Of a stretch of DNA of 64,000 bases, positions 1 to 64,000 are shown piece by piece. Every line of letters begins with the position of its first letter. Position 1 is the first letter of the stretch. A program made the position numbers and the translations under genes. The notes below the pieces were generated by a model. That model saw only the letters and a list, made by a program, of their open reading frames with translations, was not told where the DNA came from and ran no database searches. Origin of the DNA: an uncultured Bacteroidales bacterium. GTDB lineage: Bacteria > Bacteroidota > Bacteroidia > Bacteroidales > Paludibacteraceae. The stretch lies in contig CACXYM010000001.1 in the NCBI GenBank assembly GCA_902771935.1, forward strand, positions 55,242 to 119,241. Reading direction: 5' to 3'.

Positions 1-2878
1 GGTCCGACGGCATAAATGCCTCATGCGTATAACTCTCGTCGCGACAGATATGTACCGTATGCACTTGTGGCTCATTATCAACCTTTAGAAGGACAAGCGT
101 CGTTATCTCTTTCGGGCAGCCACCTTCAGGACATTCGGTACAAGGAGTATGCCAAACCGTATCGCGGAAATAACCAATATTAGGATGTGTCGGGTCTAAG
201 AATGCAGGATCATCTTGCTTGATTCCTTCCGAACGAACAGGCGTTCCGTCCGCACGCCTCCATTCAGTATAAACGGCCGTCGGATCACCTCCGGTACACC
301 ATGGAATCATAGCAGGTTCTTTTTCCGGCGTATAGAGAAGCGGATTAATAGTCAGATGCAATTTCACCGTATCAGGACAACCCTTGAAGCTTGGGCAGTG
401 CTTCTTATACATATTGATAGTATCCTGCTCAGCCTGAGGCATTGTAGGATCTATTTTCAAACAATCATCCTTCCAGAGATGACTTATGTAGTCCTTCGAA
501 TACGGCTGAATACCTTCTGTCGTCTTTGCGTCATCTCGCAACTGTTTCTGCGACTTCACCGTTATCGGATAGAAATTGCGCGTCACACCGTTTTTATCAA
601 CCAATGTGAACACATAATTCGGACCGCTCTTCATTATCTGCGATTCGCAAACGGTTGTGTCAACAGCTTGGAAAGAAGTATCACAACCAAAGATACACAA
701 CGTCACGATTGAGTCACAACCATTAGGCGTATGGTAACGACGTGTCCAAATATTATGTCCATAGTGGAAGCCAAAAGTATCATGCGCAGGGTCATCCGGC
801 ACATTGAAGCGGAAGATAGACTCTGTCTTCGGTCCCACCTTGCCATGATTGTAATTATCATTAAAGAAATGCACCGTATCGTGCTCGCAGACAATCTTCC
901 AAGTTGTATCATTATACGCCCGCAACGCCTTCACCATTGTTCGCAGCGTATCGCACTCAGGCTCCAAATCCGTACAAATAAGATGATTCTTATAACGCTC
1001 CATATCCACTGCATACAACTGGAACGGATCACGCTGTGATGGCGGAAGGTCTTCCTGCGCATCTACAGTGAATTGGTAGTTATAGTAATGATCTTCACCG
1101 TTTGGCGTATGATACTCCCTAATCGGAGTATCTTCTCGTGTTCCATTGGGCTTGCACTTATAAATCTTCCACATCACAGAGTCGGAACTGTTTTGTACCG
1201 CCAATTGACCATGGAAGCGCAACCACTCACCATTACAAACATACGCCGTATCCAATCGCTCCTGACCAATAGGCCACCAATCCTCTTGACGCTGATACCA
1301 ACCTTTACCGTTCACGCTATCAATATCGTACGAGTACGGCGACATGATTTCTGCCTTCGGGTTATCGCGGTCTCTTGCAAACAACGAATCAGGATATATC
1401 GGCGGGTCGAAACCTAAGGTATATTCGTACGCACGAGCTTCCGAAGTGATGCCATATACATATCCTACAAAACCGCTACCCGACGACTCCAAGCGATGCT
1501 TCTCAATCAATTGAGTTGGCAACGGATTAGGAAGAGGAATGCTTCCGTACGCCTTGCTTCCGTCACTACTGAAATTCGTGAACGTCGAAGCAGGAACGGA
1601 CGTGCCGTCTAACGTAATCTTATTCTTATCGGCGGAGTTGATAATAACCTGAACGAAGTACTTCTGCTGAGCAGTAGCCTCATCATAATTAGTAATCTTG
1701 GCCGTATAGAAACTCATTTCCTTCGTCCGGTGCGTCCAAGGCATTACAAGCGCACTCGTCGGGTTTCCCCAATCCCACAAGTCCGCACCCGATTCCTCTT
1801 GGTTAGCAGCACCACAAGTCAAGTAGTGGTAACATACAATCGGCTCTGTTGCCGTAATCTTCGCTGTAGCAGAACCTTGCAACAACATTAATGGCTCTGT
1901 CAGAGACTGACCGCGGTTAAGCGTCTCCGTGCGAGGGGCGGAACCTGGAATATCTATCGTCACTTGAGTACCATCAACAGATGCGGTGATTTGCACCATA
2001 TTACGCTTCGTTCCCGCTGCAAGAGAAACAAAGAATTCCTTGCCCCACAACGTCTGCGGAATCAATTGCTCAAAAGCATGGTTAGCCGAATAGGCACCAC
2101 GGTTTGGAATCTTCGTCAGCACGTTACCATTGAATACTGCCACAGGCTTATCCGCACAAATCGTACTTCCGCTCAAATCCACAGAAGCCGAAGTCTCAAC
2201 GCGCTCTTTGCTCTTAACCAAAAGCGTCTTGCCCCTATTCATTGTAATCGTAAACGGCACATTAGCTGTGTGGTCACCCGCTGTAACAACCGTAGGCGTA
2301 ACCGTTACACTCGTCGCATCCTCCGTCGCAACAACAACAAACTCCGTTGCCACACCATCTTCCGGATAAGTCTGCACAAAATATTCCTGTCCCAACACTT
2401 CCGTAGGCAAAAGCAATGTCGCATCACGAGTGGAGTTAGCCGTATTCTCATTCGCCTCCGATACCGCATAACACGTGAAACGCTTCTTCTTATCCGTCGC
2501 GTAAATCCGTATACCGCGGTCATACGCATTCTTATCATCCTCATTCGAACGCGGATAAACAGACGCAGGCGTAATAGCTGGCGTGAAACCAACTCCACCT
2601 CCGGCTGGAATATTAATAGTGGCTAACTGCGCACCGGTCGTCCCAAGCGCTACAATAATATCCACCTTCTCTTCAGCTACTGCATAGATGTATAACTTCG
2701 GATTATCTTCTAACGGGACATTGGCATTCACTAAATAGCTAAGCCAGAACTCATTACCATAAGTTCCGGGAAGTTGGTTCGTCTGCGCATGTAAAGCAGA
2801 GTCGGAAAAACCCAGCGAAGTACCACCAAACAGCAGCACTACTAAAACCAACAATATGTTTCGCACACGCCTATACAT
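1..2878 (-). CDS. Giant secreted surface protein with IgGFc-binding-like N-terminus (partial, C-terminus beyond left edge)
   Basis: The reading frame is open from the ATG at 2878 to the left edge (at least 959 codons), so the C-terminus is missing. Residues 1-31 form a signal peptide (basic MYRRVRN, then a Leu/Val core, Ala-His-Ala before Gln). The mature start, with GNEFWLSY followed by beta-rich sequence, resembles the IgGFc-binding domain of Bacteroidota surface proteins. Towards the left edge the protein has repeated motifs of the type CxxESY, YHTPNGCDSIV and TVCES, which recur in very large T9SS-exported adhesins; a gliding-motility-type C-terminal domain is therefore expected beyond the edge but is not seen. 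An in-frame ATG at 2896 would add six residues; 2878 is preferred because the signal peptide then starts normally. A perfect promoter and an 11-bp repeat array lie upstream. The role is probably adhesion; the ligand is unknown. Confidence 0.85.
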   Translation of the reverse strand, partial: MYRRVRNILLVLVVLLFGGTSLGFSDSALHAQTNQLPGTYGNEFWLSYLVNANVPLEDNPKLYIYAVAEEKVDIIVALGTTGAQLATINIPAGGGVGFTPAITPASVYPRSNEDDKNAYDRGIRIYATDKKKRFTCYAVSEANENTANSTRDATLLLPTEVLGQEYFVQTYPEDGVATEFVVVATEDATSVTVTPTVVTAGDHTANVPFTITMNRGKTLLVKSKERVETSASVDLSGSTICADKPVAVFNGNVLTKIPNRGAYSANHAFEQLIPQTLWGKEFFVSLAAGTKRNMVQITASVDGTQVTIDIPGSAPRTETLNRGQSLTEPLMLLQGSATAKITATEPIVCYHYLTCGAANQEESGADLWDWGNPTSALVMPWTHRTKEMSFYTAKITNYDEATAQQKYFVQVIINSADKNKITLDGTSVPASTFTNFSSDGSKAYGSIPLPNPLPTQLIEKHRLESSGSGFVGYVYGITSEARAYEYTLGFDPPIYPDSLFARDRDNPKAEIMSPYSYDIDSVNGKGWYQRQEDWWPIGQERLDTAYVCNGEWLRFHGQLAVQNSSDSVMWKIYKCKPNGTREDTPIREYHTPNGEDHYYNYQFTVDAQEDLPPSQRDPFQLYAVDMERYKNHLICTDLEPECDTLRTMVKALRAYNDTTWKIVCEHDTVHFFNDNYNHGKVGPKTESIFRFNVPDDPAHDTFGFHYGHNIWTRRYHTPNGCDSIVTLCIFGCDTSFQAVDTTVCESQIMKSGPNYVFTLVDKNGVTRNFYPITVKSQKQLRDDAKTTEGIQPYSKDYISHLWKDDCLKIDPTMPQAEQDTINMYKKHCPSFKGCPDTVKLHLTINPLLYTPEKEPAMIPWCTGGDPTAVYTEWRRADGTPVRSEGIKQDDPAFLDPTHPNIGYFRDTVWHTPCTECPEGGCPKEITTLVLLKVDNEPQVHTVHICRDESYTHEAFMPSD

Positions 2879-2921
2879 CTTTCCGCACGCGCCCATATAC
2901 AATATGCACACAATTACGCCG

Positions 2922-2953
2922 CAAAATTACTGCTTTTTTTGCATACATGCAAA
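2922..2953 (-). promoter_or_regulatory. Bacteroidota-type promoter for the giant surface protein
   Basis: On the minus strand TTTG (2953-2950), a 20-bp spacer and TAATTTTG (2929-2922) match the -33/-7 consensus of the Bacteroidota primary sigma factor exactly. It lies 44 bp from the chosen start codon. Confidence 0.85.
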
Positions 2954-3005
2954 TAAAACTTCATTTTTTTGCGAAAAATATACAAATCCCATCCCGCAAG
3001 GATAA

Positions 3006-3060
3006 GGTGATTAAAGGGTGATTAAAAGGTGATTAAAAGGTGATTAAAGGGTGATTAAGC
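3006..3060. repeat. 11-bp tandem array A, five units of GGTGATTAAAR
   Basis: Five consecutive 11-bp units read GGTGATTAAAG, GGTGATTAAAA (twice), GGTGATTAAAG and GGTGATTAAGC, followed by CG. The array starts 52 bp upstream of the -33 box of the surface-protein promoter. The same array, with the same unit number and the same AAGCCG end, occurs at 18554-18608. Confidence 0.95.
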
Positions 3061-3089
3061 CGACAATACCCTAATCTTACGCAGAAAAA

Positions 3090-4412
3090 CTATAGATATG
3101 CACCTACTCCAAGGCAGATAAATTCCACCTTTGAAACATGCGTTTTCATATTCCCCTGTATAAAGAGGTGATACGGCAAGTGATAGCGCAGTACGAGTTG
3201 TGTATAAAGCCATCCGTCTGGATGTCCTCCTTGTCCCGCATTACCCAAGTCATACGGATAAAATATACCCTTTGTAACACGTCCCGTAGCCGCATATTCA
3301 GCACGTTGAGCCTCGGTCAAATACCTGGCCTGATCATCTGCTGTACCTGGCTCTAAGGATTTAACATTATCTAACAGGTACACACCGACATGGAAACCGC
3401 AGGTTAGTTTTCCTACAACAAACTCGGGCTGCACACTCACGCCCAATCGCCAGCAATCGGCTCCGTTAGCTCGTGCCGCAGACACATTAGTTTTACCGAA
3501 CTTTGTTTCACGCGGCATATAACTATTGTCGTAGAACACGTCCACACCACCACCAAGTCGGAACACATTATGGGCACGCCAATAAGCCGCAGCTTGAAGC
3601 GTAAAACCGAAGAATGTCTGTCTATCCTTGTAATAGACTTGTCGTGCAGCACCGGTCCAAGCCAGTTCTACTTCCCAGTTCTTCTTGCGTCCGTCAGGAT
3701 TCTTCGTCCAACAAGGTCGCAGTTCAGCATCGGTTGTCGGCACGTAGCGCACGCCCAATTCACCGGCAAAGATATTATATCCCGTATTAGGTTGAATCGT
3801 ACTACCATTCGAGAAGTGATACCATCCACCTCCCGCAGTAATAGCCCATCCGTTTTTAATAGGAAACTCCAAATATAATGCCTCCGGAAAATGGAAATTA
3901 AATACACTTCCTATGCACTCGTTCGCACGCAGATTAGTGCCATCGGGAGCAATATAGCCCATATCGATGTATTCATGTCCCTCGGGAACAGTGTTAAAAT
4001 ATGTCTTAGTGAGGAATGCTACACCAAGTCCCAAACGCAAGCCTAAAACAAAATGCGGCACTCGTACCAACGGCACATCCAAGAAAGCATAGGGCGCAAT
4101 CGCATAACCTAATTTCTCGTTATTGCCTAAGTAATAGGCAGATAGAGCAACACCTACCGAAGCATCATTCCATTCGTGAAGTGCCTGCCAATCGGGATGA
4201 AAAGCGATTGCGAACTCGCCGCCAAGAGTTGGATTGATATACGGACAGAACTTATTGAGTTTATCGTTTCCAAACAAATCGTTCGTCATGACACCACCAC
4301 GAAAAGAAACCCGATAATCCATGTCGAGTTTATGCTTGGCACTGTCCTGACGGGCTGCAAAAAGCGGAGAACCAAGAACTATGAGTAATAGTATGTATAA
4401 TGTGCGTTTCAT
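3090..4412 (-). CDS. Acyloxyacyl hydrolase / PagL-like lipid A deacylase homologue, outer-membrane beta-barrel
   Basis: 440 residues with a signal peptide (MKRTLYILLLIVLG, cleavage near AARQ). The segment WYHFSNGSTIQPNTGY (about residues 197-212) followed by AGELGVRY matches the PagL active site: His199, Ser201 and Glu218 would be the catalytic triad that removes a 3-O-acyl chain from lipid A in the outer membrane. PagL itself is about 170 residues; this protein is more than twice that, and residues from about 245 onwards look like a second set of beta-strands (FGFTLQAAAYWR, FRLGGGVDVFYD). Its start overlaps the stop of the upstream gene by 4 nt (ATGA), so it is the last gene of an operon with a glycosyltransferase, consistent with envelope modification. 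Catalytic activity is inferred, not shown. Confidence 0.75.
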   Translation of the reverse strand: MKRTLYILLLIVLGSPLFAARQDSAKHKLDMDYRVSFRGGVMTNDLFGNDKLNKFCPYINPTLGGEFAIAFHPDWQALHEWNDASVGVALSAYYLGNNEKLGYAIAPYAFLDVPLVRVPHFVLGLRLGLGVAFLTKTYFNTVPEGHEYIDMGYIAPDGTNLRANECIGSVFNFHFPEALYLEFPIKNGWAITAGGGWYHFSNGSTIQPNTGYNIFAGELGVRYVPTTDAELRPCWTKNPDGRKKNWEVELAWTGAARQVYYKDRQTFFGFTLQAAAYWRAHNVFRLGGGVDVFYDNSYMPRETKFGKTNVSAARANGADCWRLGVSVQPEFVVGKLTCGFHVGVYLLDNVKSLEPGTADDQARYLTEAQRAEYAATGRVTKGIFYPYDLGNAGQGGHPDGWLYTQLVLRYHLPYHLFIQGNMKTHVSKVEFICLGVGAYL

Positions 4413-5626
4413 GCTTTCAACAGATGGTCTTCCATCAAATAAACTTGTTCCAAAGGTATTCCCTTCTCTACCAACATCTTTCTATCCGGTCGGAAAAGGT
4501 CAAAGAAAGTGCGCGTGCTCTTGCACAGGCGTTTAGCTTCAAGGTAGTTCTCAAAAGCCATCATCTTATCGCCTTTCAGGAAGCAGCAATGCGCATAATT
4601 GATATAGTCTTGAGGTTTGGCATTACCTGAACGCAAACGATTTACAAGCCAATCTTCTGCTTCGTCTAAGTTGTCCCACATAAAACCCATAGAGCCCAAC
4701 TCAAGATAAATATGGTCAATGGCTGTTTCCCGCTGTTCATCTTCGCCAATAATCAAGTCAAAGACCCAAGTCTGCGGAAGTAGCTCAACAACGGTTTGTA
4801 TATAAGCATGCTCCGTTTTAGGCACCATTTTACTCAAGCGTGAAAGCATATTTTCCACACTCTCACCAGAAGCATCTTCGCCCAACATATCTTGCAGTTC
4901 GGTAGGTATATCTTCCTGCGTAATATGCTCACTCTCAACCATTTCGCTAATGCTCTTATTCGACGCACGAATAAGAGAACGCATCAAAAGAAAAGCCCTT
5001 TCTCCGTCACCTATTTTTTCTACAAACGCTTCCTGCATTTGTGGAAAGTAATCGACTCGTACATCCCACTGCGCAAGAAGCAAAATAAGTGACGCAAGTG
5101 CTTGGTCTGCAACCATTTGGTTCTCGGCATTAACTATTTCGATAAGAGTCAATAGAGACTCTTCATTAAATGTCTCGCGCAAATTAGCACTTAATGCGGC
5201 TACAGCTACAAAACCCATTGAAGACTGTTCCGGATCATTAGCCGCTTCCACCAACCAGTCATAATCTTCATCCTGCAAATGCATACAAGACGAAAAATAA
5301 TTGGTTATACTGACTATGTTAGTACGGTCGAAACCATGCATCTCAGGTGCTTTGCCTTGTTTGAGACAAATATCCGCGTACATCTCATCCCCAAGTCGAT
5401 ATACTTCCGTGGTTAACTGGTCATGAATAGCATCACGTTCCGGATCATCGCCGATAAGATAATAATCAAAGAGTTGCTTATAGCTGTCCTCGAGCGAATG
5501 GATACGGTCCACATAGGGCGCAAAACCCAGTTCTTGAGCCCATTGACGCAACACGACAAACGCATGGTTCAGCATGCGTTCTGTCATAGCGTGTTCCATC
5601 ATATTTCGTTGTTCGTCGAGGCTCAA
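4409..5626 (-). CDS. Conserved-looking helical cytoplasmic protein, function unknown
   Basis: 405 residues, acidic, with no signal peptide and no membrane segment. It is rich in Leu/Ala/Glu helices; the middle (about residues 120-260) reads like alpha-alpha repeats and the end (DYINYAHCCFLKGDKMMAFENYLEAKRL..., about 340-375) looks TPR-like. The only start that uses the whole frame is TTG at 5626, right after the in-frame TAA of the upstream gene, with AGGAG nine bases before it; ATG codons at 5602 and 5599 are the alternatives and would give about 397 residues. It lies between a glycosyltransferase (3-nt gap) and the PagL-like gene (4-nt overlap), so it is translationally coupled to envelope genes. 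The family is not recognised. Confidence 0.8.
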   Translation of the reverse strand: MSLDEQRNMMEHAMTERMLNHAFVVLRQWAQELGFAPYVDRIHSLEDSYKQLFDYYLIGDDPERDAIHDQLTTEVYRLGDEMYADICLKQGKAPEMHGFDRTNIVSITNYFSSCMHLQDEDYDWLVEAANDPEQSSMGFVAVAALSANLRETFNEESLLTLIEIVNAENQMVADQALASLILLLAQWDVRVDYFPQMQEAFVEKIGDGERAFLLMRSLIRASNKSISEMVESEHITQEDIPTELQDMLGEDASGESVENMLSRLSKMVPKTEHAYIQTVVELLPQTWVFDLIIGEDEQRETAIDHIYLELGSMGFMWDNLDEAEDWLVNRLRSGNAKPQDYINYAHCCFLKGDKMMAFENYLEAKRLCKSTRTFFDLFRPDRKMLVEKGIPLEQVYLMEDHLLKA

Positions 5627-5629
5627 AAC

Positions 5630-6595
5630 TTAGATCTCCTTAGCTATCAGATAATCATTTCGGCTCTGTGAGTTGCGAATAATGAGTTCTCCTAAGAAGC
5701 CGGCAAGAAACAGCATACAACCTAATACCATTGACAAGATAGAGAGGTGGAAATAAGGATTATTTGCCACTAACATCGCCTGATGACCATGATAAAGAGC
5801 ATATAGTTTCATTGCGCCAACAATAACGATAGCGATAAAACCAAGCCCAAACATCAGGCTGCCTATCAATCCAAAGAAGTGCATCGGCTGTTTGCCGAAC
5901 TTATTGAGGAACCACAAGGTCATCAAATCAAGGTAACCATTCACAAAGCGGTTGAGACCAAACTTAGATACACCAAACTCACGCTTACGATGTTGCACCA
6001 CTTTCTCACCTATTTTAGTGAAACCTGCGTTCTTAGCAAGATAGGGTATGTATCGGTGCATTTCTGAGAATACTTCGATATTCTTCACTACTTCATTGCG
6101 ATAAGCTTTTAGACCGCAGTTCATATCATGCAGTTGAATTCCTGTCACCTTACGCGCTGTGGCATTAAATAGCTTGGACGGAATATTCTTGGTGAACTTA
6201 TTATCATAGCGTTTCTTCTTCCATCCGCTAACAAGGTCGTATCCTTCTTCCTTTATCATTCGATACAGTTCAGGAATCTCATCGGGCGAGTCTTGCAGAT
6301 CCGCATCCATCGTGATAACAACATCACCTTTTGCCGCCTTAAAACCGCAATAGAGCGCAGCAGACTTACCATAGTTACGACGAAAACAGATACCATGTAC
6401 CGGAGAAACTCCGGATTTGCCTTTCGGAGCAGCTAACTCTTCTATCACCTTCCACGATTCATCGGTAGAGCCATCGTTGACAAAGATTACCTCGTAGGAG
6501 AACTTATTCTCTTTCATCACGCGCTCTATCCATTCATAGAGCTTTGGCAGCGACTCTGCTTCGTTAAAAAGAGGTATAATAACTGATATATCCAT
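5630..6595 (-). CDS. Family 2 glycosyltransferase, dolichol-phosphate-mannose synthase / GtrB-ArnC-like, with two membrane helices
   Basis: 321 residues. The N-terminal GT-A fold shows SVIIPLFNEAESL (residues 4-16), VNDGSTDES (39-47) and the metal-binding MDADLQDSPDEIP (96-108). CGLKAYR and HRKREFGVSKFG are typical of the DPM1/GtrB/ArnC group, which transfers a sugar from a nucleotide donor to a polyprenyl phosphate carrier at the inner face of the cytoplasmic membrane. Two C-terminal membrane helices (about 235-260 and 280-303) anchor it. The gene is the first of a three-gene unit with the helical unknown and the PagL-like barrel; the MscS gene ends 6 bp upstream, so a longer operon is likely. 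The donor and acceptor cannot be read from the sequence. Confidence 0.9.
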   Translation of the reverse strand: MDISVIIPLFNEAESLPKLYEWIERVMKENKFSYEVIFVNDGSTDESWKVIEELAAPKGKSGVSPVHGICFRRNYGKSAALYCGFKAAKGDVVITMDADLQDSPDEIPELYRMIKEEGYDLVSGWKKKRYDNKFTKNIPSKLFNATARKVTGIQLHDMNCGLKAYRNEVVKNIEVFSEMHRYIPYLAKNAGFTKIGEKVVQHRKREFGVSKFGLNRFVNGYLDLMTLWFLNKFGKQPMHFFGLIGSLMFGLGFIAIVIVGAMKLYALYHGHQAMLVANNPYFHLSILSMVLGCMLFLAGFLGELIIRNSQSRNDYLIAKEI

Positions 6596-6601
6596 AGTTG
6601 A

Positions 6602-7582
6602 TTATTTTTCTTTGTTAATAGTAACATGAGGATATGCAAATTCGAATCCGCATTGTGGCAGTTCGGTGTAGAACCGTTTCTCCATGTCAAAATAGACACC
6701 CCAATAATCCGCGCTACGCACCCACGCACGCACAACAAAAGTGATATCGCTTTCGTTGAGTGATTTGAGCGCGACAAATGGTTCCGGAATTGTTTCTATC
6801 TTGTAGCGTACGGTTGTGAGTTGGTACTTAGCTGTGTCAAACTCATCATAGAGTTTCTTCATATCGGTGTCCGCTTGGAGCACACGTTCCTCCTCTGACA
6901 GCATTTTTATCACAGTGTCTTTGAAAGCATTCACATCAGCGCCATAACCAACACTAACAAGCCACTCTACCCTACGTAACGGGCGACCGCTATAGTTCTT
7001 TATCGTTCCATTGGAGAGCGCACCATTGGGCAAGATTACAACGCAATTATCGGTAGTAAGTATCTTCGTCGCCGTAATATTCACTTCCACCACGGTTCCT
7101 GAGTGCCCTTGTGCTTCAATGAAGTCACCTGCTTTAAATGGTTTGAAGGCAAGCAGCATGATTCCTCCGGAGAAGTTCTGCACTGTTCCGGATAGCGCCA
7201 TACCGATTGCCATACCTCCAGCAGCTAATAAGGCTGCAAGAGAAGTGGTATCAACGCCCAATGTACTGACTGTAATAACAATCAACAGTACGGTCATTGA
7301 GATAGACACAAACGACGTGATAAACGATGCCAAAGTCTTCTCCGTATTACGCTTAGCATATGCTTTTGTCAGCAACTTCTTCACCCATCGAATAAGGTAT
7401 ATACCTATCACATAGATGATTAAGGCAATCAGCACGCGCAAACCGAAGTCTATGGCGCTACGCATCAACTCATGCCAAAAGGCTGCTGGATCAGTCTGCA
7501 TCTGGCGAATCATATCCGCCGTAGCCTGCTTCACCGAGTCCGGCGGCAACACTTTAGGTTGTATTTGAGTTTGTAGTAACAT
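6602..7582 (-). CDS. Small-conductance mechanosensitive ion channel (MscS family)
   Basis: 326 residues. A hydrophilic N-terminal stretch is followed by membrane helices near 45-68 and 88-110, then the pore-lining TM3 LLAAGGMAIGMALSGTVQNF with its Gly/Ala pattern, and directly after it the MscS beta domain (FKAGDFIEAQGHSGTVVEVN). The cytoplasmic C-terminal domain ends in a short basic tail (VTINKEK). The length is close to that of E. coli MscS (286) with a modest N-terminal extension. It releases solutes under hypo-osmotic shock. It has 3 bp between it and the upstream peptidase gene and 6 bp to the downstream glycosyltransferase, so it is co-transcribed. Confidence 0.93.
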   Translation of the reverse strand: MLLQTQIQPKVLPPDSVKQATADMIRQMQTDPAAFWHELMRSAIDFGLRVLIALIIYVIGIYLIRWVKKLLTKAYAKRNTEKTLASFITSFVSISMTVLLIVITVSTLGVDTTSLAALLAAGGMAIGMALSGTVQNFSGGIMLLAFKPFKAGDFIEAQGHSGTVVEVNITATKILTTDNCVVILPNGALSNGTIKNYSGRPLRRVEWLVSVGYGADVNAFKDTVIKMLSEEERVLQADTDMKKLYDEFDTAKYQLTTVRYKIETIPEPFVALKSLNESDITFVVRAWVRSADYWGVYFDMEKRFYTELPQCGFEFAYPHVTINKEK

Positions 7583-7585
7583 GCC

Positions 7586-9733
7586 TTATTTTATTCCGTC
7601 ACGTTTCAAGAGTGCATCAATCGTCGGTTCGCCGCCTCTGAAAGCACGGTAGAGATTCATCGGTTCGTCAGTACCGCCACGCTCAAGCACATTCTTACGC
7701 CATGCGTTTGCTGTCTTCTTGTCGAAAATAGAACCGCGCAGGTCACGTGCTGCTTGGAATTGTGCGAAAGCATCTGCATCCAGCAGTTCTGACCATTTAT
7801 AGCTATAATAACCGGCTGCATAACCACCTGAGAAGATATGTGTGAAAGCAGTCTCCATCTGAGTGCCTTCGATATTAGGCATCACACGTACACACTCCAT
7901 TGCTTCGTTTCCGAAGTCGATAACAGCTTGTTGTACGCTCTTTCCTTCTGGCACTACAAACGGCTCATGGAGAGTATGCCAAGCCATGTCCAGAAAACCG
8001 AAAGACAACTGGCGTACGCAACTATATGCTGCATGGTAGTTATTTGCAGCTTTGATGCGCTCAATAAGGCTGTCCGGCATAGCTTCGCCTGTCTCATAGT
8101 GCTTAGCAAAGGTATTAAGGAATTCTTTCTCACCAAGGAAGTTCTCATTGAATTGGGAAGGCAGTTCCACAAAGTCACGCGGCACATTCGTTCCCGATTG
8201 CGACGAGTACTGGCAGCGCGTGAGCATACCATGCAAGCCATGACCAAACTCATGCAAGAAAGTCTCTACTTCATCGTAAGTCAGTAACGCAGGTTTGGTC
8301 TCTGTCGCACGAGTGAAGTTCATCACATTGACGATATGCGGACGATGATCCTTGCGACCACACATATACTGCGGCTGGAAGTCATTCATCCATGCACCGC
8401 CACGTTTGCCATCACGTGGATGGAAATCGCTGTAGTATACGGCCAAATATTTGCCTTTTTCGTCAAATACCTCATAGGCAGAAACTTCGGGGTTATAAAC
8501 CTGAATATCTTTGTTCTCTACGAACTTAATGCCATAGAGCCGATTAGCCAGGCCAAAGACTCCTTGTTTAACACTTTCCAATTCAAAATATGGGCGAAGC
8601 ACATCGTCTGAGATGCTATATTTCGCATCTTGCAGTTTTTTGGAATAGAATGACCAGTCCCAAGGCTGAATCTCACCCTCAAAGCCAAGAGATTGCGCAT
8701 ATTCTTGCAGTTCTTGCACTTCTTTGCGGGCAGCAGGCATATATGCTTCGCGCAGTTCGTTGAGGAAATTCATAACATTCTCCTCGGTCTCGGCACAAGT
8801 CTTATGCAGCGATTTTTGCGCATAGTCCTCTTTGTCAAATAGTTTAGCCAGCGCAAGGCGGGTATTAGCTATATCAATGATATTCTGCGTGTTATCGAAC
8901 TCGCCACCAATACAACGGCTGTTATATGCCATGTATAATTCCTGACGCAGCGCACGATTTTCACAGTCCTTCATAACCGGAATATACGTTGTCGGTTTCA
9001 GGTCCAATAGCCAGCCTTTTAAGCCTTTGGCAGCAGCCTTTGCTTTGAGCATTGCTTTGGTATCATCATTCAAACCGGCAAGTTGTTTCTCATCCGTAAT
9101 GAGTTTAGTCCAAGCGTTGGTAGCCTTAAGTACATTTTGACCGTAGGTCAGCGTGAGCATAGACAAGCGCGCCGTCAATTCACGGTATTTTTCTTTTCCT
9201 GCTTCATCGAGGTTAGCGCCATTGTTAGCGAAAGACTCATACGTATCTTCCAAGAGCTTCATCTGATGAGGTTTGAGACGCAGATGGTCGCGTTGCTCGT
9301 ACACAGCCTTAATACGCTGGAACAAACTGTCATTCAGTATAATAGAAGTGCTGTACTCCGACATCATCGGAGAGAGTTGCACCTCAATTGCCTGCAATGA
9401 GTCATTCGTCTCAGAATGCGTCAGATTATAGAAACAACCGGCTACCATAGACAAGGTATGTCCTGCTTTCTCCAATGCCTCAATGGTATTCTTAAAAGTA
9501 GGTGTCTCTGGGTTACGAACAATCGCGTCTATGTCAGCGCGGCCTTGACGCAATGCCTCTTCAAAGGCGGGCATGTAGTCTGCTGCATGAATCTCGTTAA
9601 ATGGATACGTTCCGTGCGGAGTTGTCCAATTGGCGTAATCCAACAACGGATTATCGTTGTGTTCTACAGGAGCTTTGCTGGTGCAAGCTGCCATGGTGAT
9701 TGCGGCTAAAGCCATAATAATTACTTTTTTCAT
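7586..9733 (-). CDS. dcp: M3 family zinc metallopeptidase (peptidyl-dipeptidase Dcp-like), lipoprotein
   Basis: 715 residues. The N-terminus MKKVIIMALAAITMAACTSK has a lipobox (MAAC), so the enzyme should be anchored as a lipoprotein facing the periplasm. The zinc site HEFGH lies at residues 494-498, followed by GLHGMLTRC and the conserved FVELPSQFNENFL segment containing the downstream glutamate ligand region; the C-terminal SGGYAAGYYSYKWSELLDADAF signature is typical of Dcp/oligopeptidase A. Length agrees with the family (about 680-720). It removes dipeptides from peptide C-termini. The surface-protein gene upstream ends 19 bp before its start. A recognised Bacteroidota variant; only the physiological substrate is open. 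Confidence 0.93.
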   Translation of the reverse strand: MKKVIIMALAAITMAACTSKAPVEHNDNPLLDYANWTTPHGTYPFNEIHAADYMPAFEEALRQGRADIDAIVRNPETPTFKNTIEALEKAGHTLSMVAGCFYNLTHSETNDSLQAIEVQLSPMMSEYSTSIILNDSLFQRIKAVYEQRDHLRLKPHQMKLLEDTYESFANNGANLDEAGKEKYRELTARLSMLTLTYGQNVLKATNAWTKLITDEKQLAGLNDDTKAMLKAKAAAKGLKGWLLDLKPTTYIPVMKDCENRALRQELYMAYNSRCIGGEFDNTQNIIDIANTRLALAKLFDKEDYAQKSLHKTCAETEENVMNFLNELREAYMPAARKEVQELQEYAQSLGFEGEIQPWDWSFYSKKLQDAKYSISDDVLRPYFELESVKQGVFGLANRLYGIKFVENKDIQVYNPEVSAYEVFDEKGKYLAVYYSDFHPRDGKRGGAWMNDFQPQYMCGRKDHRPHIVNVMNFTRATETKPALLTYDEVETFLHEFGHGLHGMLTRCQYSSQSGTNVPRDFVELPSQFNENFLGEKEFLNTFAKHYETGEAMPDSLIERIKAANNYHAAYSCVRQLSFGFLDMAWHTLHEPFVVPEGKSVQQAVIDFGNEAMECVRVMPNIEGTQMETAFTHIFSGGYAAGYYSYKWSELLDADAFAQFQAARDLRGSIFDKKTANAWRKNVLERGGTDEPMNLYRAFRGGEPTIDALLKRDGIK

Positions 9734-9752
9734 TGTTTATCAATTTTGTTTA

Positions 9753-11087
9753 CTATTTCTGTTTTCCTCGTAGCAGATTGATGTCTCCGGATAGTTGATA
9801 TACTCCCAGATAGGCATCGTCGGAGTTCAGTTTGCCTTTCTCATACGCTTGGCGCGAGTGGTACGAAGCATTTTTGGCAGCATCGGTTCCTATGGCGCGA
9901 ATCACGTAGTAATAAGCACCTTCGGCGGCAGGACGCGAACCTATATTGCCATCCCATCCTTTGGACGGATCGGTGGACTCGTAAACCAATTTGCCCCAAC
10001 GATTATATACCCATATATGGTACTCGCGTAATGAACGATACAGCACGCGGAACTCGTCGTTCATACCATCACCATTCGGCGTAAACACATTGGGTACAAG
10101 CAGCTGCGACTCTTGAATAGAGACTTTGAACTCAGCGGAGTCCTTATCGCAGTCGCCTTCATCTGTATGACAGGGGCACTCCATATTAGCCACCGAATGC
10201 GTCACAGTGTAACCGCCAGGATTCATAAAAGTATATCGTACCGTCTCGTCATAACGCACTGCTTGCTCTTCGTTCCCGCGCATAATGCGCCAAGTGTAGA
10301 ATTGCACAGCAGGTGATGGGAAGGCCTCAAAGTAAACTTCCAACGGCGCCGAACGGCTTTCAAGTATTTTGGAATCTGTTGGTCTATCCACTTCATTCGA
10401 GCGTTCGCCTTCTTTGCCTCGTACGGTCACAGTTGCCATCGGATGCGACTTCACGGCGATAGGTTGCACTAAAGGCGATATCATGGAGTCTTGCGACACA
10501 CCTAATTGGTCACGCCATACGCTGTCGTACTGCACCACAAAATCCGTAGCCCGATAAAAAGCCGGAATATGGAGACGGTTATTTATCAACGTACCGGAAT
10601 AGACAACTGCCGAGTCTTGCCACATTGTTTCTCCCCAGCCGATATCGGTGTAGGAAACAGTTACTTTGCGGTTTAGCGTTTTAGTCACTCCGGCAGACGT
10701 GGTATATGTCATCCCCGGTGTAAGTGTGAGGATAGACTCACGGCAACGGGGTGTGACAGTCACTTTCAGCGGACCGGACTTGAGATATCGCAAGTAGGAA
10801 ATAACGGTAAAGTACTCTTTCACACCGGCTTCTTCCACATAATATGTGCCATCATCCGGAAAGAACACTTCTTGCCCGGTACTTATTGCCTTTCCGGACA
10901 AGTCGTATACAGTTGTCGAGCCATTGACTAGATGTAGCGCAATCTCGTCCTTAAAAAGCAATATTGTCTCTACGCCGTCATGTATCTCCACGGCAGGCCA
11001 AAGGCGTGCATTGGGTGTCTCCACAGGAAAAGCCCAACTACCTACGACCAAGCACAGACCTACTATGATTCCAAGTATTCTCTTCAC
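9753..11087 (-). CDS. T9SS type B surface protein with gliding-motility-associated C-terminal domain
   Basis: 444 residues starting with GTG (11087). Signal peptide MKRILGIIVGLCLVVGSWA. The middle has a PKD-like stretch (VYFEAFPSPAVQFYTWRI then YTFMNPGGYTVTHSV, about 255-305) and a Cys cluster (CPCHTDEGDCDKD). The C-terminus LVPNVFTPNGDGMNDEFRV, WVYNRWGKLVYES and GWDGN..AEGAYYYVI is the CHU_C / gliding motility C-terminal domain that directs export by the type IX system. After this domain there is an unusual extra tail of about 35 residues (ASYHSRQAYEKGKLNSDDAY... to LRGKQK). serA ends 3 bp upstream, an odd partner for a surface protein. Confidence 0.88.
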   Translation of the reverse strand: MKRILGIIVGLCLVVGSWAFPVETPNARLWPAVEIHDGVETILLFKDEIALHLVNGSTTVYDLSGKAISTGQEVFFPDDGTYYVEEAGVKEYFTVISYLRYLKSGPLKVTVTPRCRESILTLTPGMTYTTSAGVTKTLNRKVTVSYTDIGWGETMWQDSAVVYSGTLINNRLHIPAFYRATDFVVQYDSVWRDQLGVSQDSMISPLVQPIAVKSHPMATVTVRGKEGERSNEVDRPTDSKILESRSAPLEVYFEAFPSPAVQFYTWRIMRGNEEQAVRYDETVRYTFMNPGGYTVTHSVANMECPCHTDEGDCDKDSAEFKVSIQESQLLVPNVFTPNGDGMNDEFRVLYRSLREYHIWVYNRWGKLVYESTDPSKGWDGNIGSRPAAEGAYYYVIRAIGTDAAKNASYHSRQAYEKGKLNSDDAYLGVYQLSGDINLLRGKQK

Positions 11088-11090
11088 TTT

Positions 11091-12011
11091 CTACTTATTC
11101 ACTTGGAAGCGAGTATTGCCGTTCTGGATAAAGTCCACAATCTGTTTCGCCGCAGCGATTCCAGCGTTGATATTGGCTTCAGCAGTCTGCGCACCCATTT
11201 TCTTTGGTGTAGCGAAGTAGCGTCCTTCAAACAACGTCTTGAACTTAGCGTCCCCAATAGGCATAATATCCGTCACATACTTGATATCTTGACGTTCTTG
11301 CATCAGCGCAATCAGTCCTTCCTCGTCTATAACTTCCTTGCGGGCAGTATTCACTAACAAACCACCTTTAGGCATTAGACCTACCAAATCGTGATTGATA
11401 CTGTTCTTTGTTTCAGCTGTTGCAGGAATATGTAAGCTCACTACATCGCAAGTCTTATATAACTCCTCAGCGCTATGGAGCGGTTTCACGTTGGCAGCCG
11501 TCATAGCCTCGTCAGGACAATACGCATCGAAAGCATAGCACTCCATGCCGAATCCTTGCGCGATACGAGCCACGTTACGTCCTACGTTACCAAAAGCATG
11601 AATACCAAGTTTCTTGCCCTTCAGTTCAGTGCCGGAAGTGCCGTTATAGAAATTACGTACGGCATATACCATCAGGCCGAGTGCCAGTTCTGCTACGGCA
11701 TTACTATTCTGTCCCGGGGTGTTCATAGCCACCACCTTATGGGCAGTAGCCGCAGCGAGGTCTATATTGTCATACCCTGCACCGGCGCGGACTACTATCT
11801 TCAGTTGTTTGGCGGCATCCAGCACTTCTGCATCCACAATATCCGAACGGATAATGAGTGCATCTGCATCAGCTACTGCTTCTAATAACTGAGCTTTTTC
11901 TGTATATTTTTCAAGAAGTGCAAGTTCATAACCTGCTGCTTCCACCACTTCGCGAATGCCGTCAACGGCCACTTTAGCGAAGGGTTTTTCTGTTGCAACT
12001 AATACTTTCAT
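11091..12011 (-). CDS. serA: D-3-phosphoglycerate dehydrogenase, Bacteroidota type
   Basis: 306 residues from the ATG at 12011 (MKVLVATEKPF); an upstream in-frame ATG at 12098 would add 29 residues with no homology-like character and is rejected. It catalyses the first step of serine synthesis, oxidising 3-phosphoglycerate with NAD. Visible are VVRAGAGYDNIDLAAA, the Rossmann motif KLGIHAFGNVGRNVARI (about 145-161), LVNTARKEVIDEEGL with the substrate arginine, and TPKKMGAQTAEAN near the C-terminus, where the usual catalytic His of the family is replaced by Lys, as is common in the Bacteroidota form. There is no ACT regulatory domain. serC lies immediately upstream in the same operon. Confidence 0.92.
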   Translation of the reverse strand: MKVLVATEKPFAKVAVDGIREVVEAAGYELALLEKYTEKAQLLEAVADADALIIRSDIVDAEVLDAAKQLKIVVRAGAGYDNIDLAAATAHKVVAMNTPGQNSNAVAELALGLMVYAVRNFYNGTSGTELKGKKLGIHAFGNVGRNVARIAQGFGMECYAFDAYCPDEAMTAANVKPLHSAEELYKTCDVVSLHIPATAETKNSINHDLVGLMPKGGLLVNTARKEVIDEEGLIALMQERQDIKYVTDIMPIGDAKFKTLFEGRYFATPKKMGAQTAEANINAGIAAAKQIVDFIQNGNTRFQVNK

Positions 12012-12099
12012 AGGTTTAATCAATGTTGTGAATTCTATATTCTTATGTTTCGTGTGGTTGATTGGATGAGCCACAGGAATAAGATAAGAGAATCCCATG

Positions 12100-13179
12100 T
12101 TAATGCAGTTTTTCGTATTCTTTGATGCAATCTACGAGTGCTTGAACGCCTTCGATGTCCATTGCGTTGTAGCAGGAAGCACGGAAGCCGCCAACCAGAC
12201 GGTGACCTTTGATACCTACCATGCCACGCTCTGTTGCGAACTTGAAGAAGTCGTCTTGCAACTCCTCGTAGCCCGGTTTGAAGACGAAGCAGATGTTCAT
12301 GCGGCTGCGGTCCTCTTTCTTGGAGATCGTCGGCATAAAGATTTTCGACTCGTCAAGGCACTTATACAGCAGTTCAGCTTTTGCTTTGTTGCGGGCTTCA
12401 ATCCATTTCACACCACCGTTCTTCTTCAGCCAGCGAAGTGTCAGCACAGCCGTATAAACAGGCAGTACAGGAGGAGTATTGAACATTGAACCACCGTCTA
12501 TATGTGTCTGATAATTGAGCATTGTCGGGATATAACGGCTTACATGGCCAAGACATTCCTCTTTGATGATAACGAACGTCACACCGGCAGGAGCAAGGTT
12601 CTTTTGCGCACCACCATAAATGATGTCATATTGGCTCACGTCAATCGGACGGCTCAGAATATCGGAGCTCATATCAGCTACGAGGCGGACGTTACCTTTC
12701 TTCTTGTAAATCTCAGCCAACTTAGCATCGTTGATTTCCGTACCAAAAATGGTGTTATTGGTAGTGATATGGAAATAATCAGCATCTTGCGGTATCTCGT
12801 AGTCTGTTGGGATATCTGTTGTGCTGGCAGCCACTTCGACAGCCTCGCCGAAGCCTTTAGCCTCCTTAAGTGCTTTCTTTGACCAAACGCCAGTGTTCAG
12901 GTAGGCTGCTTTTTTCTCCATGAGGTTGAACGGCACCATGCAGAACTGCAGGCTGGCACCACCACCGAGGAAGAGCACGCGATAGCCTTCCGGCACATTC
13001 AGTAACTCTTTCATCAATGCTTCTGCCTCGTCCATAACAGGTTGGAAATACTTAGCACGGTGAGAAATCTCCAGTACGGACAGTCCTTCGCCTTGGAAGT
13101 CGATAACGGCTTCTGCTGTTTGTTTAATTACTTCTTGCGGCAGGATACTTGGGCCTGCGTTAAAGTTATACTTTTTCAT
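12100..13179 (-). CDS. serC: Phosphoserine aminotransferase
   Basis: 359 residues; PLP enzyme that converts 3-phosphohydroxypyruvate and glutamate to phosphoserine, the second step of serine synthesis. The N-terminus [17 protein letters not shown] is diagnostic. GGGASLQF (about residues 74-81) binds the phosphate of [16 protein letters not shown] (about 188-200) contains the Schiff-base lysine, and the C-terminal [19 protein letters not shown] binds substrate. Length matches the family (about 360). The gap to serA is 88 bp measured from the chosen serA start. Upstream there is a small hairpin (CCGGCGACTGTGCCGG, around 13211-13226) between it and the carboxyltransferase gene. Confidence 0.96.
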
Positions 13180-13226
13180 TGTATTGTGTAGATTATATTA
13201 ATTTCCGTCTCCGGCGACTGTGCCGG

Positions 13227-14870
13227 TTAATGTTGATATACTACATGTGACCATCTCCAAGCCGAGCGCATATTGCCTCCTGCAGGACGCACGATATGGA
13301 ATGGTGCATTATGACCGCTGAGGTAGAGTGCCATAGCGATAGCGGCCTCGTCGTTATTAGCCTGACTTGGAGCACTTGCGGCTACAGGCTGACTCGGAGC
13401 ATTAGCAGCAGCTTTGCGTTTGGCGAGATCATCCAGGAACTGCTCTTTTGCTTGTCCGGACTTGAACTCACGATATTGTTTCTCGTGCATCGCGAATTCA
13501 AACAACTCTTCGTCGTCTTGTCCACGGTCCCAGCCGTTTTCTTCCATCTCTTTGATGAAACGAGGTAACTCGTTCGGATAGAGAGCCTGTGGGTCGCCTG
13601 TGTAGAACTCAAAGCCTTTCTGCTCAGCGAGTTTAATAATCTCTGGAGCCAATTCGCCAGGAAGTTTACCGGACTTACCGAGAATCATACCCCACATCGC
13701 CGGATCCATTCGCGTGAACGGAGCTTCGTCCATCGATTTCGAGTACAGATTGAACAAGGCTGCATTCTTGACGTACTGACTGAACGGAGTAACCAAGCAT
13801 GGTGTACCGAGCATTGGCCAGATACGTTGTACTTCGTCGAACAACTCAACCAGCAACTCATCCTCTGTCAACTCTTTCTCGCCTTTCTTGCGCAGATTGG
13901 TGTTGATAGCGGCATGCATGCCTTTCAAATCTGCCATCAAAGAACCCATCATTCCTCCCGGCAGACCACAACCGACGAGCAGCGAGGTCATCAGGCTGTT
14001 CTTCGGATCAATCCAGTAGCCGAGGAAGTCATCGATAAAGGACTGCGTGAGGCTCCGTGCTTCCATGTAGGCTTTCATGTTGATATCTTTAACAAGGAAG
14101 CCCGCATCTTTGAGCATGGCTTGGATAGTGATCACATCCGGATGCACTTTTCCCCAGCTCAGCGGCTCCATGGCTACATCAAGCACGTCACCACCGGCTT
14201 TCGCCACTTCGAGCATCGAAGCGACCGAGAATCCCGGTCCGCAATGGCCGTGGTATTGGATGATGATATCAGGATGTTTCTCTTTGATAGCGGCTACGAT
14301 CTTGCCCAGACTTGCAGGGCGTCCGATACCTGCCATATCCTTCAAGCAGATCTCTTGAGCGCCGCCGGCTATTAGTTGCTCAGCGAGGTTGACGTAGTAC
14401 TCAACAGTATGCACTTTGGAGTACGTGATACACATCGTTGCCTGTGCGGTCATTCCTGCCTCTTTCGCCCACTTGATAGAAGGGATGATATTGCGCGGGT
14501 CGTTCAGTCCGCAGAAGATACGGGTGATATCGACACCTTGTGCGTGTTTCACTTTGTACATCAACTGACGCACATCTGCCGGCACAGGATTCATGCGCAA
14601 GGCATTGAGTCCGCGGTCAAGCATATGGGTCTTAATGCCCGCCTCGTTAAATGGTTTTGTGAACGTACGAACGGCCAGATTAGGATTCTCACCATAGAGC
14701 AGATTAACTTGCTCACTTGCGCCACCGTTTGTTTCTACTCGGTCAAAACAGCCCATGTCGATAATGACGGGAGCTATTTTGGCTAACTGATCTCTTCTTG
14801 GAACATACTTACCGCTTGACTGCCACATATCGCGGTATACAAGCGAAAACTGAACCTCTTTTTTACTCAT
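13227..14870 (-). CDS. Biotin-dependent carboxyltransferase subunit (oxaloacetate decarboxylase alpha / pyruvate carboxylase subunit B type) without biotinyl domain
   Basis: 547 residues. The N-terminal TIM barrel has SLVYRDMWQSSGKY, MGCFDRVETNGGAS, CGLNDPRN, CLKDMAGIGRPASL (metal-site region) and IQYHGHCGPGF (metal His-x-His). The C-terminal part MMGSLMADLKG, GTPCLVTPFSQYVKNAA and GKSGKLPGELAPE is the PYC/OADA domain. The protein ends in an Ala/Pro-rich linker (NAPSQPVAASAPSQ) and a short tail with no AMKM biotinylation motif, so it must use a carrier protein encoded elsewhere or within another complex. It is close to the stand-alone carboxyltransferase found in Bacteroides. It moves carboxyl groups between pyruvate/oxaloacetate and biotin in fermentative C4 metabolism. 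serC follows 47 bp downstream. Confidence 0.88.
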   Translation of the reverse strand: MSKKEVQFSLVYRDMWQSSGKYVPRRDQLAKIAPVIIDMGCFDRVETNGGASEQVNLLYGENPNLAVRTFTKPFNEAGIKTHMLDRGLNALRMNPVPADVRQLMYKVKHAQGVDITRIFCGLNDPRNIIPSIKWAKEAGMTAQATMCITYSKVHTVEYYVNLAEQLIAGGAQEICLKDMAGIGRPASLGKIVAAIKEKHPDIIIQYHGHCGPGFSVASMLEVAKAGGDVLDVAMEPLSWGKVHPDVITIQAMLKDAGFLVKDINMKAYMEARSLTQSFIDDFLGYWIDPKNSLMTSLLVGCGLPGGMMGSLMADLKGMHAAINTNLRKKGEKELTEDELLVELFDEVQRIWPMLGTPCLVTPFSQYVKNAALFNLYSKSMDEAPFTRMDPAMWGMILGKSGKLPGELAPEIIKLAEQKGFEFYTGDPQALYPNELPRFIKEMEENGWDRGQDDEELFEFAMHEKQYREFKSGQAKEQFLDDLAKRKAAANAPSQPVAASAPSQANNDEAAIAMALYLSGHNAPFHIVRPAGGNMRSAWRWSHVVYQH

Positions 14871-14892
14871 TTCGTATTTTTGTTTTTTAGTA

Positions 14893-15552
14893 TTATCGAA
14901 CTTCTGCGCCTAACAGATTAAATAACTTGCCGTCACGAACAATCAGCACTTGTCCGTCACGAACAACCTTCTGACTCGCCACTTCTCCACCTACACGTAC
15001 AGCGTCAATCGCCGATTCATCAATAGCAAAAATGTTCGGGTTGAAATTACTCCACTCGTCTGCTTTTGAATATTTCTCTATGGACTCTTTCGGCACATAG
15101 AGTTCTTGGCAGATAGCAAAAGCATAATCACCACATACAGGCGGCTCAACAGCGTGGCATGTCACTTTCTCCAAATTAGTATTGCCCGTAAACGCAGCCT
15201 CTCCAATCTCCTTTAGCGAAGCGGGAAACTCTAATTCTGTCAGTTTTTTGCATCCGGCGAAAGCGCTGTTGCCGATTTTCTCCAGTGTAGCAGGGAATGA
15301 TACACTCGTCATCTCATCGTCGTACATAAAAGCTCCTTGAGCTATACCGGTAACGGTATAAGGAACCGAATTATACTCTACCTTAGAAGGAATGATCAAC
15401 TCTCCTGAGATAGTCGATACAGCACCATTTACTTCTGCCGTCATGGTGGAGGACGTAAGGATGTACTCCAGGTCACCTATTGTTACAGGTTCTGCGCACA
15501 TAGCAATGCCACTTATGGCCAATGCGATAAAAGAGATAATAGTTTTTTTCAT
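14893..15552 (-). CDS. Secreted BspA-like leucine-rich repeat protein with short shared C-terminal tail
   Basis: 219 residues with a signal peptide (MKKTIISFIALAISGIAMCA). Residues about 75-145 contain LRR_5/BspA repeats (YTVTGIAQGAFMYDDEMTSV, LEKIGNSAFAGCKKLTELEF, LKEIGEAAFTGNTNLEKV). After VYVP-like LYVPKESIEKYSKADEW the protein ends in AIDAVRVGGEVASQKVVRDG...DGKLFNLLGAEVR; the same type of tail ends the proteins at 15586-18294 and 48568-49938. It is probably a cell-surface or extracellular protein. The carboxyltransferase gene lies 22 bp downstream and another secreted protein gene 33 bp upstream. Confidence 0.85.
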   Translation of the reverse strand: MKKTIISFIALAISGIAMCAEPVTIGDLEYILTSSTMTAEVNGAVSTISGELIIPSKVEYNSVPYTVTGIAQGAFMYDDEMTSVSFPATLEKIGNSAFAGCKKLTELEFPASLKEIGEAAFTGNTNLEKVTCHAVEPPVCGDYAFAICQELYVPKESIEKYSKADEWSNFNPNIFAIDESAIDAVRVGGEVASQKVVRDGQVLIVRDGKLFNLLGAEVR

Positions 15553-15585
15553 ATTTATGAAGATTTATGTTTGTTTCTTTTCAAA

Positions 15586-18294
15586 TTACTCCACCCTTCG
15601 TCCCATGACATCGAAGGTGCCATTCGGTGTGCGGATGAGCAGTTGGCCGTTGCGCAGCACCTTCCGGCACGCGCTACTCGGCTGACGGTTCTCCACCTGG
15701 TCAATCGCTTGCTTCACTTGGAACACGGCCTTCACATTCAAGTTCTTGCTCACATGAGTCAGGTCTTCCATCTGGTCGGTCTCCATATTCTTCCATCCTA
15801 CAAACTCATTGCCCTCTTTGTACAGCGACAGCCCATTGGCAGGCATCATGTCAGCCACCACTTCTTCGGACAACTTGGTCTTGCCCTCTTCGTCGTAATA
15901 CGCCACCGTCCATGTCTTGGAGTCATCGCCGTAGAGAGCAAAGATATCCAGATTAGCCGTAACGGTCGTATAGTCCTTGTCCCAGCCCACAAAGTGGAAG
16001 CCGGCTTCATCGGGTGCTTCGGGAGGAGTTGCGTTCTCACCTTTATTCACCAATTGGCTCGCGCCGATTTGCGTTGTACCGTCTTTCTTGAAGAAGCGCA
16101 CAATGAATTTCTCGCCTACAGGAATCTCTTCCCACTCTGCGGAAAAGCCCACATACACTTCATCCACTGCCGGTACTTTCAAATACGCATCATCCGCTAT
16201 ATTGCTGTTCCATGCTTTCCAGCCCTTGAAGAAATATCCTTCTCTAACCGGTTCCTCCGGCATATGCTGTACACTTTCGCCGCAGGTCACGGCTTCGGCG
16301 TAGAACACATTGGTATATTTGCCGAGTCCTTGGGACGTAAAGTCATAGGTCTGCGTCGGTGTAGCGCCATCAAAGACAACCGCATACTGCGCAGTGGAGG
16401 TATTGATTGTCTCTATCTCCCCCGGGCAGATGAAGAACGAGTTACCTGCCTTGTCAAGGCCCGACACAACATCATACTGCGGTTTAATAGTTCGTGTATA
16501 GTGGAAGCAGCCGCCGCCTTCGCCATTGATATTATACACGCGAATCGTGTCATTATTACGGGCAGGGATAGTGACCGTAAAGTTCTGGTCAAAGTCGCCC
16601 GTCTGGTTCTCCACCAGCAAGCTGTTGCCCGACTTGCTCGCAACTGTTATCGGATAATACACATCCAGCTCGCATGGGTCCGTATATAGTTTATTCCCCC
16701 CCAGAATGAGGTAGAACCGCACTGCAAAACGACGCTCCAGCGCCTTCACGCCATTGTACGTATCCCAGCACACATCCAATGACTGCGTATAACTCTTACT
16801 GCTGCTCGGTGTGTAGTCTCCTATTTTCTTGCCGGCGGACCATATCCATTTCTGTTCTGTTTTGTTCCAGCTCCCCGTCTCGTAATAGAGGCTTGCGCTC
16901 GCCGTGGCGGAAACGTTAATGCCGAATGTCAGCACATCGCCCACCATCGCACGTGTCTCGGAGTTTGCAAAGCGGTCGTACGGATAGCGCTCGTTTTTGT
17001 GCGCAGTCATCGTGGCCTTCAGCGAATACTCGTCGCTGCCTATCGCGTAGGTCGCCAGCACAGTCAGGTCATTATGCACATTCGTGAAATCCTTGTCCCA
17101 TCCTTTGAACGTATAGCCGCCTAAGGTCGGATTGGCAGGAGCCGTCGCATCGCCGCCACATGGTACTTTTTCAGTCTTGAGCAGCGTGTAGTCCGCATTC
17201 AGAAACTTAACCGTATATTCTCCAACCTTTTGATACGCCATCACGTAACAACCGGGCATCGTTATGTTCACCACCTTCGGGTCATTCGTCGCCTGCATTT
17301 TCACCGGCAGTTGGGAATCGAAACTCAGTTCCTTGCACTCGTCAAGTTTCGTTATCGTAACCTTTTCGCCCTTCTCGTGCCAGGTCATATCACTGCCCTG
17401 AACGAGAGGATACAACATACTTACTGGATGGTCGGCATTAACGGTTATACTCTTACCGGTCTCCAGATTCTCCACTATCAACCTAAACCATAGTTTGTTG
17501 ACATTCAGCACTTTGGCTTTGAACGACGCCTCCACGCTCACACCTTGACGAGCCTCATCAGCTTCCACTATCCAGTCGCGGCTCGTCTGCCAGTTGGTAT
17601 TATCGGACGAATACTGAACCATATAACGGCAGCGGTTCAGACACGTGAATGCCACCTGATAGTGTTGATTATCACGGTCATAGCGCATCGTCTCAGGAAC
17701 AGTTATCGACGCGTCACTCAACGACTCCAACTCAAAGTAGAAACCGTTCACCTGCCATAAGTTTTTACGAGACCCGTATATATCTTCATTCTTATTATTG
17801 TAATACGACACCGCCGCGCCATATACGCCACCCGTTTTGGCGAAAATCTTCGGCCTCAAGGCCAGATAGCCCTGCGCGAAGCCTTTCTTGCGACATACAT
17901 CCAGTGCTTTCGAGATATTATACGTATGCACACCACCTTTCACTTCGTTGCTCCAACTGCCTATATCAATCAGGTCCGTACCACCATTGATGAGTGGATT
18001 GGCAGCTCCGCCGTAAGCGTAAGAAGTTTCCTCCTGTCCAAATACTTGAAAAGGACATTCGCCCCGCATTTCGTACAAATACACGGCATACACTCTACGA
18101 AACGCTTCCTCCGGAAAATAAAGGTCATTAAATGTCAAATCGCCCGTTTCCGTATTCAACTGGAAATCCGTCAGGTACTGTGTTGCATCCACGTGGTCTG
18201 TGTATCCTTCGGGACAGGAAGCATATAACATGCTTCCTGCACCTAACATCAGAGCCATAATAAGTGCCATAGTACAACCAAAAATCTTCTCCAT
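15586..18294 (-). CDS. Large secreted protein with InlB/Listeria-Bacteroides (Flg_new) repeats
   Basis: 902 residues. Signal peptide MEKIFGCTMALIMALMLGAGSMLYA. Three to four InlB B-type repeats are visible: YTVKFLNADYTLLKTE...GYTFKGWDKDFTNV (about 365-410), PEEPVREGYFFKGWKAW (about 690-710), FIVRFFKKDGTTQIG...GFHFVGWDKDYTTV (about 745-795) and WTVAYYDEEGKTKLSEE...EFVGWKNM. The N-terminal 350 residues are unassigned. The C-terminus (AIDQVENRQ...ACRKVLRNGQLLI...TFDVMGRRVE) is the same short tail seen in two other secreted proteins of the window. Likely surface-attached or exported; ligand unknown. A perfect promoter lies 38-69 bp upstream of the ATG. Confidence 0.88.
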   Translation of the reverse strand: MEKIFGCTMALIMALMLGAGSMLYASCPEGYTDHVDATQYLTDFQLNTETGDLTFNDLYFPEEAFRRVYAVYLYEMRGECPFQVFGQEETSYAYGGAANPLINGGTDLIDIGSWSNEVKGGVHTYNISKALDVCRKKGFAQGYLALRPKIFAKTGGVYGAAVSYYNNKNEDIYGSRKNLWQVNGFYFELESLSDASITVPETMRYDRDNQHYQVAFTCLNRCRYMVQYSSDNTNWQTSRDWIVEADEARQGVSVEASFKAKVLNVNKLWFRLIVENLETGKSITVNADHPVSMLYPLVQGSDMTWHEKGEKVTITKLDECKELSFDSQLPVKMQATNDPKVVNITMPGCYVMAYQKVGEYTVKFLNADYTLLKTEKVPCGGDATAPANPTLGGYTFKGWDKDFTNVHNDLTVLATYAIGSDEYSLKATMTAHKNERYPYDRFANSETRAMVGDVLTFGINVSATASASLYYETGSWNKTEQKWIWSAGKKIGDYTPSSSKSYTQSLDVCWDTYNGVKALERRFAVRFYLILGGNKLYTDPCELDVYYPITVASKSGNSLLVENQTGDFDQNFTVTIPARNNDTIRVYNINGEGGGCFHYTRTIKPQYDVVSGLDKAGNSFFICPGEIETINTSTAQYAVVFDGATPTQTYDFTSQGLGKYTNVFYAEAVTCGESVQHMPEEPVREGYFFKGWKAWNSNIADDAYLKVPAVDEVYVGFSAEWEEIPVGEKFIVRFFKKDGTTQIGASQLVNKGENATPPEAPDEAGFHFVGWDKDYTTVTANLDIFALYGDDSKTWTVAYYDEEGKTKLSEEVVADMMPANGLSLYKEGNEFVGWKNMETDQMEDLTHVSKNLNVKAVFQVKQAIDQVENRQPSSACRKVLRNGQLLIRTPNGTFDVMGRRVE

Positions 18295-18331
18295 AATTAT
18301 ATCGTTTTTACGTCATTCACATTTCAGCGCG

Positions 18332-18363
18332 CAAAATTACTACAAAAAACTGACATATACAAA
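18332..18363 (-). promoter_or_regulatory. Bacteroidota-type promoter for the InlB-repeat protein operon
   Basis: Minus strand: TTTG (18363-18360), 20-bp spacer, TAATTTTG (18339-18332). It probably drives the two secreted proteins and may read on into the carboxyltransferase-serC-serA run. Confidence 0.85.
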
Positions 18364-18553
18364 TAATTTGACGAAAAAATAAAATATGGTATATTTTTTA
18401 GGCTAATTTAGACTTCTTTTTGGCTGTTTTTAGGCTAATTCTAAACCACTTAGCCCAAAGGTTCGAATATTCCCCAACCACACTTTCATTTAACTCCCAA
18501 CCACACTTTCACTTAACTCCCACCCACGTACCCATCACACTCCGATGACATAA

Positions 18554-18608
18554 GGTGATTATAAGGTGATTAAAGGGTGATTATAGGGTGATTAAAAGGT
18601 GATTAAGC
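18554..18608. repeat. 11-bp tandem array B, five units of GGTGATTAWAR
   Basis: Units read GGTGATTATAA, GGTGATTAAAG, GGTGATTATAG, GGTGATTAAAA and GGTGATTAAGC, followed by CG. The array ends 50 bp before the -33 box of the umuD promoter and 190 bp from the -33 box of the minus-strand promoter. It is a near-copy of array A at 3006-3060. Confidence 0.95.
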
Positions 18609-18658
18609 CGTTCCTACCGATATCTTGACGGATTTTTTGCGCTAAAAAATGCAATTTA

Positions 18659-18690
18659 TTTGCATAGATGCCAAAAAAGCAGTACTTTTG
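18659..18690 (+). promoter_or_regulatory. umuDC promoter
   Basis: TTTG (18659-18662), 20-bp spacer, TACTTTTG (18683-18690). Because transcription should start near 18697, starts inside or upstream of this element are excluded for umuD, which supports the ATG at 18735 (or 18705). Confidence 0.85.
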
Positions 18691-18734
18691 TCGTCCAAAT
18701 TGGTATGACCAGGGACGGATTAGTAAATAGGACA

Positions 18735-19160
18735 ATGGACGGATTACACAACATAACCTCAGCGGAGCAAGAGTCTCCGGAGTTAGTGCTCGCAGAGCAT
18801 GTGCATGCAGGTTTTCCTTCGCCTGCAGCCGATTACACGGAGCGCATAGACATAACTCGTGAACTTATTAAGCATCCCGAGACTACTTTCTACGCACGAA
18901 TTGAAGGGGATAGTATGCGCGACGCAGGGATATTCAGCGGCGACTTAGTGGTCATAGACCGCAGTATAGAAGCAGCCGACGGCAACTATGTGGCTGCCTA
19001 TATAGACGGCGAGTTTACCGTCAAGGAGTTTCGTTCCGATCCCGCCAACAACTGCGCCTGGCTCATCCCGCACAATAAAGCCTTCAAACCCATCAAAGTG
19101 CATGAGGACAACGCCTTCATCATCTGGGGAGTGATAACGCATACTATTCATAGGCTGTAG
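18735..19160 (+). CDS. umuD: UmuD-type error-prone repair protein (LexA/S24 family auto-peptidase)
   Basis: 141 residues from the ATG at 18735. With this start the catalytic residues fall at Ser60 (in EGDSMRD) and Lys97 (in FTVKEF), the same numbers as in E. coli UmuD; the ATG at 18705 would shift them by ten. The cleavage site is Ala25-Gly26 in VHAGFPSPAADY, where E. coli has Cys-Gly. RecA-stimulated self-cleavage gives UmuD', the partner of UmuC in the translesion polymerase Pol V. umuC follows after 37 bp made almost entirely of a heptamer repeat that also supplies the umuD stop codon. Regulation: a strong promoter and the 11-bp array upstream; no LexA box was recognised. Confidence 0.93.
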   Translation: MDGLHNITSAEQESPELVLAEHVHAGFPSPAADYTERIDITRELIKHPETTFYARIEGDSMRDAGIFSGDLVVIDRSIEAADGNYVAAYIDGEFTVKEFRSDPANNCAWLIPHNKAFKPIKVHEDNAFIIWGVITHTIHRL

Positions 19161-19198
19161 TCGAAGGTCGAAAGCAATTAGTCGAAAGTCGAAAGCTA
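19157..19198 (+). repeat. Heptamer array at the umuD/umuC junction
   Basis: Six 7-bp steps: GTAGTCG, AAGGTCG, AAAGCAA, TTAGTCG, AAAGTCG, AAAGCTA. It includes the umuD stop codon (TAG 19158-19160) and runs up to the first base of the umuC start codon. The same units occur in frame inside gltX at 36371-36426. Confidence 0.85.
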
Positions 19199-20460
19199 TG
19201 TTGGCGCTGGTGGATTGCAATAATTTCTTCGTGTCGTGCGAGCGAGTGTTTCGCCCGGACTTACGCGATAAGCCGGTAGTCGTGCTATCCGGCAACGACG
19301 GTTGCGTCGTGGCGCGCTCCAACGAAGTGAAAGCCTTAGGTATCAAAATGGGTGTGCCATTCTACCAGATTAAGCGCGAAGTGGAGCAATACGGCATTGT
19401 GCATTTCTCGTCTAACTTTGCGTTATATGGCGACTTGAGCTCACGGATTATGCGCATTCTGAGCCGTTATACCGATGACCTCCAACAATACTCTATCGAC
19501 GAAGCCTTTCTAGACTTATCGTATATCAACGATGTCGCGGAAGCCAAGTCTCTTTGCCAACGCATCCGCAGCGAGATACTACGCGGCATCGGCGTGCCTG
19601 TTTCCATCGGCATTGCCTCGTCGAAAACTTTATGCAAAGTGGCATCGCACTATGCCAAGCGTTATCCGGGCTACCACGGCGTGTGCGCGATAGCTAACGA
19701 GGAACAACGCACCAAGGCACTCCGTCTTTACCCAATCGACGAGGTATGGGGAATAGGTCGTCAGTCCACCGCTAAACTGCGTCAAGCGGGCATAGAGACG
19801 GCATTGGACTTTGTCAATCACTCCGAAGTCTTTGCGCAGAACCTACTGCACAAGCCCGGCTGGATGACGTGGCGTGAACTGAACGGAGAGGACTGTATCG
19901 ACGTGCACGAACTGCCGGAGAAACAGACGATTACCTGCTCCCGCACATTCGCACACGGCGTAACCGACCGCAACCTATTAGAACAAGCAATGTGCCACTT
20001 CTGCGCCAATGTAGCGGAGAAACTGCGGCGACAACACTCCGTATGCCGACAAATGATTGTCTTTGCACATACCTCACGCTTCCAAGAACAACAATATATC
20101 ATCCAATCTACCGTGACTTTCGGCACAATGACCGCTAACACTCAGGAACTGACGAATTCGTTGTTGCAGGTTGTGCGCGCACAGTGGCGACCAAACACAC
20201 CCTATAAGCGCGCGGGTGTGATCGTGATGGGTATCGCTCCGGAAGAGGGCGTGCAGCAGTCCTTATTTGACACACGCAATCGCACGCGTGACAAGCAGCT
20301 GCAACAAGCGATCGACGGAATAAACAAACGAACCGGCAAACGGACAGTCGGCTTTGCGCCATCGATTGAACAAGCTAATGCCGCTGCGCTTTACGATATC
20401 GGCGCCAAGAGTCCCGCATACACCACCCGACTTGAAGAAGTGATGAGGTTAAAGGTGTAG
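19198..20460 (+). CDS. umuC: UmuC-type Y-family DNA polymerase (Pol V catalytic subunit)
   Basis: 420 residues. The N-terminus MLALVDCNNFFVSCERVF carries the first catalytic Asp; DGCVVARSNEVKALGIKMG is the fingers/nucleotide-binding region and YSIDEAFLDL (about residues 99-108) the catalytic Asp-Glu pair of Y-family polymerases. VSIGIASSKTLCKVASHYAK and the helix-hairpin-helix IDEVWGIGRQSTAKL follow, then the little-finger domain. The C-terminus lacks an obvious clamp-binding motif, though LFDTR (about residue 360) in QQSLFD resembles one (QxxLF). With UmuD' it copies damaged DNA. The start is fixed by the ATG directly abutting the heptamer array. Confidence 0.95.
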   Translation: MLALVDCNNFFVSCERVFRPDLRDKPVVVLSGNDGCVVARSNEVKALGIKMGVPFYQIKREVEQYGIVHFSSNFALYGDLSSRIMRILSRYTDDLQQYSIDEAFLDLSYINDVAEAKSLCQRIRSEILRGIGVPVSIGIASSKTLCKVASHYAKRYPGYHGVCAIANEEQRTKALRLYPIDEVWGIGRQSTAKLRQAGIETALDFVNHSEVFAQNLLHKPGWMTWRELNGEDCIDVHELPEKQTITCSRTFAHGVTDRNLLEQAMCHFCANVAEKLRRQHSVCRQMIVFAHTSRFQEQQYIIQSTVTFGTMTANTQELTNSLLQVVRAQWRPNTPYKRAGVIVMGIAPEEGVQQSLFDTRNRTRDKQLQQAIDGINKRTGKRTVGFAPSIEQANAAALYDIGAKSPAYTTRLEEVMRLKV

Positions 20461-20612
20461 GGGGAAAGAAAGATTACTCCGATCTGAAGACGGAGCACGG
20501 AACGAAGAATGAACCGCATGGAATGCGGAGAAATAGACATAGAGCGGATGATATCCGCTGGGAATGGACGGAGCGATGATGTCCAAATCCAATTTGGATG
20601 GAATGGACGGAG

Positions 20613-20756
20613 AAAAAAAAAAGTACATGCTTCACTTTGCGTTGAAAAAAGATACATGCTACTGTGGAATGCCAGTAAATAGAGGTGTTTGAGAGCAGCA
20701 TGTATTTATTTTTCAAAAAGTTTGGTAAAGCCAGCAATAAAAAAGATACATGCTAC
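20613..20756. repeat. Dispersed copies of AAAAAAGATACATGCTAC
   Basis: Two identical 18-bp copies (20645-20662 and 20739-20756, 94 bp apart), one variant copy (AAAAAAGTACATGCTTC ending at 20633) and one inverted partial copy (GCAGCATGTATTTATTTTTC, 20696-20715). They could be remnants of element ends; no transposase is nearby. Confidence 0.75.
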
Positions 20757-20870
20757 CACGTAAGTACGTATACAATAGGAAGATACGTTGTGACTTTTAT
20801 AAAAATTTTTATAAGGTAAGAAGTATGTAGTGGAGGAGGAATAGGTGGAAAAAAAGGGAGAGGTGAAAAT

Positions 20871-20903
20871 GAAAACCTCCGATTAGAGTTAACTAACCGG
20901 AGG
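20871..20903 (-). terminator. Intrinsic terminator, minus strand
   Basis: On the minus strand CCTCCG (20903-20898), a 16-nt loop and CGGAGG (20881-20876) are followed by TTTTC. It lies about 400 bp downstream of the promoter at 21295-21326. Confidence 0.65.
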
Positions 20904-21288
20904 GAAAGAGACCGCTACGTGGAGGAGCTGCGATTTTGCAGGGGGCATTGTCGTCCCCACATACAAAATCATACTTGCACCAATTATGCTGCCGACATCT
21001 CTTTTCTGCTCTCATCTTCGAATTATTCTCGTTGACTTGAGAGCTTTTCTCAAAACTGCGGTACAATTCCGCAGACAATAGGCGGCGTACCAACGCAAAC
21101 GACCCAAACGGTTCTAACAATTCATATTCAATATTTCAAAAACGATTCCTTGCAACCGCTGCATAGAGCAAGGTTGCGACCCTACGCGCTAATAATGCCA
21201 CCGTCGTTGCAAGATGGCAGAAACCGCAACGTGAAAACGTGGTGGCGACCCACATCCCCAACAATGCCGCCGACGTTTCTGCTGAATC
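20904..21288 (-). other. Predicted ~400-nt transcript of unknown nature (ncRNA or small protein)
   Basis: Defined by a perfect promoter (21295-21326) and an intrinsic terminator (20871-20903). Within it the frame 21120-20893 (TTG start, no ATG) would give about 75 residues rich in Cys and Arg (KMRAEKRCRQHNWCKYDFVC) whose stop codon lies inside the terminator stem; this is unusual for a gene. No tmRNA tag, RNase P core or SRP motif was found on reading either strand. Whether the product is RNA or peptide cannot be decided. Confidence 0.4.
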
Positions 21289-21294
21289 GCGGTG

Positions 21295-21326
21295 CAAAGG
21301 TACTGCTTTTTGCAGACACTACCAAA
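21295..21326 (-). promoter_or_regulatory. Promoter without an assigned gene
   Basis: Minus strand: TTTG (21326-21323), 20-bp spacer, TACCTTTG (21302-21295). The upstream flank GTTACAAACTTTTGG is shared with the promoter at 23696-23727. Confidence 0.75.
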
Positions 21327-21529
21327 AGTTTGTAACGTTACAAACTCTCTTCCTAAAAAAATCCTCTTGGCCGCCCCTCTCACTCCCATTGTGGGCATCG
21401 AACCAAGAGGCAAGCAATGCTTTTGATAATAGTACGGACACTATCAAACCCTTTGGGGATGTGGAATGACACACCTACTCCACAAAACATTGCTTTCTCC
21501 AACAGCGAAGGACTCTCGCTAAGGTGGTG

Positions 21530-21693
21530 TTATTTCGTATTATTCTGTTGTTGCGCTTCAACTTCTTTGATAGCGGCAGTCATTAACTCTAATTCTCTAT
21601 TATACCATGTGCATTCTGGGTCTCGATTAACTATTTCGGACAGTTTAGTTGATGCAAATGTTCCAAAAGTTTCTTTTCAATAATTTGATTCAT
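21530..21693 (-). pseudogene. Small unknown gene with a frameshift
   Basis: The ATG at 21693 opens MNQIIEKK; a -1 shift within GAAAAGAAAC then gives an open frame ETFGTFASTKLSEIVNRDP, CTWYNRELELMTAAIKEVEA, ending QQQNNTK at 21530. Neither frame alone is a sensible gene: the first stops after 18 codons and the second has a TGA just upstream and no start. A sequencing error or a programmed shift is possible; the family is not recognised. Confidence 0.4.
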
Positions 21694-21708
21694 ATTCGCC
21701 ACAAAATA

Positions 21709-22026
21709 TTAATGTAAATATCTATCATTAGCATTTCCTGCTGGTTCGGATGCTTCTTGCTCTAAATCGTAATCTTTTTCACACTCTTTGCATAATTTAT
21801 AGCCGTTCTCACAGGCTTCGTGCAGTTTAATGGTAAATACCTTATGACCGTGCATTTTGCTGCAATTCGGATATATATGATATAGATGTTGAGAGCCATC
21901 ATCACATATATATACTTTCTTTGTTCGATAGTCAATATAGTCAAACAATCGTTCGGCGGCAACCAAAACCACTATAACACCAATTATAATGCCCGCCCAT
22001 TTTCCAATAGATTTGAGAGTTTCCAT
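21709..22026 (-). CDS. Small membrane-anchored protein with Cys/His cluster
   Basis: 105 residues. One N-terminal membrane helix (WAGIIIGVIVVLVAAERLF, residues 9-27) is followed by an exposed domain YHIYPNCSKMHGHKVF...HEACENGYKLCKECEKDYD. The arrangement Tyr-His-x4-Cys...Ala-x-Glu-x-Gly-Tyr-x-x-Cys-x2-Cys resembles a small metal-binding-like motif that occurs in many short Bacteroidota proteins. The tail is acidic and hydrophilic. The topology suggests the Cys domain is outside the cytoplasm, but this is inferred from charge only. It lies 43 bp from the nucleotidase gene on the same strand. No function is known to me. Confidence 0.7.
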   Translation of the reverse strand: METLKSIGKWAGIIIGVIVVLVAAERLFDYIDYRTKKVYICDDGSQHLYHIYPNCSKMHGHKVFTIKLHEACENGYKLCKECEKDYDLEQEASEPAGNANDRYLH

Positions 22027-22069
22027 AGTGTTGTTATCCTTTATTATTTATCAGGAATTCTCGCAACCC

Positions 22070-22552
22070 TTATGCGGATGGAGAAAGCAAATATTTCAGT
22101 ACTGTTTTCCAATTAGGAAATTGTTCACTACCAAAAGCAATCACTTCTCCTTCAAACTCATCTGCACCGCATTTGTTTGGGCGATCGTCAATGAGATAAT
22201 CACCGCGATTAAGGTTCTTGTGATGTGAGAGGATGAGACGCTTGTGAGCAACATCACCCAAGTACTTCTTAACCCAAGCAAACTTATCGCTTGCTGCCGT
22301 CGGATTGCTCCAAGGCGATGTGCTAAGGATGTAACAATCATATTTCTCGCACAAAGCTCTATATGCCTCAACTGCTCCGGGAAGCGGCTTCATATGCGCA
22401 AAGATTCCCGGCACTTCATCTATCCGACCATCATACTCAGACGTGATAACATCCTGCATAGCATCAATTCCACTTTGGAAATCTACAAGGACATTATCCA
22501 TGTCAACATAAACTATCTTTTTTCTTACATCATCCATAATTACCACGAACAT
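22070..22552 (-). CDS. 5'(3')-deoxyribonucleotidase, HAD superfamily NT5C type
   Basis: 160 residues (153 or so if the ATG at 22537 is used). The HAD nucleophile motif is VYVDMDNVLVDF, with both Asp residues; PLPGAVEAYRAL and CYILSTSPWSNPTAASDKFAWV form the second motif and cap/substrate region typical of NT5C; YLIDDRPNKCGADEF carries the conserved metal-binding Asp pair. It would dephosphorylate deoxynucleoside monophosphates. Its start overlaps the stop of the upstream gene by 8 or 23 nt, so the two are translationally coupled. Homologues are frequent in phages and mobile DNA, which fits the accessory setting. Confidence 0.88.
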   Translation of the reverse strand: MFVVIMDDVRKKIVYVDMDNVLVDFQSGIDAMQDVITSEYDGRIDEVPGIFAHMKPLPGAVEAYRALCEKYDCYILSTSPWSNPTAASDKFAWVKKYLGDVAHKRLILSHHKNLNRGDYLIDDRPNKCGADEFEGEVIAFGSEQFPNWKTVLKYLLSPSA

Positions 22553-23657
22553 CTTCTTGATTTAACTTCTCCATTTTCCAATAGTCCATAAAACGATTTA
22601 CGGCACTCCTTTCATCTTCCTCTGTCCAATCAGGCGCGAAAATACCAGAACAATAATCAACATATTCTCGCAAAGCATCTCCAAACGACAGATACTTTGT
22701 GTGTAAATAGTTATCGGCATAAAAAGGAATAGTGTCCTTAGCAGAGGTCTCTTCATACTTATAGGCAAGAGCTTCTACTATTCCTTGATGAGCAAATATA
22801 TTGGCAATCTCAGCTAATTCATCAATATCGCTATACATCCTCATTCCTGATTCAATTTCATAATTAATATCAAATCCTGGAAATGGTTCATTCTGCTGCC
22901 GAGCATTGATAACATCAACTTCATGAGAGGATAATGTATTTAAGCACTCGCCTATTATCTTATCCATCTCATATTCAGTAAGACGGCTCTCTGCACCATT
23001 ATCATAATATGCTACATCCTCGCGTAATAATGCAAGTTTGTCAGTATTGGAGAATAAAATAGAAGGCAACTCCCCGCAATCAAAACGATTTGTGTCTCCA
23101 TAAACATCATCTAATGTTTCGATATGTCTTTCATTAAACACTCTGACACACATCTCCACCATCTTATTGACAATTTCGTCGGAAGCAGACAATAGATATG
23201 AATAATCCCATTCTGTATCTTTAAGTTCCCACAATTCAAAGCCCTTCAAACTAAACTCATCCATTATATCAAAAGCCTCATCTTCAGTAATTGGCCTCAA
23301 TTTTGCTCCGTCTATGATATGCTTTCGTTCAAAATATGTCTGCCAGTCTGCATCATATAAATATGATAATGCATCCATTTTCAACTTTGAAAAATCTGCC
23401 CATGATAATTTTTGAATTTCCTCAATCGCCTCTTTTGCACTACAGCCGGAACATTCATCTGAATCCTTACTCATCATTATCATTCTCATGATATTTTTTA
23501 TGATATCAGATACGGTCAAAACACCATCATGCGTGGCTATAGCCAGAACATGCGGATTTTGGGTAGTGTAATATGTAGTACCGTTTTTCAAACGTTCCTC
23601 TTCTTCAAACATCATATGCATTCTATGATGATATTCAAGTTCAGCATCCCAGTCCAT
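22530..23657 (-). CDS. Unknown acidic cytoplasmic protein
   Basis: 375 residues, strongly acidic, no signal peptide or membrane segment. A Cys pair CSGCSAKEAIEEIQ occurs near residue 90, and the rest is predicted helical (for example YEMDKIIGECLNTLSSHEVD). I do not recognise the family. The gene has its own perfect promoter (23696-23727) and is followed by the overlapping nucleotidase gene, so both should be expressed together; a joint role in nucleotide or phage biology is only a guess from that coupling. Codon use looks more AT-rich than in the core genes around it, consistent with acquisition by transfer. Confidence 0.7.
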   Translation of the reverse strand: MDWDAELEYHHRMHMMFEEEERLKNGTTYYTTQNPHVLAIATHDGVLTVSDIIKNIMRMIMMSKDSDECSGCSAKEAIEEIQKLSWADFSKLKMDALSYLYDADWQTYFERKHIIDGAKLRPITEDEAFDIMDEFSLKGFELWELKDTEWDYSYLLSASDEIVNKMVEMCVRVFNERHIETLDDVYGDTNRFDCGELPSILFSNTDKLALLREDVAYYDNGAESRLTEYEMDKIIGECLNTLSSHEVDVINARQQNEPFPGFDINYEIESGMRMYSDIDELAEIANIFAHQGIVEALAYKYEETSAKDTIPFYADNYLHTKYLSFGDALREYVDYCSGIFAPDWTEEDERSAVNRFMDYWKMEKLNQEDVRGNYG

Positions 23658-23695
23658 AATCTATGTTTGCTATTCTATGATTTTCTAAACGTTTG

Positions 23696-23727
23696 CAAAG
23701 GTACTGTTTATTGGTGACATTACCAAA
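23696..23727 (-). promoter_or_regulatory. Promoter of the unknown gene / nucleotidase pair
   Basis: Minus strand: TTTG (23727-23724), 20-bp spacer, TACCTTTG (23703-23696). Shares the upstream flank GTTACAAACTTTTGG with the orphan promoter at 21295-21326. Confidence 0.85.
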
Positions 23728-23744
23728 AGTTTGTAACCTAAAAG

Positions 23745-24689
23745 TCAGTTTGATGGAGAGATTCTTTCCGGATAGGTTACTAATGATCTGTCAAGGATGA
23801 TGGAGTGCGCTTCGCCACGATGCACTTTGATCTCATAGTATTGAAGCAAGTCTTTGTTGGGTATAGCCTGACGTAAAGCTTTATAACATTGTGACTTTTT
23901 AACGTAAAGAGCTTCCGGCTTGGCGATGTCTAATAACCTATTGATGGATTCCAACAAGCGTTCTTTATCCGAACGATTCGTAAACAACATATATAAGCGA
24001 GTGAACTCTTGTCGGTGTTTGTCCAATTCTTGTAGCCTAATACCCTCTACGTGAAGCAGAAAGAGCACGTATAATGCTTTTATCTGCGCGTTGAATTTGA
24101 TTTCGCGATCATAGTCCGGTAGTAAGAATTGGTAGGTGTTATTCGTAATTACAAGGCGACTTGGTTCCGTATATTCGGCAAGCGTTGTTTTATCTGTAAT
24201 CGAAAATAAAGGACTACCAATTGAGAATTCCGGCACTTCCTCATCATCGGCAATAATGAAATCTGACTTCCTGATGTGCCAATTCTCATTGATATTACCT
24301 TCCAGCGCTTCATCAAACATATCTTGCAAGTGCTGAATATAGGTAAGAATTGCATCCCAGAAGTATCGTGGTGAGAATGGTTCCGCATAAGCAGCGAAAA
24401 AGTCATACTTCGGTTGTAATTCTGTTTGGGACGGGATTAACGGAGAATATAGAGCAGCATTACCATGACTATCAAAATAATCATTCCGGCTTTCCAAATA
24501 GACCAGCCGAACGGAAATCCATATAGAACTCTCTTTTTCGAGCTTTGCTATCACATTATCAGCGTGAGCTTTAACATAGTTATTCAGCGCAATGTTCTGC
24601 TCACTTGCGATGTAATAGATGGTGCCATAAGGCAAATCCCTATATATATCATCGGAGAATGATGCTATTTTCTTTATTAGTTTTTGCAT
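23745..24689 (-). CDS. Unknown Bacteroidota protein of accessory regions
   Basis: 314 residues, cytoplasmic. The N-terminal half is unassigned. The C-terminal ~120 residues (KALYVLFLLHVEGIRLQELDKHR...RLYMLFTNRSDKERLLESIN...YYEIKVHRGEAHSIIL) resemble a domain seen in many uncharacterised Bacteroidota proteins of similar size, with a winged-helix-like ALYVLFLLHVEGI start; this recollection has not been checked. It lies 94 bp downstream of the rhuM-like gene on the same strand and could be co-transcribed with it. No catalytic motif is visible. Confidence 0.7.
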   Translation of the reverse strand: MQKLIKKIASFSDDIYRDLPYGTIYYIASEQNIALNNYVKAHADNVIAKLEKESSIWISVRLVYLESRNDYFDSHGNAALYSPLIPSQTELQPKYDFFAAYAEPFSPRYFWDAILTYIQHLQDMFDEALEGNINENWHIRKSDFIIADDEEVPEFSIGSPLFSITDKTTLAEYTEPSRLVITNNTYQFLLPDYDREIKFNAQIKALYVLFLLHVEGIRLQELDKHRQEFTRLYMLFTNRSDKERLLESINRLLDIAKPEALYVKKSQCYKALRQAIPNKDLLQYYEIKVHRGEAHSIILDRSLVTYPERISPSN

Positions 24690-24783
24690 AGTAATGGGTT
24701 ATTGAAGGTATAGTATGTCATCCCATTTTACGTCTAAGATCTGACGGTATGTTGCAGCTCGTGACAGGTTGTCACGGTCTGAT
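24690..24783 (-). other. Possible gene-end remnant between RhuM and the unknown gene
   Basis: On the minus strand a short open frame reads RDNLSRAATYRQILDVKWDD followed by ILYLQ and a stop. It has no start and is out of frame with rhuM, so it looks like the tail of a lost gene. Confidence 0.3.
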
Positions 24784-25683
24784 TTATCTTACATGCTTGA
24801 GGATGTCTTCGGCATCAATGCTGAGTAGAGATACGGCACCTAATTTTTGCCCAGCGTCTTTGAGTGATGGTCCACAATGGTAGAGATTGTCATCGGCGAT
24901 GATCCAACGATCGTGGGAAGCATGCTTCCAAATGTGCGTATAAATAGGTTCTAGTCCTGCAGTGTCATTATGCAGTTTTTGCAATTTGCTGAGATTGACG
25001 CCGGAATAGATATCCGCCTTGACACCTTTGGCGCGTACGTCAAGCATCTCAAAGGTAGCAGCATCCACATAAGCATCAATGATGATGACACGCTTCTTAG
25101 CAGTTTTAATAATTTTCTCTAGTAATACACGTGCCTCAAAGAACTCGCCGTTAAAGAAGACTTGCTCCACCGGAGGCAGTGATGTGCGTACGAAGAAGTC
25201 TACTTGTTCTTCAGTCTTTGCCACGCGCTGTTCTAAGGCTTGGAATCTATGATCAATACGTTCCTCCAAATGCAGTAATTGCTGATTGACAGCATATCCA
25301 CGGAGCATGTATTCCTTCAAGACTTTGTTTGCCCAGCGCCGGAACTCTATACCTCTGCTACTTTTAACGCGATAGCCTACAGAAAGAATGACATCCAAGC
25401 TGTAGTACTCGATTTGACGAACTACATCACGTGCGCCTTCCCGTTGAACTATCGCAAATTTTGCGACAGTTGGATTTTCATCTGATTGAACTGTCGCATT
25501 TTTTGCGACAGTTGGAGACAACTCCTCGCGTAAGGCATTAGTAATATGCTTACCGATGGTCTTAACATCACGATCAAACAACAAAGCTATTTGGTTACGG
25601 TTCAACCATACAGTTTCGTTTTCCAATTTAACCTCTATTGATAGTTGGTCATTAGGCTGATATAAAACGATTTCGTCTGTCAT
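24784..25683 (-). CDS. RhuM family protein with C-terminal PLD-like region
   Basis: 299 residues from the ATG at 25683 (MTDEIVLYQPNDQ); a longer frame upstream runs through the promoter and is rejected. The N-terminal RhuM domain shows VWLNRNQIALLFDRDVKTIGKHI (helix-turn-helix-like), then YYSLDVILSVGYRVKS and EFRRWANKVLKEYMLRGYAVN. A coiled segment (LEERIDHRFQALEQRVAKTE) leads to a C-terminal domain with KKRVIIIDAYVDAATFEML and HDRWIIADDNLYHCGPSLKD, similar to phospholipase-D-like ORF6N/RhuM extensions. The function is unknown; the family is common in mobile and defence-rich regions. Between the two halves of the RhuM domain the segment PTVAKNATVQ is followed by a near-copy PTVAKFAIVQ, encoded by palindromic DNA. 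Confidence 0.85.
   Translation of the reverse strand: MTDEIVLYQPNDQLSIEVKLENETVWLNRNQIALLFDRDVKTIGKHITNALREELSPTVAKNATVQSDENPTVAKFAIVQREGARDVVRQIEYYSLDVILSVGYRVKSSRGIEFRRWANKVLKEYMLRGYAVNQQLLHLEERIDHRFQALEQRVAKTEEQVDFFVRTSLPPVEQVFFNGEFFEARVLLEKIIKTAKKRVIIIDAYVDAATFEMLDVRAKGVKADIYSGVNLSKLQKLHNDTAGLEPIYTHIWKHASHDRWIIADDNLYHCGPSLKDAGQKLGAVSLLSIDAEDILKHVR
25447..25515. repeat. Tandem palindromic duplication inside rhuM
   Basis: Two units, AACTATCGCAAATTTTGCGA and AACTGTCGCATTTTTTGCGA, each followed by CAGTTGG; each is an imperfect palindrome and they encode the repeated peptide TVAKFAIVQ / TVAKNATVQ. Confidence 0.8.
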
Positions 25684-25708
25684 TAGTGGATAAAATGCTT
25701 TTGCGCTG

Positions 25709-25740
25709 CAAAGGTACGGAAAAATTTTGATATGTGCAAA
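25709..25740 (-). promoter_or_regulatory. rhuM promoter
   Basis: Minus strand: TTTG (25740-25737), 20-bp spacer, TACCTTTG (25716-25709), 26 bp before the chosen ATG. Confidence 0.85.
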
Positions 25741-25878
25741 AAAAAGTACAACTTTTCGGAGAAAAGCTGCACTTTGAAGACACAGAGATGTGCAATTTTG
25801 CAATGATGCAATAAGAGCGGCGAGCGCCGCTCTTATTGTTAATACAGAGATCGTGATTGGAGTGACCTACTGGTAAGC

Positions 25879-28110
25879 TCAGGTGAGGCAGTGCCATTTG
25901 CCATCGGCGGTTTTGTCAATACGGCCGATTTTGCGCCAGCGGCAGAGTAGAGAGTTGACGCTGGTAGGTGTTACAGATTGGTTCTTGCGTGCACGGAGAC
26001 GGATGAGGTCCGTAGTAGTGAAGTCACGTGGCAGGAGTGCCAACAGGGATGAAGCTGCTCCACGTTCGGTCAAGGCATTGAGAGCGCCGGTGAGTTCCTG
26101 TTCCATCTGGTTGCCCCAGAGTTCCATCTGGTTGCGGAAGACGTATTCGGCAACCCATTCGGCGAATTGTCCGACGGTTTTGGTGTACTTATGGTTCTCA
26201 AGGAGGAAGCAGAGCATACCAGCTCGGAAACCCATGACAGCAGCACGACGACGGAGCGTGTCCATGGCGTGGTTATCGGCATCAATGGCTTGTTGACGCT
26301 TGCACTCGAGCCAGTCAGCGATGACGGTGTTGAGTTGTGGACAAACGAGAGTGCCTTGCTCGGCATCTAGCTGACGTGCCCAGCGGATGATTTCAGCTTT
26401 CTCGGAGTCTGTGTACGGTGCAAAGACGGGAATCTCGGTGAAGCTGGTGTCCGGGAGTTGCGCAAAGCAGACACGTGTGGCGAGACCGTTTTCAAGGTCT
26501 TTGAAGAAGCGCTTCATGGAGTTAGGTGTTCCTGTGAGCAGCAGATTGTAATAGACCTTGATGTGGGCATTGAACGACGCATCGGACATGTAGGCCTGAC
26601 CGTATTCGGCATTGTCGAAGGCGAGACGATAAATGTCGGACTTCTGCGACCAGACGCCAGCACGTTCGGACTTGACGAGTGTGTCCATTTCTTCGCCGAT
26701 ACCTATGAGGTGTTTTCCTTCGGCATAGGTGAGGAGTTGGAGCAGTTTGGCGATACTGATGGCGACGCCGTTATTACGCGGACAGGCGTGCGGATCTTCC
26801 GGCTGGTTCTTGGAGTTTTTGGAAGCACGGAGTTTGTCCTTGTAGGCTTGCTCTTTCTCGCGTTCGATGGTGTCCTGCTCGTTGATAGGCGTGAGGAGCA
26901 GGTCGAGCGGTTTGCGGATAAAGGACTTACCGGAAGCTGCAGGAGCCGTGATGCAGGAGAAGAACGAGAGCGACTGTTCCTGACGGTCTAAGTACTCGAA
27001 GCGGATGCGTGTTGCCAATGTGCCGAGGACGGGCAGTGAGGCAATGACCATAGCCGGACGGTATTCTGCAGGGAGCCGGCGACAGATGAGGCGTAATAAC
27101 CGTGGTAATTCCGGCAGGGCTAAATCGGTGGATTTGGCATTGGTGATTTGTGATTTCACATTAGCTTCCCGTTCCCGTTCACAGATGGCGACAGCGGACT
27201 GCACGATGACAGGGATCTCTGATTTACGAGGTCTGCCAATGGCGGAACTGATGGCTTGACGACGTTCGGGTTCGGAGAGGCTGAAGTCGGGAAGGACTTG
27301 GAGCAAGAGTTCCGGGTTGAAGTCGCAGATGTATCGCATGTAGTTGGCGAGGGAGAAGTAGACGGTGTTGCGCTCGCCCTGGATGGCACCACCTCCGTTG
27401 CCAGTGGCGATGAGGAGTTGGGCGATGATGTCCTTGTAAGGGATGTCGCGGTAGCTCGGCGGAGTAGCGCCGAGGAGTGAACCGTCGGGAGTGGACGGCG
27501 GCAACGCCTTGTCCGGATACAATCCGGACGTAATGGACGAAGGATTTTCCGGCAGGTTGAGTAGTCCATCCTCGTTGCAATAGAGGATGTAGGAACGAGG
27601 AACGATGTAGGAAGCACGGGCAAGGTCCTTGGTGACGGCGTCGTACTCGGTGATGCCGAGAGCGGTGGCGATGCGGAGTTGGGCGGCTTCGATAGGTTCG
27701 AGAGTCATTCTTTCGGCGATGATGCGCAGGCCGTGGCCGGAGGCAGTGATGGCAACCAATACGATGTGGTTGTCGTTTAGCGTTGAGCGTTTAGCGATTA
27801 GCGATTCGAACCAGGCACGGGGATTATCGACGTGGTCGATGTCGAGCATGGCAAGGCCGGATGGAACAGCATCAGCAGAGATGCGTTTGCCGTTGGCAAA
27901 AGAAGCGGCATGCGGAATGATGATAGGAAGGCGCTTTTTGAGAGTCTGCTTGCGGTCGTTGTAGTCCTCGGAGGAAGGGTCGAGAGCAGCAATACGACGG
28001 CAGATGTTAGAGACTTCGGGACTGTCTATGAGTTGGTCCCAGATGGTTTTTGTGAGTGGCATAGGCTCACCTTTACAAATATTCAATTGATAACAAATAC
28101 GTGTTTGCAT
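25879..28110 (-). CDS. VirE N-terminal / DUF3987 protein (mobile-element primase-helicase-like)
   Basis: 743 residues. The N-terminal part (about 15-190: PSGLAMLDIDHVDNPRAWFE, VAITASGHGLRIIAE, ARASYIVPRSYIL) is the VirE_N domain, a primase-like fold. The C-terminal part from about residue 330 (ELPRLLRLICRRLPAEYRPA, FFSCITAPAASGKSFI with a P-loop-like AASGKS, LIGIGEEMDTLVKS, NLLLTGTPNSMKRFF) is DUF3987, an AAA-like module. The pair is a hallmark of Bacteroidota mobile DNA. M17 (28062) is an alternative start. A heptamer array is read in frame at 27774-27808 (IAKRSTLN) and a weaker one near 27133-27160. The two small genes upstream belong to the same unit. Confidence 0.85.
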   Translation of the reverse strand: MQTRICYQLNICKGEPMPLTKTIWDQLIDSPEVSNICRRIAALDPSSEDYNDRKQTLKKRLPIIIPHAASFANGKRISADAVPSGLAMLDIDHVDNPRAWFESLIAKRSTLNDNHIVLVAITASGHGLRIIAERMTLEPIEAAQLRIATALGITEYDAVTKDLARASYIVPRSYILYCNEDGLLNLPENPSSITSGLYPDKALPPSTPDGSLLGATPPSYRDIPYKDIIAQLLIATGNGGGAIQGERNTVYFSLANYMRYICDFNPELLLQVLPDFSLSEPERRQAISSAIGRPRKSEIPVIVQSAVAICEREREANVKSQITNAKSTDLALPELPRLLRLICRRLPAEYRPAMVIASLPVLGTLATRIRFEYLDRQEQSLSFFSCITAPAASGKSFIRKPLDLLLTPINEQDTIEREKEQAYKDKLRASKNSKNQPEDPHACPRNNGVAISIAKLLQLLTYAEGKHLIGIGEEMDTLVKSERAGVWSQKSDIYRLAFDNAEYGQAYMSDASFNAHIKVYYNLLLTGTPNSMKRFFKDLENGLATRVCFAQLPDTSFTEIPVFAPYTDSEKAEIIRWARQLDAEQGTLVCPQLNTVIADWLECKRQQAIDADNHAMDTLRRRAAVMGFRAGMLCFLLENHKYTKTVGQFAEWVAEYVFRNQMELWGNQMEQELTGALNALTERGAASSLLALLPRDFTTTDLIRLRARKNQSVTPTSVNSLLCRWRKIGRIDKTADGKWHCLT
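27774..27808. repeat. Heptamer array inside the VirE/DUF3987 gene
   Basis: Five 7-bp steps: CGTTTAG, CGTTGAG, CGTTTAG, CGATTAG, CGATTCG. Translated on the minus strand as part of SLIAKRSTLND. A second, weaker run (TTTGGCA, TTGGTGA, TTTGTGA, TTTCACA) lies at 27133-27160. Confidence 0.75.
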
Positions 28111-28112
28111 AA

Positions 28113-28147
28113 TGTTGACTGTTTATTGTTTAATGTTTAATGATTTT
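28113..28147. repeat. Heptamer array over the stop codon of the 116-residue gene
   Basis: TGTTGAC, TGTTTAT, TGTTTAA, TGTTTAA, TGATTTT on the plus strand. It covers the last codons (SLNIKQ) and the stop of the gene at 28123-28473 and the space before the VirE gene. Confidence 0.75.
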
Positions 28148-28473
28148 AGGGCATTGTGTTTGCCTTTGGAGCGTGTCCACTCGCAGCCGACGTGATGTAT
28201 TTCGGCATGGTCTTCGGGATAGAGTTTTCGTTGGTGGATGGCTTTTTTGTTGATGGCGTTTTGCATTTTTTGCCATTGTTGTTCGTCCACTTCGATTTTG
28301 TCTATCTGGAAAGGATTGAAGATGTCGCAGTCAATCATCCAGGGATTCATGGTCATACGGCAGTGCGTTTTGAGTGGTCCGTTGATACCTCTGACTACAC
28401 CTTTTTCGGTGTAGAAGGGGCAGGCGCTACTACACTTCGCGCCGCCCTTTCTGAAAGCAATTAGGATTGGCAT
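28123..28473 (-). CDS. Small Cys-containing protein of the VirE module, unknown
   Basis: 116 residues, soluble. The N-terminus has KCSSACPFYTEKGVVRG and then KTHCRMTMNPWMIDCDIFNP; the four Cys residues could bind metal. The C-terminal half is charged and helical (QQWQKMQNAINKKAIHQR) with HAEIHHVGCEWT. Its start overlaps the end of the upstream gene by 13 nt and the VirE/DUF3987 gene starts 12 bp after its stop, so the three form one unit. I recall similar short genes beside VirE-like genes in Bacteroidota but cannot name the family. The last six codons come from a heptamer repeat. Confidence 0.65.
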   Translation of the reverse strand: MPILIAFRKGGAKCSSACPFYTEKGVVRGINGPLKTHCRMTMNPWMIDCDIFNPFQIDKIEVDEQQWQKMQNAINKKAIHQRKLYPEDHAEIHHVGCEWTRSKGKHNALKSLNIKQ

Positions 28474-28886
28474 AACTCCTCCATTTCTACAACTTCATCA
28501 CCGAATTTCTCCGCTTCTGATTCGAGGGACTCCGCTAACCATACGTTCTTGGCAATCTCGTCATTGCGGAAGTAGAAACCGACGTACACGCCATAGTTGT
28601 CCTGACTCATCGTACCATGAATAGTACGTGCAAGCACCTTACGCTTACGATCGGGACGAGGGGCACTTGGTTTGTGGGACTTCTCCACGGCGAGGAAATT
28701 ATCCTCGTCCAGAAGCGTCAACTTCACGTCGCGTGTCTCACCGGTTTGGATGACTGACTCGTTACCTACGAACTTGACGTTCATTTCCAGGAACGATGAC
28801 TTTACTGCTGCCTCTGCAGCTTTCTTCACTTGTGCCTTAGCACTTACTTTTGCCACTTGGGACTTTTTAGCTTTTGAAGCTTCCAT
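28461..28886 (-). CDS. Small unknown protein, first gene of the VirE module
   Basis: 141 residues. A Lys/Ala-rich, probably disordered N-terminus (EASKAKKSQVAKVSAKAQVK, residues 2-21) precedes a compact domain with MNVKFVGNESVIQTGETRDV, a basic PRPDRKRKVLARTIHGTM and YGVYVGFYFRNDEIAKNVWL. The basic N-terminus suggests nucleic-acid binding, by analogy with the small DNA-binding genes that often precede VirE genes, but no known fold is recognised. The 5' flank on this strand contains an inverted repeat (AGGTGT at 28900-28905 with ACACCT at 28952-28957; outer arms AGAAT/ATTCT) that could fold in the leader. Confidence 0.6.
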   Translation of the reverse strand: MEASKAKKSQVAKVSAKAQVKKAAEAAVKSSFLEMNVKFVGNESVIQTGETRDVKLTLLDEDNFLAVEKSHKPSAPRPDRKRKVLARTIHGTMSQDNYGVYVGFYFRNDEIAKNVWLAESLESEAEKFGDEVVEMEELCQS

Positions 28887-29076
28887 TGTAGAATAATAGG
28901 TGTGGTTTTATCCGTGACCAACGTGGTTCATCGGGGCACGACCTACACCTCCAGATTCTACAAATTCTATCACTTAAATTTTTATTATAATCATAAAAAA
29001 AAATCATAAAAAAGATAACATGACATATCATAAAACGGCTGTCAATCTGTCAGTAAGGTACACCTGACAAAATGGC

Positions 29077-29104
29077 AAAAAAAAGAGAGCCGTGAAGCTC
29101 TCTT
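29077..29104 (-). terminator. Intrinsic terminator of the restriction-modification operon
   Basis: AAGAGAGC (29083-29090), CGTGAA, GCTCTCTT (29097-29104); on the minus strand the stem is followed by a run of eight T. It lies 21 bp after the stop at 29125. Confidence 0.85.
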
Positions 29105-29124
29105 ATTAGAAATGAAATAGTCAT

Positions 29125-30063
29125 CTATACTACTTCACCATATGGTTTCAGATTTTCGTGGAGACATTTATGTTTATATATAGCATATACAGCGTCTGCT
29201 ATATGTTGAAACTTTCGGCAAAATTTTTCACTTCCTTTATTTTTGAAAGTCCAATTTGGATATAAAGGATCTTTTTCTATGTGATGTGTGTAGTTTTGGA
29301 AATTCTGTATTGTAGATGGTTTGTGTTTCCATCCATCTCCCTGCATCAACGCACTAAAGTCCTCAAACGTATTAAATAAACCTATATCCGAGCCCATACG
29401 AAAAACTCCATACCAGTCATAGATGTTTTTTATTGTTTTTACATGAGTATCTTTACTATACCATGTATCTTGAGCCTGCTTCATCGCCTCTGCAAATAGT
29501 GCACGATGTTTATCTAATTCGAGAAGGACTTCTTCATCACTAATTAAATTATCATCTTTACTCTTTATAGGAGTTTTTAATTGTGTATCTTTAAAATAAT
29601 CATACACATCGAGTTCTCCACCATAAATTCCTTCATACCGGTCATTCTTTTCTGTGACCATAGGGATGAGTTGATTGAATAGCGGATTAGTCTCAAGCTG
29701 ACGAATAAGTGCGATACAAAACTGCTCGTACGGATGATTTTCCAAACTCTTTTGTTTTCGAGTTAATTGGTATAAGATGACAAAGCGGACGAGAAATGAA
29801 ATACGTTCGGCATCTTCGACGCTATAATTTGACATCTGCAGGAATATCGTATTTTGTAGTGCGTCTATGGCAAATAAAGGATTCTCGCTCTGTTCTATTT
29901 CCGAACAATACTGCAAGGCGATATTCCATATTTCCTGAGGGGTCATTGAGCGTATTTGACAGCACACATGAGCTAATGCATCAAATAGATTTTGGTATAA
30001 TCTATCCTTGGAAAACTCGCGCTGCCATTTTTGGATATCATCTTCAGGAGGGCGTTGATACAT
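29125..30063 (-). CDS. Unknown protein, third gene of the type IIG restriction-modification operon
   Basis: 312 residues, soluble, helical. Visible: ISFLVRFVILYQLTRKQKSLENHPYEQ... (central helices), DNLISDEEVLLELDKHRALF and a C-terminal WTFKNKGSEKFCRKFQHIADAVYAIYK. No catalytic motif or known domain recognised. It starts 3 bp after the stop of the second gene and is followed by the operon terminator, so it is surely expressed with the MmeI-like enzyme. Its position, a gene of unknown family fixed to a restriction enzyme operon, suggests a defence accessory role; this is inference only. Confidence 0.75.
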   Translation of the reverse strand: MYQRPPEDDIQKWQREFSKDRLYQNLFDALAHVCCQIRSMTPQEIWNIALQYCSEIEQSENPLFAIDALQNTIFLQMSNYSVEDAERISFLVRFVILYQLTRKQKSLENHPYEQFCIALIRQLETNPLFNQLIPMVTEKNDRYEGIYGGELDVYDYFKDTQLKTPIKSKDDNLISDEEVLLELDKHRALFAEAMKQAQDTWYSKDTHVKTIKNIYDWYGVFRMGSDIGLFNTFEDFSALMQGDGWKHKPSTIQNFQNYTHHIEKDPLYPNWTFKNKGSEKFCRKFQHIADAVYAIYKHKCLHENLKPYGEVV

Positions 30064-30066
30064 ATA

Positions 30067-30978
30067 CTAATCGTAATATTGTTGACACTTATTCAAAAAT
30101 TCACCTGCACGCTCATAAGCAGCGGTATCATTTTTCTCAAATAGCGATGAACTGGCTTCGGATGAAAATACTTTGTTAAACGTTCTCTCATCCATCTCTT
30201 GCTCGACGGGATTCATCTCTTTTGCGACATGAATGACTTTATGACGAACAGGTTTAATAACAATATCATGACCTGTCCCGGAAAACGCATTAACGATATC
30301 ATCATTTTCTTTGTTCTTAGTAAAGTATAACTTCTCATTTTTTGCAGCTTCAAGCCCTATACGGGTAGCACCATTACGCTCTTTGCCAAACGATTGCCAT
30401 TTTTTTATATCCTCACTTAACCAATCTTTATTTGGGAACGGGAATTTGAAAAGTAAGCTTTGAATTCCGTGAGTCTTCTCATACTTGTTATATAAATTCC
30501 AGAAAACTTTTGAATGGTATTGCGCTTTTATCTCCACTTCCAGCCCACATTCTTTTTTCAGCCATTTCGATATGTTTGCTTCTAATATTGCCGCAACTGT
30601 ATGGGGCTTAAAAACGGCCGTGTTCTTACGAACTGCTATCAGTTGGCGCTCCTTGCGGTTATCAATAACTATATCTACCCAGGGGTCATTTTGGATTTTC
30701 TTGACTTTGAAATCAATTCTTTGTTTGAATGACCCTCTTCTTTCCATCTGAAAAACAATGATGCCATTAAAGTGCCATAATAGCTTTACTCTATAAAACC
30801 GACCATTTCTTTCAAAATGGCTTGGTAAATTATCAGGCTTGAAGAATCTGTCGAAATAATCTTGTTTATGAGAAAAGATCTCTTGTTCTTCTTCGGACGT
30901 CCGGCGAGGGAACAGAGTCATGTCTTGAGGCTCTTTAATAGTCCGAAATTCGTAAGATAAAATAGAAAAATTTGCCAT
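30067..30978 (-). CDS. Unknown protein, second gene of the type IIG restriction-modification operon
   Basis: 303 residues. The N-terminal third is beta-rich (FYRVKLLWHFNGIIVFQME), followed by IDFKVKKIQNDPWVDIVIDN and FKPHTVAAILEANISKWLKK, then a basic middle with FPFPNKDWLSEDIKKWQSFG. The C-terminus is charged. No signal peptide, membrane helix or known motif. It follows the MmeI-like gene by 45 bp and precedes the third gene by 3 bp. I do not recognise the family. The beta-rich N-terminus followed by a helical part could be a nucleic-acid or protein interaction module. Confidence 0.75.
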   Translation of the reverse strand: MANFSILSYEFRTIKEPQDMTLFPRRTSEEEQEIFSHKQDYFDRFFKPDNLPSHFERNGRFYRVKLLWHFNGIIVFQMERRGSFKQRIDFKVKKIQNDPWVDIVIDNRKERQLIAVRKNTAVFKPHTVAAILEANISKWLKKECGLEVEIKAQYHSKVFWNLYNKYEKTHGIQSLLFKFPFPNKDWLSEDIKKWQSFGKERNGATRIGLEAAKNEKLYFTKNKENDDIVNAFSGTGHDIVIKPVRHKVIHVAKEMNPVEQEMDERTFNKVFSSEASSSLFEKNDTAAYERAGEFLNKCQQYYD

Positions 30979-31023
30979 ATATTTTATATTTAATAGGTAT
31001 AATATAATCTCTCAAGTATTTAT

Positions 31024-33852
31024 CTATTTCTTCGTCAGCTCTTGGTACAATTTGAATAGTTCTGCGACGCAGTCGGATTCTGAGGTTTTGCCGGGAATGA
31101 AGCCGTAGGCTTGCATGACGGCTTTATCGTTCTGCTGATGGGCAGTACGAAGTTCCGGTGGCATAGCCACTTCGTCATAGAGATCGGCAAGACTACAATC
31201 AGGATATTTAGCGCGAGCATCTAAGATTGCTTGTGCGGTTTGCTCTATCTTAGCTTTCTGTTCTTCCGTAGGATTAGGCCACGGGAAGTTGTTATAGACT
31301 ATATTAATCGAATATACATAGCGAGTTTCTAATCGACCACAAACAACCCGCATCCAAGCATTGTGGACATTAGAGGTGAGAATGCCGAAATGGAATAAAC
31401 TTGCATTAGGAACTAATTTAACCCTATTGCTGCAAATAACAGACTCGTCCATATATCCAATAGGTATATATCGGCGTTTTTCAGAAGAAACCTCCGGAAC
31501 TACTATATAGGAACCCTTGGGGAAATTCTCAACATGAAAACGCGTAGGCTTGTCTGCCAACTTAACCGTTCCTGCGCTTGGGCTCTGAAGTCGATACTCG
31601 CGCACTTTCATAACGCGCTCATAACATAGTGGCATAGTTCGTAATTCTGCCGGAGAACAATCTCCAAGCCATAAACAGAAACGTTTTTTGTTATTAATGA
31701 ATTCCTCCGCACCATACCAAGGACGGAAATATATAGTAGACTTGGGTTCTTTAGCAATAAACTCTTGCATCTCATCTTCCGAAAAGAGATAAAAACCTCC
31801 ATCAATAGGCTTGTTTCCTATTCCAACTTCCGGTACATCGCAAAGTGGTTTATTACGGCTTTCTATCCATACATTTTCGCTATCTAAAAGGTATCCGTTG
31901 ATATTGAAAGCCTCTATTGTTTGCGCATCGGACAGGTAGATTTTCTTCGGTCTAACGCCCGAAGCACTTGACAAAGAGAAGCCAATAATTACGCAGTGTA
32001 CGTGCGCCTTGATGTCTGCCTCTGAATCCCAACGGAAAGTACGATAAGCAAAGTCAAACTGGATGTGATATTGTTCAAAGAGAGGCTTCCAAAGATTTGC
32101 TACTTGCTCGCCCTGTGTGATAGAGTTCGTAGAAACGAGTGCGGCACGGATAGCGGGATTTTCCCGCATCATTTCCGCAGTTTTTTTATACCAACAGCAA
32201 ACATAATCCAAATTTCCCCAATTTTTCCATTTGGCGCCAAAGATTGCTAACACATCATCCGCCTGCTCTTTGCTTTTAACACGTGCTCCTACAAACGGCG
32301 GGTTACCCATGATATAGTTGAGTTTATCGGGAGCGATGACTTCGGACCAATCGATACGGAGCGCGTTGCCTTCGTGGATGTTGTGATATGGTTTTAGAGG
32401 TAGAGACTTGATGTCAAAGGAAGCGATTCTCAATGTCTCTTGCAGCATCTGCTGTTCTGCTATCCATAAGGCTGTAGTTGCCACAGATACGGCGAAGTCG
32501 TTGATCTCGATGCCGTAGAACTGGTGTATATTGACTTTAATAGGATTGGCGAACTGACCGATAATAGCCTGACCACCATAAAGCACTCGGATAACCTCAT
32601 TTTCCAAACGACGGAGCGATACGTAACTCTCCGTGAGGAAGTTACCACTACCGCACGCAGGGTCAAAGAACGTAAGAGATGCTAACTTATCTTGGAAAGC
32701 TAACAGACGTTGTTTAGCCGGAAGCGGTAATTCATAGACTTTACGCGCTGTGGCAAAACTCTGTTCCGGTTTGGGAAGTGACCGCTTAATCGTCTCAAAC
32801 TCCTCATTCAGTGCGTCCAAGAATAGCGGGTCTATCACTTTGTGGATATTCTCAATACTGGTGTAGTGCATACCACCCGAACGACGTGTTTCCGGGTTCA
32901 ATGTACTCTCGAATACCGCACCGAAAATAGTAGGACTTATCTCACTCCAGTCAAAGCCGTCAGAAGCTTTCGCGAGAAGAAGGCTCTTGAGCTCCTCTGT
33001 AAACTGTGGGATAACTAATTGCTCGTCATGGCTAAAGAGTCCACCATTAACGTACGGGAATTTCTTGAGACTTTCGTCAATATACGGGTCACGTTTATCT
33101 TCCGGCGTATCAAGAATATCGAATAAGTCCATTAGCGCGCGACGGATATCCTTGGCTTGATATTGCACCAGGTAATCATGGAACGCTGTTTTGCTGCCGA
33201 AAAGCATTGCGTCTTCCGCATAGAGACAGAATACCAAACGCACGCATAAGACATTGAGCGAACGGAGCGTCTCGGGCTTATCGGCATCTATATATTGCTT
33301 GAGCAGATGGTCGTATATAACGCCTACCAACTGACCGGCTTTGAAGGACACCTCTTTTTCTTTTTCCAGATGGGCATTACCGGATTCTACAAGAAACGAC
33401 AGGCGATAATATTCTTTCTCTAAATCAGCAAGATAAATCTTCTGCGGCTCATCATTCACACGCTCCATATCATAGACCCAGAACTCGCGGAAGTTACATG
33501 TCACGACATAATCCGGATGCTTCGATTTTGGCAGTCCGGAGATATATTTGCGCGCTTGCAGGAAGGGAGTGATAGTTTCACCATTTGACTGCCGGATACC
33601 TTTACCGAGGTCTTTATCTATGCTTTTTTGCTCGATAAGCACTTTTGTGCTCTCGATATACGCATCCATGAAATTGGTATTATCCACCATCACTTCATCT
33701 TCAAACGTGATGAAATGATAAGGATCATCAACGCCGAAAACTTTTTGTAGTAGTTCGAGCCAGAATTTTTGGGTTTGGCTTTTCTCTGAACCTTGCCCTG
33801 CCCATTCTTCAGCGAACTCAGCTGCCGCTTTCTTTTGTTCTATAGGAGTCAT
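31024..33852 (-). CDS. MmeI-like type IIG restriction endonuclease / adenine methyltransferase
   Basis: 942 residues in the order expected for the MmeI family: N-terminal nuclease (Asp63...Glu74-Gln-Lys76 in FMDAYIESTKVLIEQK, a PD-(D/E)XK site), helical spacer, N6-adenine methyltransferase with SAM motif DPACGSGNF at 397-405 and catalytic NPPF at 517-520 (YIMGNPPFVGAR), then target-recognition domain (RPWYGAEEFINNKKRFCLWL, about 695-715) and a C-terminal segment (NNFPWPNPTEEQKAKIEQTA). One polypeptide both methylates and cuts, so no separate methylase is needed. The recognition sequence cannot be read. A perfect promoter is upstream and two unknown genes follow in the operon. Confidence 0.92.
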   Translation of the reverse strand: MTPIEQKKAAAEFAEEWAGQGSEKSQTQKFWLELLQKVFGVDDPYHFITFEDEVMVDNTNFMDAYIESTKVLIEQKSIDKDLGKGIRQSNGETITPFLQARKYISGLPKSKHPDYVVTCNFREFWVYDMERVNDEPQKIYLADLEKEYYRLSFLVESGNAHLEKEKEVSFKAGQLVGVIYDHLLKQYIDADKPETLRSLNVLCVRLVFCLYAEDAMLFGSKTAFHDYLVQYQAKDIRRALMDLFDILDTPEDKRDPYIDESLKKFPYVNGGLFSHDEQLVIPQFTEELKSLLLAKASDGFDWSEISPTIFGAVFESTLNPETRRSGGMHYTSIENIHKVIDPLFLDALNEEFETIKRSLPKPEQSFATARKVYELPLPAKQRLLAFQDKLASLTFFDPACGSGNFLTESYVSLRRLENEVIRVLYGGQAIIGQFANPIKVNIHQFYGIEINDFAVSVATTALWIAEQQMLQETLRIASFDIKSLPLKPYHNIHEGNALRIDWSEVIAPDKLNYIMGNPPFVGARVKSKEQADDVLAIFGAKWKNWGNLDYVCCWYKKTAEMMRENPAIRAALVSTNSITQGEQVANLWKPLFEQYHIQFDFAYRTFRWDSEADIKAHVHCVIIGFSLSSASGVRPKKIYLSDAQTIEAFNINGYLLDSENVWIESRNKPLCDVPEVGIGNKPIDGGFYLFSEDEMQEFIAKEPKSTIYFRPWYGAEEFINNKKRFCLWLGDCSPAELRTMPLCYERVMKVREYRLQSPSAGTVKLADKPTRFHVENFPKGSYIVVPEVSSEKRRYIPIGYMDESVICSNRVKLVPNASLFHFGILTSNVHNAWMRVVCGRLETRYVYSINIVYNNFPWPNPTEEQKAKIEQTAQAILDARAKYPDCSLADLYDEVAMPPELRTAHQQNDKAVMQAYGFIPGKTSESDCVAELFKLYQELTKK

Positions 33853-33957
33853 ATGGTATTATTTTTAAGTTTCTTATTCTTTGCAAAAATGGATTAAACT
33901 TACCGTCCCGTTTCTTAAACTCAGGTCGCGGTTACTTTGTCAAACAATTTTGCGCTG

Positions 33958-33989
33958 CAAAATTACTACAAAAAAATGAGGTGTGCAAA
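33958..33989 (-). promoter_or_regulatory. Promoter of the restriction-modification operon
   Basis: Minus strand: TTTG (33989-33986), 20-bp spacer, TAATTTTG (33965-33958). The leader is about 100 nt. Confidence 0.85.
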
Positions 33990-34074
33990 TATTTGTAGAA
34001 AAAATGTGGAATGTGGAATGGAATTATGCAAGCGCATGATTCTTAGCCGCTAGGGCACGATAAATGCAGTGCAT

Positions 34075-34215
34075 GATTCACACATTCACACATTCACACA
34101 TAATTGTGGGTTGATGATATGGTCATAATATATAAATATAATATATATTATATTATAATATTATGGGTATTTTTTGAAGATACACAGATGCGTGAATCTG
34201 TGAATCTGTGAATTT
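34075..34215. repeat. Inverted pair of 8-bp tandem repeats
   Basis: Left arm: ATTCACAC repeated three times (34076-34099). Right arm: GTGAATCT, GTGAATCT, GTGAATTT (34192-34215). The arms are largely complementary, with an AT-rich core (34130-34165) between them. Confidence 0.8.
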
Positions 34216-34410
34216 TTGGTATGTTGTTTGAGGGTAGCCTAAGGGTTGCTTATCCCTTGCTACATACGCAAATTATTGCTCACTTTTGAAAAAAAATATA
34301 AGCTTACCTTGTGTCTTTTTTCTTGTATCTTAACATCACAAACCGCAAAAAGACACAACCTTCTCCTTTATATCATACACCGTCCACTTTCTACCTTCCA
34401 CTCCTTATAC

Positions 34411-34590
34411 CTTGTATAAATTTTCCATCTTCCATTTATACAAGTCACGCCGTAACCACTTAATAATAAATAATATACGATATAGCTTGTATAAATTTCC
34501 CATCTCCTTTTTAATACAAGTCTCCCAACAACCAACTCTATAACTCATTAATAATAAATCGCATACCTATCAGCTTGTATAAAACTTTCT
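34411..34590. repeat. CTTGTATAAA hairpin repeats
   Basis: CTTGTATAAA starts at 34411, 34486 and 34574. In the first copy the arm is matched by TTTATACAAG (34435-34444), giving a 10-bp stem with a 14-nt loop; in the second by TTAATACAAG; the third lacks its second arm. Between copies the spacer repeats AATAATAAAT. Spacing of 75 and 88 bp does not fit a CRISPR array. Confidence 0.8.
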
Positions 34591-34713
34591 ACTTTTTTAG
34601 CCACATGCGCAAATAAAAAGTGCAAGTTTTGTTAAAATCCTGCATCTTACCATTACCTCTTTCCGCTTAGCTTGTTCCCTTCTGCGTCCCAAAAGGAACA
34701 ACCCATTTCGCTG

Positions 34714-34745
34714 CAAAGGTACTGCTATTTTTTGATATGTGCAAA
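34714..34745 (-). promoter_or_regulatory. Promoter without an assigned gene
   Basis: Minus strand: TTTG (34745-34742), 20-bp spacer, TACCTTTG (34721-34714). Eight bases after the -7 box a frame starts with ATG (34706) and encodes MGCSFWDAEGNKLSGKR before TAA at 34653; a second ATG overlaps that stop (TAATG). Product unknown. Confidence 0.75.
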
Positions 34746-35141
34746 TATCTGCGCACTTTTTTGCAAATTTGGCGGCGCCACACCACCCCACTAAATAGCC
34801 AAAAGTAATGGACTAATGCGAGGGGATAGGCAGCCACCGGAGGTAAACAGCCTAAATGCTACACGCCGCATGGTTCCCGGGTCACGGGCGGGGCGGCGCA
34901 CGCTTACACTAAGGCTTGCACGACGAACTACCCCGTAGCTCGTAAAGTGGAATAGGGGCACGAAAAGCGACGGACGGGACTCGGGAATAGCGCTGGCTCT
35001 TTTAGGGAAAGAGCCGCGAAGGACTAAACCGCCTATGTCCGAGCTCACACACACCCACCACAAAGCCAAAACAAAAAATAACAACAAAAAAAGAAGAAAA
35101 AAATAAAAAATCTTTCTTTTTCCCCTTTTTAAAAAAAAATC

Positions 35142-35173
35142 CTTGCACACACGAAAAAAAAGCAGTAATTTTG
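35142..35173 (+). promoter_or_regulatory. gltX promoter
   Basis: CTTG (35142-35145), 20-bp spacer, TAATTTTG (35166-35173). CTTG replaces TTTG, as in two other promoters of the window. Confidence 0.8.
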
Positions 35174-35187
35174 CGGCGGATTTTGAA

Positions 35188-36810
35188 ATGAAGATTATGG
35201 AACGTCGTGTAAGAGTGCGTTTTGCTCCGTCTCCGACAGGAGCATTGCATATTGGCGGTGTGCGCACTGCCTTGTATAATTATCTATTTGCCCGTCAGCA
35301 TGGTGGTGATATGTTGCTGCGTATCGAAGATACGGACTCGACCCGTTTTGTGCCGGGTGCAGAGGAGTATATATTAGAGTCACTTCATTGGCTTGGCATC
35401 GAAATAGACGAGGGTTTGCGGGCGAAGGAGTCGAAAGAAGAGAGTCGAAAGTCGAAAGTCGAAAGTCGAAAGTCGAAAGAAGGTATTGAGATTGAAGCGG
35501 TGGGGGATCATGGTCCTTATAGGCAGAGTGAACGGAGGGAGATATATCATACGTATGTGAATCAGTTGTTGGAGTCGGGTCATGCGTACTATGCCTTTGA
35601 CACGCCGGAAGAGTTGGAAGCGAAGCGTAAAGAGATACCTAATTTTCAATACGATGCGCGCAGTCGCATGGGCATGACCAACTCGCTGACGCTCGGTATG
35701 GACGAAGCTAAACGCCGCATCGCCAATGGCGAGAAATACGTAGTGCGTTTCTTGGTTGAGCCAGATGAAGATGTGACGGTGCATGATTTGATTCGCGGCG
35801 ACGTGACGATAAACAGCAATATACTGGACGACAAGGTGCTGTATAAGTCCGCCGATGATCTTCCGACGTACCATTTGGCGAATATAGTGGATGACCATTT
35901 GATGGAGATTAGTCATGTTATTCGCGGTGAGGAGTGGTTACCTTCCGCTCCGCTGCATGTGCTGCTCTATCGCGCATTCGGTTGGAGTGATACGATGCCA
36001 GCTTTTGCGCATCTGCCATTGTTGCTGAAGCCGGACGGTAACGGTAAGTTGAGTAAGCGTGACGGCGATCGTTTGGGATTCCCTGTTTTCCCGCTGGAGT
36101 TCCACAACGAGAAGGATGGTACGGTTAGTTCGGGTTACCGCGAGAGCGGCTATTTCCCGGAGGCGGTGATCAACTTCCTTGCGCTACTCGGATGGCATAC
36201 GACGGGTGACCAGGAGTTGTTCACGATGGACGAACTGATTGCGCAATTCAGTCTTGACCGCGTGTCGAAATCGGGTGCTAAGTTTGACTACGAAAAGGGC
36301 AAATGGTTTAACCACCAGTACCTTCAGATGAAGAGCAATGAGGAATTGGCAGAACTATTCATGCCGATTGTTGAGTCGAAAGTCGAAAGTCAAAAGTCGA
36401 AAGCTATTAGTCGAAGGTCGAAAGCTGAGGTGGCGAAGATTATCGGGTTGGTGAAAGACCGTGTGAACTTTGTTCCGGAGCTGTGGGAACAGACTAATTT
36501 CTTCTTCGTTGCTCCGAGTGAGTACGACGAGAAATCGTTAGCGAAACGTTGGAAAGAAGACAGTCCTCGTCACATGACGGAGATGCTTGCGCTCCTTGAG
36601 CAACAGGAGGACTGGTCAGCCGAGGCATTAGATAATCTGATTATGCCCTGGATAGCGGAAAAAGAATATGGTGTGGGTGTAGTGATGAATGCGTTCCGCA
36701 TCTGTCTTGTTGGAGCCGCTCGCGGTCCGCATATCTGGGCGATAACGGATGTTCTTGGGAAAGAAGAGACCTTACGCCGAGTGCGTACTGCTCTCGCCAA
36801 AATAGGCTAA
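35188..36810 (+). CDS. gltX: Glutamyl-tRNA synthetase with two in-frame heptamer-repeat insertions
   Basis: 540 residues from ATG 35188 ([15 protein letters not shown] 35197 is an alternative). Attaches glutamate to tRNA-Glu. The class I signatures are [20 protein letters not shown] (HIGH motif) and [10 protein letters not shown] (KMSKS motif), with PSADDLP-like [20 protein letters not shown] between them. Two insertions made of 7-bp repeats are translated: [20 protein letters not shown] at about residues 81-100, just before [11 protein letters not shown], and [19 protein letters not shown] at about residues 397-415. Both are Lys/Ser/Arg-rich, presumably surface loops, and do not touch the motifs. 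The 3' end overlaps the convergent recQ by 39 bp. Confidence 0.95.
35428..35483. repeat. Heptamer array 1 inside gltX
   Basis: Eight 7-bp steps: GGAGTCG, AAAGAAG, AGAGTCG, then AAAGTCG four times, and AAAGAAG. Three heptamers equal seven codons, so the peptide repeats as SRKSKVE. Confidence 0.95.
36371..36426. repeat. Heptamer array 2 inside gltX
   Basis: Eight steps: TTGAGTC, GAAAGTC, GAAAGTC, AAAAGTC, GAAAGCT, ATTAGTC, GAAGGTC, GAAAGCT. Same unit family and same variant order (AAAGCTATTAGTCGAAGGTC) as the umuD/umuC junction. Confidence 0.95.
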
Positions 36811-38430
36811 CAGATAATCTTCCCCACCCTGCCGGGCATACCCTAACATCGATTGAAGACGAGCCACGTAATGTGCTCGTCTTTCTTCGTAAACAGAGGC
36901 AGGGACAAAGACTTCCGTTTGACGTTCCTTGGTATAGGTGACAGCACAAGCGACGGTACGCGGAATATAGGTGATGATTCCTCGCTGTGCCAGCGCGACG
37001 AGCAGGTCATGGTTGGGCTCGGAGATATATTGGAGGTCGGTGAAGATACCGGTATATCGTCGCATGAGGTCTTGTAGTAGGTTATCCTGTTCGGGAGTAA
37101 GATTATACTCATAGAGATTAGCTCGCGGGACGCGTATGAGCACTCGCGCCTGCGTTTCTCGTTCTTCCTCAAAGGCTATCCATCCGGCTTGTGTCAGGAG
37201 ATGCAAAGCTGAATAGGTTTGAATGACGGGCAATCCCATCACATGGCATAGTTCATCCATATGCAGTGCGAAGGTGTGTCCGAGTCCGCTTCCTTCGCCT
37301 ACTTTCAAGAAGTCAGACACTTTATCATAGACTTTTGCGATAAACTCCTGCGGCGGATAGTGGTCGGCTGCGCGCTTACGGAGTTTGGCATCATCTTCCG
37401 GCGCATAGAGCAGTACGCAAAAGGCTTGCTCTCCGTCTCTACCGGCACGCCCTGCTTCCTGGAAATACGCCTCGATACTGGACGGCAGGTCGTAATGCGC
37501 GACGAAGCGCACGTCGGGTTTATCGATACCCATTCCGAAGGCGTTCGTACAGACCATGACTCGTGTTTTTCCGTCCTTCCATAAGGTCTGTTTTTGTGCT
37601 CTTTCGGCAGCGTCCAAGCCCGCATGGTAGAAATCTGCGGAGAGGCCTTGTGCTTGGAGCCATTCACAGAGTTCTTTGCATCGTTTGCGGTTACGCACAT
37701 AGATGATACCCGTTCCGGGCACGCCGTTCATGATACGTACTATCTGTTTGAGTTTATCTTCGCTGTCGGCACAGTTGCGAACGACATAGCGCAAGTTCTC
37801 TCTATGAAAACTTTGCCTAAAGACGTTCCATTGGTGATTGGTGATTGGTGATTGCTGATTGGTGAGCTTGTGCATGATATCGGTTTGCACCTCCGGGGTT
37901 GCCGTAGCCGTAAGCGCTAAAACGGGCACATGCTTATCCGGAGGCATGTTTTCCCATAACTGCGCTATCCGTAGATAACTCGGGCGGAAGTCGTATCCCC
38001 ACTCACACACACAATGTGCTTCATCTACAGCTACGAGGCCAATGGGCAGTTGCGCCAATCGTTTGCGGAAATCGGCACTCTCAAGGCGCTCGGGACTGAC
38101 ATAGAGGAATCGATAAGGACCGAACTGGCAGTTATCGAGTGCGATGCGCTGTTGTTCGTAGGTCATCCCGGAATAAATAGCCGCAGCCCGGATGTCACGT
38201 TTGCGCAGGTTCTCTATTTGGTCTCGCATCAAAGCGATGAGAGGTGTGATGACGAGGCAGAGGCATTGTTTGACGAGTGCAGGTATCTGGAAGCAGAGAC
38301 TTTTACCTCCTCCTGTCGGCAGCAGTGCGAGTGTATCATGCCCCTCAAGCACGGAGTTGATAATCTCTTGCTGGAGAGGTCGGAAATCGTCGTAACCGTA
38401 ATATGTTCGCAATACCTCGCGCGGTGTCAT
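36772..38430 (-). CDS. recQ: RecQ family DNA helicase (short form)
   Basis: 552 residues. Walker [17 protein letters not shown] (about 36-51), DEAH box [20 protein letters not shown], motif [13 protein letters not shown], the aromatic-rich loop and motifs V-VI ([36 protein letters not shown]) are complete. After the helicase core only a winged-helix-like region is seen; the Cys4 zinc module and the HRDC domain of E. coli RecQ (609 residues) are not evident. It unwinds DNA 3' to 5' in recombination and fork repair. A heptamer repeat is translated as [11 protein letters not shown] between motif III and [14 protein letters not shown]. The gene converges on gltX with a 39-bp overlap; the M20 peptidase gene ends 2 bp upstream of its start. 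Confidence 0.92.
37829..37866. repeat. Heptamer array inside recQ
   Basis: On the minus strand: CTCACCA, ATCAGCA, ATCACCA, ATCACCA, ATCACCA. Translated in frame as QQSPITNHQ. Confidence 0.9.
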
Positions 38431-38432
38431 AA

Positions 38433-39803
38433 CTAATTGGCTGCAAAAGCTTTATAGAATTCTGTGACGGCGATGATGCCTTTTTCCCAGACCTCGAGAT
38501 CCATGGATTCATTGGGTGAGTGAATGGCATTGGCTTCCAGTCCGAATCCCATGAGAATAGTCTTCACCCCGAGCACTCGTTCGAAGTCGGAAATAATAGG
38601 AATACTTCCGCCTCTTCGTGCGGCCAATGGTCTTTTACCGAAAGCGATTTCAAAGCCTTTCTCTGCGGCTTTATAAGCGGGAATATCTATTGGGCAGACA
38701 TATCCCTGTCCACCGTGCATTGGTGTTACTTTGACGCGCACCCCTTTAGGCGCGATGGTCTGCATATAATCGGCAAAAGCGTCACTTATCTGTTGGTGGT
38801 TTTGATTAGCTACGAGTCGGCAGCTGACTTTGGCAAATGCTTTTGACGGCAGGACGGTTTTGCTTCCTTCGCCAGTATATCCACCCCATATACCGCAGAC
38901 GTCAAATGAAGGCCTGCAAGAGTTGCGTTCAAGCGTAGAATATCCTACCTCGCCAAAGACGTCGTCCACATCGATAGCCTTGTTATACGTCTGTTGCGAG
39001 AACGGTATCTGCGCTATCATATCACGTTCAGCCTGAGGGATAGGCAGCACGTCGTCATAGAAGCCCGGGATAGTGATACGGCCGTCCTTATCCACCACCT
39101 TTGCAAGCATTTCGCACAAGGCATTAATCGGATTCTTTACCGCTCCGCCGAAATGGCCGCTGTGTAAGTCACGATTGGGTCCGTCCACTTCGATTTCCCA
39201 GTACGCGAGTCCACGGAGTCCGGTGGTGATAGAGGGTGTGTCCTTCCCAATCATAGAGGTATCGCTGACTAAGATGATATCGCACTTGAGCAAGTCCTTG
39301 TGCTCCTCGATAAAAGCCTCCAGTGAAGGCGACCCGATTTCTTCCTCTCCTTCAAAGATGAACTTCACGTTGCAGTTCATTAAGCCTTCACGCACGAGGT
39401 ACTCGAACGCCTTAGCTTGAATCATAGCTTGGCCTTTGTCATCATCTGCACCGCGACCATAATAGCGTCCGTTTCGCACTTCGGGCTCCCATGGGTTAGA
39501 CTGCCATTGTTCGAGTGGTTCGATTGGCATTACGTCGTAATGGGCGTAGACCAACACGGTTGGTGGTTGGTGGTTTGTGGTTTGTGGTTTGTATTCGGCA
39601 TAGACGAAAGGGTTGCCTTTTGAGGGCATTATCTCGGCTTTTTGGCAACCGGCTTTGAGCAATAGTTCTTTCCATCTTTGCGCACAACGGAGCATATCTT
39701 GGTGATGCTCAGGTTGACAACTGACGGAAGGAATACGGATAAGACTTGCCCACTCTTCCATAAAACGCGCCCTATTGGCTGCAATGTAATCAGTAATAGT
39801 CAT
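38433..39803 (-). CDS. M20 family dipeptidase
   Basis: 456 residues from ATG 39803 (MTITDYIAANRARFMEEW); the longer frame upstream crosses the promoter. Zinc-dependent peptidase. Visible: VLVYAHYDVMPIEPLEQW (metal His and the Asp two residues on), GRGADDDKGQAM (bridging Asp), FIFEGEEEIGSPSLEAFIEEH (catalytic Glu-Glu), LVSDTSMIGKD and RRGGSIPIISDFERVLG (C-terminal ligand region). Dimerisation insert between. Length fits the M20 dipeptidase branch. A heptamer repeat is translated as QTTNHQPPT between YAEYKP and VLVYAHYD. Cytosolic; hydrolyses di- or short peptides. Confidence 0.92.
   Translation of the reverse strand: MTITDYIAANRARFMEEWASLIRIPSVSCQPEHHQDMLRCAQRWKELLLKAGCQKAEIMPSKGNPFVYAEYKPQTTNHQPPTVLVYAHYDVMPIEPLEQWQSNPWEPEVRNGRYYGRGADDDKGQAMIQAKAFEYLVREGLMNCNVKFIFEGEEEIGSPSLEAFIEEHKDLLKCDIILVSDTSMIGKDTPSITTGLRGLAYWEIEVDGPNRDLHSGHFGGAVKNPINALCEMLAKVVDKDGRITIPGFYDDVLPIPQAERDMIAQIPFSQQTYNKAIDVDDVFGEVGYSTLERNSCRPSFDVCGIWGGYTGEGSKTVLPSKAFAKVSCRLVANQNHQQISDAFADYMQTIAPKGVRVKVTPMHGGQGYVCPIDIPAYKAAEKGFEIAFGKRPLAARRGGSIPIISDFERVLGVKTILMGFGLEANAIHSPNESMDLEVWEKGIIAVTEFYKAFAAN
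39558..39592. repeat. Heptamer array inside the M20 peptidase gene
   Basis: Plus strand: CGGTTGG, TGGTTGG, TGGTTTG, TGGTTTG, TGGTTTG. Read in frame on the minus strand as KPQTTNHQPPT. Confidence 0.9.
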
Positions 39804-39821
39804 ATGAATCAATTTATGCTG

Positions 39822-39853
39822 CAAAAGTACTACTTTTTTTTGATTTACGCAAG
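39822..39853 (-). promoter_or_regulatory. Promoter of the M20 peptidase / recQ unit
   Basis: Minus strand: CTTG (39853-39850), 20-bp spacer, TACTTTTG (39829-39822), 18 bp before the ATG. It is back to back with the plus-strand promoter at 39870. Confidence 0.8.
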
Positions 39854-39869
39854 AAAAATTATGAAATAA

Positions 39870-39901
39870 TTTGTACATGTGATTAAAAAGTTGTATCTTT
39901 G
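39870..39901 (+). promoter_or_regulatory. Promoter of the GH13 / transporter operon
   Basis: TTTG (39870-39873), 20-bp spacer, TATCTTTG (39894-39901), 24 bp before the ATG at 39926. Confidence 0.85.
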
Positions 39902-39925
39902 CGCCCGAATTAACTAATATGCCTT

Positions 39926-41899
39926 ATGAGAAAAACACTTTTTTTGTTATGTGCAAGCCTGTTTTTGGTGTGCTGTCAGCCTAATCCGTATGATTCAGTA
40001 GCTGTGGGCGAACCAATTATGCCGATTCGCATGTCGGGTTCCTGTCAAGAGATTGTTTTAACCGATTATGTGCCGACGCTGACCGGTGTTGACGAAGACG
40101 GAATATTAGGCAACGATATCATGTCATCAATGCTCATTGAGAATGACGGTACGATCGGTTCGATAGAGTTGGGGGCAGGAGGCATTCCTCTCAGTATAGC
40201 CGTGCTCCCGAATAAGCCCTTGCGTACCGGTATGCTGACTACCGGCAGCAAAGGATTTAGTGTATCTATTCATGTGCCGTCCCCAGACGCACAGGTGGTG
40301 GCCTATATTCAAAATATTCGTGTTCCAGCCAAGTATATCAGCAATGATGGCGATGGTAACTACACGATTTACAATTCGCAGAGATTCAAAGGTCGTTCAT
40401 TTATGCGCGTTTATGCAGCCGATGAGACGAATCTGTTTAATGACCTGCTTATTCCTCTCCAGGACGGCAGACCGGTTTTAGATGCAGCTCAATTAACCCG
40501 TCATGATGCAGAAGGTCAAGTGCTTTATTCGTTGATGGTAGACCGTTTTGCGAATGGCAATCCCAATAACGACTGGAAAATGCGTTCTCCGGAAGTGTTG
40601 GACATTGTGGATTATCAAGGCGGTGATTTTGCCGGTATCACGCAGAAGATAGAGGAAGGCTTCTTCGACAGTTTGGGTGTGAATACGATATGGATTTCAC
40701 CTATTACCCAAAACCCTTGGGACGCATGGGGCAGATATGAGTTTAAGAATGGCAATAAATGGGACCCGAGTAAGAAATACACGAAATTCAGCGGTTACCA
40801 TGGTTATTGGCCTATCTACGCGACTCAATTAGATATTCGTTTCGGTACAGACGAAGAATTCCGCACGCTGTTGGCTACTGCGCACAAGCACAATATCAAT
40901 GTGATTTTGGACTATGTTGCAAACCATATGCATATTAACTCACCGACGTACAAACAGCACCCCGACTGGCACACGGACTCTATTCTGCCAGATGGTCGTC
41001 GTAACTTTGAGTTATGGGATGAGGCGCGCCTGACTACGTGGTTTGATGTACATATTCCTACGTTGGATTTGGAGCGTGAAGAAGTACGTGATGCTATGAC
41101 GGACTCCGCCATGTATTGGCTCGAGCATTTTGAGTTAGACGGTTTCCGTCACGACGCATGTAAGCATATTCCGGAGAGTTATTGGCGTGAGTTCACGCAG
41201 AAGCTGAAGACTCGTTTTCCGGGTCGTCCGATATGGATGATTGGTGAGACGTACGGTAGTCCGCAACTGATTAGTTCCTATGTCAAGACAGGAATGCTTA
41301 ATTCGCAATTCGACTTCAATATCTACTTTACTATTCGCGATGCATTAATAATGGGCAAGAGTTTTGAGACGATTAATGCGACGATATTAGAGTCGATGGC
41401 GGCTTATGGTTCTCATCACACGATGGGCAATATCAGCGGCAACCATGATCAGATACGCTTTGCGTCTATGGCAGGCGAAGCGATTAGTACCAACACGAAT
41501 GGTAAAGAGGAAGGTTGGACGACAGATATCGGCATTGGCAGAGCCGACTTGGCATACAACCGTGCTTTGAGTCAAGAAGTGCTGAATCTAACTATTCCGG
41601 GCGTTCCGTGTATCTACCAAGGCGATGAATATGCGGAAGTTGGTGGTAATGATCCGGACAACCGTCACATGATGAAATTTGACGGATTGAGCGAAGAGCA
41701 GGAAGCTTTCCGCGAGAAAGTGCGCCACTATATTGAACTTCGCCGCACGAATATGGCACTGATGTACGGCGATTATGTACCTGTGGTAGTAGAACCGGAT
41801 ACCTTAATATTTAAGCGCGTATATATGGGTCAAGGCGTTCAAGTAACCATAACTCGTAATGCAGAACCTACTGTTGAATTAATTACTAAAGAGAAATGA
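39926..41899 (+). CDS. GH13 alpha-amylase family lipoprotein (neopullulanase/cyclomaltodextrinase-like)
   Basis: 657 residues. The lipoprotein signal MRKTLFLLCASLFLVCCQPN places it at the outer membrane or in the periplasm. An N-terminal beta domain (to about residue 185) precedes the TIM barrel starting YSLMVDRFANGNPNNDW. GH13 regions are intact: DYVANHMH, ELDGFRHDACKH with the nucleophile Asp, MIGETYGS with the acid/base Glu, and GNISGNHDQIRF with the transition-state Asp. It hydrolyses alpha-glucans. It is the first gene of an operon with a sodium symporter, a secreted unknown and a second GH13 enzyme, and overlaps the symporter gene by 4 nt. Confidence 0.92.
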   Translation: MRKTLFLLCASLFLVCCQPNPYDSVAVGEPIMPIRMSGSCQEIVLTDYVPTLTGVDEDGILGNDIMSSMLIENDGTIGSIELGAGGIPLSIAVLPNKPLRTGMLTTGSKGFSVSIHVPSPDAQVVAYIQNIRVPAKYISNDGDGNYTIYNSQRFKGRSFMRVYAADETNLFNDLLIPLQDGRPVLDAAQLTRHDAEGQVLYSLMVDRFANGNPNNDWKMRSPEVLDIVDYQGGDFAGITQKIEEGFFDSLGVNTIWISPITQNPWDAWGRYEFKNGNKWDPSKKYTKFSGYHGYWPIYATQLDIRFGTDEEFRTLLATAHKHNINVILDYVANHMHINSPTYKQHPDWHTDSILPDGRRNFELWDEARLTTWFDVHIPTLDLEREEVRDAMTDSAMYWLEHFELDGFRHDACKHIPESYWREFTQKLKTRFPGRPIWMIGETYGSPQLISSYVKTGMLNSQFDFNIYFTIRDALIMGKSFETINATILESMAAYGSHHTMGNISGNHDQIRFASMAGEAISTNTNGKEEGWTTDIGIGRADLAYNRALSQEVLNLTIPGVPCIYQGDEYAEVGGNDPDNRHMMKFDGLSEEQEAFREKVRHYIELRRTNMALMYGDYVPVVVEPDTLIFKRVYMGQGVQVTITRNAEPTVELITKEK

Positions 41900-43248
41900 C
41901 AGAACACAAGACTCCCTCGTTTTCATCGAAAGTAGGACTCATTTTAGCCACTGCAGGTAGTGCTGTCGGTTTGGGTAACATATGGAAATTTCCGTACGAA
42001 GCCGGTCAAAGTGGCGGCGGTGCATTTTTAATTGTCTATTTGATATGCTGCCTGCTATTCGGTTTACCCATGCTGATGACGGAGTTGTACATTGGTAAAC
42101 AGTCACAAAAGAGCGCATACGGTGCATTCCGTAAATTAAGTAACAATAACAGATGGCAGTGGATGAGTTGGGTATGTATCATAACTGCGTTGCTGATTAC
42201 GGGATTCTACTTCGAAGTGACCGGATGGTGTTTCCACTATTTATTTGCAGCTATAGGCAATTCCTTCAAGGGCATGACGGCTGTAACAATGCAAACACAT
42301 TTTGCGCAACTGATGAGCAACAAATGGGCTCTGTTCGGCTACAGTATGATCGCCGTTGTTGCGACTGCAGGTGTACTATGGTTCGATGTGAACAAAGGCA
42401 TTGAGCGGTTGAGTAAGATATTGATGCCCCTGCTGTTAGTGATGATGATTCTGATGGTCATCCGAGTGTTGATGTTGGATGGTAGCCACAAGGGGTTGGA
42501 GTTCTTCTTCAAGGTGGACTTCTCCAAAATAACTCCGAATACGGTATTGGCCGCTTTGGGTCAGTGCTTCTTGAGTTTGTCTGTAGGTTTGGGTGCGCTG
42601 ATTACCTATGGCGCGTATATGCAAAAGTCACAAAACATCACCGCGACGTCGCTGCAAGTGGTTATACTGGACACGGCAGTAGCGGTTTTAGCGGGAATGA
42701 TTATTTTCCCGGCGGTATTTGCTTTTGGGGTCAATCCTGCGGAAGGTCCTCAGTTGGTCTTCGTAGTGCTGCCGGCGATCTTTGAGAAGATGTCCTTTGC
42801 GTGGTTGAGCGGTGTATTCTTCTTCCTTCTGCTGTGCATAGCAGCCATCACGTCCACTATATCGCTGATGGAGGTTATTGTGGCCTTTATCAACGAAGCG
42901 ACCGCCAAGACACGCCATCCGCTCAACAGACACAAGTCCGTTATCATCGTTTCCGCAATGATTATGTTGACGATTGGCGCATGTGTTTTCCGCGAGGAGA
43001 TTTTCAACTGGTCAGACGACTTTACAGCGAATATACTGATACCGCTCAACGCATTGGCAATGACCATTTTTGTAGGATGGTTCCTTCCGAAAAAAGATTT
43101 GCTTGAAGAGTTCGGAAAAGAAAAGGGATTCAAGCACTATTTTGCGCTATGCTATCTGCAAATAGTACGCTATTTTATTCCACTGACGATTGTCATCATC
43201 TTCCTTAACGGATTAGGTTTGTGGGATGCTATACAGAAACTATTTTAA
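41896..43248 (+). CDS. Sodium-dependent transporter, NSS/SNF family
   Basis: 450 residues with about 11-12 membrane helices. The N-terminal helix KVGLILATAGSAVGLGNIWKFPYEAGQSGGGAF is the NSS signature with the substrate and sodium site, and GAYMQKSQN, LGQCFLSLSVGLGALITYG match helices 6-7 of LeuT-type carriers. Substrates of the bacterial family are amino acids or amines, so its position between two alpha-glucan hydrolases is unexpected; the sequence gives no sugar-transport motif. The start ATG overlaps the stop of the amylase gene (ATGA), giving translational coupling. It acts in the cytoplasmic membrane. Confidence 0.92.
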   Translation: MTEHKTPSFSSKVGLILATAGSAVGLGNIWKFPYEAGQSGGGAFLIVYLICCLLFGLPMLMTELYIGKQSQKSAYGAFRKLSNNNRWQWMSWVCIITALLITGFYFEVTGWCFHYLFAAIGNSFKGMTAVTMQTHFAQLMSNKWALFGYSMIAVVATAGVLWFDVNKGIERLSKILMPLLLVMMILMVIRVLMLDGSHKGLEFFFKVDFSKITPNTVLAALGQCFLSLSVGLGALITYGAYMQKSQNITATSLQVVILDTAVAVLAGMIIFPAVFAFGVNPAEGPQLVFVVLPAIFEKMSFAWLSGVFFFLLLCIAAITSTISLMEVIVAFINEATAKTRHPLNRHKSVIIVSAMIMLTIGACVFREEIFNWSDDFTANILIPLNALAMTIFVGWFLPKKDLLEEFGKEKGFKHYFALCYLQIVRYFIPLTIVIIFLNGLGLWDAIQKLF

Positions 43249-43267
43249 CCACACAAAATATTACATT

Positions 43268-43882
43268 ATGAGAAAAATCATGACTATCGCTGCCCTGATG
43301 CTGGCAGTAAGTACGTTCGCCCTCAATCCTATCACGCTTGACGGCAAGTTCAATGTAAAAAAAGCAAAAGGTACCTTTGCTCTGTTTGAAGGTATCGACT
43401 GGAGCCAAACTCAAGTCGGCAGTATCGATGACGGCGTATTTGAGCGTGGCAGTCTGTCACTCCCTGAGTACCTGCAGAAACAAGATGAGACAAAGATTGC
43501 CGAAGGCAAACCTGAAGACGCCAACTTCAGTAAGGACTGGCCTATGATGCAACAAGAGTCCGACGAGATGTTCAAGAAATGCTGGAACGGCGAGTTCAAG
43601 AAAGGTATGCAACTCACCCGCAACGCTGCCGAGGCACAATATCGTCTGCGCGTAGTGGCTACCGGTCTGGACTTCGGTAACACAGCCGGTTCTGTTTTTG
43701 GTTGGGGTAATGCCGGAGGCGCTATCATCGTGGGCGTTATTGAACTGAGTGACATCAATACCGGTGATATCGTGGCTACCTTCAAGATGAACCACATACA
43801 AGGTAATCCCGGTTTGACCGAGCGCATGCGCCTCATTGCCCTTATGGCACAGATTGTGGACGAAATTGAAGACGTTTATTAA
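43268..43882 (+). CDS. Secreted protein of unknown family
   Basis: 204 residues from ATG 43268 (MRKIMTIAALMLAVSTFA, signal peptide, cleavage near ALN); the longer frame that begins inside the transporter gene lacks a signal peptide at its start and is rejected. Mature part: GTFALFEGIDWSQTQVG, SKDWPMMQQESDEMFKKCWN, then a Gly-rich AGSVFGWGNAGGAIIVGVIEL and DTGDIVATF-like NTGDIVATFKMNHIQGNPG. It has one Cys only. It lies between the transporter (19 bp) and the second GH13 lipoprotein (11 bp). I cannot assign a function; periplasmic or surface location is likely. Confidence 0.75.
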   Translation: MRKIMTIAALMLAVSTFALNPITLDGKFNVKKAKGTFALFEGIDWSQTQVGSIDDGVFERGSLSLPEYLQKQDETKIAEGKPEDANFSKDWPMMQQESDEMFKKCWNGEFKKGMQLTRNAAEAQYRLRVVATGLDFGNTAGSVFGWGNAGGAIIVGVIELSDINTGDIVATFKMNHIQGNPGLTERMRLIALMAQIVDEIEDVY

Positions 43883-43893
43883 TTATTTTTGAT

Positions 43894-45240
43894 ATGAGAA
43901 ATACCCTATTTTTAGCCTTGGCGACTGTACTGCTGGTAGGATGTACCGCCAAGCAGCCGAGTCGCCATCCCGAATGGTCTTATAACAGTACTATTTATGA
44001 ACTGAATACGCGTCAAGCGACACCGGAAGGTACGTTTGCCGCTGCAGAAACATTGCTGCCCGAATTGCGTGAAAACGGCGTGGATATCATCTGGGTGATG
44101 CCCTGTCAGCCGATTGGTGTGATGACTCGCAAAGGCACATTAGGCAGTTACTACTCTATCAAAGACTACTGCGCTATCAATCCAGAGTTCGGTACTCGCG
44201 CAGACTTTGAACATTTCCTCAAGACGGCGCACGATTTGGGCTTCAAGGTTATTCTCGACTGGGTAGCCAACCATACGGCTCCGGATAGTGAGTGGACTAA
44301 GAACGACGGCTGGCACTATCGTGATAGTTTGGGTAACCTGGTGGTTCAATACGACTGGACAGATATCAGCAAACTCAACTACGACAACCAAGACATGCGC
44401 AACGAGATGCTCCGTTGCATGCACTGGTGGATGGATAGTATTGGCATTGACGGCTTCCGTTGCGACGTAGCAGGCGAAGTGCCGGTAGATTTCTGGAACT
44501 GGGCAATGGCAGACCTGCGCAAGACGCATCCCGATATGTTCACCCTGGCAGAAGATGAAGACAAAGCAGACGCGCTCACCGAAAGTGCATTCGATATGTA
44601 TTACGGCTGGACGCTGCATTTTATGATGAATGAAGTGGCGCAAGGTAAAAAGAGCGTCGAAGACTTGTGGAAATACTTTGCTAAATGTGATACAACCATT
44701 CGCCCGGAAGCTATCCGTATGAACTTCATCACCAACCACGACGAGAACTCTTGGAAAGGAACCGCTTACGAACGCATGGGAGATGGCGCGGACTTATTTG
44801 CTGCATTCACTTATGTTGTACCGGGAATGCCACTTATATACACCGGACAGTTAAGCGGTAACAACCACCGTTTGGAGTTCTTTGAGAAAGACCTCATTGA
44901 TAAAGACGAGGCACACGCACAAGCTAAGTTGTACAAGTACCTGAATACACTCCGTAAAGAAAATCCTGCTTTGTGGAGCAACGAAAAAGGTGCACCTATG
45001 TTACGTATTCCGGCAGATAACGATAAGATTTTTGCATGTATTCGCCCGCTGACTACATGTCCAAAATGCCAAAACACTGTCATCGCAGTTATGAACATGT
45101 CGTCAGAGCTACAAGTAGTTACCCTTGATCTGACGGGCTATGAGGGCAAATACAATTGCTGCTGCGGTAAAAAGGTTGAGTTGGCTCCATCTCATACGAT
45201 AGAACTTAAGCCGTGGAGCTGGAAGATTTATACGAAATAA
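43894..45240 (+). CDS. Second GH13 alpha-amylase family lipoprotein
   Basis: 448 residues with a lipoprotein signal (MRNTLFLALATVLLVGCTAK, lipobox LVGC). The barrel starts early (SYNSTIYELNTRQATPEGTF), with no N-terminal beta domain. GH13 regions: LDWVANHTAP, GIDGFRCDVAGEVP (nucleophile Asp), FTLAEDEDKADA (acid/base Glu), NFITNHDENSW. The C-terminal beta domain contains CPKCQN and a CCCGKK cluster, unusual for the family and perhaps disulfide-bonded or metal-binding. The enzyme would act on short alpha-glucans or glucosides in the periplasm or at the surface. It is the last gene of the operon and is followed by a strong terminator. Confidence 0.9.
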   Translation: MRNTLFLALATVLLVGCTAKQPSRHPEWSYNSTIYELNTRQATPEGTFAAAETLLPELRENGVDIIWVMPCQPIGVMTRKGTLGSYYSIKDYCAINPEFGTRADFEHFLKTAHDLGFKVILDWVANHTAPDSEWTKNDGWHYRDSLGNLVVQYDWTDISKLNYDNQDMRNEMLRCMHWWMDSIGIDGFRCDVAGEVPVDFWNWAMADLRKTHPDMFTLAEDEDKADALTESAFDMYYGWTLHFMMNEVAQGKKSVEDLWKYFAKCDTTIRPEAIRMNFITNHDENSWKGTAYERMGDGADLFAAFTYVVPGMPLIYTGQLSGNNHRLEFFEKDLIDKDEAHAQAKLYKYLNTLRKENPALWSNEKGAPMLRIPADNDKIFACIRPLTTCPKCQNTVIAVMNMSSELQVVTLDLTGYEGKYNCCCGKKVELAPSHTIELKPWSWKIYTK

Positions 45241-45261
45241 ATCGCATTACGTTTTAAAGCA

Positions 45262-45297
45262 AACAGGCCGCCGAGAAATCGACGGTCTGTTGTTTTT
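45262..45297. terminator. Bidirectional intrinsic terminator between the GH13 operon and rng
   Basis: AACAGGCCGCCG, AGAAAT, CGACGGTCTGTT then TGTTTTTAA on the plus strand. It sits between convergent genes. Confidence 0.8.
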
Positions 45298-46903
45298 AAC
45301 TTTTCTCACTATCCTCTTTGGGAAGCTCGAGTAATTCGCCTTTTCGGGAGTAGAATTTAGTTTCTAACATCCCAAGTGATTGATTTTCTTGCACGCGAAC
45401 GCCATACTTCTTAAACCATTTTGCCGAGAGGCGTCTAAAGATGGAACCTCTTGTTACATAAGCATATACAAAAGGATGCAGATGCACACGTATTCCACGT
45501 CCGAAATGCTCACACATATGAGCAATCTGCTCTTCGACTTGGTCCGTAAACAACAACGTTGGCTGCACTTTGCCTTTGCCCAAACACATGGGGCAGACTT
45601 CTGTCACATTCACTTCCACCGCAGGGCGCACACGCTGGCGAGTGATTTGCATCAATCCGAACTTGCTAAGAGGAAGGACATTATGCTTCGCGCGATCATT
45701 GGCCATTAGTTGGCACATATGCCGATACAACTGGTCTTGATGTTCCTTGGAATCCATATCGACAAAGTCAATAATGATAATTCCTCCGATATCGCGCAGA
45801 CGAAGTTGGTGAACAATCTCGTCGGCGGCTAGCATATTATACTGGAAAGCATTTTCCTCGTGGTCCTCATACAATTTCTTTGACCCCGTATTCACATCTA
45901 TCGCGAACAATGCTTCCGTGCGGTCTATTACCAAATATCCGCCGTTCTTAAAGCCGACTGTGCGACCCAAGCCCGTCTTCAGCTGGCGGGTGATGTCAAA
46001 CTTGTCAAAGATTGGTTCTTTGCCTTTGTATTTCTTTACAATCTTTACGCTTTCAGGCGCGATCAGTTCTACGTATTCACGAACGTCTTCGTAGATAGCA
46101 TCGTCATTTACCTGAATACTGGCAAACTCCGGAGAGAATACATCGCGCAGAATACCTATTGTGCGGCCGAGCTCTTCGCTCACTAATCGCACCTCTGCGT
46201 CTTTACTCTTCGATGGCGGCAATTCCTTTTCCTTCGGCTTTTGCAGCGTACGAATGGTCTCTTCCCATCGCTTAACCAGAATACGTAACTCGTTGTCTAA
46301 TTCAGCAACACGTTTGTCTTCAGCTACCGTACGGACAATCACACCATAACCTGATGGCTTAATGGATTGCACCAACTGTTTGAGGCGGCTGCGTTCAGAC
46401 TCACGCTTAATCTTAGAGCTCACCATCACTTTCTCAGCGAAAGGAATAAGCACCATGTTGCGACCGGCGATACTCAGTTCGGCTGTCAATCGCGGACCCT
46501 TCGTGTTAATAGGCTCTTTGCTTACTTGAACAAGCAGCATGTCACCTACTTTAACATAGTCCGCGATCTGACCTTCTTTACCCACTTCTTTTTGGTGTTG
46601 TACGCGGGACATCGAAGGCAGCTTACGACGGTCACTAACGGCTTTGGTAAGGTAATCTTTGAGAGTTAGATACTGAGAACCTAAATCCAGATAGTGTAGA
46701 AAAGCTTCTTTTTCATGACCTACGTCCACAAACACAGCATTTAAAGCAGGCATCACTTTTTTCACCCGACCATAGTAGATGTTACCTACCGCAAAATTAT
46801 CCACATCGCGTTTCTCGCGAGTAATCTCTTGTAAGCGGTCATCTTCAGTCAGAGCGATAGCGATTTCTTGTGGTTGTACGTCGATAATCAATTCGCTTTT
46901 CAT
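45296..46903 (-). CDS. rng: Ribonuclease G/E family endoribonuclease
   Basis: 535 residues. The S1-like domain is at the N-terminus (NIYYGRVKKVMPALNAVFVDVGHEKEAFLHY), followed by RNase H-like and DNase I-like parts: TVGFKNGGYLVIDRTEALFAIDVNTG (catalytic Asp in AIDVNTG), IIIIDFVDMDSKEHQ (second catalytic Asp), and the VCPMCLGKG zinc-link Cys-x2-Cys. There is no long C-terminal scaffold as in RNase E. It cleaves single-stranded AU-rich RNA in rRNA maturation and mRNA decay. Transcribed in the same direction after HU and the small basic ribosomal-type peptide. Confidence 0.95.
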   Translation of the reverse strand: MKSELIIDVQPQEIAIALTEDDRLQEITREKRDVDNFAVGNIYYGRVKKVMPALNAVFVDVGHEKEAFLHYLDLGSQYLTLKDYLTKAVSDRRKLPSMSRVQHQKEVGKEGQIADYVKVGDMLLVQVSKEPINTKGPRLTAELSIAGRNMVLIPFAEKVMVSSKIKRESERSRLKQLVQSIKPSGYGVIVRTVAEDKRVAELDNELRILVKRWEETIRTLQKPKEKELPPSKSKDAEVRLVSEELGRTIGILRDVFSPEFASIQVNDDAIYEDVREYVELIAPESVKIVKKYKGKEPIFDKFDITRQLKTGLGRTVGFKNGGYLVIDRTEALFAIDVNTGSKKLYEDHEENAFQYNMLAADEIVHQLRLRDIGGIIIIDFVDMDSKEHQDQLYRHMCQLMANDRAKHNVLPLSKFGLMQITRQRVRPAVEVNVTEVCPMCLGKGKVQPTLLFTDQVEEQIAHMCEHFGRGIRVHLHPFVYAYVTRGSIFRRLSAKWFKKYGVRVQENQSLGMLETKFYSRKGELLELPKEDSEKS

Positions 46904-47022
46904 GATTCAATATGTCAAAAAAAAAGGCCTTGTAGCCAACCGTCTTGCGCCCCAAAACAGTCTTCGCCACAAAGCCCAAGTTAATACTAATCGTCTATAG
47001 CCTATAGGTCTATAAACTAAGC

Positions 47023-47112
47023 CTACTTATGCTTATGACGATTCTTACGCAAACGTTTTTTACGTTTGTGGGTAGACATCTTATGTCTCTTATGTTTCTT
47101 TCCGTTTGGCAT
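47023..47112 (-). CDS. Very small basic ribosome-associated peptide (AURKAIP1/COX24-like, bS22-type)
   Basis: 29 residues: MPNGKKHKRHKMSTHKRKKR and then LRKNRHKHK. About two thirds of the residues are Lys, Arg or His. Peptides with this pattern are present in nearly all Bacteroidota and carry the AURKAIP1/COX24 motif of mitochondrial mS38, to which bacterial bS22 corresponds; ribosome binding is therefore likely. ATG at 47112, TAG at 47023. It lies 31 bp downstream of the HU gene and upstream of rng on the same strand. Confidence 0.85.
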   Translation of the reverse strand: MPNGKKHKRHKMSTHKRKKRLRKNRHKHK

Positions 47113-47143
47113 AAAACAGGATGTTTAATGGTTGTTTCTATTA

Positions 47144-47416
47144 TTATTGTAATGCTTTCGTGAAGTCTGGTGAAGGTTTGAAGGATACTACCTTGTGCTC
47201 AGGAACTAAGATAGACGTGTTCTTCGAGATGTTACGGGCCAATTTCTCCTTGCGCACCTTGAAGTTAAACGTGCCAAAACCGCGGAGAAATACTGCCTCC
47301 TCTTCCGCTATGGACTTCTTAATACTGCTCATAGCTGAATCCAGAATGCCTTGGATCGTTGCCTTATCCACACCTGTCTCACGAGCTACTTCATTTACAA
47401 GATCTGCTTTTGTCAT
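47144..47416 (-). CDS. HU-family DNA-binding protein
   Basis: 90 residues from ATG 47416 (MTKADLVNEVARETGVDK). The HU/IHF fold is complete: N-terminal helices, then VFLRGFGTFNFKVRKEKLARN (the signature GFGTF and the basic beta arms) and VPEHKVVSFKPSPDF. Pro-containing arm intercalates in DNA in this family and bends it. The longer frame beginning at 47464 lies in the leader and is rejected. Promoter-like elements at 47462-47491 have a short, 18-bp spacer. Upstream is the divergent mutY. Confidence 0.95.
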   Translation of the reverse strand: MTKADLVNEVARETGVDKATIQGILDSAMSSIKKSIAEEEAVFLRGFGTFNFKVRKEKLARNISKNTSILVPEHKVVSFKPSPDFTKALQ

Positions 47417-47461
47417 AATATTTCTTTTTAAATTATTTCTCAAAAAACGCAAAATCGGCTG

Positions 47462-47491
47462 CAAAATTAGTATAATTTTTTGATATACAAA
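47462..47491 (-). promoter_or_regulatory. Probable HU promoter (short spacer)
   Basis: Minus strand: TTTG (47491-47488), 18-bp spacer, TAATTTTG (47469-47462). The spacer is 2 bp shorter than in the other promoters of the window. Confidence 0.6.
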
Positions 47492-47532
47492 AGTTTTTGC
47501 AAAAAAAAATTCGTTTTTCCATATTTTTTTTG

Positions 47533-47540
47533 TAATTTTG
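47533..47540 (+). promoter_or_regulatory. -7 box of the probable mutY promoter
   Basis: TAATTTTG at 47533-47540, 23 bp before the ATG. No TTTG occurs at the right distance upstream (only ATTC or TTCG), so this is a weak match. Confidence 0.5.
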
Positions 47541-47562
47541 CAGCCTCAATGGGACAAAATCT

Positions 47563-48567
47563 ATGAAATTTAGCGAACTTATTTATAATCAACTCTATAC
47601 GTGGTTCGAGCACAACAAACGTGTCTTACCCTGGAGAGAAACTGAGGATGCTTATAAAATTTGGGTATCCGAAATCATTTTGCAACAGACACGAGTCGAA
47701 CAGGGTTTGCCTTATTTCATGCGATTTGTTGAACGATTTCCAACGCTTCTTTCGCTAGCACAAGCCAAAGAAGACGAGGTCTTGCGCTATTGGCAAGGAC
47801 TTGGTTACTATTCGCGCGCACGAAATATGTATAAGGCGGCGCAGCAGCTCGTTAGCCACGGATACGCCACTTTTGCGCATACCTTTGACGAGATTCGCGC
47901 TCTCCCGGGAATAGGCGATTATACAGCAGGAGCAATCTCCGCTTTTGCCTATAATCAACCTTATCCTGCACTCGATGGAAACGTCTATCGAGTACTCGCA
48001 CGCCTTACCGACTGCGAGATACCATTTGATACATCGGCAGGAAAACGCCATTTCCACCAAGTTGCCAACGAGATTCTCGACCGAAACAACCCGCGACTCT
48101 TCGATTCTGCACTTATGGAGTTCGGAGCTCTTTATTGTGTCCCTTCTTCGCCCGACTGCACACATTGTCCGCTCCAGACCTGGTGCCAGGCGTACGCACA
48201 TCATACCGTGGAATTACTACCGGTGCGCAAACCCAGACCTAAAATCCGTGATCGCTACTTCAACTATACTATCTATCTCACACCCGATAGACAAACACTA
48301 ATCCATCAGCGCCAAGACAAAGACATATGGCACCATCTCTGGGAGTTCCCGCTCGTCGAGACCGATGCCGACACGTTCCAACGGCAAAGCTCCGGCGTCG
48401 TCTTCACGCATATCCTCTCCCATCAGCGTCTGCATGCCCGCTTCACCCTGCAGCCCGTGACTACCCTGCCGGATATACCCCAAACAAAAGTCGTCCATAT
48501 CAGCGACATAGACGACTTTGCTCTTTCACGCCTCACTCTCAAGGCGATGGAATATTTCGGACTCTGA
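47563..48567 (+). CDS. mutY: A/G-specific adenine glycosylase
   Basis: 334 residues. Removes adenine mispaired with 8-oxoguanine. PWRETEDAYKIWVSEIILQQTRVEQG is the MutY signature with catalytic Glu; the helix-hairpin-helix LPGIGDYTAGAISAFAYNQPYPALDGNVYRV carries the catalytic Asp; the [4Fe-4S] cluster ligands are Cys-x6-Cys-x2-Cys-x5-Cys in CVPSSPDCTHCPLQTWC (about 192-208). The C-terminal MutT-like domain (TLIHQRQDKDIWHHLWEFPL) that reads 8-oxoG is present. Length agrees with the family. It ends one base before the convergent BspA-like gene. Confidence 0.95.
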   Translation: MKFSELIYNQLYTWFEHNKRVLPWRETEDAYKIWVSEIILQQTRVEQGLPYFMRFVERFPTLLSLAQAKEDEVLRYWQGLGYYSRARNMYKAAQQLVSHGYATFAHTFDEIRALPGIGDYTAGAISAFAYNQPYPALDGNVYRVLARLTDCEIPFDTSAGKRHFHQVANEILDRNNPRLFDSALMEFGALYCVPSSPDCTHCPLQTWCQAYAHHTVELLPVRKPRPKIRDRYFNYTIYLTPDRQTLIHQRQDKDIWHHLWEFPLVETDADTFQRQSSGVVFTHILSHQRLHARFTLQPVTTLPDIPQTKVVHISDIDDFALSRLTLKAMEYFGL

Positions 48568-49938
48568 TTATTTCACTTTCGCGCCTTGGACATTGTACAT
48601 CGTCCCTTGGTACATTATGTAGAGTTGTCCGTCGCGGATGATCTTGATGCCGTTAGTTTGCTCAGCTGCTACTGCATCAATCGCCAGAATCGGTTTGTCC
48701 ACATGCCAACCAATTCCATAAATATTTGTCTGTCCGCCCGAAGCAGCCGGCATACGGAATGGAGGCATACCTACGCTCTCGCCACCAGGCATAGAACTGA
48801 AGATATAAACCTTCGACTCACGCTTCACATCAAACGGCACTTTGATCGTATCACGCTCTGTCACTCTGAAGAGTTGGATATCCTGTCCCTCTATGGCAAC
48901 CGACATGTAGTGATAACCGGCATTCAGTGCATCAATCTCAAGATAGCCTGTGCCTGCCGGGATCTTCATCATCATGCCCTGATACTTATTCTCCAAATCT
49001 TTCGAATCGGCACCGGCCTCAAGTAACGGATATAATAACGTATCTACCGGATATTCATAACTCAGGTACGTGCCTCCAGCGATATAATAGCCGCCATTCA
49101 TTGTGACATAGAGATTATTCGGGTCGTTCAGGCCGGAAGGGATAAGCATACTGCTGTCTCCGCTGATGACTTGCGGCTCGGCATAAGTCGCTTGCGCTTG
49201 ATAAGGCTGATTCTTGTTCGGGATATCTTTCCATACATCTGCTGTCTGATACGCACTAAGTGCTCCGTTAGGCACCGTCAGCACGCACCACTTTCGCCAA
49301 TCATCTCCCTTGATACGGCTCTGCTCAAACGCGGTAGATGCACAAACAGGCGGCTCTTGCGCTTGGCATAGTATCGATTTAATCTTACTGTTCATAAACG
49401 CATTCTCACCTATCTTGCTCACTCTGTTGCCTATGGCTAACATCTTCAGGCCTAACGTGTTATAGAAGGACGAGTAATCGGTCACTTCTGCCTGAGACAC
49501 TTTATCCACAAACTTCACCTCCTTGCTCAGGCAGAGGGCATATAGCTGCTCCGGAGCCAGTTCGTCGAACGGGAATGAACCGGCCGAGCCGACGAAAGTG
49601 ATCACATTCTCTGTTCCCTCTGCAGCGGGAATAATAACCGTCTTCAGACCGGTGCAGCCGGTAAAGATACCACCGTTGAGCGTGAAGATGTTACGCGAGA
49701 AACGGATAGACACCAAGTCCGCGCAGTTCTTAAACGCATCATCGCTGACACCGACCACTTCAACATCTTCGTTAATCACATCGGGGATATACAGATGTCC
49801 CGAATAGTTGTTTGCTTTTACGACAGCTGTCTTTGTCACATTGTCCACTTCAAAGAGGACACCGCCAACCGTCTCTTCAGAGGCTAACAAACTCAAACTG
49901 GTTGCTGCACATAGCAGCGAAAGGAAAATTTTTCGCAT
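48568..49938 (-). CDS. Secreted BspA-like leucine-rich repeat protein with the shared C-terminal tail
   Basis: 456 residues; signal peptide MRKIFLSLLCAATSLSLLAS. N-terminal half: LRR_5/BspA-type units (VEVVGVSDDAFKNCADLVSI, NIFTLNGGIFTGCTGLKTVI, GNRVSKIGENAFMNSKIKSI). The second half is a beta-rich domain (NNLYVTMNGGYYIAGGTYLS, GYHYMSVAIEGQDIQLFRVT) not recognised. The protein ends AIDAVAAEQTNGIKIIRDGQ...YQGTMYNVQGAKVK, the tail shared with the two proteins near 15-18 kb. Surface or extracellular. Upstream lie a perfect promoter and a 13-unit 11-bp array. Confidence 0.85.
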   Translation of the reverse strand: MRKIFLSLLCAATSLSLLASEETVGGVLFEVDNVTKTAVVKANNYSGHLYIPDVINEDVEVVGVSDDAFKNCADLVSIRFSRNIFTLNGGIFTGCTGLKTVIIPAAEGTENVITFVGSAGSFPFDELAPEQLYALCLSKEVKFVDKVSQAEVTDYSSFYNTLGLKMLAIGNRVSKIGENAFMNSKIKSILCQAQEPPVCASTAFEQSRIKGDDWRKWCVLTVPNGALSAYQTADVWKDIPNKNQPYQAQATYAEPQVISGDSSMLIPSGLNDPNNLYVTMNGGYYIAGGTYLSYEYPVDTLLYPLLEAGADSKDLENKYQGMMMKIPAGTGYLEIDALNAGYHYMSVAIEGQDIQLFRVTERDTIKVPFDVKRESKVYIFSSMPGGESVGMPPFRMPAASGGQTNIYGIGWHVDKPILAIDAVAAEQTNGIKIIRDGQLYIMYQGTMYNVQGAKVK

Positions 49939-49987
49939 AGTTGTGTTATTTTTAAGTTAGTATTTTGAGGTTATTTATTTCCGCCTG

Positions 49988-50019
49988 CAAAGGTAGTGTT
50001 TTTTTTGCACACATGCAAA
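49988..50019 (-). promoter_or_regulatory. Promoter of the BspA-like gene
   Basis: Minus strand: TTTG (50019-50016), 20-bp spacer, TACCTTTG (49995-49988). Confidence 0.85.
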
Positions 50020-50078
50020 GAAAAAGTGCAGAATTTGTGATTTTCTGCACTTTTGGGATGATTTTTTTTGTTTCTCAT

Positions 50079-50220
50079 AGTCGTAGTATACTTGTAGTAT
50101 AGTTAAAGTATATTTGACCGTCGATTCACTGTCGATTGACAGACACCTCATCGTCGTTCAATCGTCGGTCGACCGTCGGGTGACTGTCGGGCGACCGTCG
50201 GGTGACCGTCGGGAACAGAC
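50079..50220. repeat. 11-bp tandem array C, about 13 degenerate units
   Basis: Every 11 bp a unit ends in TAT, GTC or GAC: AGTCGTAGTAT, ACTTGTAGTAT, AGTTAAAGTAT, ATTTGACCGTC, GATTCACTGTC, GATTGACAGAC, ACCTCATCGTC, GTTCAATCGTC, GGTCGACCGTC, GGGTGACTGTC, GGGCGACCGTC, GGGTGACCGTC, GGGAACAGAC. The unit drifts from AT-rich near the promoter to GC-rich away from it. The array starts 59 bp upstream of the -33 box of the BspA-like gene. The rest of 49939-50379 holds only that promoter, the terminator below and purine-rich DNA. Confidence 0.9.
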
Positions 50221-50260
50221 GGAAACGAATGAGAGAAAAAATGAGGGGAAAAAAGAGGGG

Positions 50261-50284
50261 AAAAAAAGCCGGATGGTATCCGGC
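50261..50284 (-). terminator. Intrinsic terminator after the nucleotidyltransferase gene
   Basis: GCCGGATGGTATCCGGC (50268-50284); on the minus strand the stem is followed by seven T. It ends the unit that starts upstream with the RND operon or lipid kinase. Confidence 0.85.
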
Positions 50285-50379
50285 ATAATGGAAGAAAAGG
50301 GCTCGCCGGAGTAGCGGCGAGGAGTGGACAGCGAAAGAGCGGACAGACGAAGCGAGGAGTAGACAGGATGGTGCGGAAA

Positions 50380-51204
50380 CTATGAGAGTTGGGAGAGTTG
50401 GTCGAGTTTGCCGACGTCGAGGAGCGGGAGGTCGATCTGGAGGGCACGGAGCGTGCCGAGAGCATGCTCCACTATGTGGAGATAGAAATCGATAATTGAA
50501 AATTTATTGAATGATGGATTGAGCCGTGAGCTGCGCTCACTTAATGGTGACGCTTCGCTTAATGATGAATTATAGGCCTGTAATAGCGGTAAGGCAGCGG
50601 GAGAGAGGAGTTGCATGCCGGAGAAAGCCAGAAGACGGAATGATGACGCTGCGCTTAATGAGCCGGCTTCGCCTGAATGATGGAATGATGAAGGCCGAGT
50701 CTCACCGGTGGCGAGGTTTGTCCAGCCGCAGAGGTTATCGTGCTCGTCGAAACAGAGATATCGCTGCGTCTCGCGGGATTTGACCACTAGAAGGCCAAGG
50801 AAGGGGTTACGGGTTACGGGTGACTGGTTACGTGGATATTCGTCTATTATGTCGCGGAGGTTGATGTCGGAGAGGATGTCCACGTTGATGGCGAGGAGCG
50901 ATTCGTCCGGCGCGAAGGTTGACCAGGCTTTGAGTAAGCCACCACCCGTGTCCAGCAGGTTATCCCGCTCGTCGGAGATAGAGATATTGGAGCCGAAGTT
51001 ATTATTCTCGCGCAGGTAGTCGATGATCATGTCCGGGAAATGGTGGACGTTAACGATAATATCGTTAATGCCTGCGCTCTGGAGCTTGCGAATCTGGTAC
51101 TCCAGCAACGTCTGACCATGCACAGGCACTAAGGCCTTGGGCATCGTGTCGGTGAGCGGTTTGAGCCGCGTTCCTAATCCTGCAGCGAAAATAAGGGCTT
51201 TCAT
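50380..51204 (-). CDS. Sugar-1-phosphate nucleotidyltransferase (NTP_transferase, MurU/GMP-type) with repeat insertions
   Basis: 274 residues. MKALIFAAGLGTRLKPLTDTMPKAL is the nucleotide-binding signature; LDTGGGLLKAW and LLAINVDILSD (Asp of the metal site) follow. It would transfer a nucleotide to a sugar-1-phosphate for envelope sugar synthesis; the substrate is not evident. Three stretches are made of repeat DNA read in frame: PRNQSPVTRNP (heptamers, 50803-50837), RPSSFHHSGEAGSLSAASSF and SSLSEASPLSERSSRLNPS (mini-hairpin DNA, 50510-50700). The motifs remain intact, so the gene may still work, but the insertions sit in the C-terminal half that usually binds the sugar. A gap of 1 bp to the lipid kinase gene shows co-transcription. 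Confidence 0.8.
   Translation of the reverse strand: MKALIFAAGLGTRLKPLTDTMPKALVPVHGQTLLEYQIRKLQSAGINDIIVNVHHFPDMIIDYLRENNNFGSNISISDERDNLLDTGGGLLKAWSTFAPDESLLAINVDILSDINLRDIIDEYPRNQSPVTRNPFLGLLVVKSRETQRYLCFDEHDNLCGWTNLATGETRPSSFHHSGEAGSLSAASSFRLLAFSGMQLLSPAALPLLQAYNSSLSEASPLSERSSRLNPSFNKFSIIDFYLHIVEHALGTLRALQIDLPLLDVGKLDQLSQLS
50500..50700. repeat. Mini-hairpin repeat DNA inside the nucleotidyltransferase gene
   Basis: On the minus strand GCGCAGC occurs at 50530-50536 and 50648-50654 and GCGAAGC at 50552-50558 and 50666-50672, each within longer palindromic arms (for example GTGAGCGCAGCTCAC), linked by CATCATT- or CATTAA-type steps. Confidence 0.8.
50803..50837. repeat. Heptamer array inside the nucleotidyltransferase gene
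   Basis: Plus strand: GGGGTTA, CGGGTTA, CGGGTGA, CTGGTTA, CGTGGAT. Read in frame on the minus strand as PRNQSPVTRNP. Confidence 0.9.
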
Positions 51205-51205
51205 A

Positions 51206-52141
51206 TCAGCAATATTGTGGCACAGTCATTTGTATGGCGTGATGCATGCAGTGTACCTCGCACGGTCCCATGATATCCATTAGGATGCCGTCCGCCTCGA
51301 ACTGCAGGTGACGCTTGGTGTTAAGTTCAATATCTTTTCCCTCGTACGAATGAATAAATGGCAATTCAGTCAGTTTGCCGTTAAACAGACGAGGAATGGC
51401 CTTTAGGACTTGTCCGAAGGTAGGCTTTTCCACAAACATAGAGTTGAACTTACCGTCACGCGGATCGGCTGTAGGATTTTGCCGGATACCTCCACCCGAG
51501 AACGGACCATTACCTATATTCATAGTAAAAAGTGGCGCCTTCACAATCTCTTTCCCGTCACAAACGAGTTGCATATCGATCGGTTTCATTTTTGCCAAGG
51601 CCGCAAACAAGCCAAACAAATAATTGACGTGATGACTACCAATATAGGGCTTCAATCCTATTGCATACTTGCACGTTAGCGGATCTACACCAAAACCAAC
51701 AGAGTTAATAAAATAACGATGATGCTTTATTCCATTTCTCCAATAAGTCAGACAGCCTACATCAATTGGTTGGTCCTTACCATTAAAAAATAAATCCAAC
51801 GAACGTCGATAGTTCTTGGTTAAACCCCAAAATCGACCCCAGTCATTACCTGTTCCGCGAGGCATCAAGCCAAAACGCACTTTTTGACGTTGATCTGACG
51901 TTAAATCCGCACGCATGATACCGTTTATAACTTCTGATAGCGTACCATCGCCGCCAAGCACCAATATTTGGTCATAGCCTTTTTCCACTAATTCACGGGC
52001 ACACTCTATCGCATGGTCGGGGTACTGTGTCACTCGGTAGGTAAATGGCTGATGACGATGGCGCAACAACTCAAACAAGTACTTCCGTTGAGCACGGAAA
52101 TAGTTTTTTCCTGACTTTGGGTTGATGATTATTCCTAACAT
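51206..52141 (-). CDS. Diacylglycerol/lipid kinase (YegS/DgkB family)
   Basis: 311 residues from ATG 52141 (MLGIIINPKSGKNYFRAQRK); longer frames upstream overlap the outer-membrane gene and have no family character. The catalytic domain has VLGGDGTLSEVINGI (GGDGT nucleotide site) and GLMPRGTGNDWGRFWGL; the beta-sandwich domain holds FTMNIGNGPFSGGGIRQNP and FEADGILMDIMGPCEV (GE/ADGE-like motif). It phosphorylates diacylglycerol or another lipid at the membrane. It lies 4 bp after the TolC-type gene. Confidence 0.9.
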   Translation of the reverse strand: MLGIIINPKSGKNYFRAQRKYLFELLRHRHQPFTYRVTQYPDHAIECARELVEKGYDQILVLGGDGTLSEVINGIMRADLTSDQRQKVRFGLMPRGTGNDWGRFWGLTKNYRRSLDLFFNGKDQPIDVGCLTYWRNGIKHHRYFINSVGFGVDPLTCKYAIGLKPYIGSHHVNYLFGLFAALAKMKPIDMQLVCDGKEIVKAPLFTMNIGNGPFSGGGIRQNPTADPRDGKFNSMFVEKPTFGQVLKAIPRLFNGKLTELPFIHSYEGKDIELNTKRHLQFEADGILMDIMGPCEVHCMHHAIQMTVPQYC

Positions 52142-52145
52142 AGTA

Positions 52146-53480
52146 TCATTTATTAAGGTCGTTAAACTTACGCTGCGCACCACGGAAAGATATTCGCGCA
52201 TCTGTATACGCATTTTCCGCTTGCAATAAAAGGGCTTGAGACTCCAGCAACTCACTCATTGTACTCATTCCTGCTTGGTAGTTCATTAGCGAAATACGAT
52301 AATTATCCTGTGCCATCTTCAAGGCAGACTCATGCTGAACAACTAAACGTAAAGCCTCATTGAGCTGGTTATAAGCTTGCTCATTTTGAAGCGTCATCTT
52401 ACCCGTTAAGTCTTCTTGCATCAGTTTAGCTTTCTCTATCCGGAGATTATGCTCTTTTATCTTATGTCCTGTCTCCCACCACTCGGTAATAGGAATACGC
52501 ACAAACGCAAAAGCAAATCCGTTCCAACGATGACGCTCAAAGAAGTTGGAGTATCCGCCTTGCACACCAATACCTATTTGCGGCAAAGCCTCACCGATAG
52601 TCATCTTCTTACGCAATTGCTCCGCTTTAATATTCATCTGCAGTAATTCAGCTTCCGGTCGGCCACTCACAACAAATGTATCTACTAATACAACAGCTTC
52701 CACCTCATCTTCTTCCGGGAAAGGTTCTAACTCTAATTCTCCCGTATAAGGGATACCGGTCAATTGACATAATAACTTGGAAGCCAGCACAATACCATTC
52801 TCAAGTTGAACGGACTTAGTATCAATCTCGTTTTGTTTGAGTTGCACTTTAAGTAAGTCATTCTGTGTAACGAGACCGTTATCATAAGCCACTTGAGCCA
52901 CATGCTGAATAGTATCTAACAACGCAAGTACTTCCGCAACGGTAGCACGTTTCTCATACAGACCCGCAACTAACCAATAAGTATCTTCCACTTCTTGCAA
53001 CACATCGCGTTCACTAATCTCCACTTTCTTTTCTGCTGCATCAATTCCCACTTTCGCCAACTTATTACCATTAACAATGCGACCACCCATAAATATAGGT
53101 TGCACTGCCGATGCTCCGGCTGCAACACCCCACTTGAGCAAGTCTATATTAGGCGAGATATTGGGGTCTTCCTCCCGTAATAAATCAAACATCTCGGCAA
53201 CTGCATCTTCCCCTTCCTGACTCGGCATCATACCGGGGATATAGATACGTATCAACGGCTCTAGCGCATAGAAACCGAATGCAGACAGATTAACTTGCGG
53301 AAAATACTTCGTGAAGACTTGCTTCTTCACCTGTTGCGCAATCTGCACATCCAATAATGCCGATTGTATGGTACAGTTCTTCTGCTTGGCTGCTTTCAAA
53401 CAAGAATCAAGCGTCAAAACCTCCGCTGTAGCGATGCCGACACAGCACAAAATCGATATTGTAAGGACTATCTTTTTCAT
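52146..53480 (-). CDS. TolC-family outer-membrane efflux protein
   Basis: 444 residues from ATG 53480 (MKKIVLTISILCCVGIATA, signal peptide); the longer frame lies inside the pump gene. Two homologous coiled-coil halves are visible (LTLDSCLKAAKQKNCTIQSA... and NEQAYNQLNEALRLVVQHES...), with MSTMSELLESQALLLQAENAY, the hallmark of the second repeat. It forms the outer-membrane channel for the RND pump; the start overlaps the pump stop by 4 nt (ATGA). Confidence 0.93.
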   Translation of the reverse strand: MKKIVLTISILCCVGIATAEVLTLDSCLKAAKQKNCTIQSALLDVQIAQQVKKQVFTKYFPQVNLSAFGFYALEPLIRIYIPGMMPSQEGEDAVAEMFDLLREEDPNISPNIDLLKWGVAAGASAVQPIFMGGRIVNGNKLAKVGIDAAEKKVEISERDVLQEVEDTYWLVAGLYEKRATVAEVLALLDTIQHVAQVAYDNGLVTQNDLLKVQLKQNEIDTKSVQLENGIVLASKLLCQLTGIPYTGELELEPFPEEDEVEAVVLVDTFVVSGRPEAELLQMNIKAEQLRKKMTIGEALPQIGIGVQGGYSNFFERHRWNGFAFAFVRIPITEWWETGHKIKEHNLRIEKAKLMQEDLTGKMTLQNEQAYNQLNEALRLVVQHESALKMAQDNYRISLMNYQAGMSTMSELLESQALLLQAENAYTDARISFRGAQRKFNDLNK

Positions 53481-56400
53481 TTCTTCTCGTATAATTTCCA
53501 ATATGCCACCGGCAACAGCGTTACTACCATCGGCATTGTTAATATAGCACCAAAGCAAATTACAACACCCATCGGCATCCAAAGTGCTGTTGCCGCGATA
53601 ATCATCGGAACAACACCTAAAGCCGTCGTTGCTGTGGTAAGGAAAATAGGACGCATTCGACGAATTCCAGCCAAATACGCCGCTTCCTTCGCCGTCTTAT
53701 GTTCACGATGACGCAAGTGTTCGGCATATTCATACATAATAATGGCATTGCGCACTATTATACCAATGAGTGATATTACACCTAAAATGGCTGTCACAGA
53801 GAAATGGAGTTGGAATATCCACATTCCGAAGCATGCACCAAAAATGCACAACAAACTTGCACTCAATGACAGGAACGAGATGGACAAACTCTTGAAGTGA
53901 GAAACCAACAGTACAAGCAGCACTAATAACGCGGCTGCTACCGTCATAATCAAACCCGGCAATAGTTCTTGCGTTATCTGCGTCAAACCACCGTATTGAA
54001 TCATCACACCTTCAGGCAGATTCGGCTTCAGTTGATTCTCAATGTACTTCTTTATCGGCTTCATCATCCGCACTTGGGCTATCCTACCGCGTAAATCGGC
54101 CGCAACTGTAATAGTACGTATTGAGTTTCTACGTTGTATCTGTGCATGGTGGAAATCCGGTTCTATCTCTGCCACTTGTCTCACTGGCACCCACACATCA
54201 GGCAGTAGCGTAGGAATCATCAAATTGCCTATATCTGAATAATCCAATGTATCTGTTCCTTTGCTGTACAGCACTACTGGAGTCTTATAACCTTCGTCCC
54301 ACAAAGCAGTCATGCCGCGACCGTTAAGTGCACCATTCAAGTACAGCGACAGAGACGCTTGAGTTACACCCAAACGGCTCGCTTCATCATCACGCAGACG
54401 CAAACGAATAGTCTGAACGGTCTCGTCATAATTAGAGTGAATCCAAGTCAGCTCTGGTAGCGTTGCCATATACGCCTTAAGAGAATCGGCCGCCACTTCC
54501 AACTGACCAATATCAGAACCTTGAATAAAGACCTCTATCGGATTAGAAACGGCTTGATAATCCAACTGTTTATAGCGACAGAAAGCATTCGGGAACATAT
54601 TTTCTGTCTTCGGCTGATACTCCGCAATCACTTCTACTGTTGCCTTGTCGTTAATCGTATTCACAATAAACTGTGCGTAGTTTTCACCGCCCATCTGTGG
54701 CGCATAGGTAGCATGGAATCGAGGACTCGCCATACCTACAAAAGCAGTCACATTGCTTACGCGAGGATCTGCATTCAGTATCTTCGCTAACGAATCAACA
54801 ACTATAGTCGTTTGGTCCAAAGACGTACCTTCTGTCAAATGTATCTCAACCGCAAAACAGTTACGCTCTGCTTTCGGCATCAGTTCGGGATCAAGAAGTA
54901 GAAAGAATCCACAACCAACTACAACCATCAATCCGCTGAAACCAATAGTCACCCAAGGATGACGGAAACATGCATCCAACAACTTCTTGTAGCCATTCTG
55001 CAACTTATCAAAGAATTTACCTTGAATTCGCTCTACGACAGTCGGCTTGGCATCTTTCGGCTTACGCTTAATCATCGCCGTCGCCATCCAAGGAATAATC
55101 CATATAGCATATAAAATACTACATGTTAACGCAATAAACACTGCCCATGGAAATAACTTAACAAAGTCCGCCATCGCACCGGTCATCAAGCCAAGCATCG
55201 GAAAAAACATACCGGAAATGGAGGTGGTGGCTAATATCATCGGCACAAATAATTCCTTGGTGGATACAGCAGCCGAATACCAACGAGAATGACCCTTCTC
55301 CAATAAATCCGAATAACCGTCAATCACAATAACTGAGTCATCCACCACCATACCAAGAACTACAATCAATGCAGCTAACGTCACCGTATTCAACTCTATT
55401 CCAAACAGATACATAATTCCCCATGTCACCGCGATACAAACAGGCAAACCGGTGGAACTGACCAATGCAGTTCGAAGAGGAAATAGTATTAACATCACGA
55501 GGATAACAATCAACACACTGATTACCAAATCCTTAAGGAACGAACGCACGCTCGCATCCACCACATGAGGCTGATCAGTCACTTTATGTACCTGAACATC
55601 AGGGGGAAATACTTTTTGAACTTGCTCTAACACTTTGTCAACTTCCTTACCGAAAGCCACAATGTTATTGCCCGGCTGCATTTCGATATTAAGCATTACG
55701 CAACCGCCTTGGCTATCATCATCATAGTACTCAATATACTTAGCCGTCTTTTGATAACGACGTTCTATTGTTGCGATATCTTTTAAGCGCACTTGTTGAC
55801 CGGTCACAGGGTCGGCAAAAACAATCTGTTCGCCCAACTCATATTCCGTGCGATATGGTACATCTACGTGAATCAACGCGGCACCTTCTTCGTTCGCAAT
55901 CTCACCCGTCATCGTGCGGAAACCTTGCGTTGCAAGACGGGCAAAAATAGTCTTTTGATCCACCACATACTTAGACATCCTCTCCACATCCAGAGTCACG
56001 GCAATCTCCTCGTGCTGGTCTCCCAAAATCTTGATACTACCCATTTGAGGTATTGCACGTAGCCTATCCGATAATTGGTCTGCCATCGCTTTCAGTTCAC
56101 GGGGAGTATGCTCATTACTCTCAAGCGCTAATAGCATACTACTCGTGTTGCCGAAGTCATCTACCACAACTATCGCCAATAAGCCTGTAGGCATCTGCGT
56201 CTGTTTCAGCAATGATATACCACCCCGAATCTTTGCCCACGCCTCATCCGCATTCATCACTTTCGGAGACAAAGCTGCAAAGACATACACAATACCATCT
56301 TTCGAGATACTGTATGTCTTTCTTTTATCTATCTCCTTGAAACTAAAAAGATATTGTTCAATCGGCTTGGCAACCTGTTCTTCCACTTCTTGCGCCGTAG

Positions 56401-56569
56401 CACCTGGATATACGCCGGCCACTACACCCAAACGGATAGTTACCTCTGGGAACTCATCTTTCTTCATCTGCGTCAGCGCGTAAACACCGAACGCAACCAA
56501 GCACAGCACTATAACGTAAACCAAACCATGGCTACGCATCGCCGACTCTATGTGATTTGGTTTGCTCAT
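53477..56569 (-). CDS. RND efflux pump, inner-membrane subunit (AcrB/HAE1-type)
   Basis: 1030 residues, about 12 membrane helices in the RND 1+5+1+5 layout with two large periplasmic loops. Visible: MRSHGLVYVIVLCLVAFGVY (TM1), YPGATAQEVEEQVAKPIEQYL, VLGMVVDDSVIVIDGYSDLL (proton-relay Asp pair in TM4), LFPWAVFIALTCSILYAIWI and the C-terminal repeat GIIVRNAIIMYEYAEHLR. It exports drugs, bile salts or lipids by proton antiport. Genes for adaptor, pump and channel follow each other with 4-nt overlaps, ending with the lipid kinase and nucleotidyltransferase. Confidence 0.95.
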   Translation of the reverse strand: MSKPNHIESAMRSHGLVYVIVLCLVAFGVYALTQMKKDEFPEVTIRLGVVAGVYPGATAQEVEEQVAKPIEQYLFSFKEIDKRKTYSISKDGIVYVFAALSPKVMNADEAWAKIRGGISLLKQTQMPTGLLAIVVVDDFGNTSSMLLALESNEHTPRELKAMADQLSDRLRAIPQMGSIKILGDQHEEIAVTLDVERMSKYVVDQKTIFARLATQGFRTMTGEIANEEGAALIHVDVPYRTEYELGEQIVFADPVTGQQVRLKDIATIERRYQKTAKYIEYYDDDSQGGCVMLNIEMQPGNNIVAFGKEVDKVLEQVQKVFPPDVQVHKVTDQPHVVDASVRSFLKDLVISVLIVILVMLILFPLRTALVSSTGLPVCIAVTWGIMYLFGIELNTVTLAALIVVLGMVVDDSVIVIDGYSDLLEKGHSRWYSAAVSTKELFVPMILATTSISGMFFPMLGLMTGAMADFVKLFPWAVFIALTCSILYAIWIIPWMATAMIKRKPKDAKPTVVERIQGKFFDKLQNGYKKLLDACFRHPWVTIGFSGLMVVVGCGFFLLLDPELMPKAERNCFAVEIHLTEGTSLDQTTIVVDSLAKILNADPRVSNVTAFVGMASPRFHATYAPQMGGENYAQFIVNTINDKATVEVIAEYQPKTENMFPNAFCRYKQLDYQAVSNPIEVFIQGSDIGQLEVAADSLKAYMATLPELTWIHSNYDETVQTIRLRLRDDEASRLGVTQASLSLYLNGALNGRGMTALWDEGYKTPVVLYSKGTDTLDYSDIGNLMIPTLLPDVWVPVRQVAEIEPDFHHAQIQRRNSIRTITVAADLRGRIAQVRMMKPIKKYIENQLKPNLPEGVMIQYGGLTQITQELLPGLIMTVAAALLVLLVLLVSHFKSLSISFLSLSASLLCIFGACFGMWIFQLHFSVTAILGVISLIGIIVRNAIIMYEYAEHLRHREHKTAKEAAYLAGIRRMRPIFLTTATTALGVVPMIIAATALWMPMGVVICFGAILTMPMVVTLLPVAYWKLYEKK

Positions 56570-57582
56570 TGTATTCTTGCTCCCTTATACATCTTCTGAT
56601 AACCCTTGCTCACAACCGTATCGCCAACATGCAAACCCTCGGATACCAACACCCCATTTTCAACAAACGCGCCGATACGTATGGGAACACGCTCTACTCG
56701 GCCATTACGCACCACCCACACACTTTGTCCACTCTGCTGCGTTTGAACACAACTCGACGATATGATATACCCTTCTACGTTCTTGCTATTCGTCACAATG
56801 CGACATACCATTCCAGGAAGAAGTATATCTGTATTGGCCTTGGGGTCCAAAATAACCGTAACTTTATAAGTATGTGCCAAACGCGTGGCTACCAATGACT
56901 TCTCGTCCACTGTCGCATTAAACGATAAATCCAACGCAGGCAGACTGACTATCAAATTATCACCATGAAGCAAATGACCAATCTCATTCTCCGGCACAGT
57001 GAAACTGGCTTTCTTACCGGATAAATCAAGCAACGAGCCAATAGGCTGTCCTACATTCAAATGTTGACCTACTTCCACATCAAACAGGTTCACTACACCG
57101 GCTTGACTTGCACGCAATGTGCAGTCTTCATAACGCTTACGAGAAGAAATTACCATCGAACGCGCTTTGGACAAATTAGTCTCCATCTCTACCCACTTTA
57201 CATCACTCAAACCACCATTCTCATGTACAGGTTTTAGACGACGCCATGCATCTTCTGCCTGATTAAGCATGGCCTCTGCACTCTCAAGCATAGATTTAGC
57301 TTGCGTATTATCTACCGTAGCGATTACTTGACCCTCACGCACTTTTTGTCCGCTTTTAACCTGTAGACTGGTCAACTGACCGCCTAACGGAAACACTAGC
57401 GGAATATCTGCTTTTGCCAATATTTCACCTACATACACATTCGTTACAACTCCTGCTCCTTCAGACACTACTTCTATCTCAGCCGGAACTGGATTATCAC
57501 GCAAGGACGCATACTTGCTTTCTCGTTTGCAACCGGTAAGGCTCACTACCACGGCCAAAACGGCCAATAAAACTTTATTCAT
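56566..57582 (-). CDS. RND efflux periplasmic adaptor (membrane fusion protein), lipoprotein
   Basis: 338 residues; lipobox LTGC in MNKVLLAVLAVVVSLTGCKR. The lipoyl-like half (LTSLQVKSGQKVREGQVIATVDNTQAK), helical hairpin (MLNQAEDAWRRLKPV..LSKARSMV), second lipoyl half (GVVNLFDVEVGQHLNVGQPIGSL) and beta-barrel (VTVILDPKANTDILLPGMV) occur in order. It links pump and TolC channel. First gene of the efflux operon; promoter at 57643-57674. Confidence 0.95.
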   Translation of the reverse strand: MNKVLLAVLAVVVSLTGCKRESKYASLRDNPVPAEIEVVSEGAGVVTNVYVGEILAKADIPLVFPLGGQLTSLQVKSGQKVREGQVIATVDNTQAKSMLESAEAMLNQAEDAWRRLKPVHENGGLSDVKWVEMETNLSKARSMVISSRKRYEDCTLRASQAGVVNLFDVEVGQHLNVGQPIGSLLDLSGKKASFTVPENEIGHLLHGDNLIVSLPALDLSFNATVDEKSLVATRLAHTYKVTVILDPKANTDILLPGMVCRIVTNSKNVEGYIISSSCVQTQQSGQSVWVVRNGRVERVPIRIGAFVENGVLVSEGLHVGDTVVSKGYQKMYKGARIQ

Positions 57583-57642
57583 CTATTATTATAATATAAC
57601 GTTTACACCTGCGCATGTCACGTACGCGCACAAAATCCGCGA

Positions 57643-57674
57643 CAAAATTACAACATTTTTTTGGAACTGACAAA
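57643..57674 (-). promoter_or_regulatory. Promoter of the RND efflux operon
   Basis: Minus strand: TTTG (57674-57671), 20-bp spacer, TAATTTTG (57650-57643). Confidence 0.85.
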
Positions 57675-57699
57675 TTTTTTCTCCTTTTTTTGTAAGTTT

Positions 57700-57731
57700 C
57701 TTGCGCACACCAAATAATTGTTGTACCTTTG
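57700..57731 (+). promoter_or_regulatory. Promoter of the adenosine deaminase gene
   Basis: CTTG (57700-57703), 20-bp spacer, TACCTTTG (57724-57731). Divergent from the efflux promoter 25 bp away. It excludes the longer frame of the deaminase that starts at 57729. Confidence 0.8.
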
Positions 57732-57764
57732 CAGCCGATAACCACAATACGAAAGCCATACACC

Positions 57765-58763
57765 ATGATTAATGACTCTTCTTTTCCTGCGTGGATAGAC
57801 TTACATTTACATTTAGATGGTTCTATTTCTATCAAAACAGCGCGCAAACTGGCTGGGATGCAAAGCATCTATCTTCCTGAGTCGTCAGACGCACTCAAAC
57901 GCAAAATGTCCGTTATGGACGGATGCCGCGATCTCAATGATTATCTCAATCGCTTCCAACTGCCTATTTCGCTGCTGCATATCCGGGAAGCGCTCTATCT
58001 CTGCACTTATGAACTACTGGACGAACTATACGAGCAAGGGTTAAAATATGCCGAGATACGGTTTGCTCCACAACTCACTTATGCCACAGAGCTAACGCAG
58101 TACGATGCCGTTAAAATCGTACTCCGCGCCATAGAAGATGCACCCATTCCGTGCGGATTAATTTTGAGCATGATGAGAGGGGAAGATAATCATCCCTATA
58201 ATCTTATTACTATTGACGTGGCTAAGAAATTTCGTAACCAAGGCGTTGTTGCCGTTGATTTGGCAGGAGCAGAAGCCCTCTTTCCTACGCACACCTTCGC
58301 TGACGAATTTGCTGCCGCACGTGCCGCCAAAGTGCCTCTCATTATTCACGCGGGGGAAGCCGCCGGGGCACAAAGCGTACGCGAAGCCATTGAAGCCGGC
58401 GCTGTGCGTATAGGACATGGTGTGCGAGCGCTCGAAGACCCGGAAGTAATCCAACAGTTAGTGGAAAAGCACATCACCCTTGAGTTGTGCCCTACCAGCA
58501 ATCTCAACACAGGCATTTTTCCGTCTTATGAGGCTTATCCTTTACGCCAACTCATGGAAGCCGGCGTGCGTGTCTGCATTAACACGGACAATATGACGGT
58601 CAGTAACACAACCCTTCGCCAGGAGTGGCAGCATATGATTGATGCTTTCCAACTCTCTCCGGAAGAGATAAGGCAAATCGTCTATGACACTGTTGAGGCA
58701 TCATTCGCATCGGAAGAAGTCAAAAAATCTATACGACAGGACATAAAAAATGCGGCACTCTAA
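57765..58763 (+). CDS. add: Adenosine deaminase
   Basis: 332 residues from ATG 57765 (MINDSSFPAWIDLHLHLDGS). Metal site His-x-His in DLHLHLDGS; substrate and catalytic segments VPLIIHAGEAAGAQSVREAI (His and Glu), RIGHGVRAL (His), LELCPTSNLNTG and CINTDNMTVSNTTLRQEW (metal Asp). It converts adenosine or deoxyadenosine to inosine in purine salvage; family length 330-350. Single gene with its own promoter; its last codons lie within the arm of a bidirectional terminator. Confidence 0.95.
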   Translation: MINDSSFPAWIDLHLHLDGSISIKTARKLAGMQSIYLPESSDALKRKMSVMDGCRDLNDYLNRFQLPISLLHIREALYLCTYELLDELYEQGLKYAEIRFAPQLTYATELTQYDAVKIVLRAIEDAPIPCGLILSMMRGEDNHPYNLITIDVAKKFRNQGVVAVDLAGAEALFPTHTFADEFAAARAAKVPLIIHAGEAAGAQSVREAIEAGAVRIGHGVRALEDPEVIQQLVEKHITLELCPTSNLNTGIFPSYEAYPLRQLMEAGVRVCINTDNMTVSNTTLRQEWQHMIDAFQLSPEEIRQIVYDTVEASFASEEVKKSIRQDIKNAAL

Positions 58764-58777
58764 AATGCCGCATTTTT
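58745..58777. terminator. Bidirectional intrinsic terminator
   Basis: AAAAAATGCGGCA, CTCTAAAA, TGCCGCATTTTT. It includes the adenosine deaminase stop codon region and faces the convergent DUF4295 gene. Confidence 0.85.
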
Positions 58778-58795
58778 GTATCGTAAGCGTTCTGC

Positions 58796-58948
58796 TTATT
58801 TGAAATAAGCCAAAGCTTTTTCGTTCTCTACGATTTCCTCTTGGAAAAAATACGCTCCAGTCTTCGGTGATTTCACCATTTTGATGCATTTCGTGTGGTT
58901 ACGTCCTGCATTACCAGTTTGAAGAGTAGCGACCGCTTTCTTTGCCAT
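58796..58948 (-). CDS. DUF4295 small basic protein (ribosomal-operon companion)
   Basis: 50 residues: MAKKAVATLQTGNAGRNHTK, then CIKMVKSPKTGAYFFQEEIV and ENEKALAYFK. The sequence matches the DUF4295 family, which in Bacteroidota is nearly always placed directly after the genes for L28 and L33, as here (24 bp after rpmG). Basic and short, so a ribosome-related role is likely but unproven. TAA at 58796. Confidence 0.92.
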   Translation of the reverse strand: MAKKAVATLQTGNAGRNHTKCIKMVKSPKTGAYFFQEEIVENEKALAYFK

Positions 58949-58972
58949 AGTCTAAAACAATTTAGTGGTTAA

Positions 58973-59161
58973 TTACTTGATCTCTTTGTGGATGGTGTAC
59001 CGCTTCAAGATCGGATTATACTTCTTTAGTTCCAGACGATCAGGAGTGTTCTTACGGTTCTTAGTCGTGATGTAACGACTCGTACCGGGCATTCCGCTGG
59101 CTTTGTGTTCTGTGCACTCAAGAATTACTTGTACACGAGCTTCTTTTTGTTTCTTTGCCAT
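58973..59161 (-). CDS. rpmG: 50S ribosomal protein L33
   Basis: 62 residues, start ATG 59161 ([20 protein letters not shown]), with [20 protein letters not shown] and the C-terminal [13 protein letters not shown] typical of bL33. Only one Cys (in LECTEH) is present, so this is the zinc-free form. Second gene of the rpmB-rpmG-DUF4295 operon, 15 bp after rpmB. Confidence 0.96.
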
Positions 59162-59176
59162 AACGTTTCCTCCTTT

Positions 59177-59416
59177 TTATTCGTAAAGATACCCTTTTTC
59201 GGCGGCTTGCTTTAGCGCTGCATCCAAACCGATTTTGTTAATTGTGCGTAGACCAGCAGCGCTAACATTTAAGCTGATCCAGCAGTCCTGTTCTACCCAG
59301 TAGAACTTTTTGTGGAACAAGTTCACATCGAAGCTGCGCTTTGTGTGGCGCTTCGAGTGCGAAACATTGCACCCCATCAAGGCTTTCTTGCCGGTAATTT
59401 GACAAATCTTTGACAT
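59177..59416 (-). CDS. rpmB: 50S ribosomal protein L28
   Basis: 79 residues from ATG 59416 ([20 protein letters not shown]); longer frames upstream lie in the leader. [20 protein letters not shown] and [20 protein letters not shown] are characteristic of bL28. The promoter is at 59549-59580, so the leader is about 125 nt, long enough for autoregulatory structure, none of which I can define. Confidence 0.96.
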
Positions 59417-59548
59417 TTTTGTATATAATTTAAATTCATTTTCTACTGTAATTATCGCCCCCATTATTCCACGCACAATACCCAATAATTCAAACCTATA
59501 CACGCGTAATATTGGCTCATGCGAACCCATAAAACGCGAAAAATCGTG

Positions 59549-59580
59549 CAAAAATACTGCTTTTTTTTCATATGACCAAA
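59549..59580 (-). promoter_or_regulatory. Promoter of rpmB-rpmG-DUF4295
   Basis: Minus strand: TTTG (59580-59577), 20-bp spacer, TATTTTTG (59556-59549). The gap 59417-59729 holds only this and the divergent promoter. Confidence 0.85.
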
Positions 59581-59635
59581 TATTTTTTGCATTTTTTTGC
59601 TTTTTTTTCAAAAATAGCACTTACAGAGTAAGATT

Positions 59636-59668
59636 TTTGGCGTAACTGCAATATTTATTGTACCTTTG
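59636..59668 (+). promoter_or_regulatory. Promoter of the DUF5020-like gene
   Basis: TTTG (59636-59639), 21-bp spacer, TACCTTTG (59661-59668). Confidence 0.8.
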
Positions 59669-59729
59669 CACCGCATTTGCTAATTAACCGACAAAACGCG
59701 CCTGATTAATTAACCTAACGTCTATTATC

Positions 59730-60584
59730 ATGAAACGATTTTTCACCACTTCCATCATAACCTTATGCGCACTCAGCAGTTTCGCTGTTGATGCCGACAT
59801 CCAGGTTTTTTATGATTTTGGTTCACTCGGAACAGCCTGTGCTAACCAACGCTCCAATCGTGTTACGACTACCGTTGAGCTTTTCCATCCCGATGCTTGG
59901 GGGTCAACGTTCTTTTTCTTTGATATGGATTACAGCATTAACAGGTCCAACGACAATCCGCAGGACCCTAAGAATGCTCCGTTCGGTACTTATTGGGAGA
60001 TTACACGTTCCTTTAATTTCTGGCAACAGACCAAGGCTAAAGACCTCTCTGTCCATTTAGAGTACAACGGAGGATTGGGTATCTTTGGCGGCAAAGTGGT
60101 ACAAGGTGGATATGGTATCAATCACGCCGTCCTTGTAGGACCGGAGTATTTTCTGCATACTGCAGACTATAAGAACACGTTTACTATCCAGTTGCTCTTT
60201 AAGTACATTGCAGATGAGTATAACATGTGGCAATTTAAATCCAACGGGCAGTGGAAGAACCAGAAAGGCAACCAGATTCCGCTACAGTTTACGTTTGTTT
60301 GGGCGTGTCGCGACTTCTGTACGGCTCCGGGACTTACTTTCTCCGGCTTCGCAGATATATGGGGTCAGAAACTGAATGTTTTTGATCGCAAGCACAACAC
60401 CTACACCGACCCTACCAAGCAATCATTTGTCTTTATTTCCGAACCACAATTGTGGTATAGTATCGGACAATGGTTTAAGTGCCCAAACCTCTGTATCGGC
60501 ACGGAGATAGAATTCAGTTATAACTTTGGAGGCAAGGGTTTCATGTGCAATCCTTGTCTCGGAATAAGATGGAATTTTCTATAA
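59730..60584 (+). CDS. DUF5020-like outer-membrane beta-barrel (Tsx-type channel-like)
   Basis: 284 residues; signal peptide MKRFFTTSIITLCALSSFAV. The mature chain alternates polar and aromatic residues as in a beta-barrel and opens with DIQVFYDFGSLGTACANQRS; EYNGGLGIFGG, GPEYFLHTADYKNTFTIQLL and the C-terminal GIRWNFL ending in Leu after aromatic residues fit an outer-membrane protein. The pattern corresponds to the Bacteroidota DUF5020 family, whose members resemble nucleoside-specific Tsx channels. Nearby adenosine deaminase would suit a nucleoside channel, though the genes are not in one operon. Confidence 0.8.
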   Translation: MKRFFTTSIITLCALSSFAVDADIQVFYDFGSLGTACANQRSNRVTTTVELFHPDAWGSTFFFFDMDYSINRSNDNPQDPKNAPFGTYWEITRSFNFWQQTKAKDLSVHLEYNGGLGIFGGKVVQGGYGINHAVLVGPEYFLHTADYKNTFTIQLLFKYIADEYNMWQFKSNGQWKNQKGNQIPLQFTFVWACRDFCTAPGLTFSGFADIWGQKLNVFDRKHNTYTDPTKQSFVFISEPQLWYSIGQWFKCPNLCIGTEIEFSYNFGGKGFMCNPCLGIRWNFL

Positions 60585-60597
60585 TTATGTAAATTTA

Positions 60598-60629
60598 TTT
60601 GCACATGTCAAATAATTGTTGTACTTTTG
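60598..60629 (+). promoter_or_regulatory. Promoter of the lipoprotein/radical SAM pair
   Basis: TTTG (60598-60601), 20-bp spacer, TACTTTTG (60622-60629), 24 bp before the ATG at 60654. Confidence 0.85.
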
Positions 60630-60653
60630 CAGCGCTAAACAAATACATTGGTT

Positions 60654-60923
60654 ATGAAAAAGAAAGCATTGACCTTTATTAATCTTATTTTAGGTGTATT
60701 GGCAACTATCTTTGCGGGTTGTCATGCTCAGAAGAAAGTTGCTCCTGAGCCAGAGCCTGTTTGTATGTATGGAGGCCCGGGTCAGATGGGCGAACTTACT
60801 GTGCGTCAGGACAGTACTATGGAGAGCGAAGCTGTTGTAGCAGAAGAAGACAAGGTGCAATCGCAGGAGGTTTCTCCGGCAGAAAGACCACGTCCAGTTA
60901 AGTACGGTCCGCGGCCGCAATAA
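60654..60923 (+). CDS. Radical-SAM-associated putative lipoprotein (rSAM/lipoprotein system, short form)
   Basis: 89 residues from ATG 60654 (MKKKALTFINLILGVLATIF, lipobox AGC with Cys23). The mature part opens HAQKKVAPEPEPVCMYGGPG; the Cys-Met-Tyr-Gly segment after the lipid anchor matches the lipoprotein member of the Bacteroidota rSAM/lipoprotein system. Usual members have a longer C-terminal domain; here only an acidic then Pro-rich tail follows (EEDKVQSQEVSPAERPRPVK), so this is a shortened version. The stop codon TAA overlaps the start of the radical SAM gene by one base. It is the probable substrate of that enzyme; the modification is unknown. Confidence 0.75.
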   Translation: MKKKALTFINLILGVLATIFAGCHAQKKVAPEPEPVCMYGGPGQMGELTVRQDSTMESEAVVAEEDKVQSQEVSPAERPRPVKYGPRPQ

Positions 60924-62005
60924 TGATGAAGTTGCGTCTCCGTATTGCGCTGGAGTTAGAACGACTACGACGCAATAATCTCAAGCAGTTACACCCCTTG
61001 AGGCAACTCTTCTGGGAGAGTACATTACGCTGCAATGTGCATTGTCTGCATTGTGGAAGTGATTGTATTTCCTCTGTCTCACAGCCAGATATGCCGGCAG
61101 AAGACTTCCTCAAAGTCATAGACGAGGAAGTGACTCCGCATGTCAATCCGCGCGACGTGCTGATTATTATCTCCGGCGGTGAACCGACGATGCGCAAAGA
61201 CTTACCTGAGATAGGCCGTCAGTTGAAGAGACGTGGTTATCCGTGGGGAATGGTTACCAATGGTGTAGCGATGACGCCTACTCTTTTCCGCGAACTGCGC
61301 CAAGCAGGTTTGCGCTCGCTCGCTATCAGTCTTGACGGATTGGAAGAGGACCATAAGTGGTTGCGCCAATCGCCATTAGCCTACGAAGGCGCATGCCGTA
61401 CTATTCGTCTCGCCGCTGCAGAGAAAGGACTAATCTGGGACGTTGTAACCTGCGTCACAAGACGAAGTATCGAGCACTTAGACCAAATACGTGACTTAGT
61501 CAAATCGCTCGGCGTGCAGTACTGGCGCATTTTCGGTATAGACCCGATGGGACGCGCTGCTACTAATCCTGAGCTTGTGCTCAACGACGATGAGTTCAAA
61601 ACGTTGATTCAGTTCATTCGCGACGAGCGCATCAAGACCCAGAATGGCGAACAGAACCTTTTTGTTTCTTATTCGTGCGAGGGTTTCTTAGGCGATTACG
61701 AGGGAGAAGTGCGCGATTATTTATACCAATGTTCTGCCGGCGTAACGGTAGCTTCTATCTTAGTGGACGGGCACATTTCCGCTTGCACGTCGATTCGCGG
61801 TAAGTACTACCAAGGCAATATCTATAAGGATCATTTCTGGGAGGTATGGGAAAACGGCTTCAAGGATTATCGTGACCGCAGTTGGATGAAAAAACAGGAA
61901 CCATGCGATTCCTGTTCATTCTTCCGTTACTGTGAAGGTAATGGTATGCATCTTCGTCGTGAGGATGGCTCGCTGATGCTCTGCCACCTGCACAGACTCC
62001 AATAA
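60923..62005 (+). CDS. Radical SAM/SPASM protein of the rSAM/lipoprotein system
   Basis: 360 residues. The radical SAM cluster is Cys-x3-Cys-x2-Cys in STLRCNVHCLHCGSDC (about 34-49); IISGGEPTMRKDLPEIGRQL is the SAM-binding GGE motif. The SPASM-like C-terminus has CSAGVTVASILVDGHISACT, then CDSCSFFRYCEGNGMHLR, giving ligands for extra iron-sulfur clusters. The N-terminus is a basic helix (KLRLRIALELERLRRNN). This combination is the enzyme of the Bacteroidota rSAM/lipoprotein pair (the family I recall as TIGR04133). Cytoplasmic; would modify the lipoprotein precursor before export. The following heptamer array starts with its stop codon. Confidence 0.88.
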   Translation: MMKLRLRIALELERLRRNNLKQLHPLRQLFWESTLRCNVHCLHCGSDCISSVSQPDMPAEDFLKVIDEEVTPHVNPRDVLIIISGGEPTMRKDLPEIGRQLKRRGYPWGMVTNGVAMTPTLFRELRQAGLRSLAISLDGLEEDHKWLRQSPLAYEGACRTIRLAAAEKGLIWDVVTCVTRRSIEHLDQIRDLVKSLGVQYWRIFGIDPMGRAATNPELVLNDDEFKTLIQFIRDERIKTQNGEQNLFVSYSCEGFLGDYEGEVRDYLYQCSAGVTVASILVDGHISACTSIRGKYYQGNIYKDHFWEVWENGFKDYRDRSWMKKQEPCDSCSFFRYCEGNGMHLRREDGSLMLCHLHRLQ

Positions 62006-62051
62006 CAAAGTACAAAGGACCAATTACAAAGTACAAAGTACAAATAAAAAA
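62003..62051 (+). repeat. Heptamer array starting at the stop codon of the radical SAM gene
   Basis: TAACAAA, GTACAAA, GGACCAA, TTACAAA, GTACAAA, GTACAAA, TAAAAAA. The first three bases are the stop codon and the last unit merges into the arm of the terminator. Confidence 0.9.
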
Positions 62052-62073
62052 AGTGCGGTTTCCCGCACTTTTT
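62045..62073. terminator. Bidirectional intrinsic terminator between the radical SAM gene and dnaK
   Basis: AAAAAAAGTGCGG, TTTC, CCGCACTTTTTT. Convergent genes on both sides. Confidence 0.9.
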
Positions 62074-62076
62074 TAT

Positions 62077-63987
62077 TTACTTCACTTCTTCGAAGTCAAC
62101 GTCCTCCGCATCTTTGGAGTCGGTTTGTCCGTTGTCCGTAGGACCTTGTTGCGGACCGGCTTGTGCGCCTCCTTGTTGTGCGTTAGCTGCGTTGTACATC
62201 TCTTGTGATGCAGCTTGGAAAGCAGTCATCAGTTCGTTGTTATAACGCTCGCACGCGTCGGCATCTTTCTTCTCGTAAGCCTCTTTGAGGTTTTTGAGTG
62301 CTTCTTCGATTGGAGCTTTCTTGTCAGCCGGAATCTTATCGCCCAGTTCGGACAGTTGTTTCTCGGTTTGGAAGATGGTAGCGTCAGCCTTATTGAGTTT
62401 GTCAGCACGCTCTTTCTCGCGTTTATCTGCTTCGGCATTTGCTTCTGCTTCGGCTTTCATACGTTTGATTTCGTCGTCTGACAGCCCGCTGGAGGCCTCG
62501 ATACGAATCTTTTGTTCCTTGCCGGTTGCTTTATCCTTAGCGGTTACGTTGAGGATACCGTTGGCGTCGATATCGAAAGTCACTTCGATTTGTGGTTCGC
62601 CACGTCTTGCCGGCATGATACCGTCGAGGTGGAAGATACCTATTTGTTTATTCTGTGCAGCCATCGGGCGTTCGCCTTGCAGCACTTTGATTTCAACAGA
62701 AGGTTGATTATCCACTGCGGTAGTGAAGGTTTCGGTTTTCTTGGTCGGGATAGTGGTGTTTGCCTCAATCATCTTGGTCATCACGCCGCCCATAGTCTCG
62801 ATACCGAGGCTCAGCGGAGTTACATCCAACAGGAGGACATCTTTCACTTCGCCGGTAAGTACACCGCCTTGGATGGCAGCACCGATAGCCACTACTTCGT
62901 CCGGGTTAACTCCTTTAGACGGAGCCTTGCCGAAGAATTTCTGTACGGCGTCTTGGATAGCCGGGATACGGGTTGAGCCACCTACCAGAATAATCTCGTC
63001 GATATCGGAGGTACTTAGTCCTGCGCTTTGCAGACAAGTACGACATGGAGCGATAGTCTTTTGGATAAGGTCGTCAATCAGTTGCTCGAACTTAGCACGT
63101 GTCAAGGTCTTAACCAAGTGTGCCGGAACGCCGTTAACAGGCATGATATACGGCAAGTTGATTTCGGTAGAAGTAGTGTTAGAGAGCTCAATCTTAGCTT
63201 TCTCTGCAGCCTCTTTAAGACGTTGCATAGCCATCGGGTCTTTGCTCAAGTCAGCGCCGCCGTTATCTTTCTTGAACTCGTCAACGAGCCATTCGATGAT
63301 ACGATGGTCGAAGTCATCACCACCAAGGTGGGTATCACCTGCAGTAGCTTTTACTTCGAAGACGCCGTCGCCTAATTCAAGGATAGATACATCGTGTGTA
63401 CCACCACCGCAGTCGAATACGACAATCTTCATATCCTTATTGCTCTTGTCGAGGCCATAAGCCAGGGCAGCAGCAGTCGGTTCGTTCACGATACGACGTA
63501 CGTTCAGTCCTGCGATCTCGCCGGCTTCTTTGGTAGCCTGACGTTGGCTATCGTTGAAGTAAGCAGGTACGGTAATAACTGCGTCGGTTACTTCTGTGCC
63601 GAGGTAGTCCTCAGCGGTTTTCTTCATCTTTTGAAGGATGATAGCACTAATCTCTTGCGGAGTATAGAGACGTCCGTCAATGTCCACACGCGGAGTGTTG
63701 TTATCGCCTTTAACTACTTTATAAGGTACGCGAGCGATTTCGCCTGACAGACGGTCGTAGGTCTCACCCATGAAACGTTTAATCGAATAAACGGTCTTGG
63801 TCGGGTTCGTGATAGCTTGACGTTTAGCAGGGTCACCTACTTTACGCTCACCACCTTCTACGAAACCTATTACAGACGGGGTCGTACGTTTACCTTCAGA
63901 GTTGGTAATAACGATCGGCTCATTGCCTTCCATCACTGCTACGCAGGAGTTCGTTGTTCCTAAGTCAATTCCAATAATTTTGCTCAT
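62077..63987 (-). CDS. dnaK: Hsp70 chaperone DnaK
   Basis: 636 residues. The ATPase domain begins [52 protein letters not shown] (DnaK usually has DLGGGT; here Cys-Gly-Gly-Gly-Thr) and [13 protein letters not shown] follow. The substrate domain starts [20 protein letters not shown], and the protein ends in a Gly/Gln-rich tail and [11 protein letters not shown], the EEVD-like end. It folds nascent and stressed proteins with DnaJ and GrpE. The upstream region beyond 64000 is not visible, so its heat-shock promoter cannot be judged. Confidence 0.97.
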
Positions 63988-64000
63988 AATTGTATGTTTT

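Follow-up and report, generated by a model that had tools for sequence, protein, structure and literature searches.

Analysis of the heptamer array present in the glutamate–tRNA ligase gene (gltX) of the window, the whole 64-kb stretch of DNA considered here, which comes from a gut bacterium, revealed preferred array ends, unlinked copies, in-frame sites in essential genes, loops reoccupied by unrelated units, and traces of selection at the codon level. The best explanation for these observations, which we consider probable, is that heptamer modules are copied within the genome, altered by slippage, and purged when harmful.

Heptamer arrays in gltX and elsewhere in the window

The gltX open reading frame (ORF) extends from position 35197 to 36810 on the forward strand (the start at 35197 was used, an ATG at 35188 also being possible) and is free of interruption along its full length, arrays included. 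The product matched the family model TIGR00464 (E value of 4.2e-141; 471 bits for a cut-off of 290), and its predicted structure compared with Elizabethkingia structure 6brl with a TM score of 0.85, both the family model and the whole fold thus identifying the protein as a member of the family. The first array (35428 to 35483, forward strand) is in frame and spans 56 bp, confirming the eight 7-bp steps of the AAAGTCG type described in the earlier note. It was detected by TRF as 7.3 copies of AGTCGAA (86% matches, score of 81, positions 35429 to 35479) and codes for the 19 residues at positions 78 to 96 of GltX. The second AGTCGAA array (36374 to 36424, forward strand; TRF score of 58) codes for a peptide of 18 residues. 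In the predicted model, pLDDT was below 50 at residues 80 to 95, in the first array, between the strands formed by residues 72 to 76 and 99 to 102; the other low-pLDDT stretches (residues 299 to 301 and 312 to 316) were both short. The second array corresponds to a turn that connects two helices (mean pLDDT of 67 for the block). The gap between DEG (residue 73) and GPYRQSER comprises 32 residues in the GltX of the window versus 14 in the array-free congener L011, in agreement with the earlier estimate of about 20 additional residues. The same gap comprises 7 residues in Phocaeicola vulgatus (L045) and about 7 in 6brl, as anticipated for enzymes said to have only a few residues at this place, although part of the length in the window's GltX, IEIEAVGD, belongs to the sequence usual in the genus. 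Most probably, the insert plays no part in catalysis and is a near-neutral or selfish sequence that the protein tolerates.

Site 1 was compared in 50 congeneric GltX loci, 48 of which were readable, in a set comprising one genome per species. AAAGTCG-type units were detected in four of the 48 loci (G000, the genome of the window, G060, G027, and G022) and AAAGGTG units in two (G036 and G044). The 42 other loci had neither; the alignment of GltX across relatives, which had been put forward as a check, therefore uncovered a segment conserved neither in sequence nor in length. An additional AAAGTCG case at site 1 was found outside the 50-locus set (G081, locus L164). In a GltX tree of 51 rows with variable loops removed (the loop-2 cut not being applied in every row), AAAGTCG at site 1 required three changes of state, involving G000 with G060 (support of 91/56), G027 with G022 (96/82), and, separately, G081. 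The sister of G081 on this tree is G044 (99/96), which has AAAGGTG at the same place. Site 2 contained many unrelated units across congeners, for example CTCTCAA, AATTAAA, ACACTAA, TCGATAAA, and AATCTTCA. In loci L021, L024, and L034, a palindrome, CCCCGAAAAATC-loop-GATTTTTGGGG, was observed in frame within the tandem array of site 2. The 68 GltX sequences of other Bacteroidales contained no period-7 or period-8 array detected by TRF at a score of 36.

Exact period-7 runs (at least 11 repeated positions) were present six times in the 64-kb window, whereas 10 sequences generated by a first-order Markov model contained 0.0 on average, and each of the other periods from 4 to 15 gave zero to two exact runs. 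A CACCAAT array (37830 to 37865, reverse strand) is located in frame in a recQ-like gene (36772 to 38430) and codes for a peptide of 10 residues; at this site, the protein is shorter by 7 residues in 19 of the 21 relatives aligned, and by about 3 in L002 and L039. Since CACCAAT has only three matches in G000 (up to 24 in other genomes), local slippage would suffice at RecQ. An M20 peptidase gene (38433 to 39878) contains an in-frame ACAAACC/CCAACCA array (39558 to 39592, reverse strand) coding for QTTNHQPP, and the peptidase is 4 residues longer at this place than 4mmo. A GTAACCC array (50804 to 50832, reverse strand) encodes NQSPVTRN, in frame, in a nucleotidyltransferase-like ORF (50380 to 51204; named by eye). 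Between two ORFs, an AGTCGAA array (19159 to 19196, forward strand) overlaps the stop codon of ORF 18660 to 19160 and ends just 5' of the start, at position 19198, of an umuC-like ORF (named by eye). An ACAAAGT array (62005 to 62044) was also observed directly after the stop codon of ORF 60923 to 62005, preceding a dnaK-like ORF on the opposite strand (ORF names assigned by eye). Longer units were present as well: two arrays of the 11-bp unit AAGGTGATTAA lie far apart (3004 to 3058 and 18550 to 18605, the latter between ORFs), and several 11- and 12-bp tandem arrays are crowded between two ORFs at positions 50150 to 50266.

Dispersed copies, module ends, and candidate copying processes

In G000, a two-unit pattern of the AGTCGAA type had 48 matches, versus one for the reversed control, at about 25 places (neighbors merged by eye). 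A 17-base pattern was present in 12 of 150 genomes of the family, with 70 matches in G081, 38 in G190, 25 in G000, 15 in G129, and one to four in each of the other eight genomes. A degenerate three-unit pattern was found in 128 of 178 congeners, a count for which the reversed control is weak because AGTTGAA reversed is its own rotation; the controls of the two-unit and 17-base patterns are cleaner. A second family, AATTGAG, was abundant in five of 61 genomes (86, 82, 44, 39, and 21 matches), the other 56 having zero to six matches. The genome with 86 matches, G059, has AATTGAG in its MetK too; among its 22 arrays and the MetK array, 16 of 23 have the same start phase and four start one letter earlier, with variable ends.

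Among 101 arrays retrieved by a pattern with fixed end letters, 48 were 30 nt long and 16 were copies of one identical 30-mer with AGTCAAA as the second unit. At least two of these copies (L160 and L170) are orthologous, and the flanks of the others look unrelated by eye. As read from the sequences, the module is (AGTCRAA)4AG and consists of direct repeats, no inverted ends being seen by eye. With a pattern that left the end letters free, AAAG terminated 87 of 104 arrays and AGTC started 68 of 104; among the arrays that do not start with AGTC, 29 start one to three letters earlier, as expected from chance matches. MurD genes with an insert are 30 nt longer at the site than L253, L254, and L250, the difference corresponding to the module length, and no duplication was seen at this one site. 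Growth by steps of 21 bp, which had been proposed to keep the frame open, is one possible way, but the net insert in MurD is 30 nt. The prevalence of 30-nt arrays was not accounted for by 30 being a multiple of three, since the proportions located in ORFs did not differ significantly between 30-nt arrays and arrays of other lengths (31/47 versus 28/51, P = 0.31).

Local slippage only, with arrays grown in place from a chance heptamer and shared units reflecting a sequence preference, would account for the many different units and for the scarcity of the RecQ unit CACCAAT in its own genome. Heptamers also dominate long bacterial repeats, for which polymerase slippage has been proposed as the cause (Mrazek 2007, as told in the available parts of PMC4692102 and PMC4679880). 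This explanation is unlikely, as one 30-mer with the same internal variant occurs at many unlinked places, the module ends share one phase, and the units are genome-specific. Loss of mismatch repair was rejected as the cause, MutS1 being present in 176 of 178 congeners; the two genomes lacking it have completeness values of 54% and 76%.

Heptamers might alternatively be made by a templating enzyme, either a reverse transcriptase repeatedly copying a short RNA or a REP-type transposase moving them. The one-phase ends, AG(TCRAAAG)n, and the many genome-specific units would suit a short template, and one RVT_1 protein is encoded by G000. However, a search for RVT_1 and Y1_Tnp in the 178 congeners revealed no copying enzyme following array number. 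RVT_1 was present in 35 congeners and was not found in the array-rich genomes G081, G190, and G284; Y1_Tnp was present in 68 congeners (48 over the cut-off) and was not found in G000. Among the 23 genomes with at least 40 matches to the degenerate pattern, RVT_1 was detected in four and Y1_Tnp in 13 (mostly weak; tallied by eye). We therefore regard an origin of this type as very improbable.

Other repeated structures were observed in the same genomes. G000 has a cluster, located away from long ORFs (L137, positions 1959 to 2219), in which five AGTCGAA arrays alternate with repeats of a TTGGAAGTTAGAGGTTAGA stretch. Another dispersed repeat, about 80 bp long (L171 of G190, positions 6191 to 6275), has many matches in G190, G018, G059, G034, G041, and G274, and a copy in G018 is in frame in MurE at the place where G190 has a heptamer array. 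At loci of G190 such as L169, L179, L181, L182, and L186, the array precedes ACCG, then a short stem-loop with a stem sequence differing between copies, and then CTCAAAG or a similar sequence.

Array sites in genes and bias at the codon level

Arrays were classified for all places in G000 and for the places in G081 and G190 among the matches listed, with the exception of two in G190. Among these matches, 59 of 98 classifiable arrays (one more being at an edge) were located within ORFs of at least 200 amino acids. Random spots in the same loci fall within ORFs slightly more often than the arrays do (76% versus 60%, among the matches listed). The ORF arrays among these matches were in the sense orientation in 48 cases and in the antisense orientation in 11, though both strands are stop-free. 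Comparison of 30 hand-chosen array-bearing ORFs with Pfam provided a match for 29, the exception being L131. The hosts, named from these matches, include CysS, DXS, DapB, HisS, TsaD, MiaB, RimO, MetK, a MutY-like protein, MurD, MurE, a RecF-like protein, and a PotA-like ATPase, and thus have mixed functions. The array in gltX had been regarded in the earlier note as an uncommon event in an essential gene; this view is incomplete, since the unit is dispersed, the GltX tree requires three changes, and many other genes carry arrays.

Orthologs of five genes (GltX, MiaB, MurE, MetK, and MurD; 132 sequences) were surveyed with TRF at a score of 36, which was used since, at lower scores, period 6 was common in both real and shuffled GltX. 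The survey revealed 44 period-7 and nine period-8 arrays, for a mean of 0.07 each in codon-shuffled sequences, and ten period-14 arrays, for a mean of 0.27. At least one array was present in 43 of the 132 sequences, a rate that is not that of average genes since the five genes were picked for carrying an array in some genome. Thirty different 7- or 8-bp units were found. All but one (L206) of the 53 period-7 and period-8 arrays were located at eight loops (relative positions determined by eye), two each in GltX, MiaB, and MurE and one each in MetK and MurD. In orthologs of MetK, MiaB (two sites), and MurE, the site was empty or filled with various units, including AGTCRAA, GAATTGA, AATGGTG, GTACAAA, AACGGTG, AAAATCG, AAATCTC, and CAGCCGT. 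Genomes G190 and G018, which are 95% identical over 6181 aligned bases, differ at the same places of MetK and MurE by a heptamer array versus an unrelated insert, and have the MurD insert in common.

The R base of AGTCRAA was analyzed according to codon position in the 48 sense arrays among the matches listed. A was present in 27 of 47 cases at CRA, specifying Gln instead of Arg, in none of 45 cases at the third position of TCR, and in three of 60 cases at the first position of RAA. Comparison of CRA with the other codon positions among these matches (27/47 versus 3/105) gave a Fisher P value of 4e-14, which is too small since copies of the 30-mer are not independent events. Copying alone, however, would not put A at CRA in all three frames. 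In 29 arrays outside ORFs, again among the matches listed, A was present in 18 of 84 units. The test, repeated in other loci, gave 8/12 at CRA versus 2/22 elsewhere. CGA is a minor Arg codon here, yet not a rare one, and the first gltX array of the window has two CGA codons, counter to the CAA trend of the other arrays. One strand of the AATTGAG unit contains TGA, and 14 of 15 ORF cases (several of the ORFs being putative genes) read the other strand, an excess that is in part by construction owing to this TGA. The single sense case, in MetK of G059, has TGG at the TGA place. At the level of sequence, the biases in codon position and orientation indicate selection of some kind. The arrays located in ORFs are probably translated, and translation of the gltX repeat, assumed from the outset, is likewise probable in view of the bias at CRA.

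The selection indicated by these biases could reflect a function of the inserts, charged peptides or a DNA motif being retained because they help, for instance, in protein interaction, in regulation, or in DNA-protein binding. A role at the DNA level would be possible for the arrays located outside long ORFs (about 40% among the matches listed). No particular sequence is needed, however, since orthologs are empty or have unrelated repeats at the same loop; the host genes have mixed functions, and tolerance alone explains the bias. We consider such a function to be improbable. All genomes are draft assemblies, including many MAGs, and loop lengths vary anyway, as would be expected if ordinary variable loops or assembly artefacts merely looked repetitive. 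The shuffling controls, the 0/68 score of outgroup GltX, the codon test, and the open frames in many independently assembled genomes leave almost no likelihood for this interpretation.

Proposed origin and relation to known repeats

According to the explanation that we favor, copying of modules within the genome followed by slippage and purging, the gltX insert would be a copy of a dispersed module, (AGTCRAA)n-AG, multiplying in this and other genomes of the genus. We infer that the short module is copied from locus to locus and may then gain or lose 7-bp steps by slippage. A heptamer repeat yields the same cyclic seven-residue peptide in the three frames, so that a stop-free unit is readable anywhere it lands. 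Copies that break the frame, add a stop codon, or disturb the fold would be lost, and, as a result, the copies surviving in genes would be confined to a small number of surface loops that tolerate them, in the form of disordered, hydrophilic peptides such as SRKSKVE and VESQKSK. Turnover would be fast enough for near relatives to have unrelated repeats at one loop. More tentatively, the arrays could form a genus-wide set of genome-specific, fast-turning modules that have defined ends, are copied in trans by a dedicated process, and act as minimal protein-coding selfish elements, a possibility that we hold to be rather doubtful.

Heptameric repeats are known in several bacterial phyla, mainly in intergenic regions or beside start codons, according to the available parts of PMC4692102 and PMC4679880. 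They include GGGAATC in Xanthomonas and GGGGA(T/C)T in Nostoc (PMC4692102), and TAACTGA in Beggiatoaceae and some Bacteroidetes, in sets mostly located upstream of starts (PMC4679880). Like these repeats, as described there, the arrays reported here are 7-bp tandem repeats, dispersed, genome-specific, and beyond chance (6 versus 0.0 in the window; 44 versus 0.07 in orthologs). In contrast to the mainly intergenic repeats described for Xanthomonas, Nostoc, and Beggiatoaceae, 59 of 98 arrays among the matches listed are in ORFs of at least 200 amino acids, and arrays occur in frame in conserved essential enzymes, at the same loops across species, and with many unit families. Rickettsia palindromic elements are dispersed, located in frame in unrelated genes, and code for a conserved peptide (PMC10969869, in the part available). 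The modules similarly occupy in-frame positions in protein genes unrelated to one another and code for a peptide in common, but they are made of direct repeats over about 30 nt and lack inverted ends, whereas the Rickettsia elements, in that account, are palindromic and about 150 bp long. The heptanucleotide phase-variation tracts of Haemophilus influenzae, in the available part of PMC2651432, vary in number, thereby shifting or truncating the frames of surface genes or tuning promoters. Both systems have 7-bp tandem units, some within ORFs; unlike the tracts so described, the arrays reported here leave the frames of housekeeping genes open. A search of mainly open literature retrieved no account of heptamer arrays lying in frame within essential Bacteroidales genes. 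The novelty resides in the combination of bacterial heptamer repeats with a Rickettsia-like coding insertion, each part being already known.

If the proposed origin is correct, mobile sequence that codes for protein in essential genes can consist of very short tandem repeats, and a natural insertion scan of the tolerance of core enzymes for extra residues would be available in these species. The predominance of seven-base repeats in bacteria, a long-standing question, would also become open to testing, since one loop can be compared in related species in which it is empty, filled, or occupied by a replacement.
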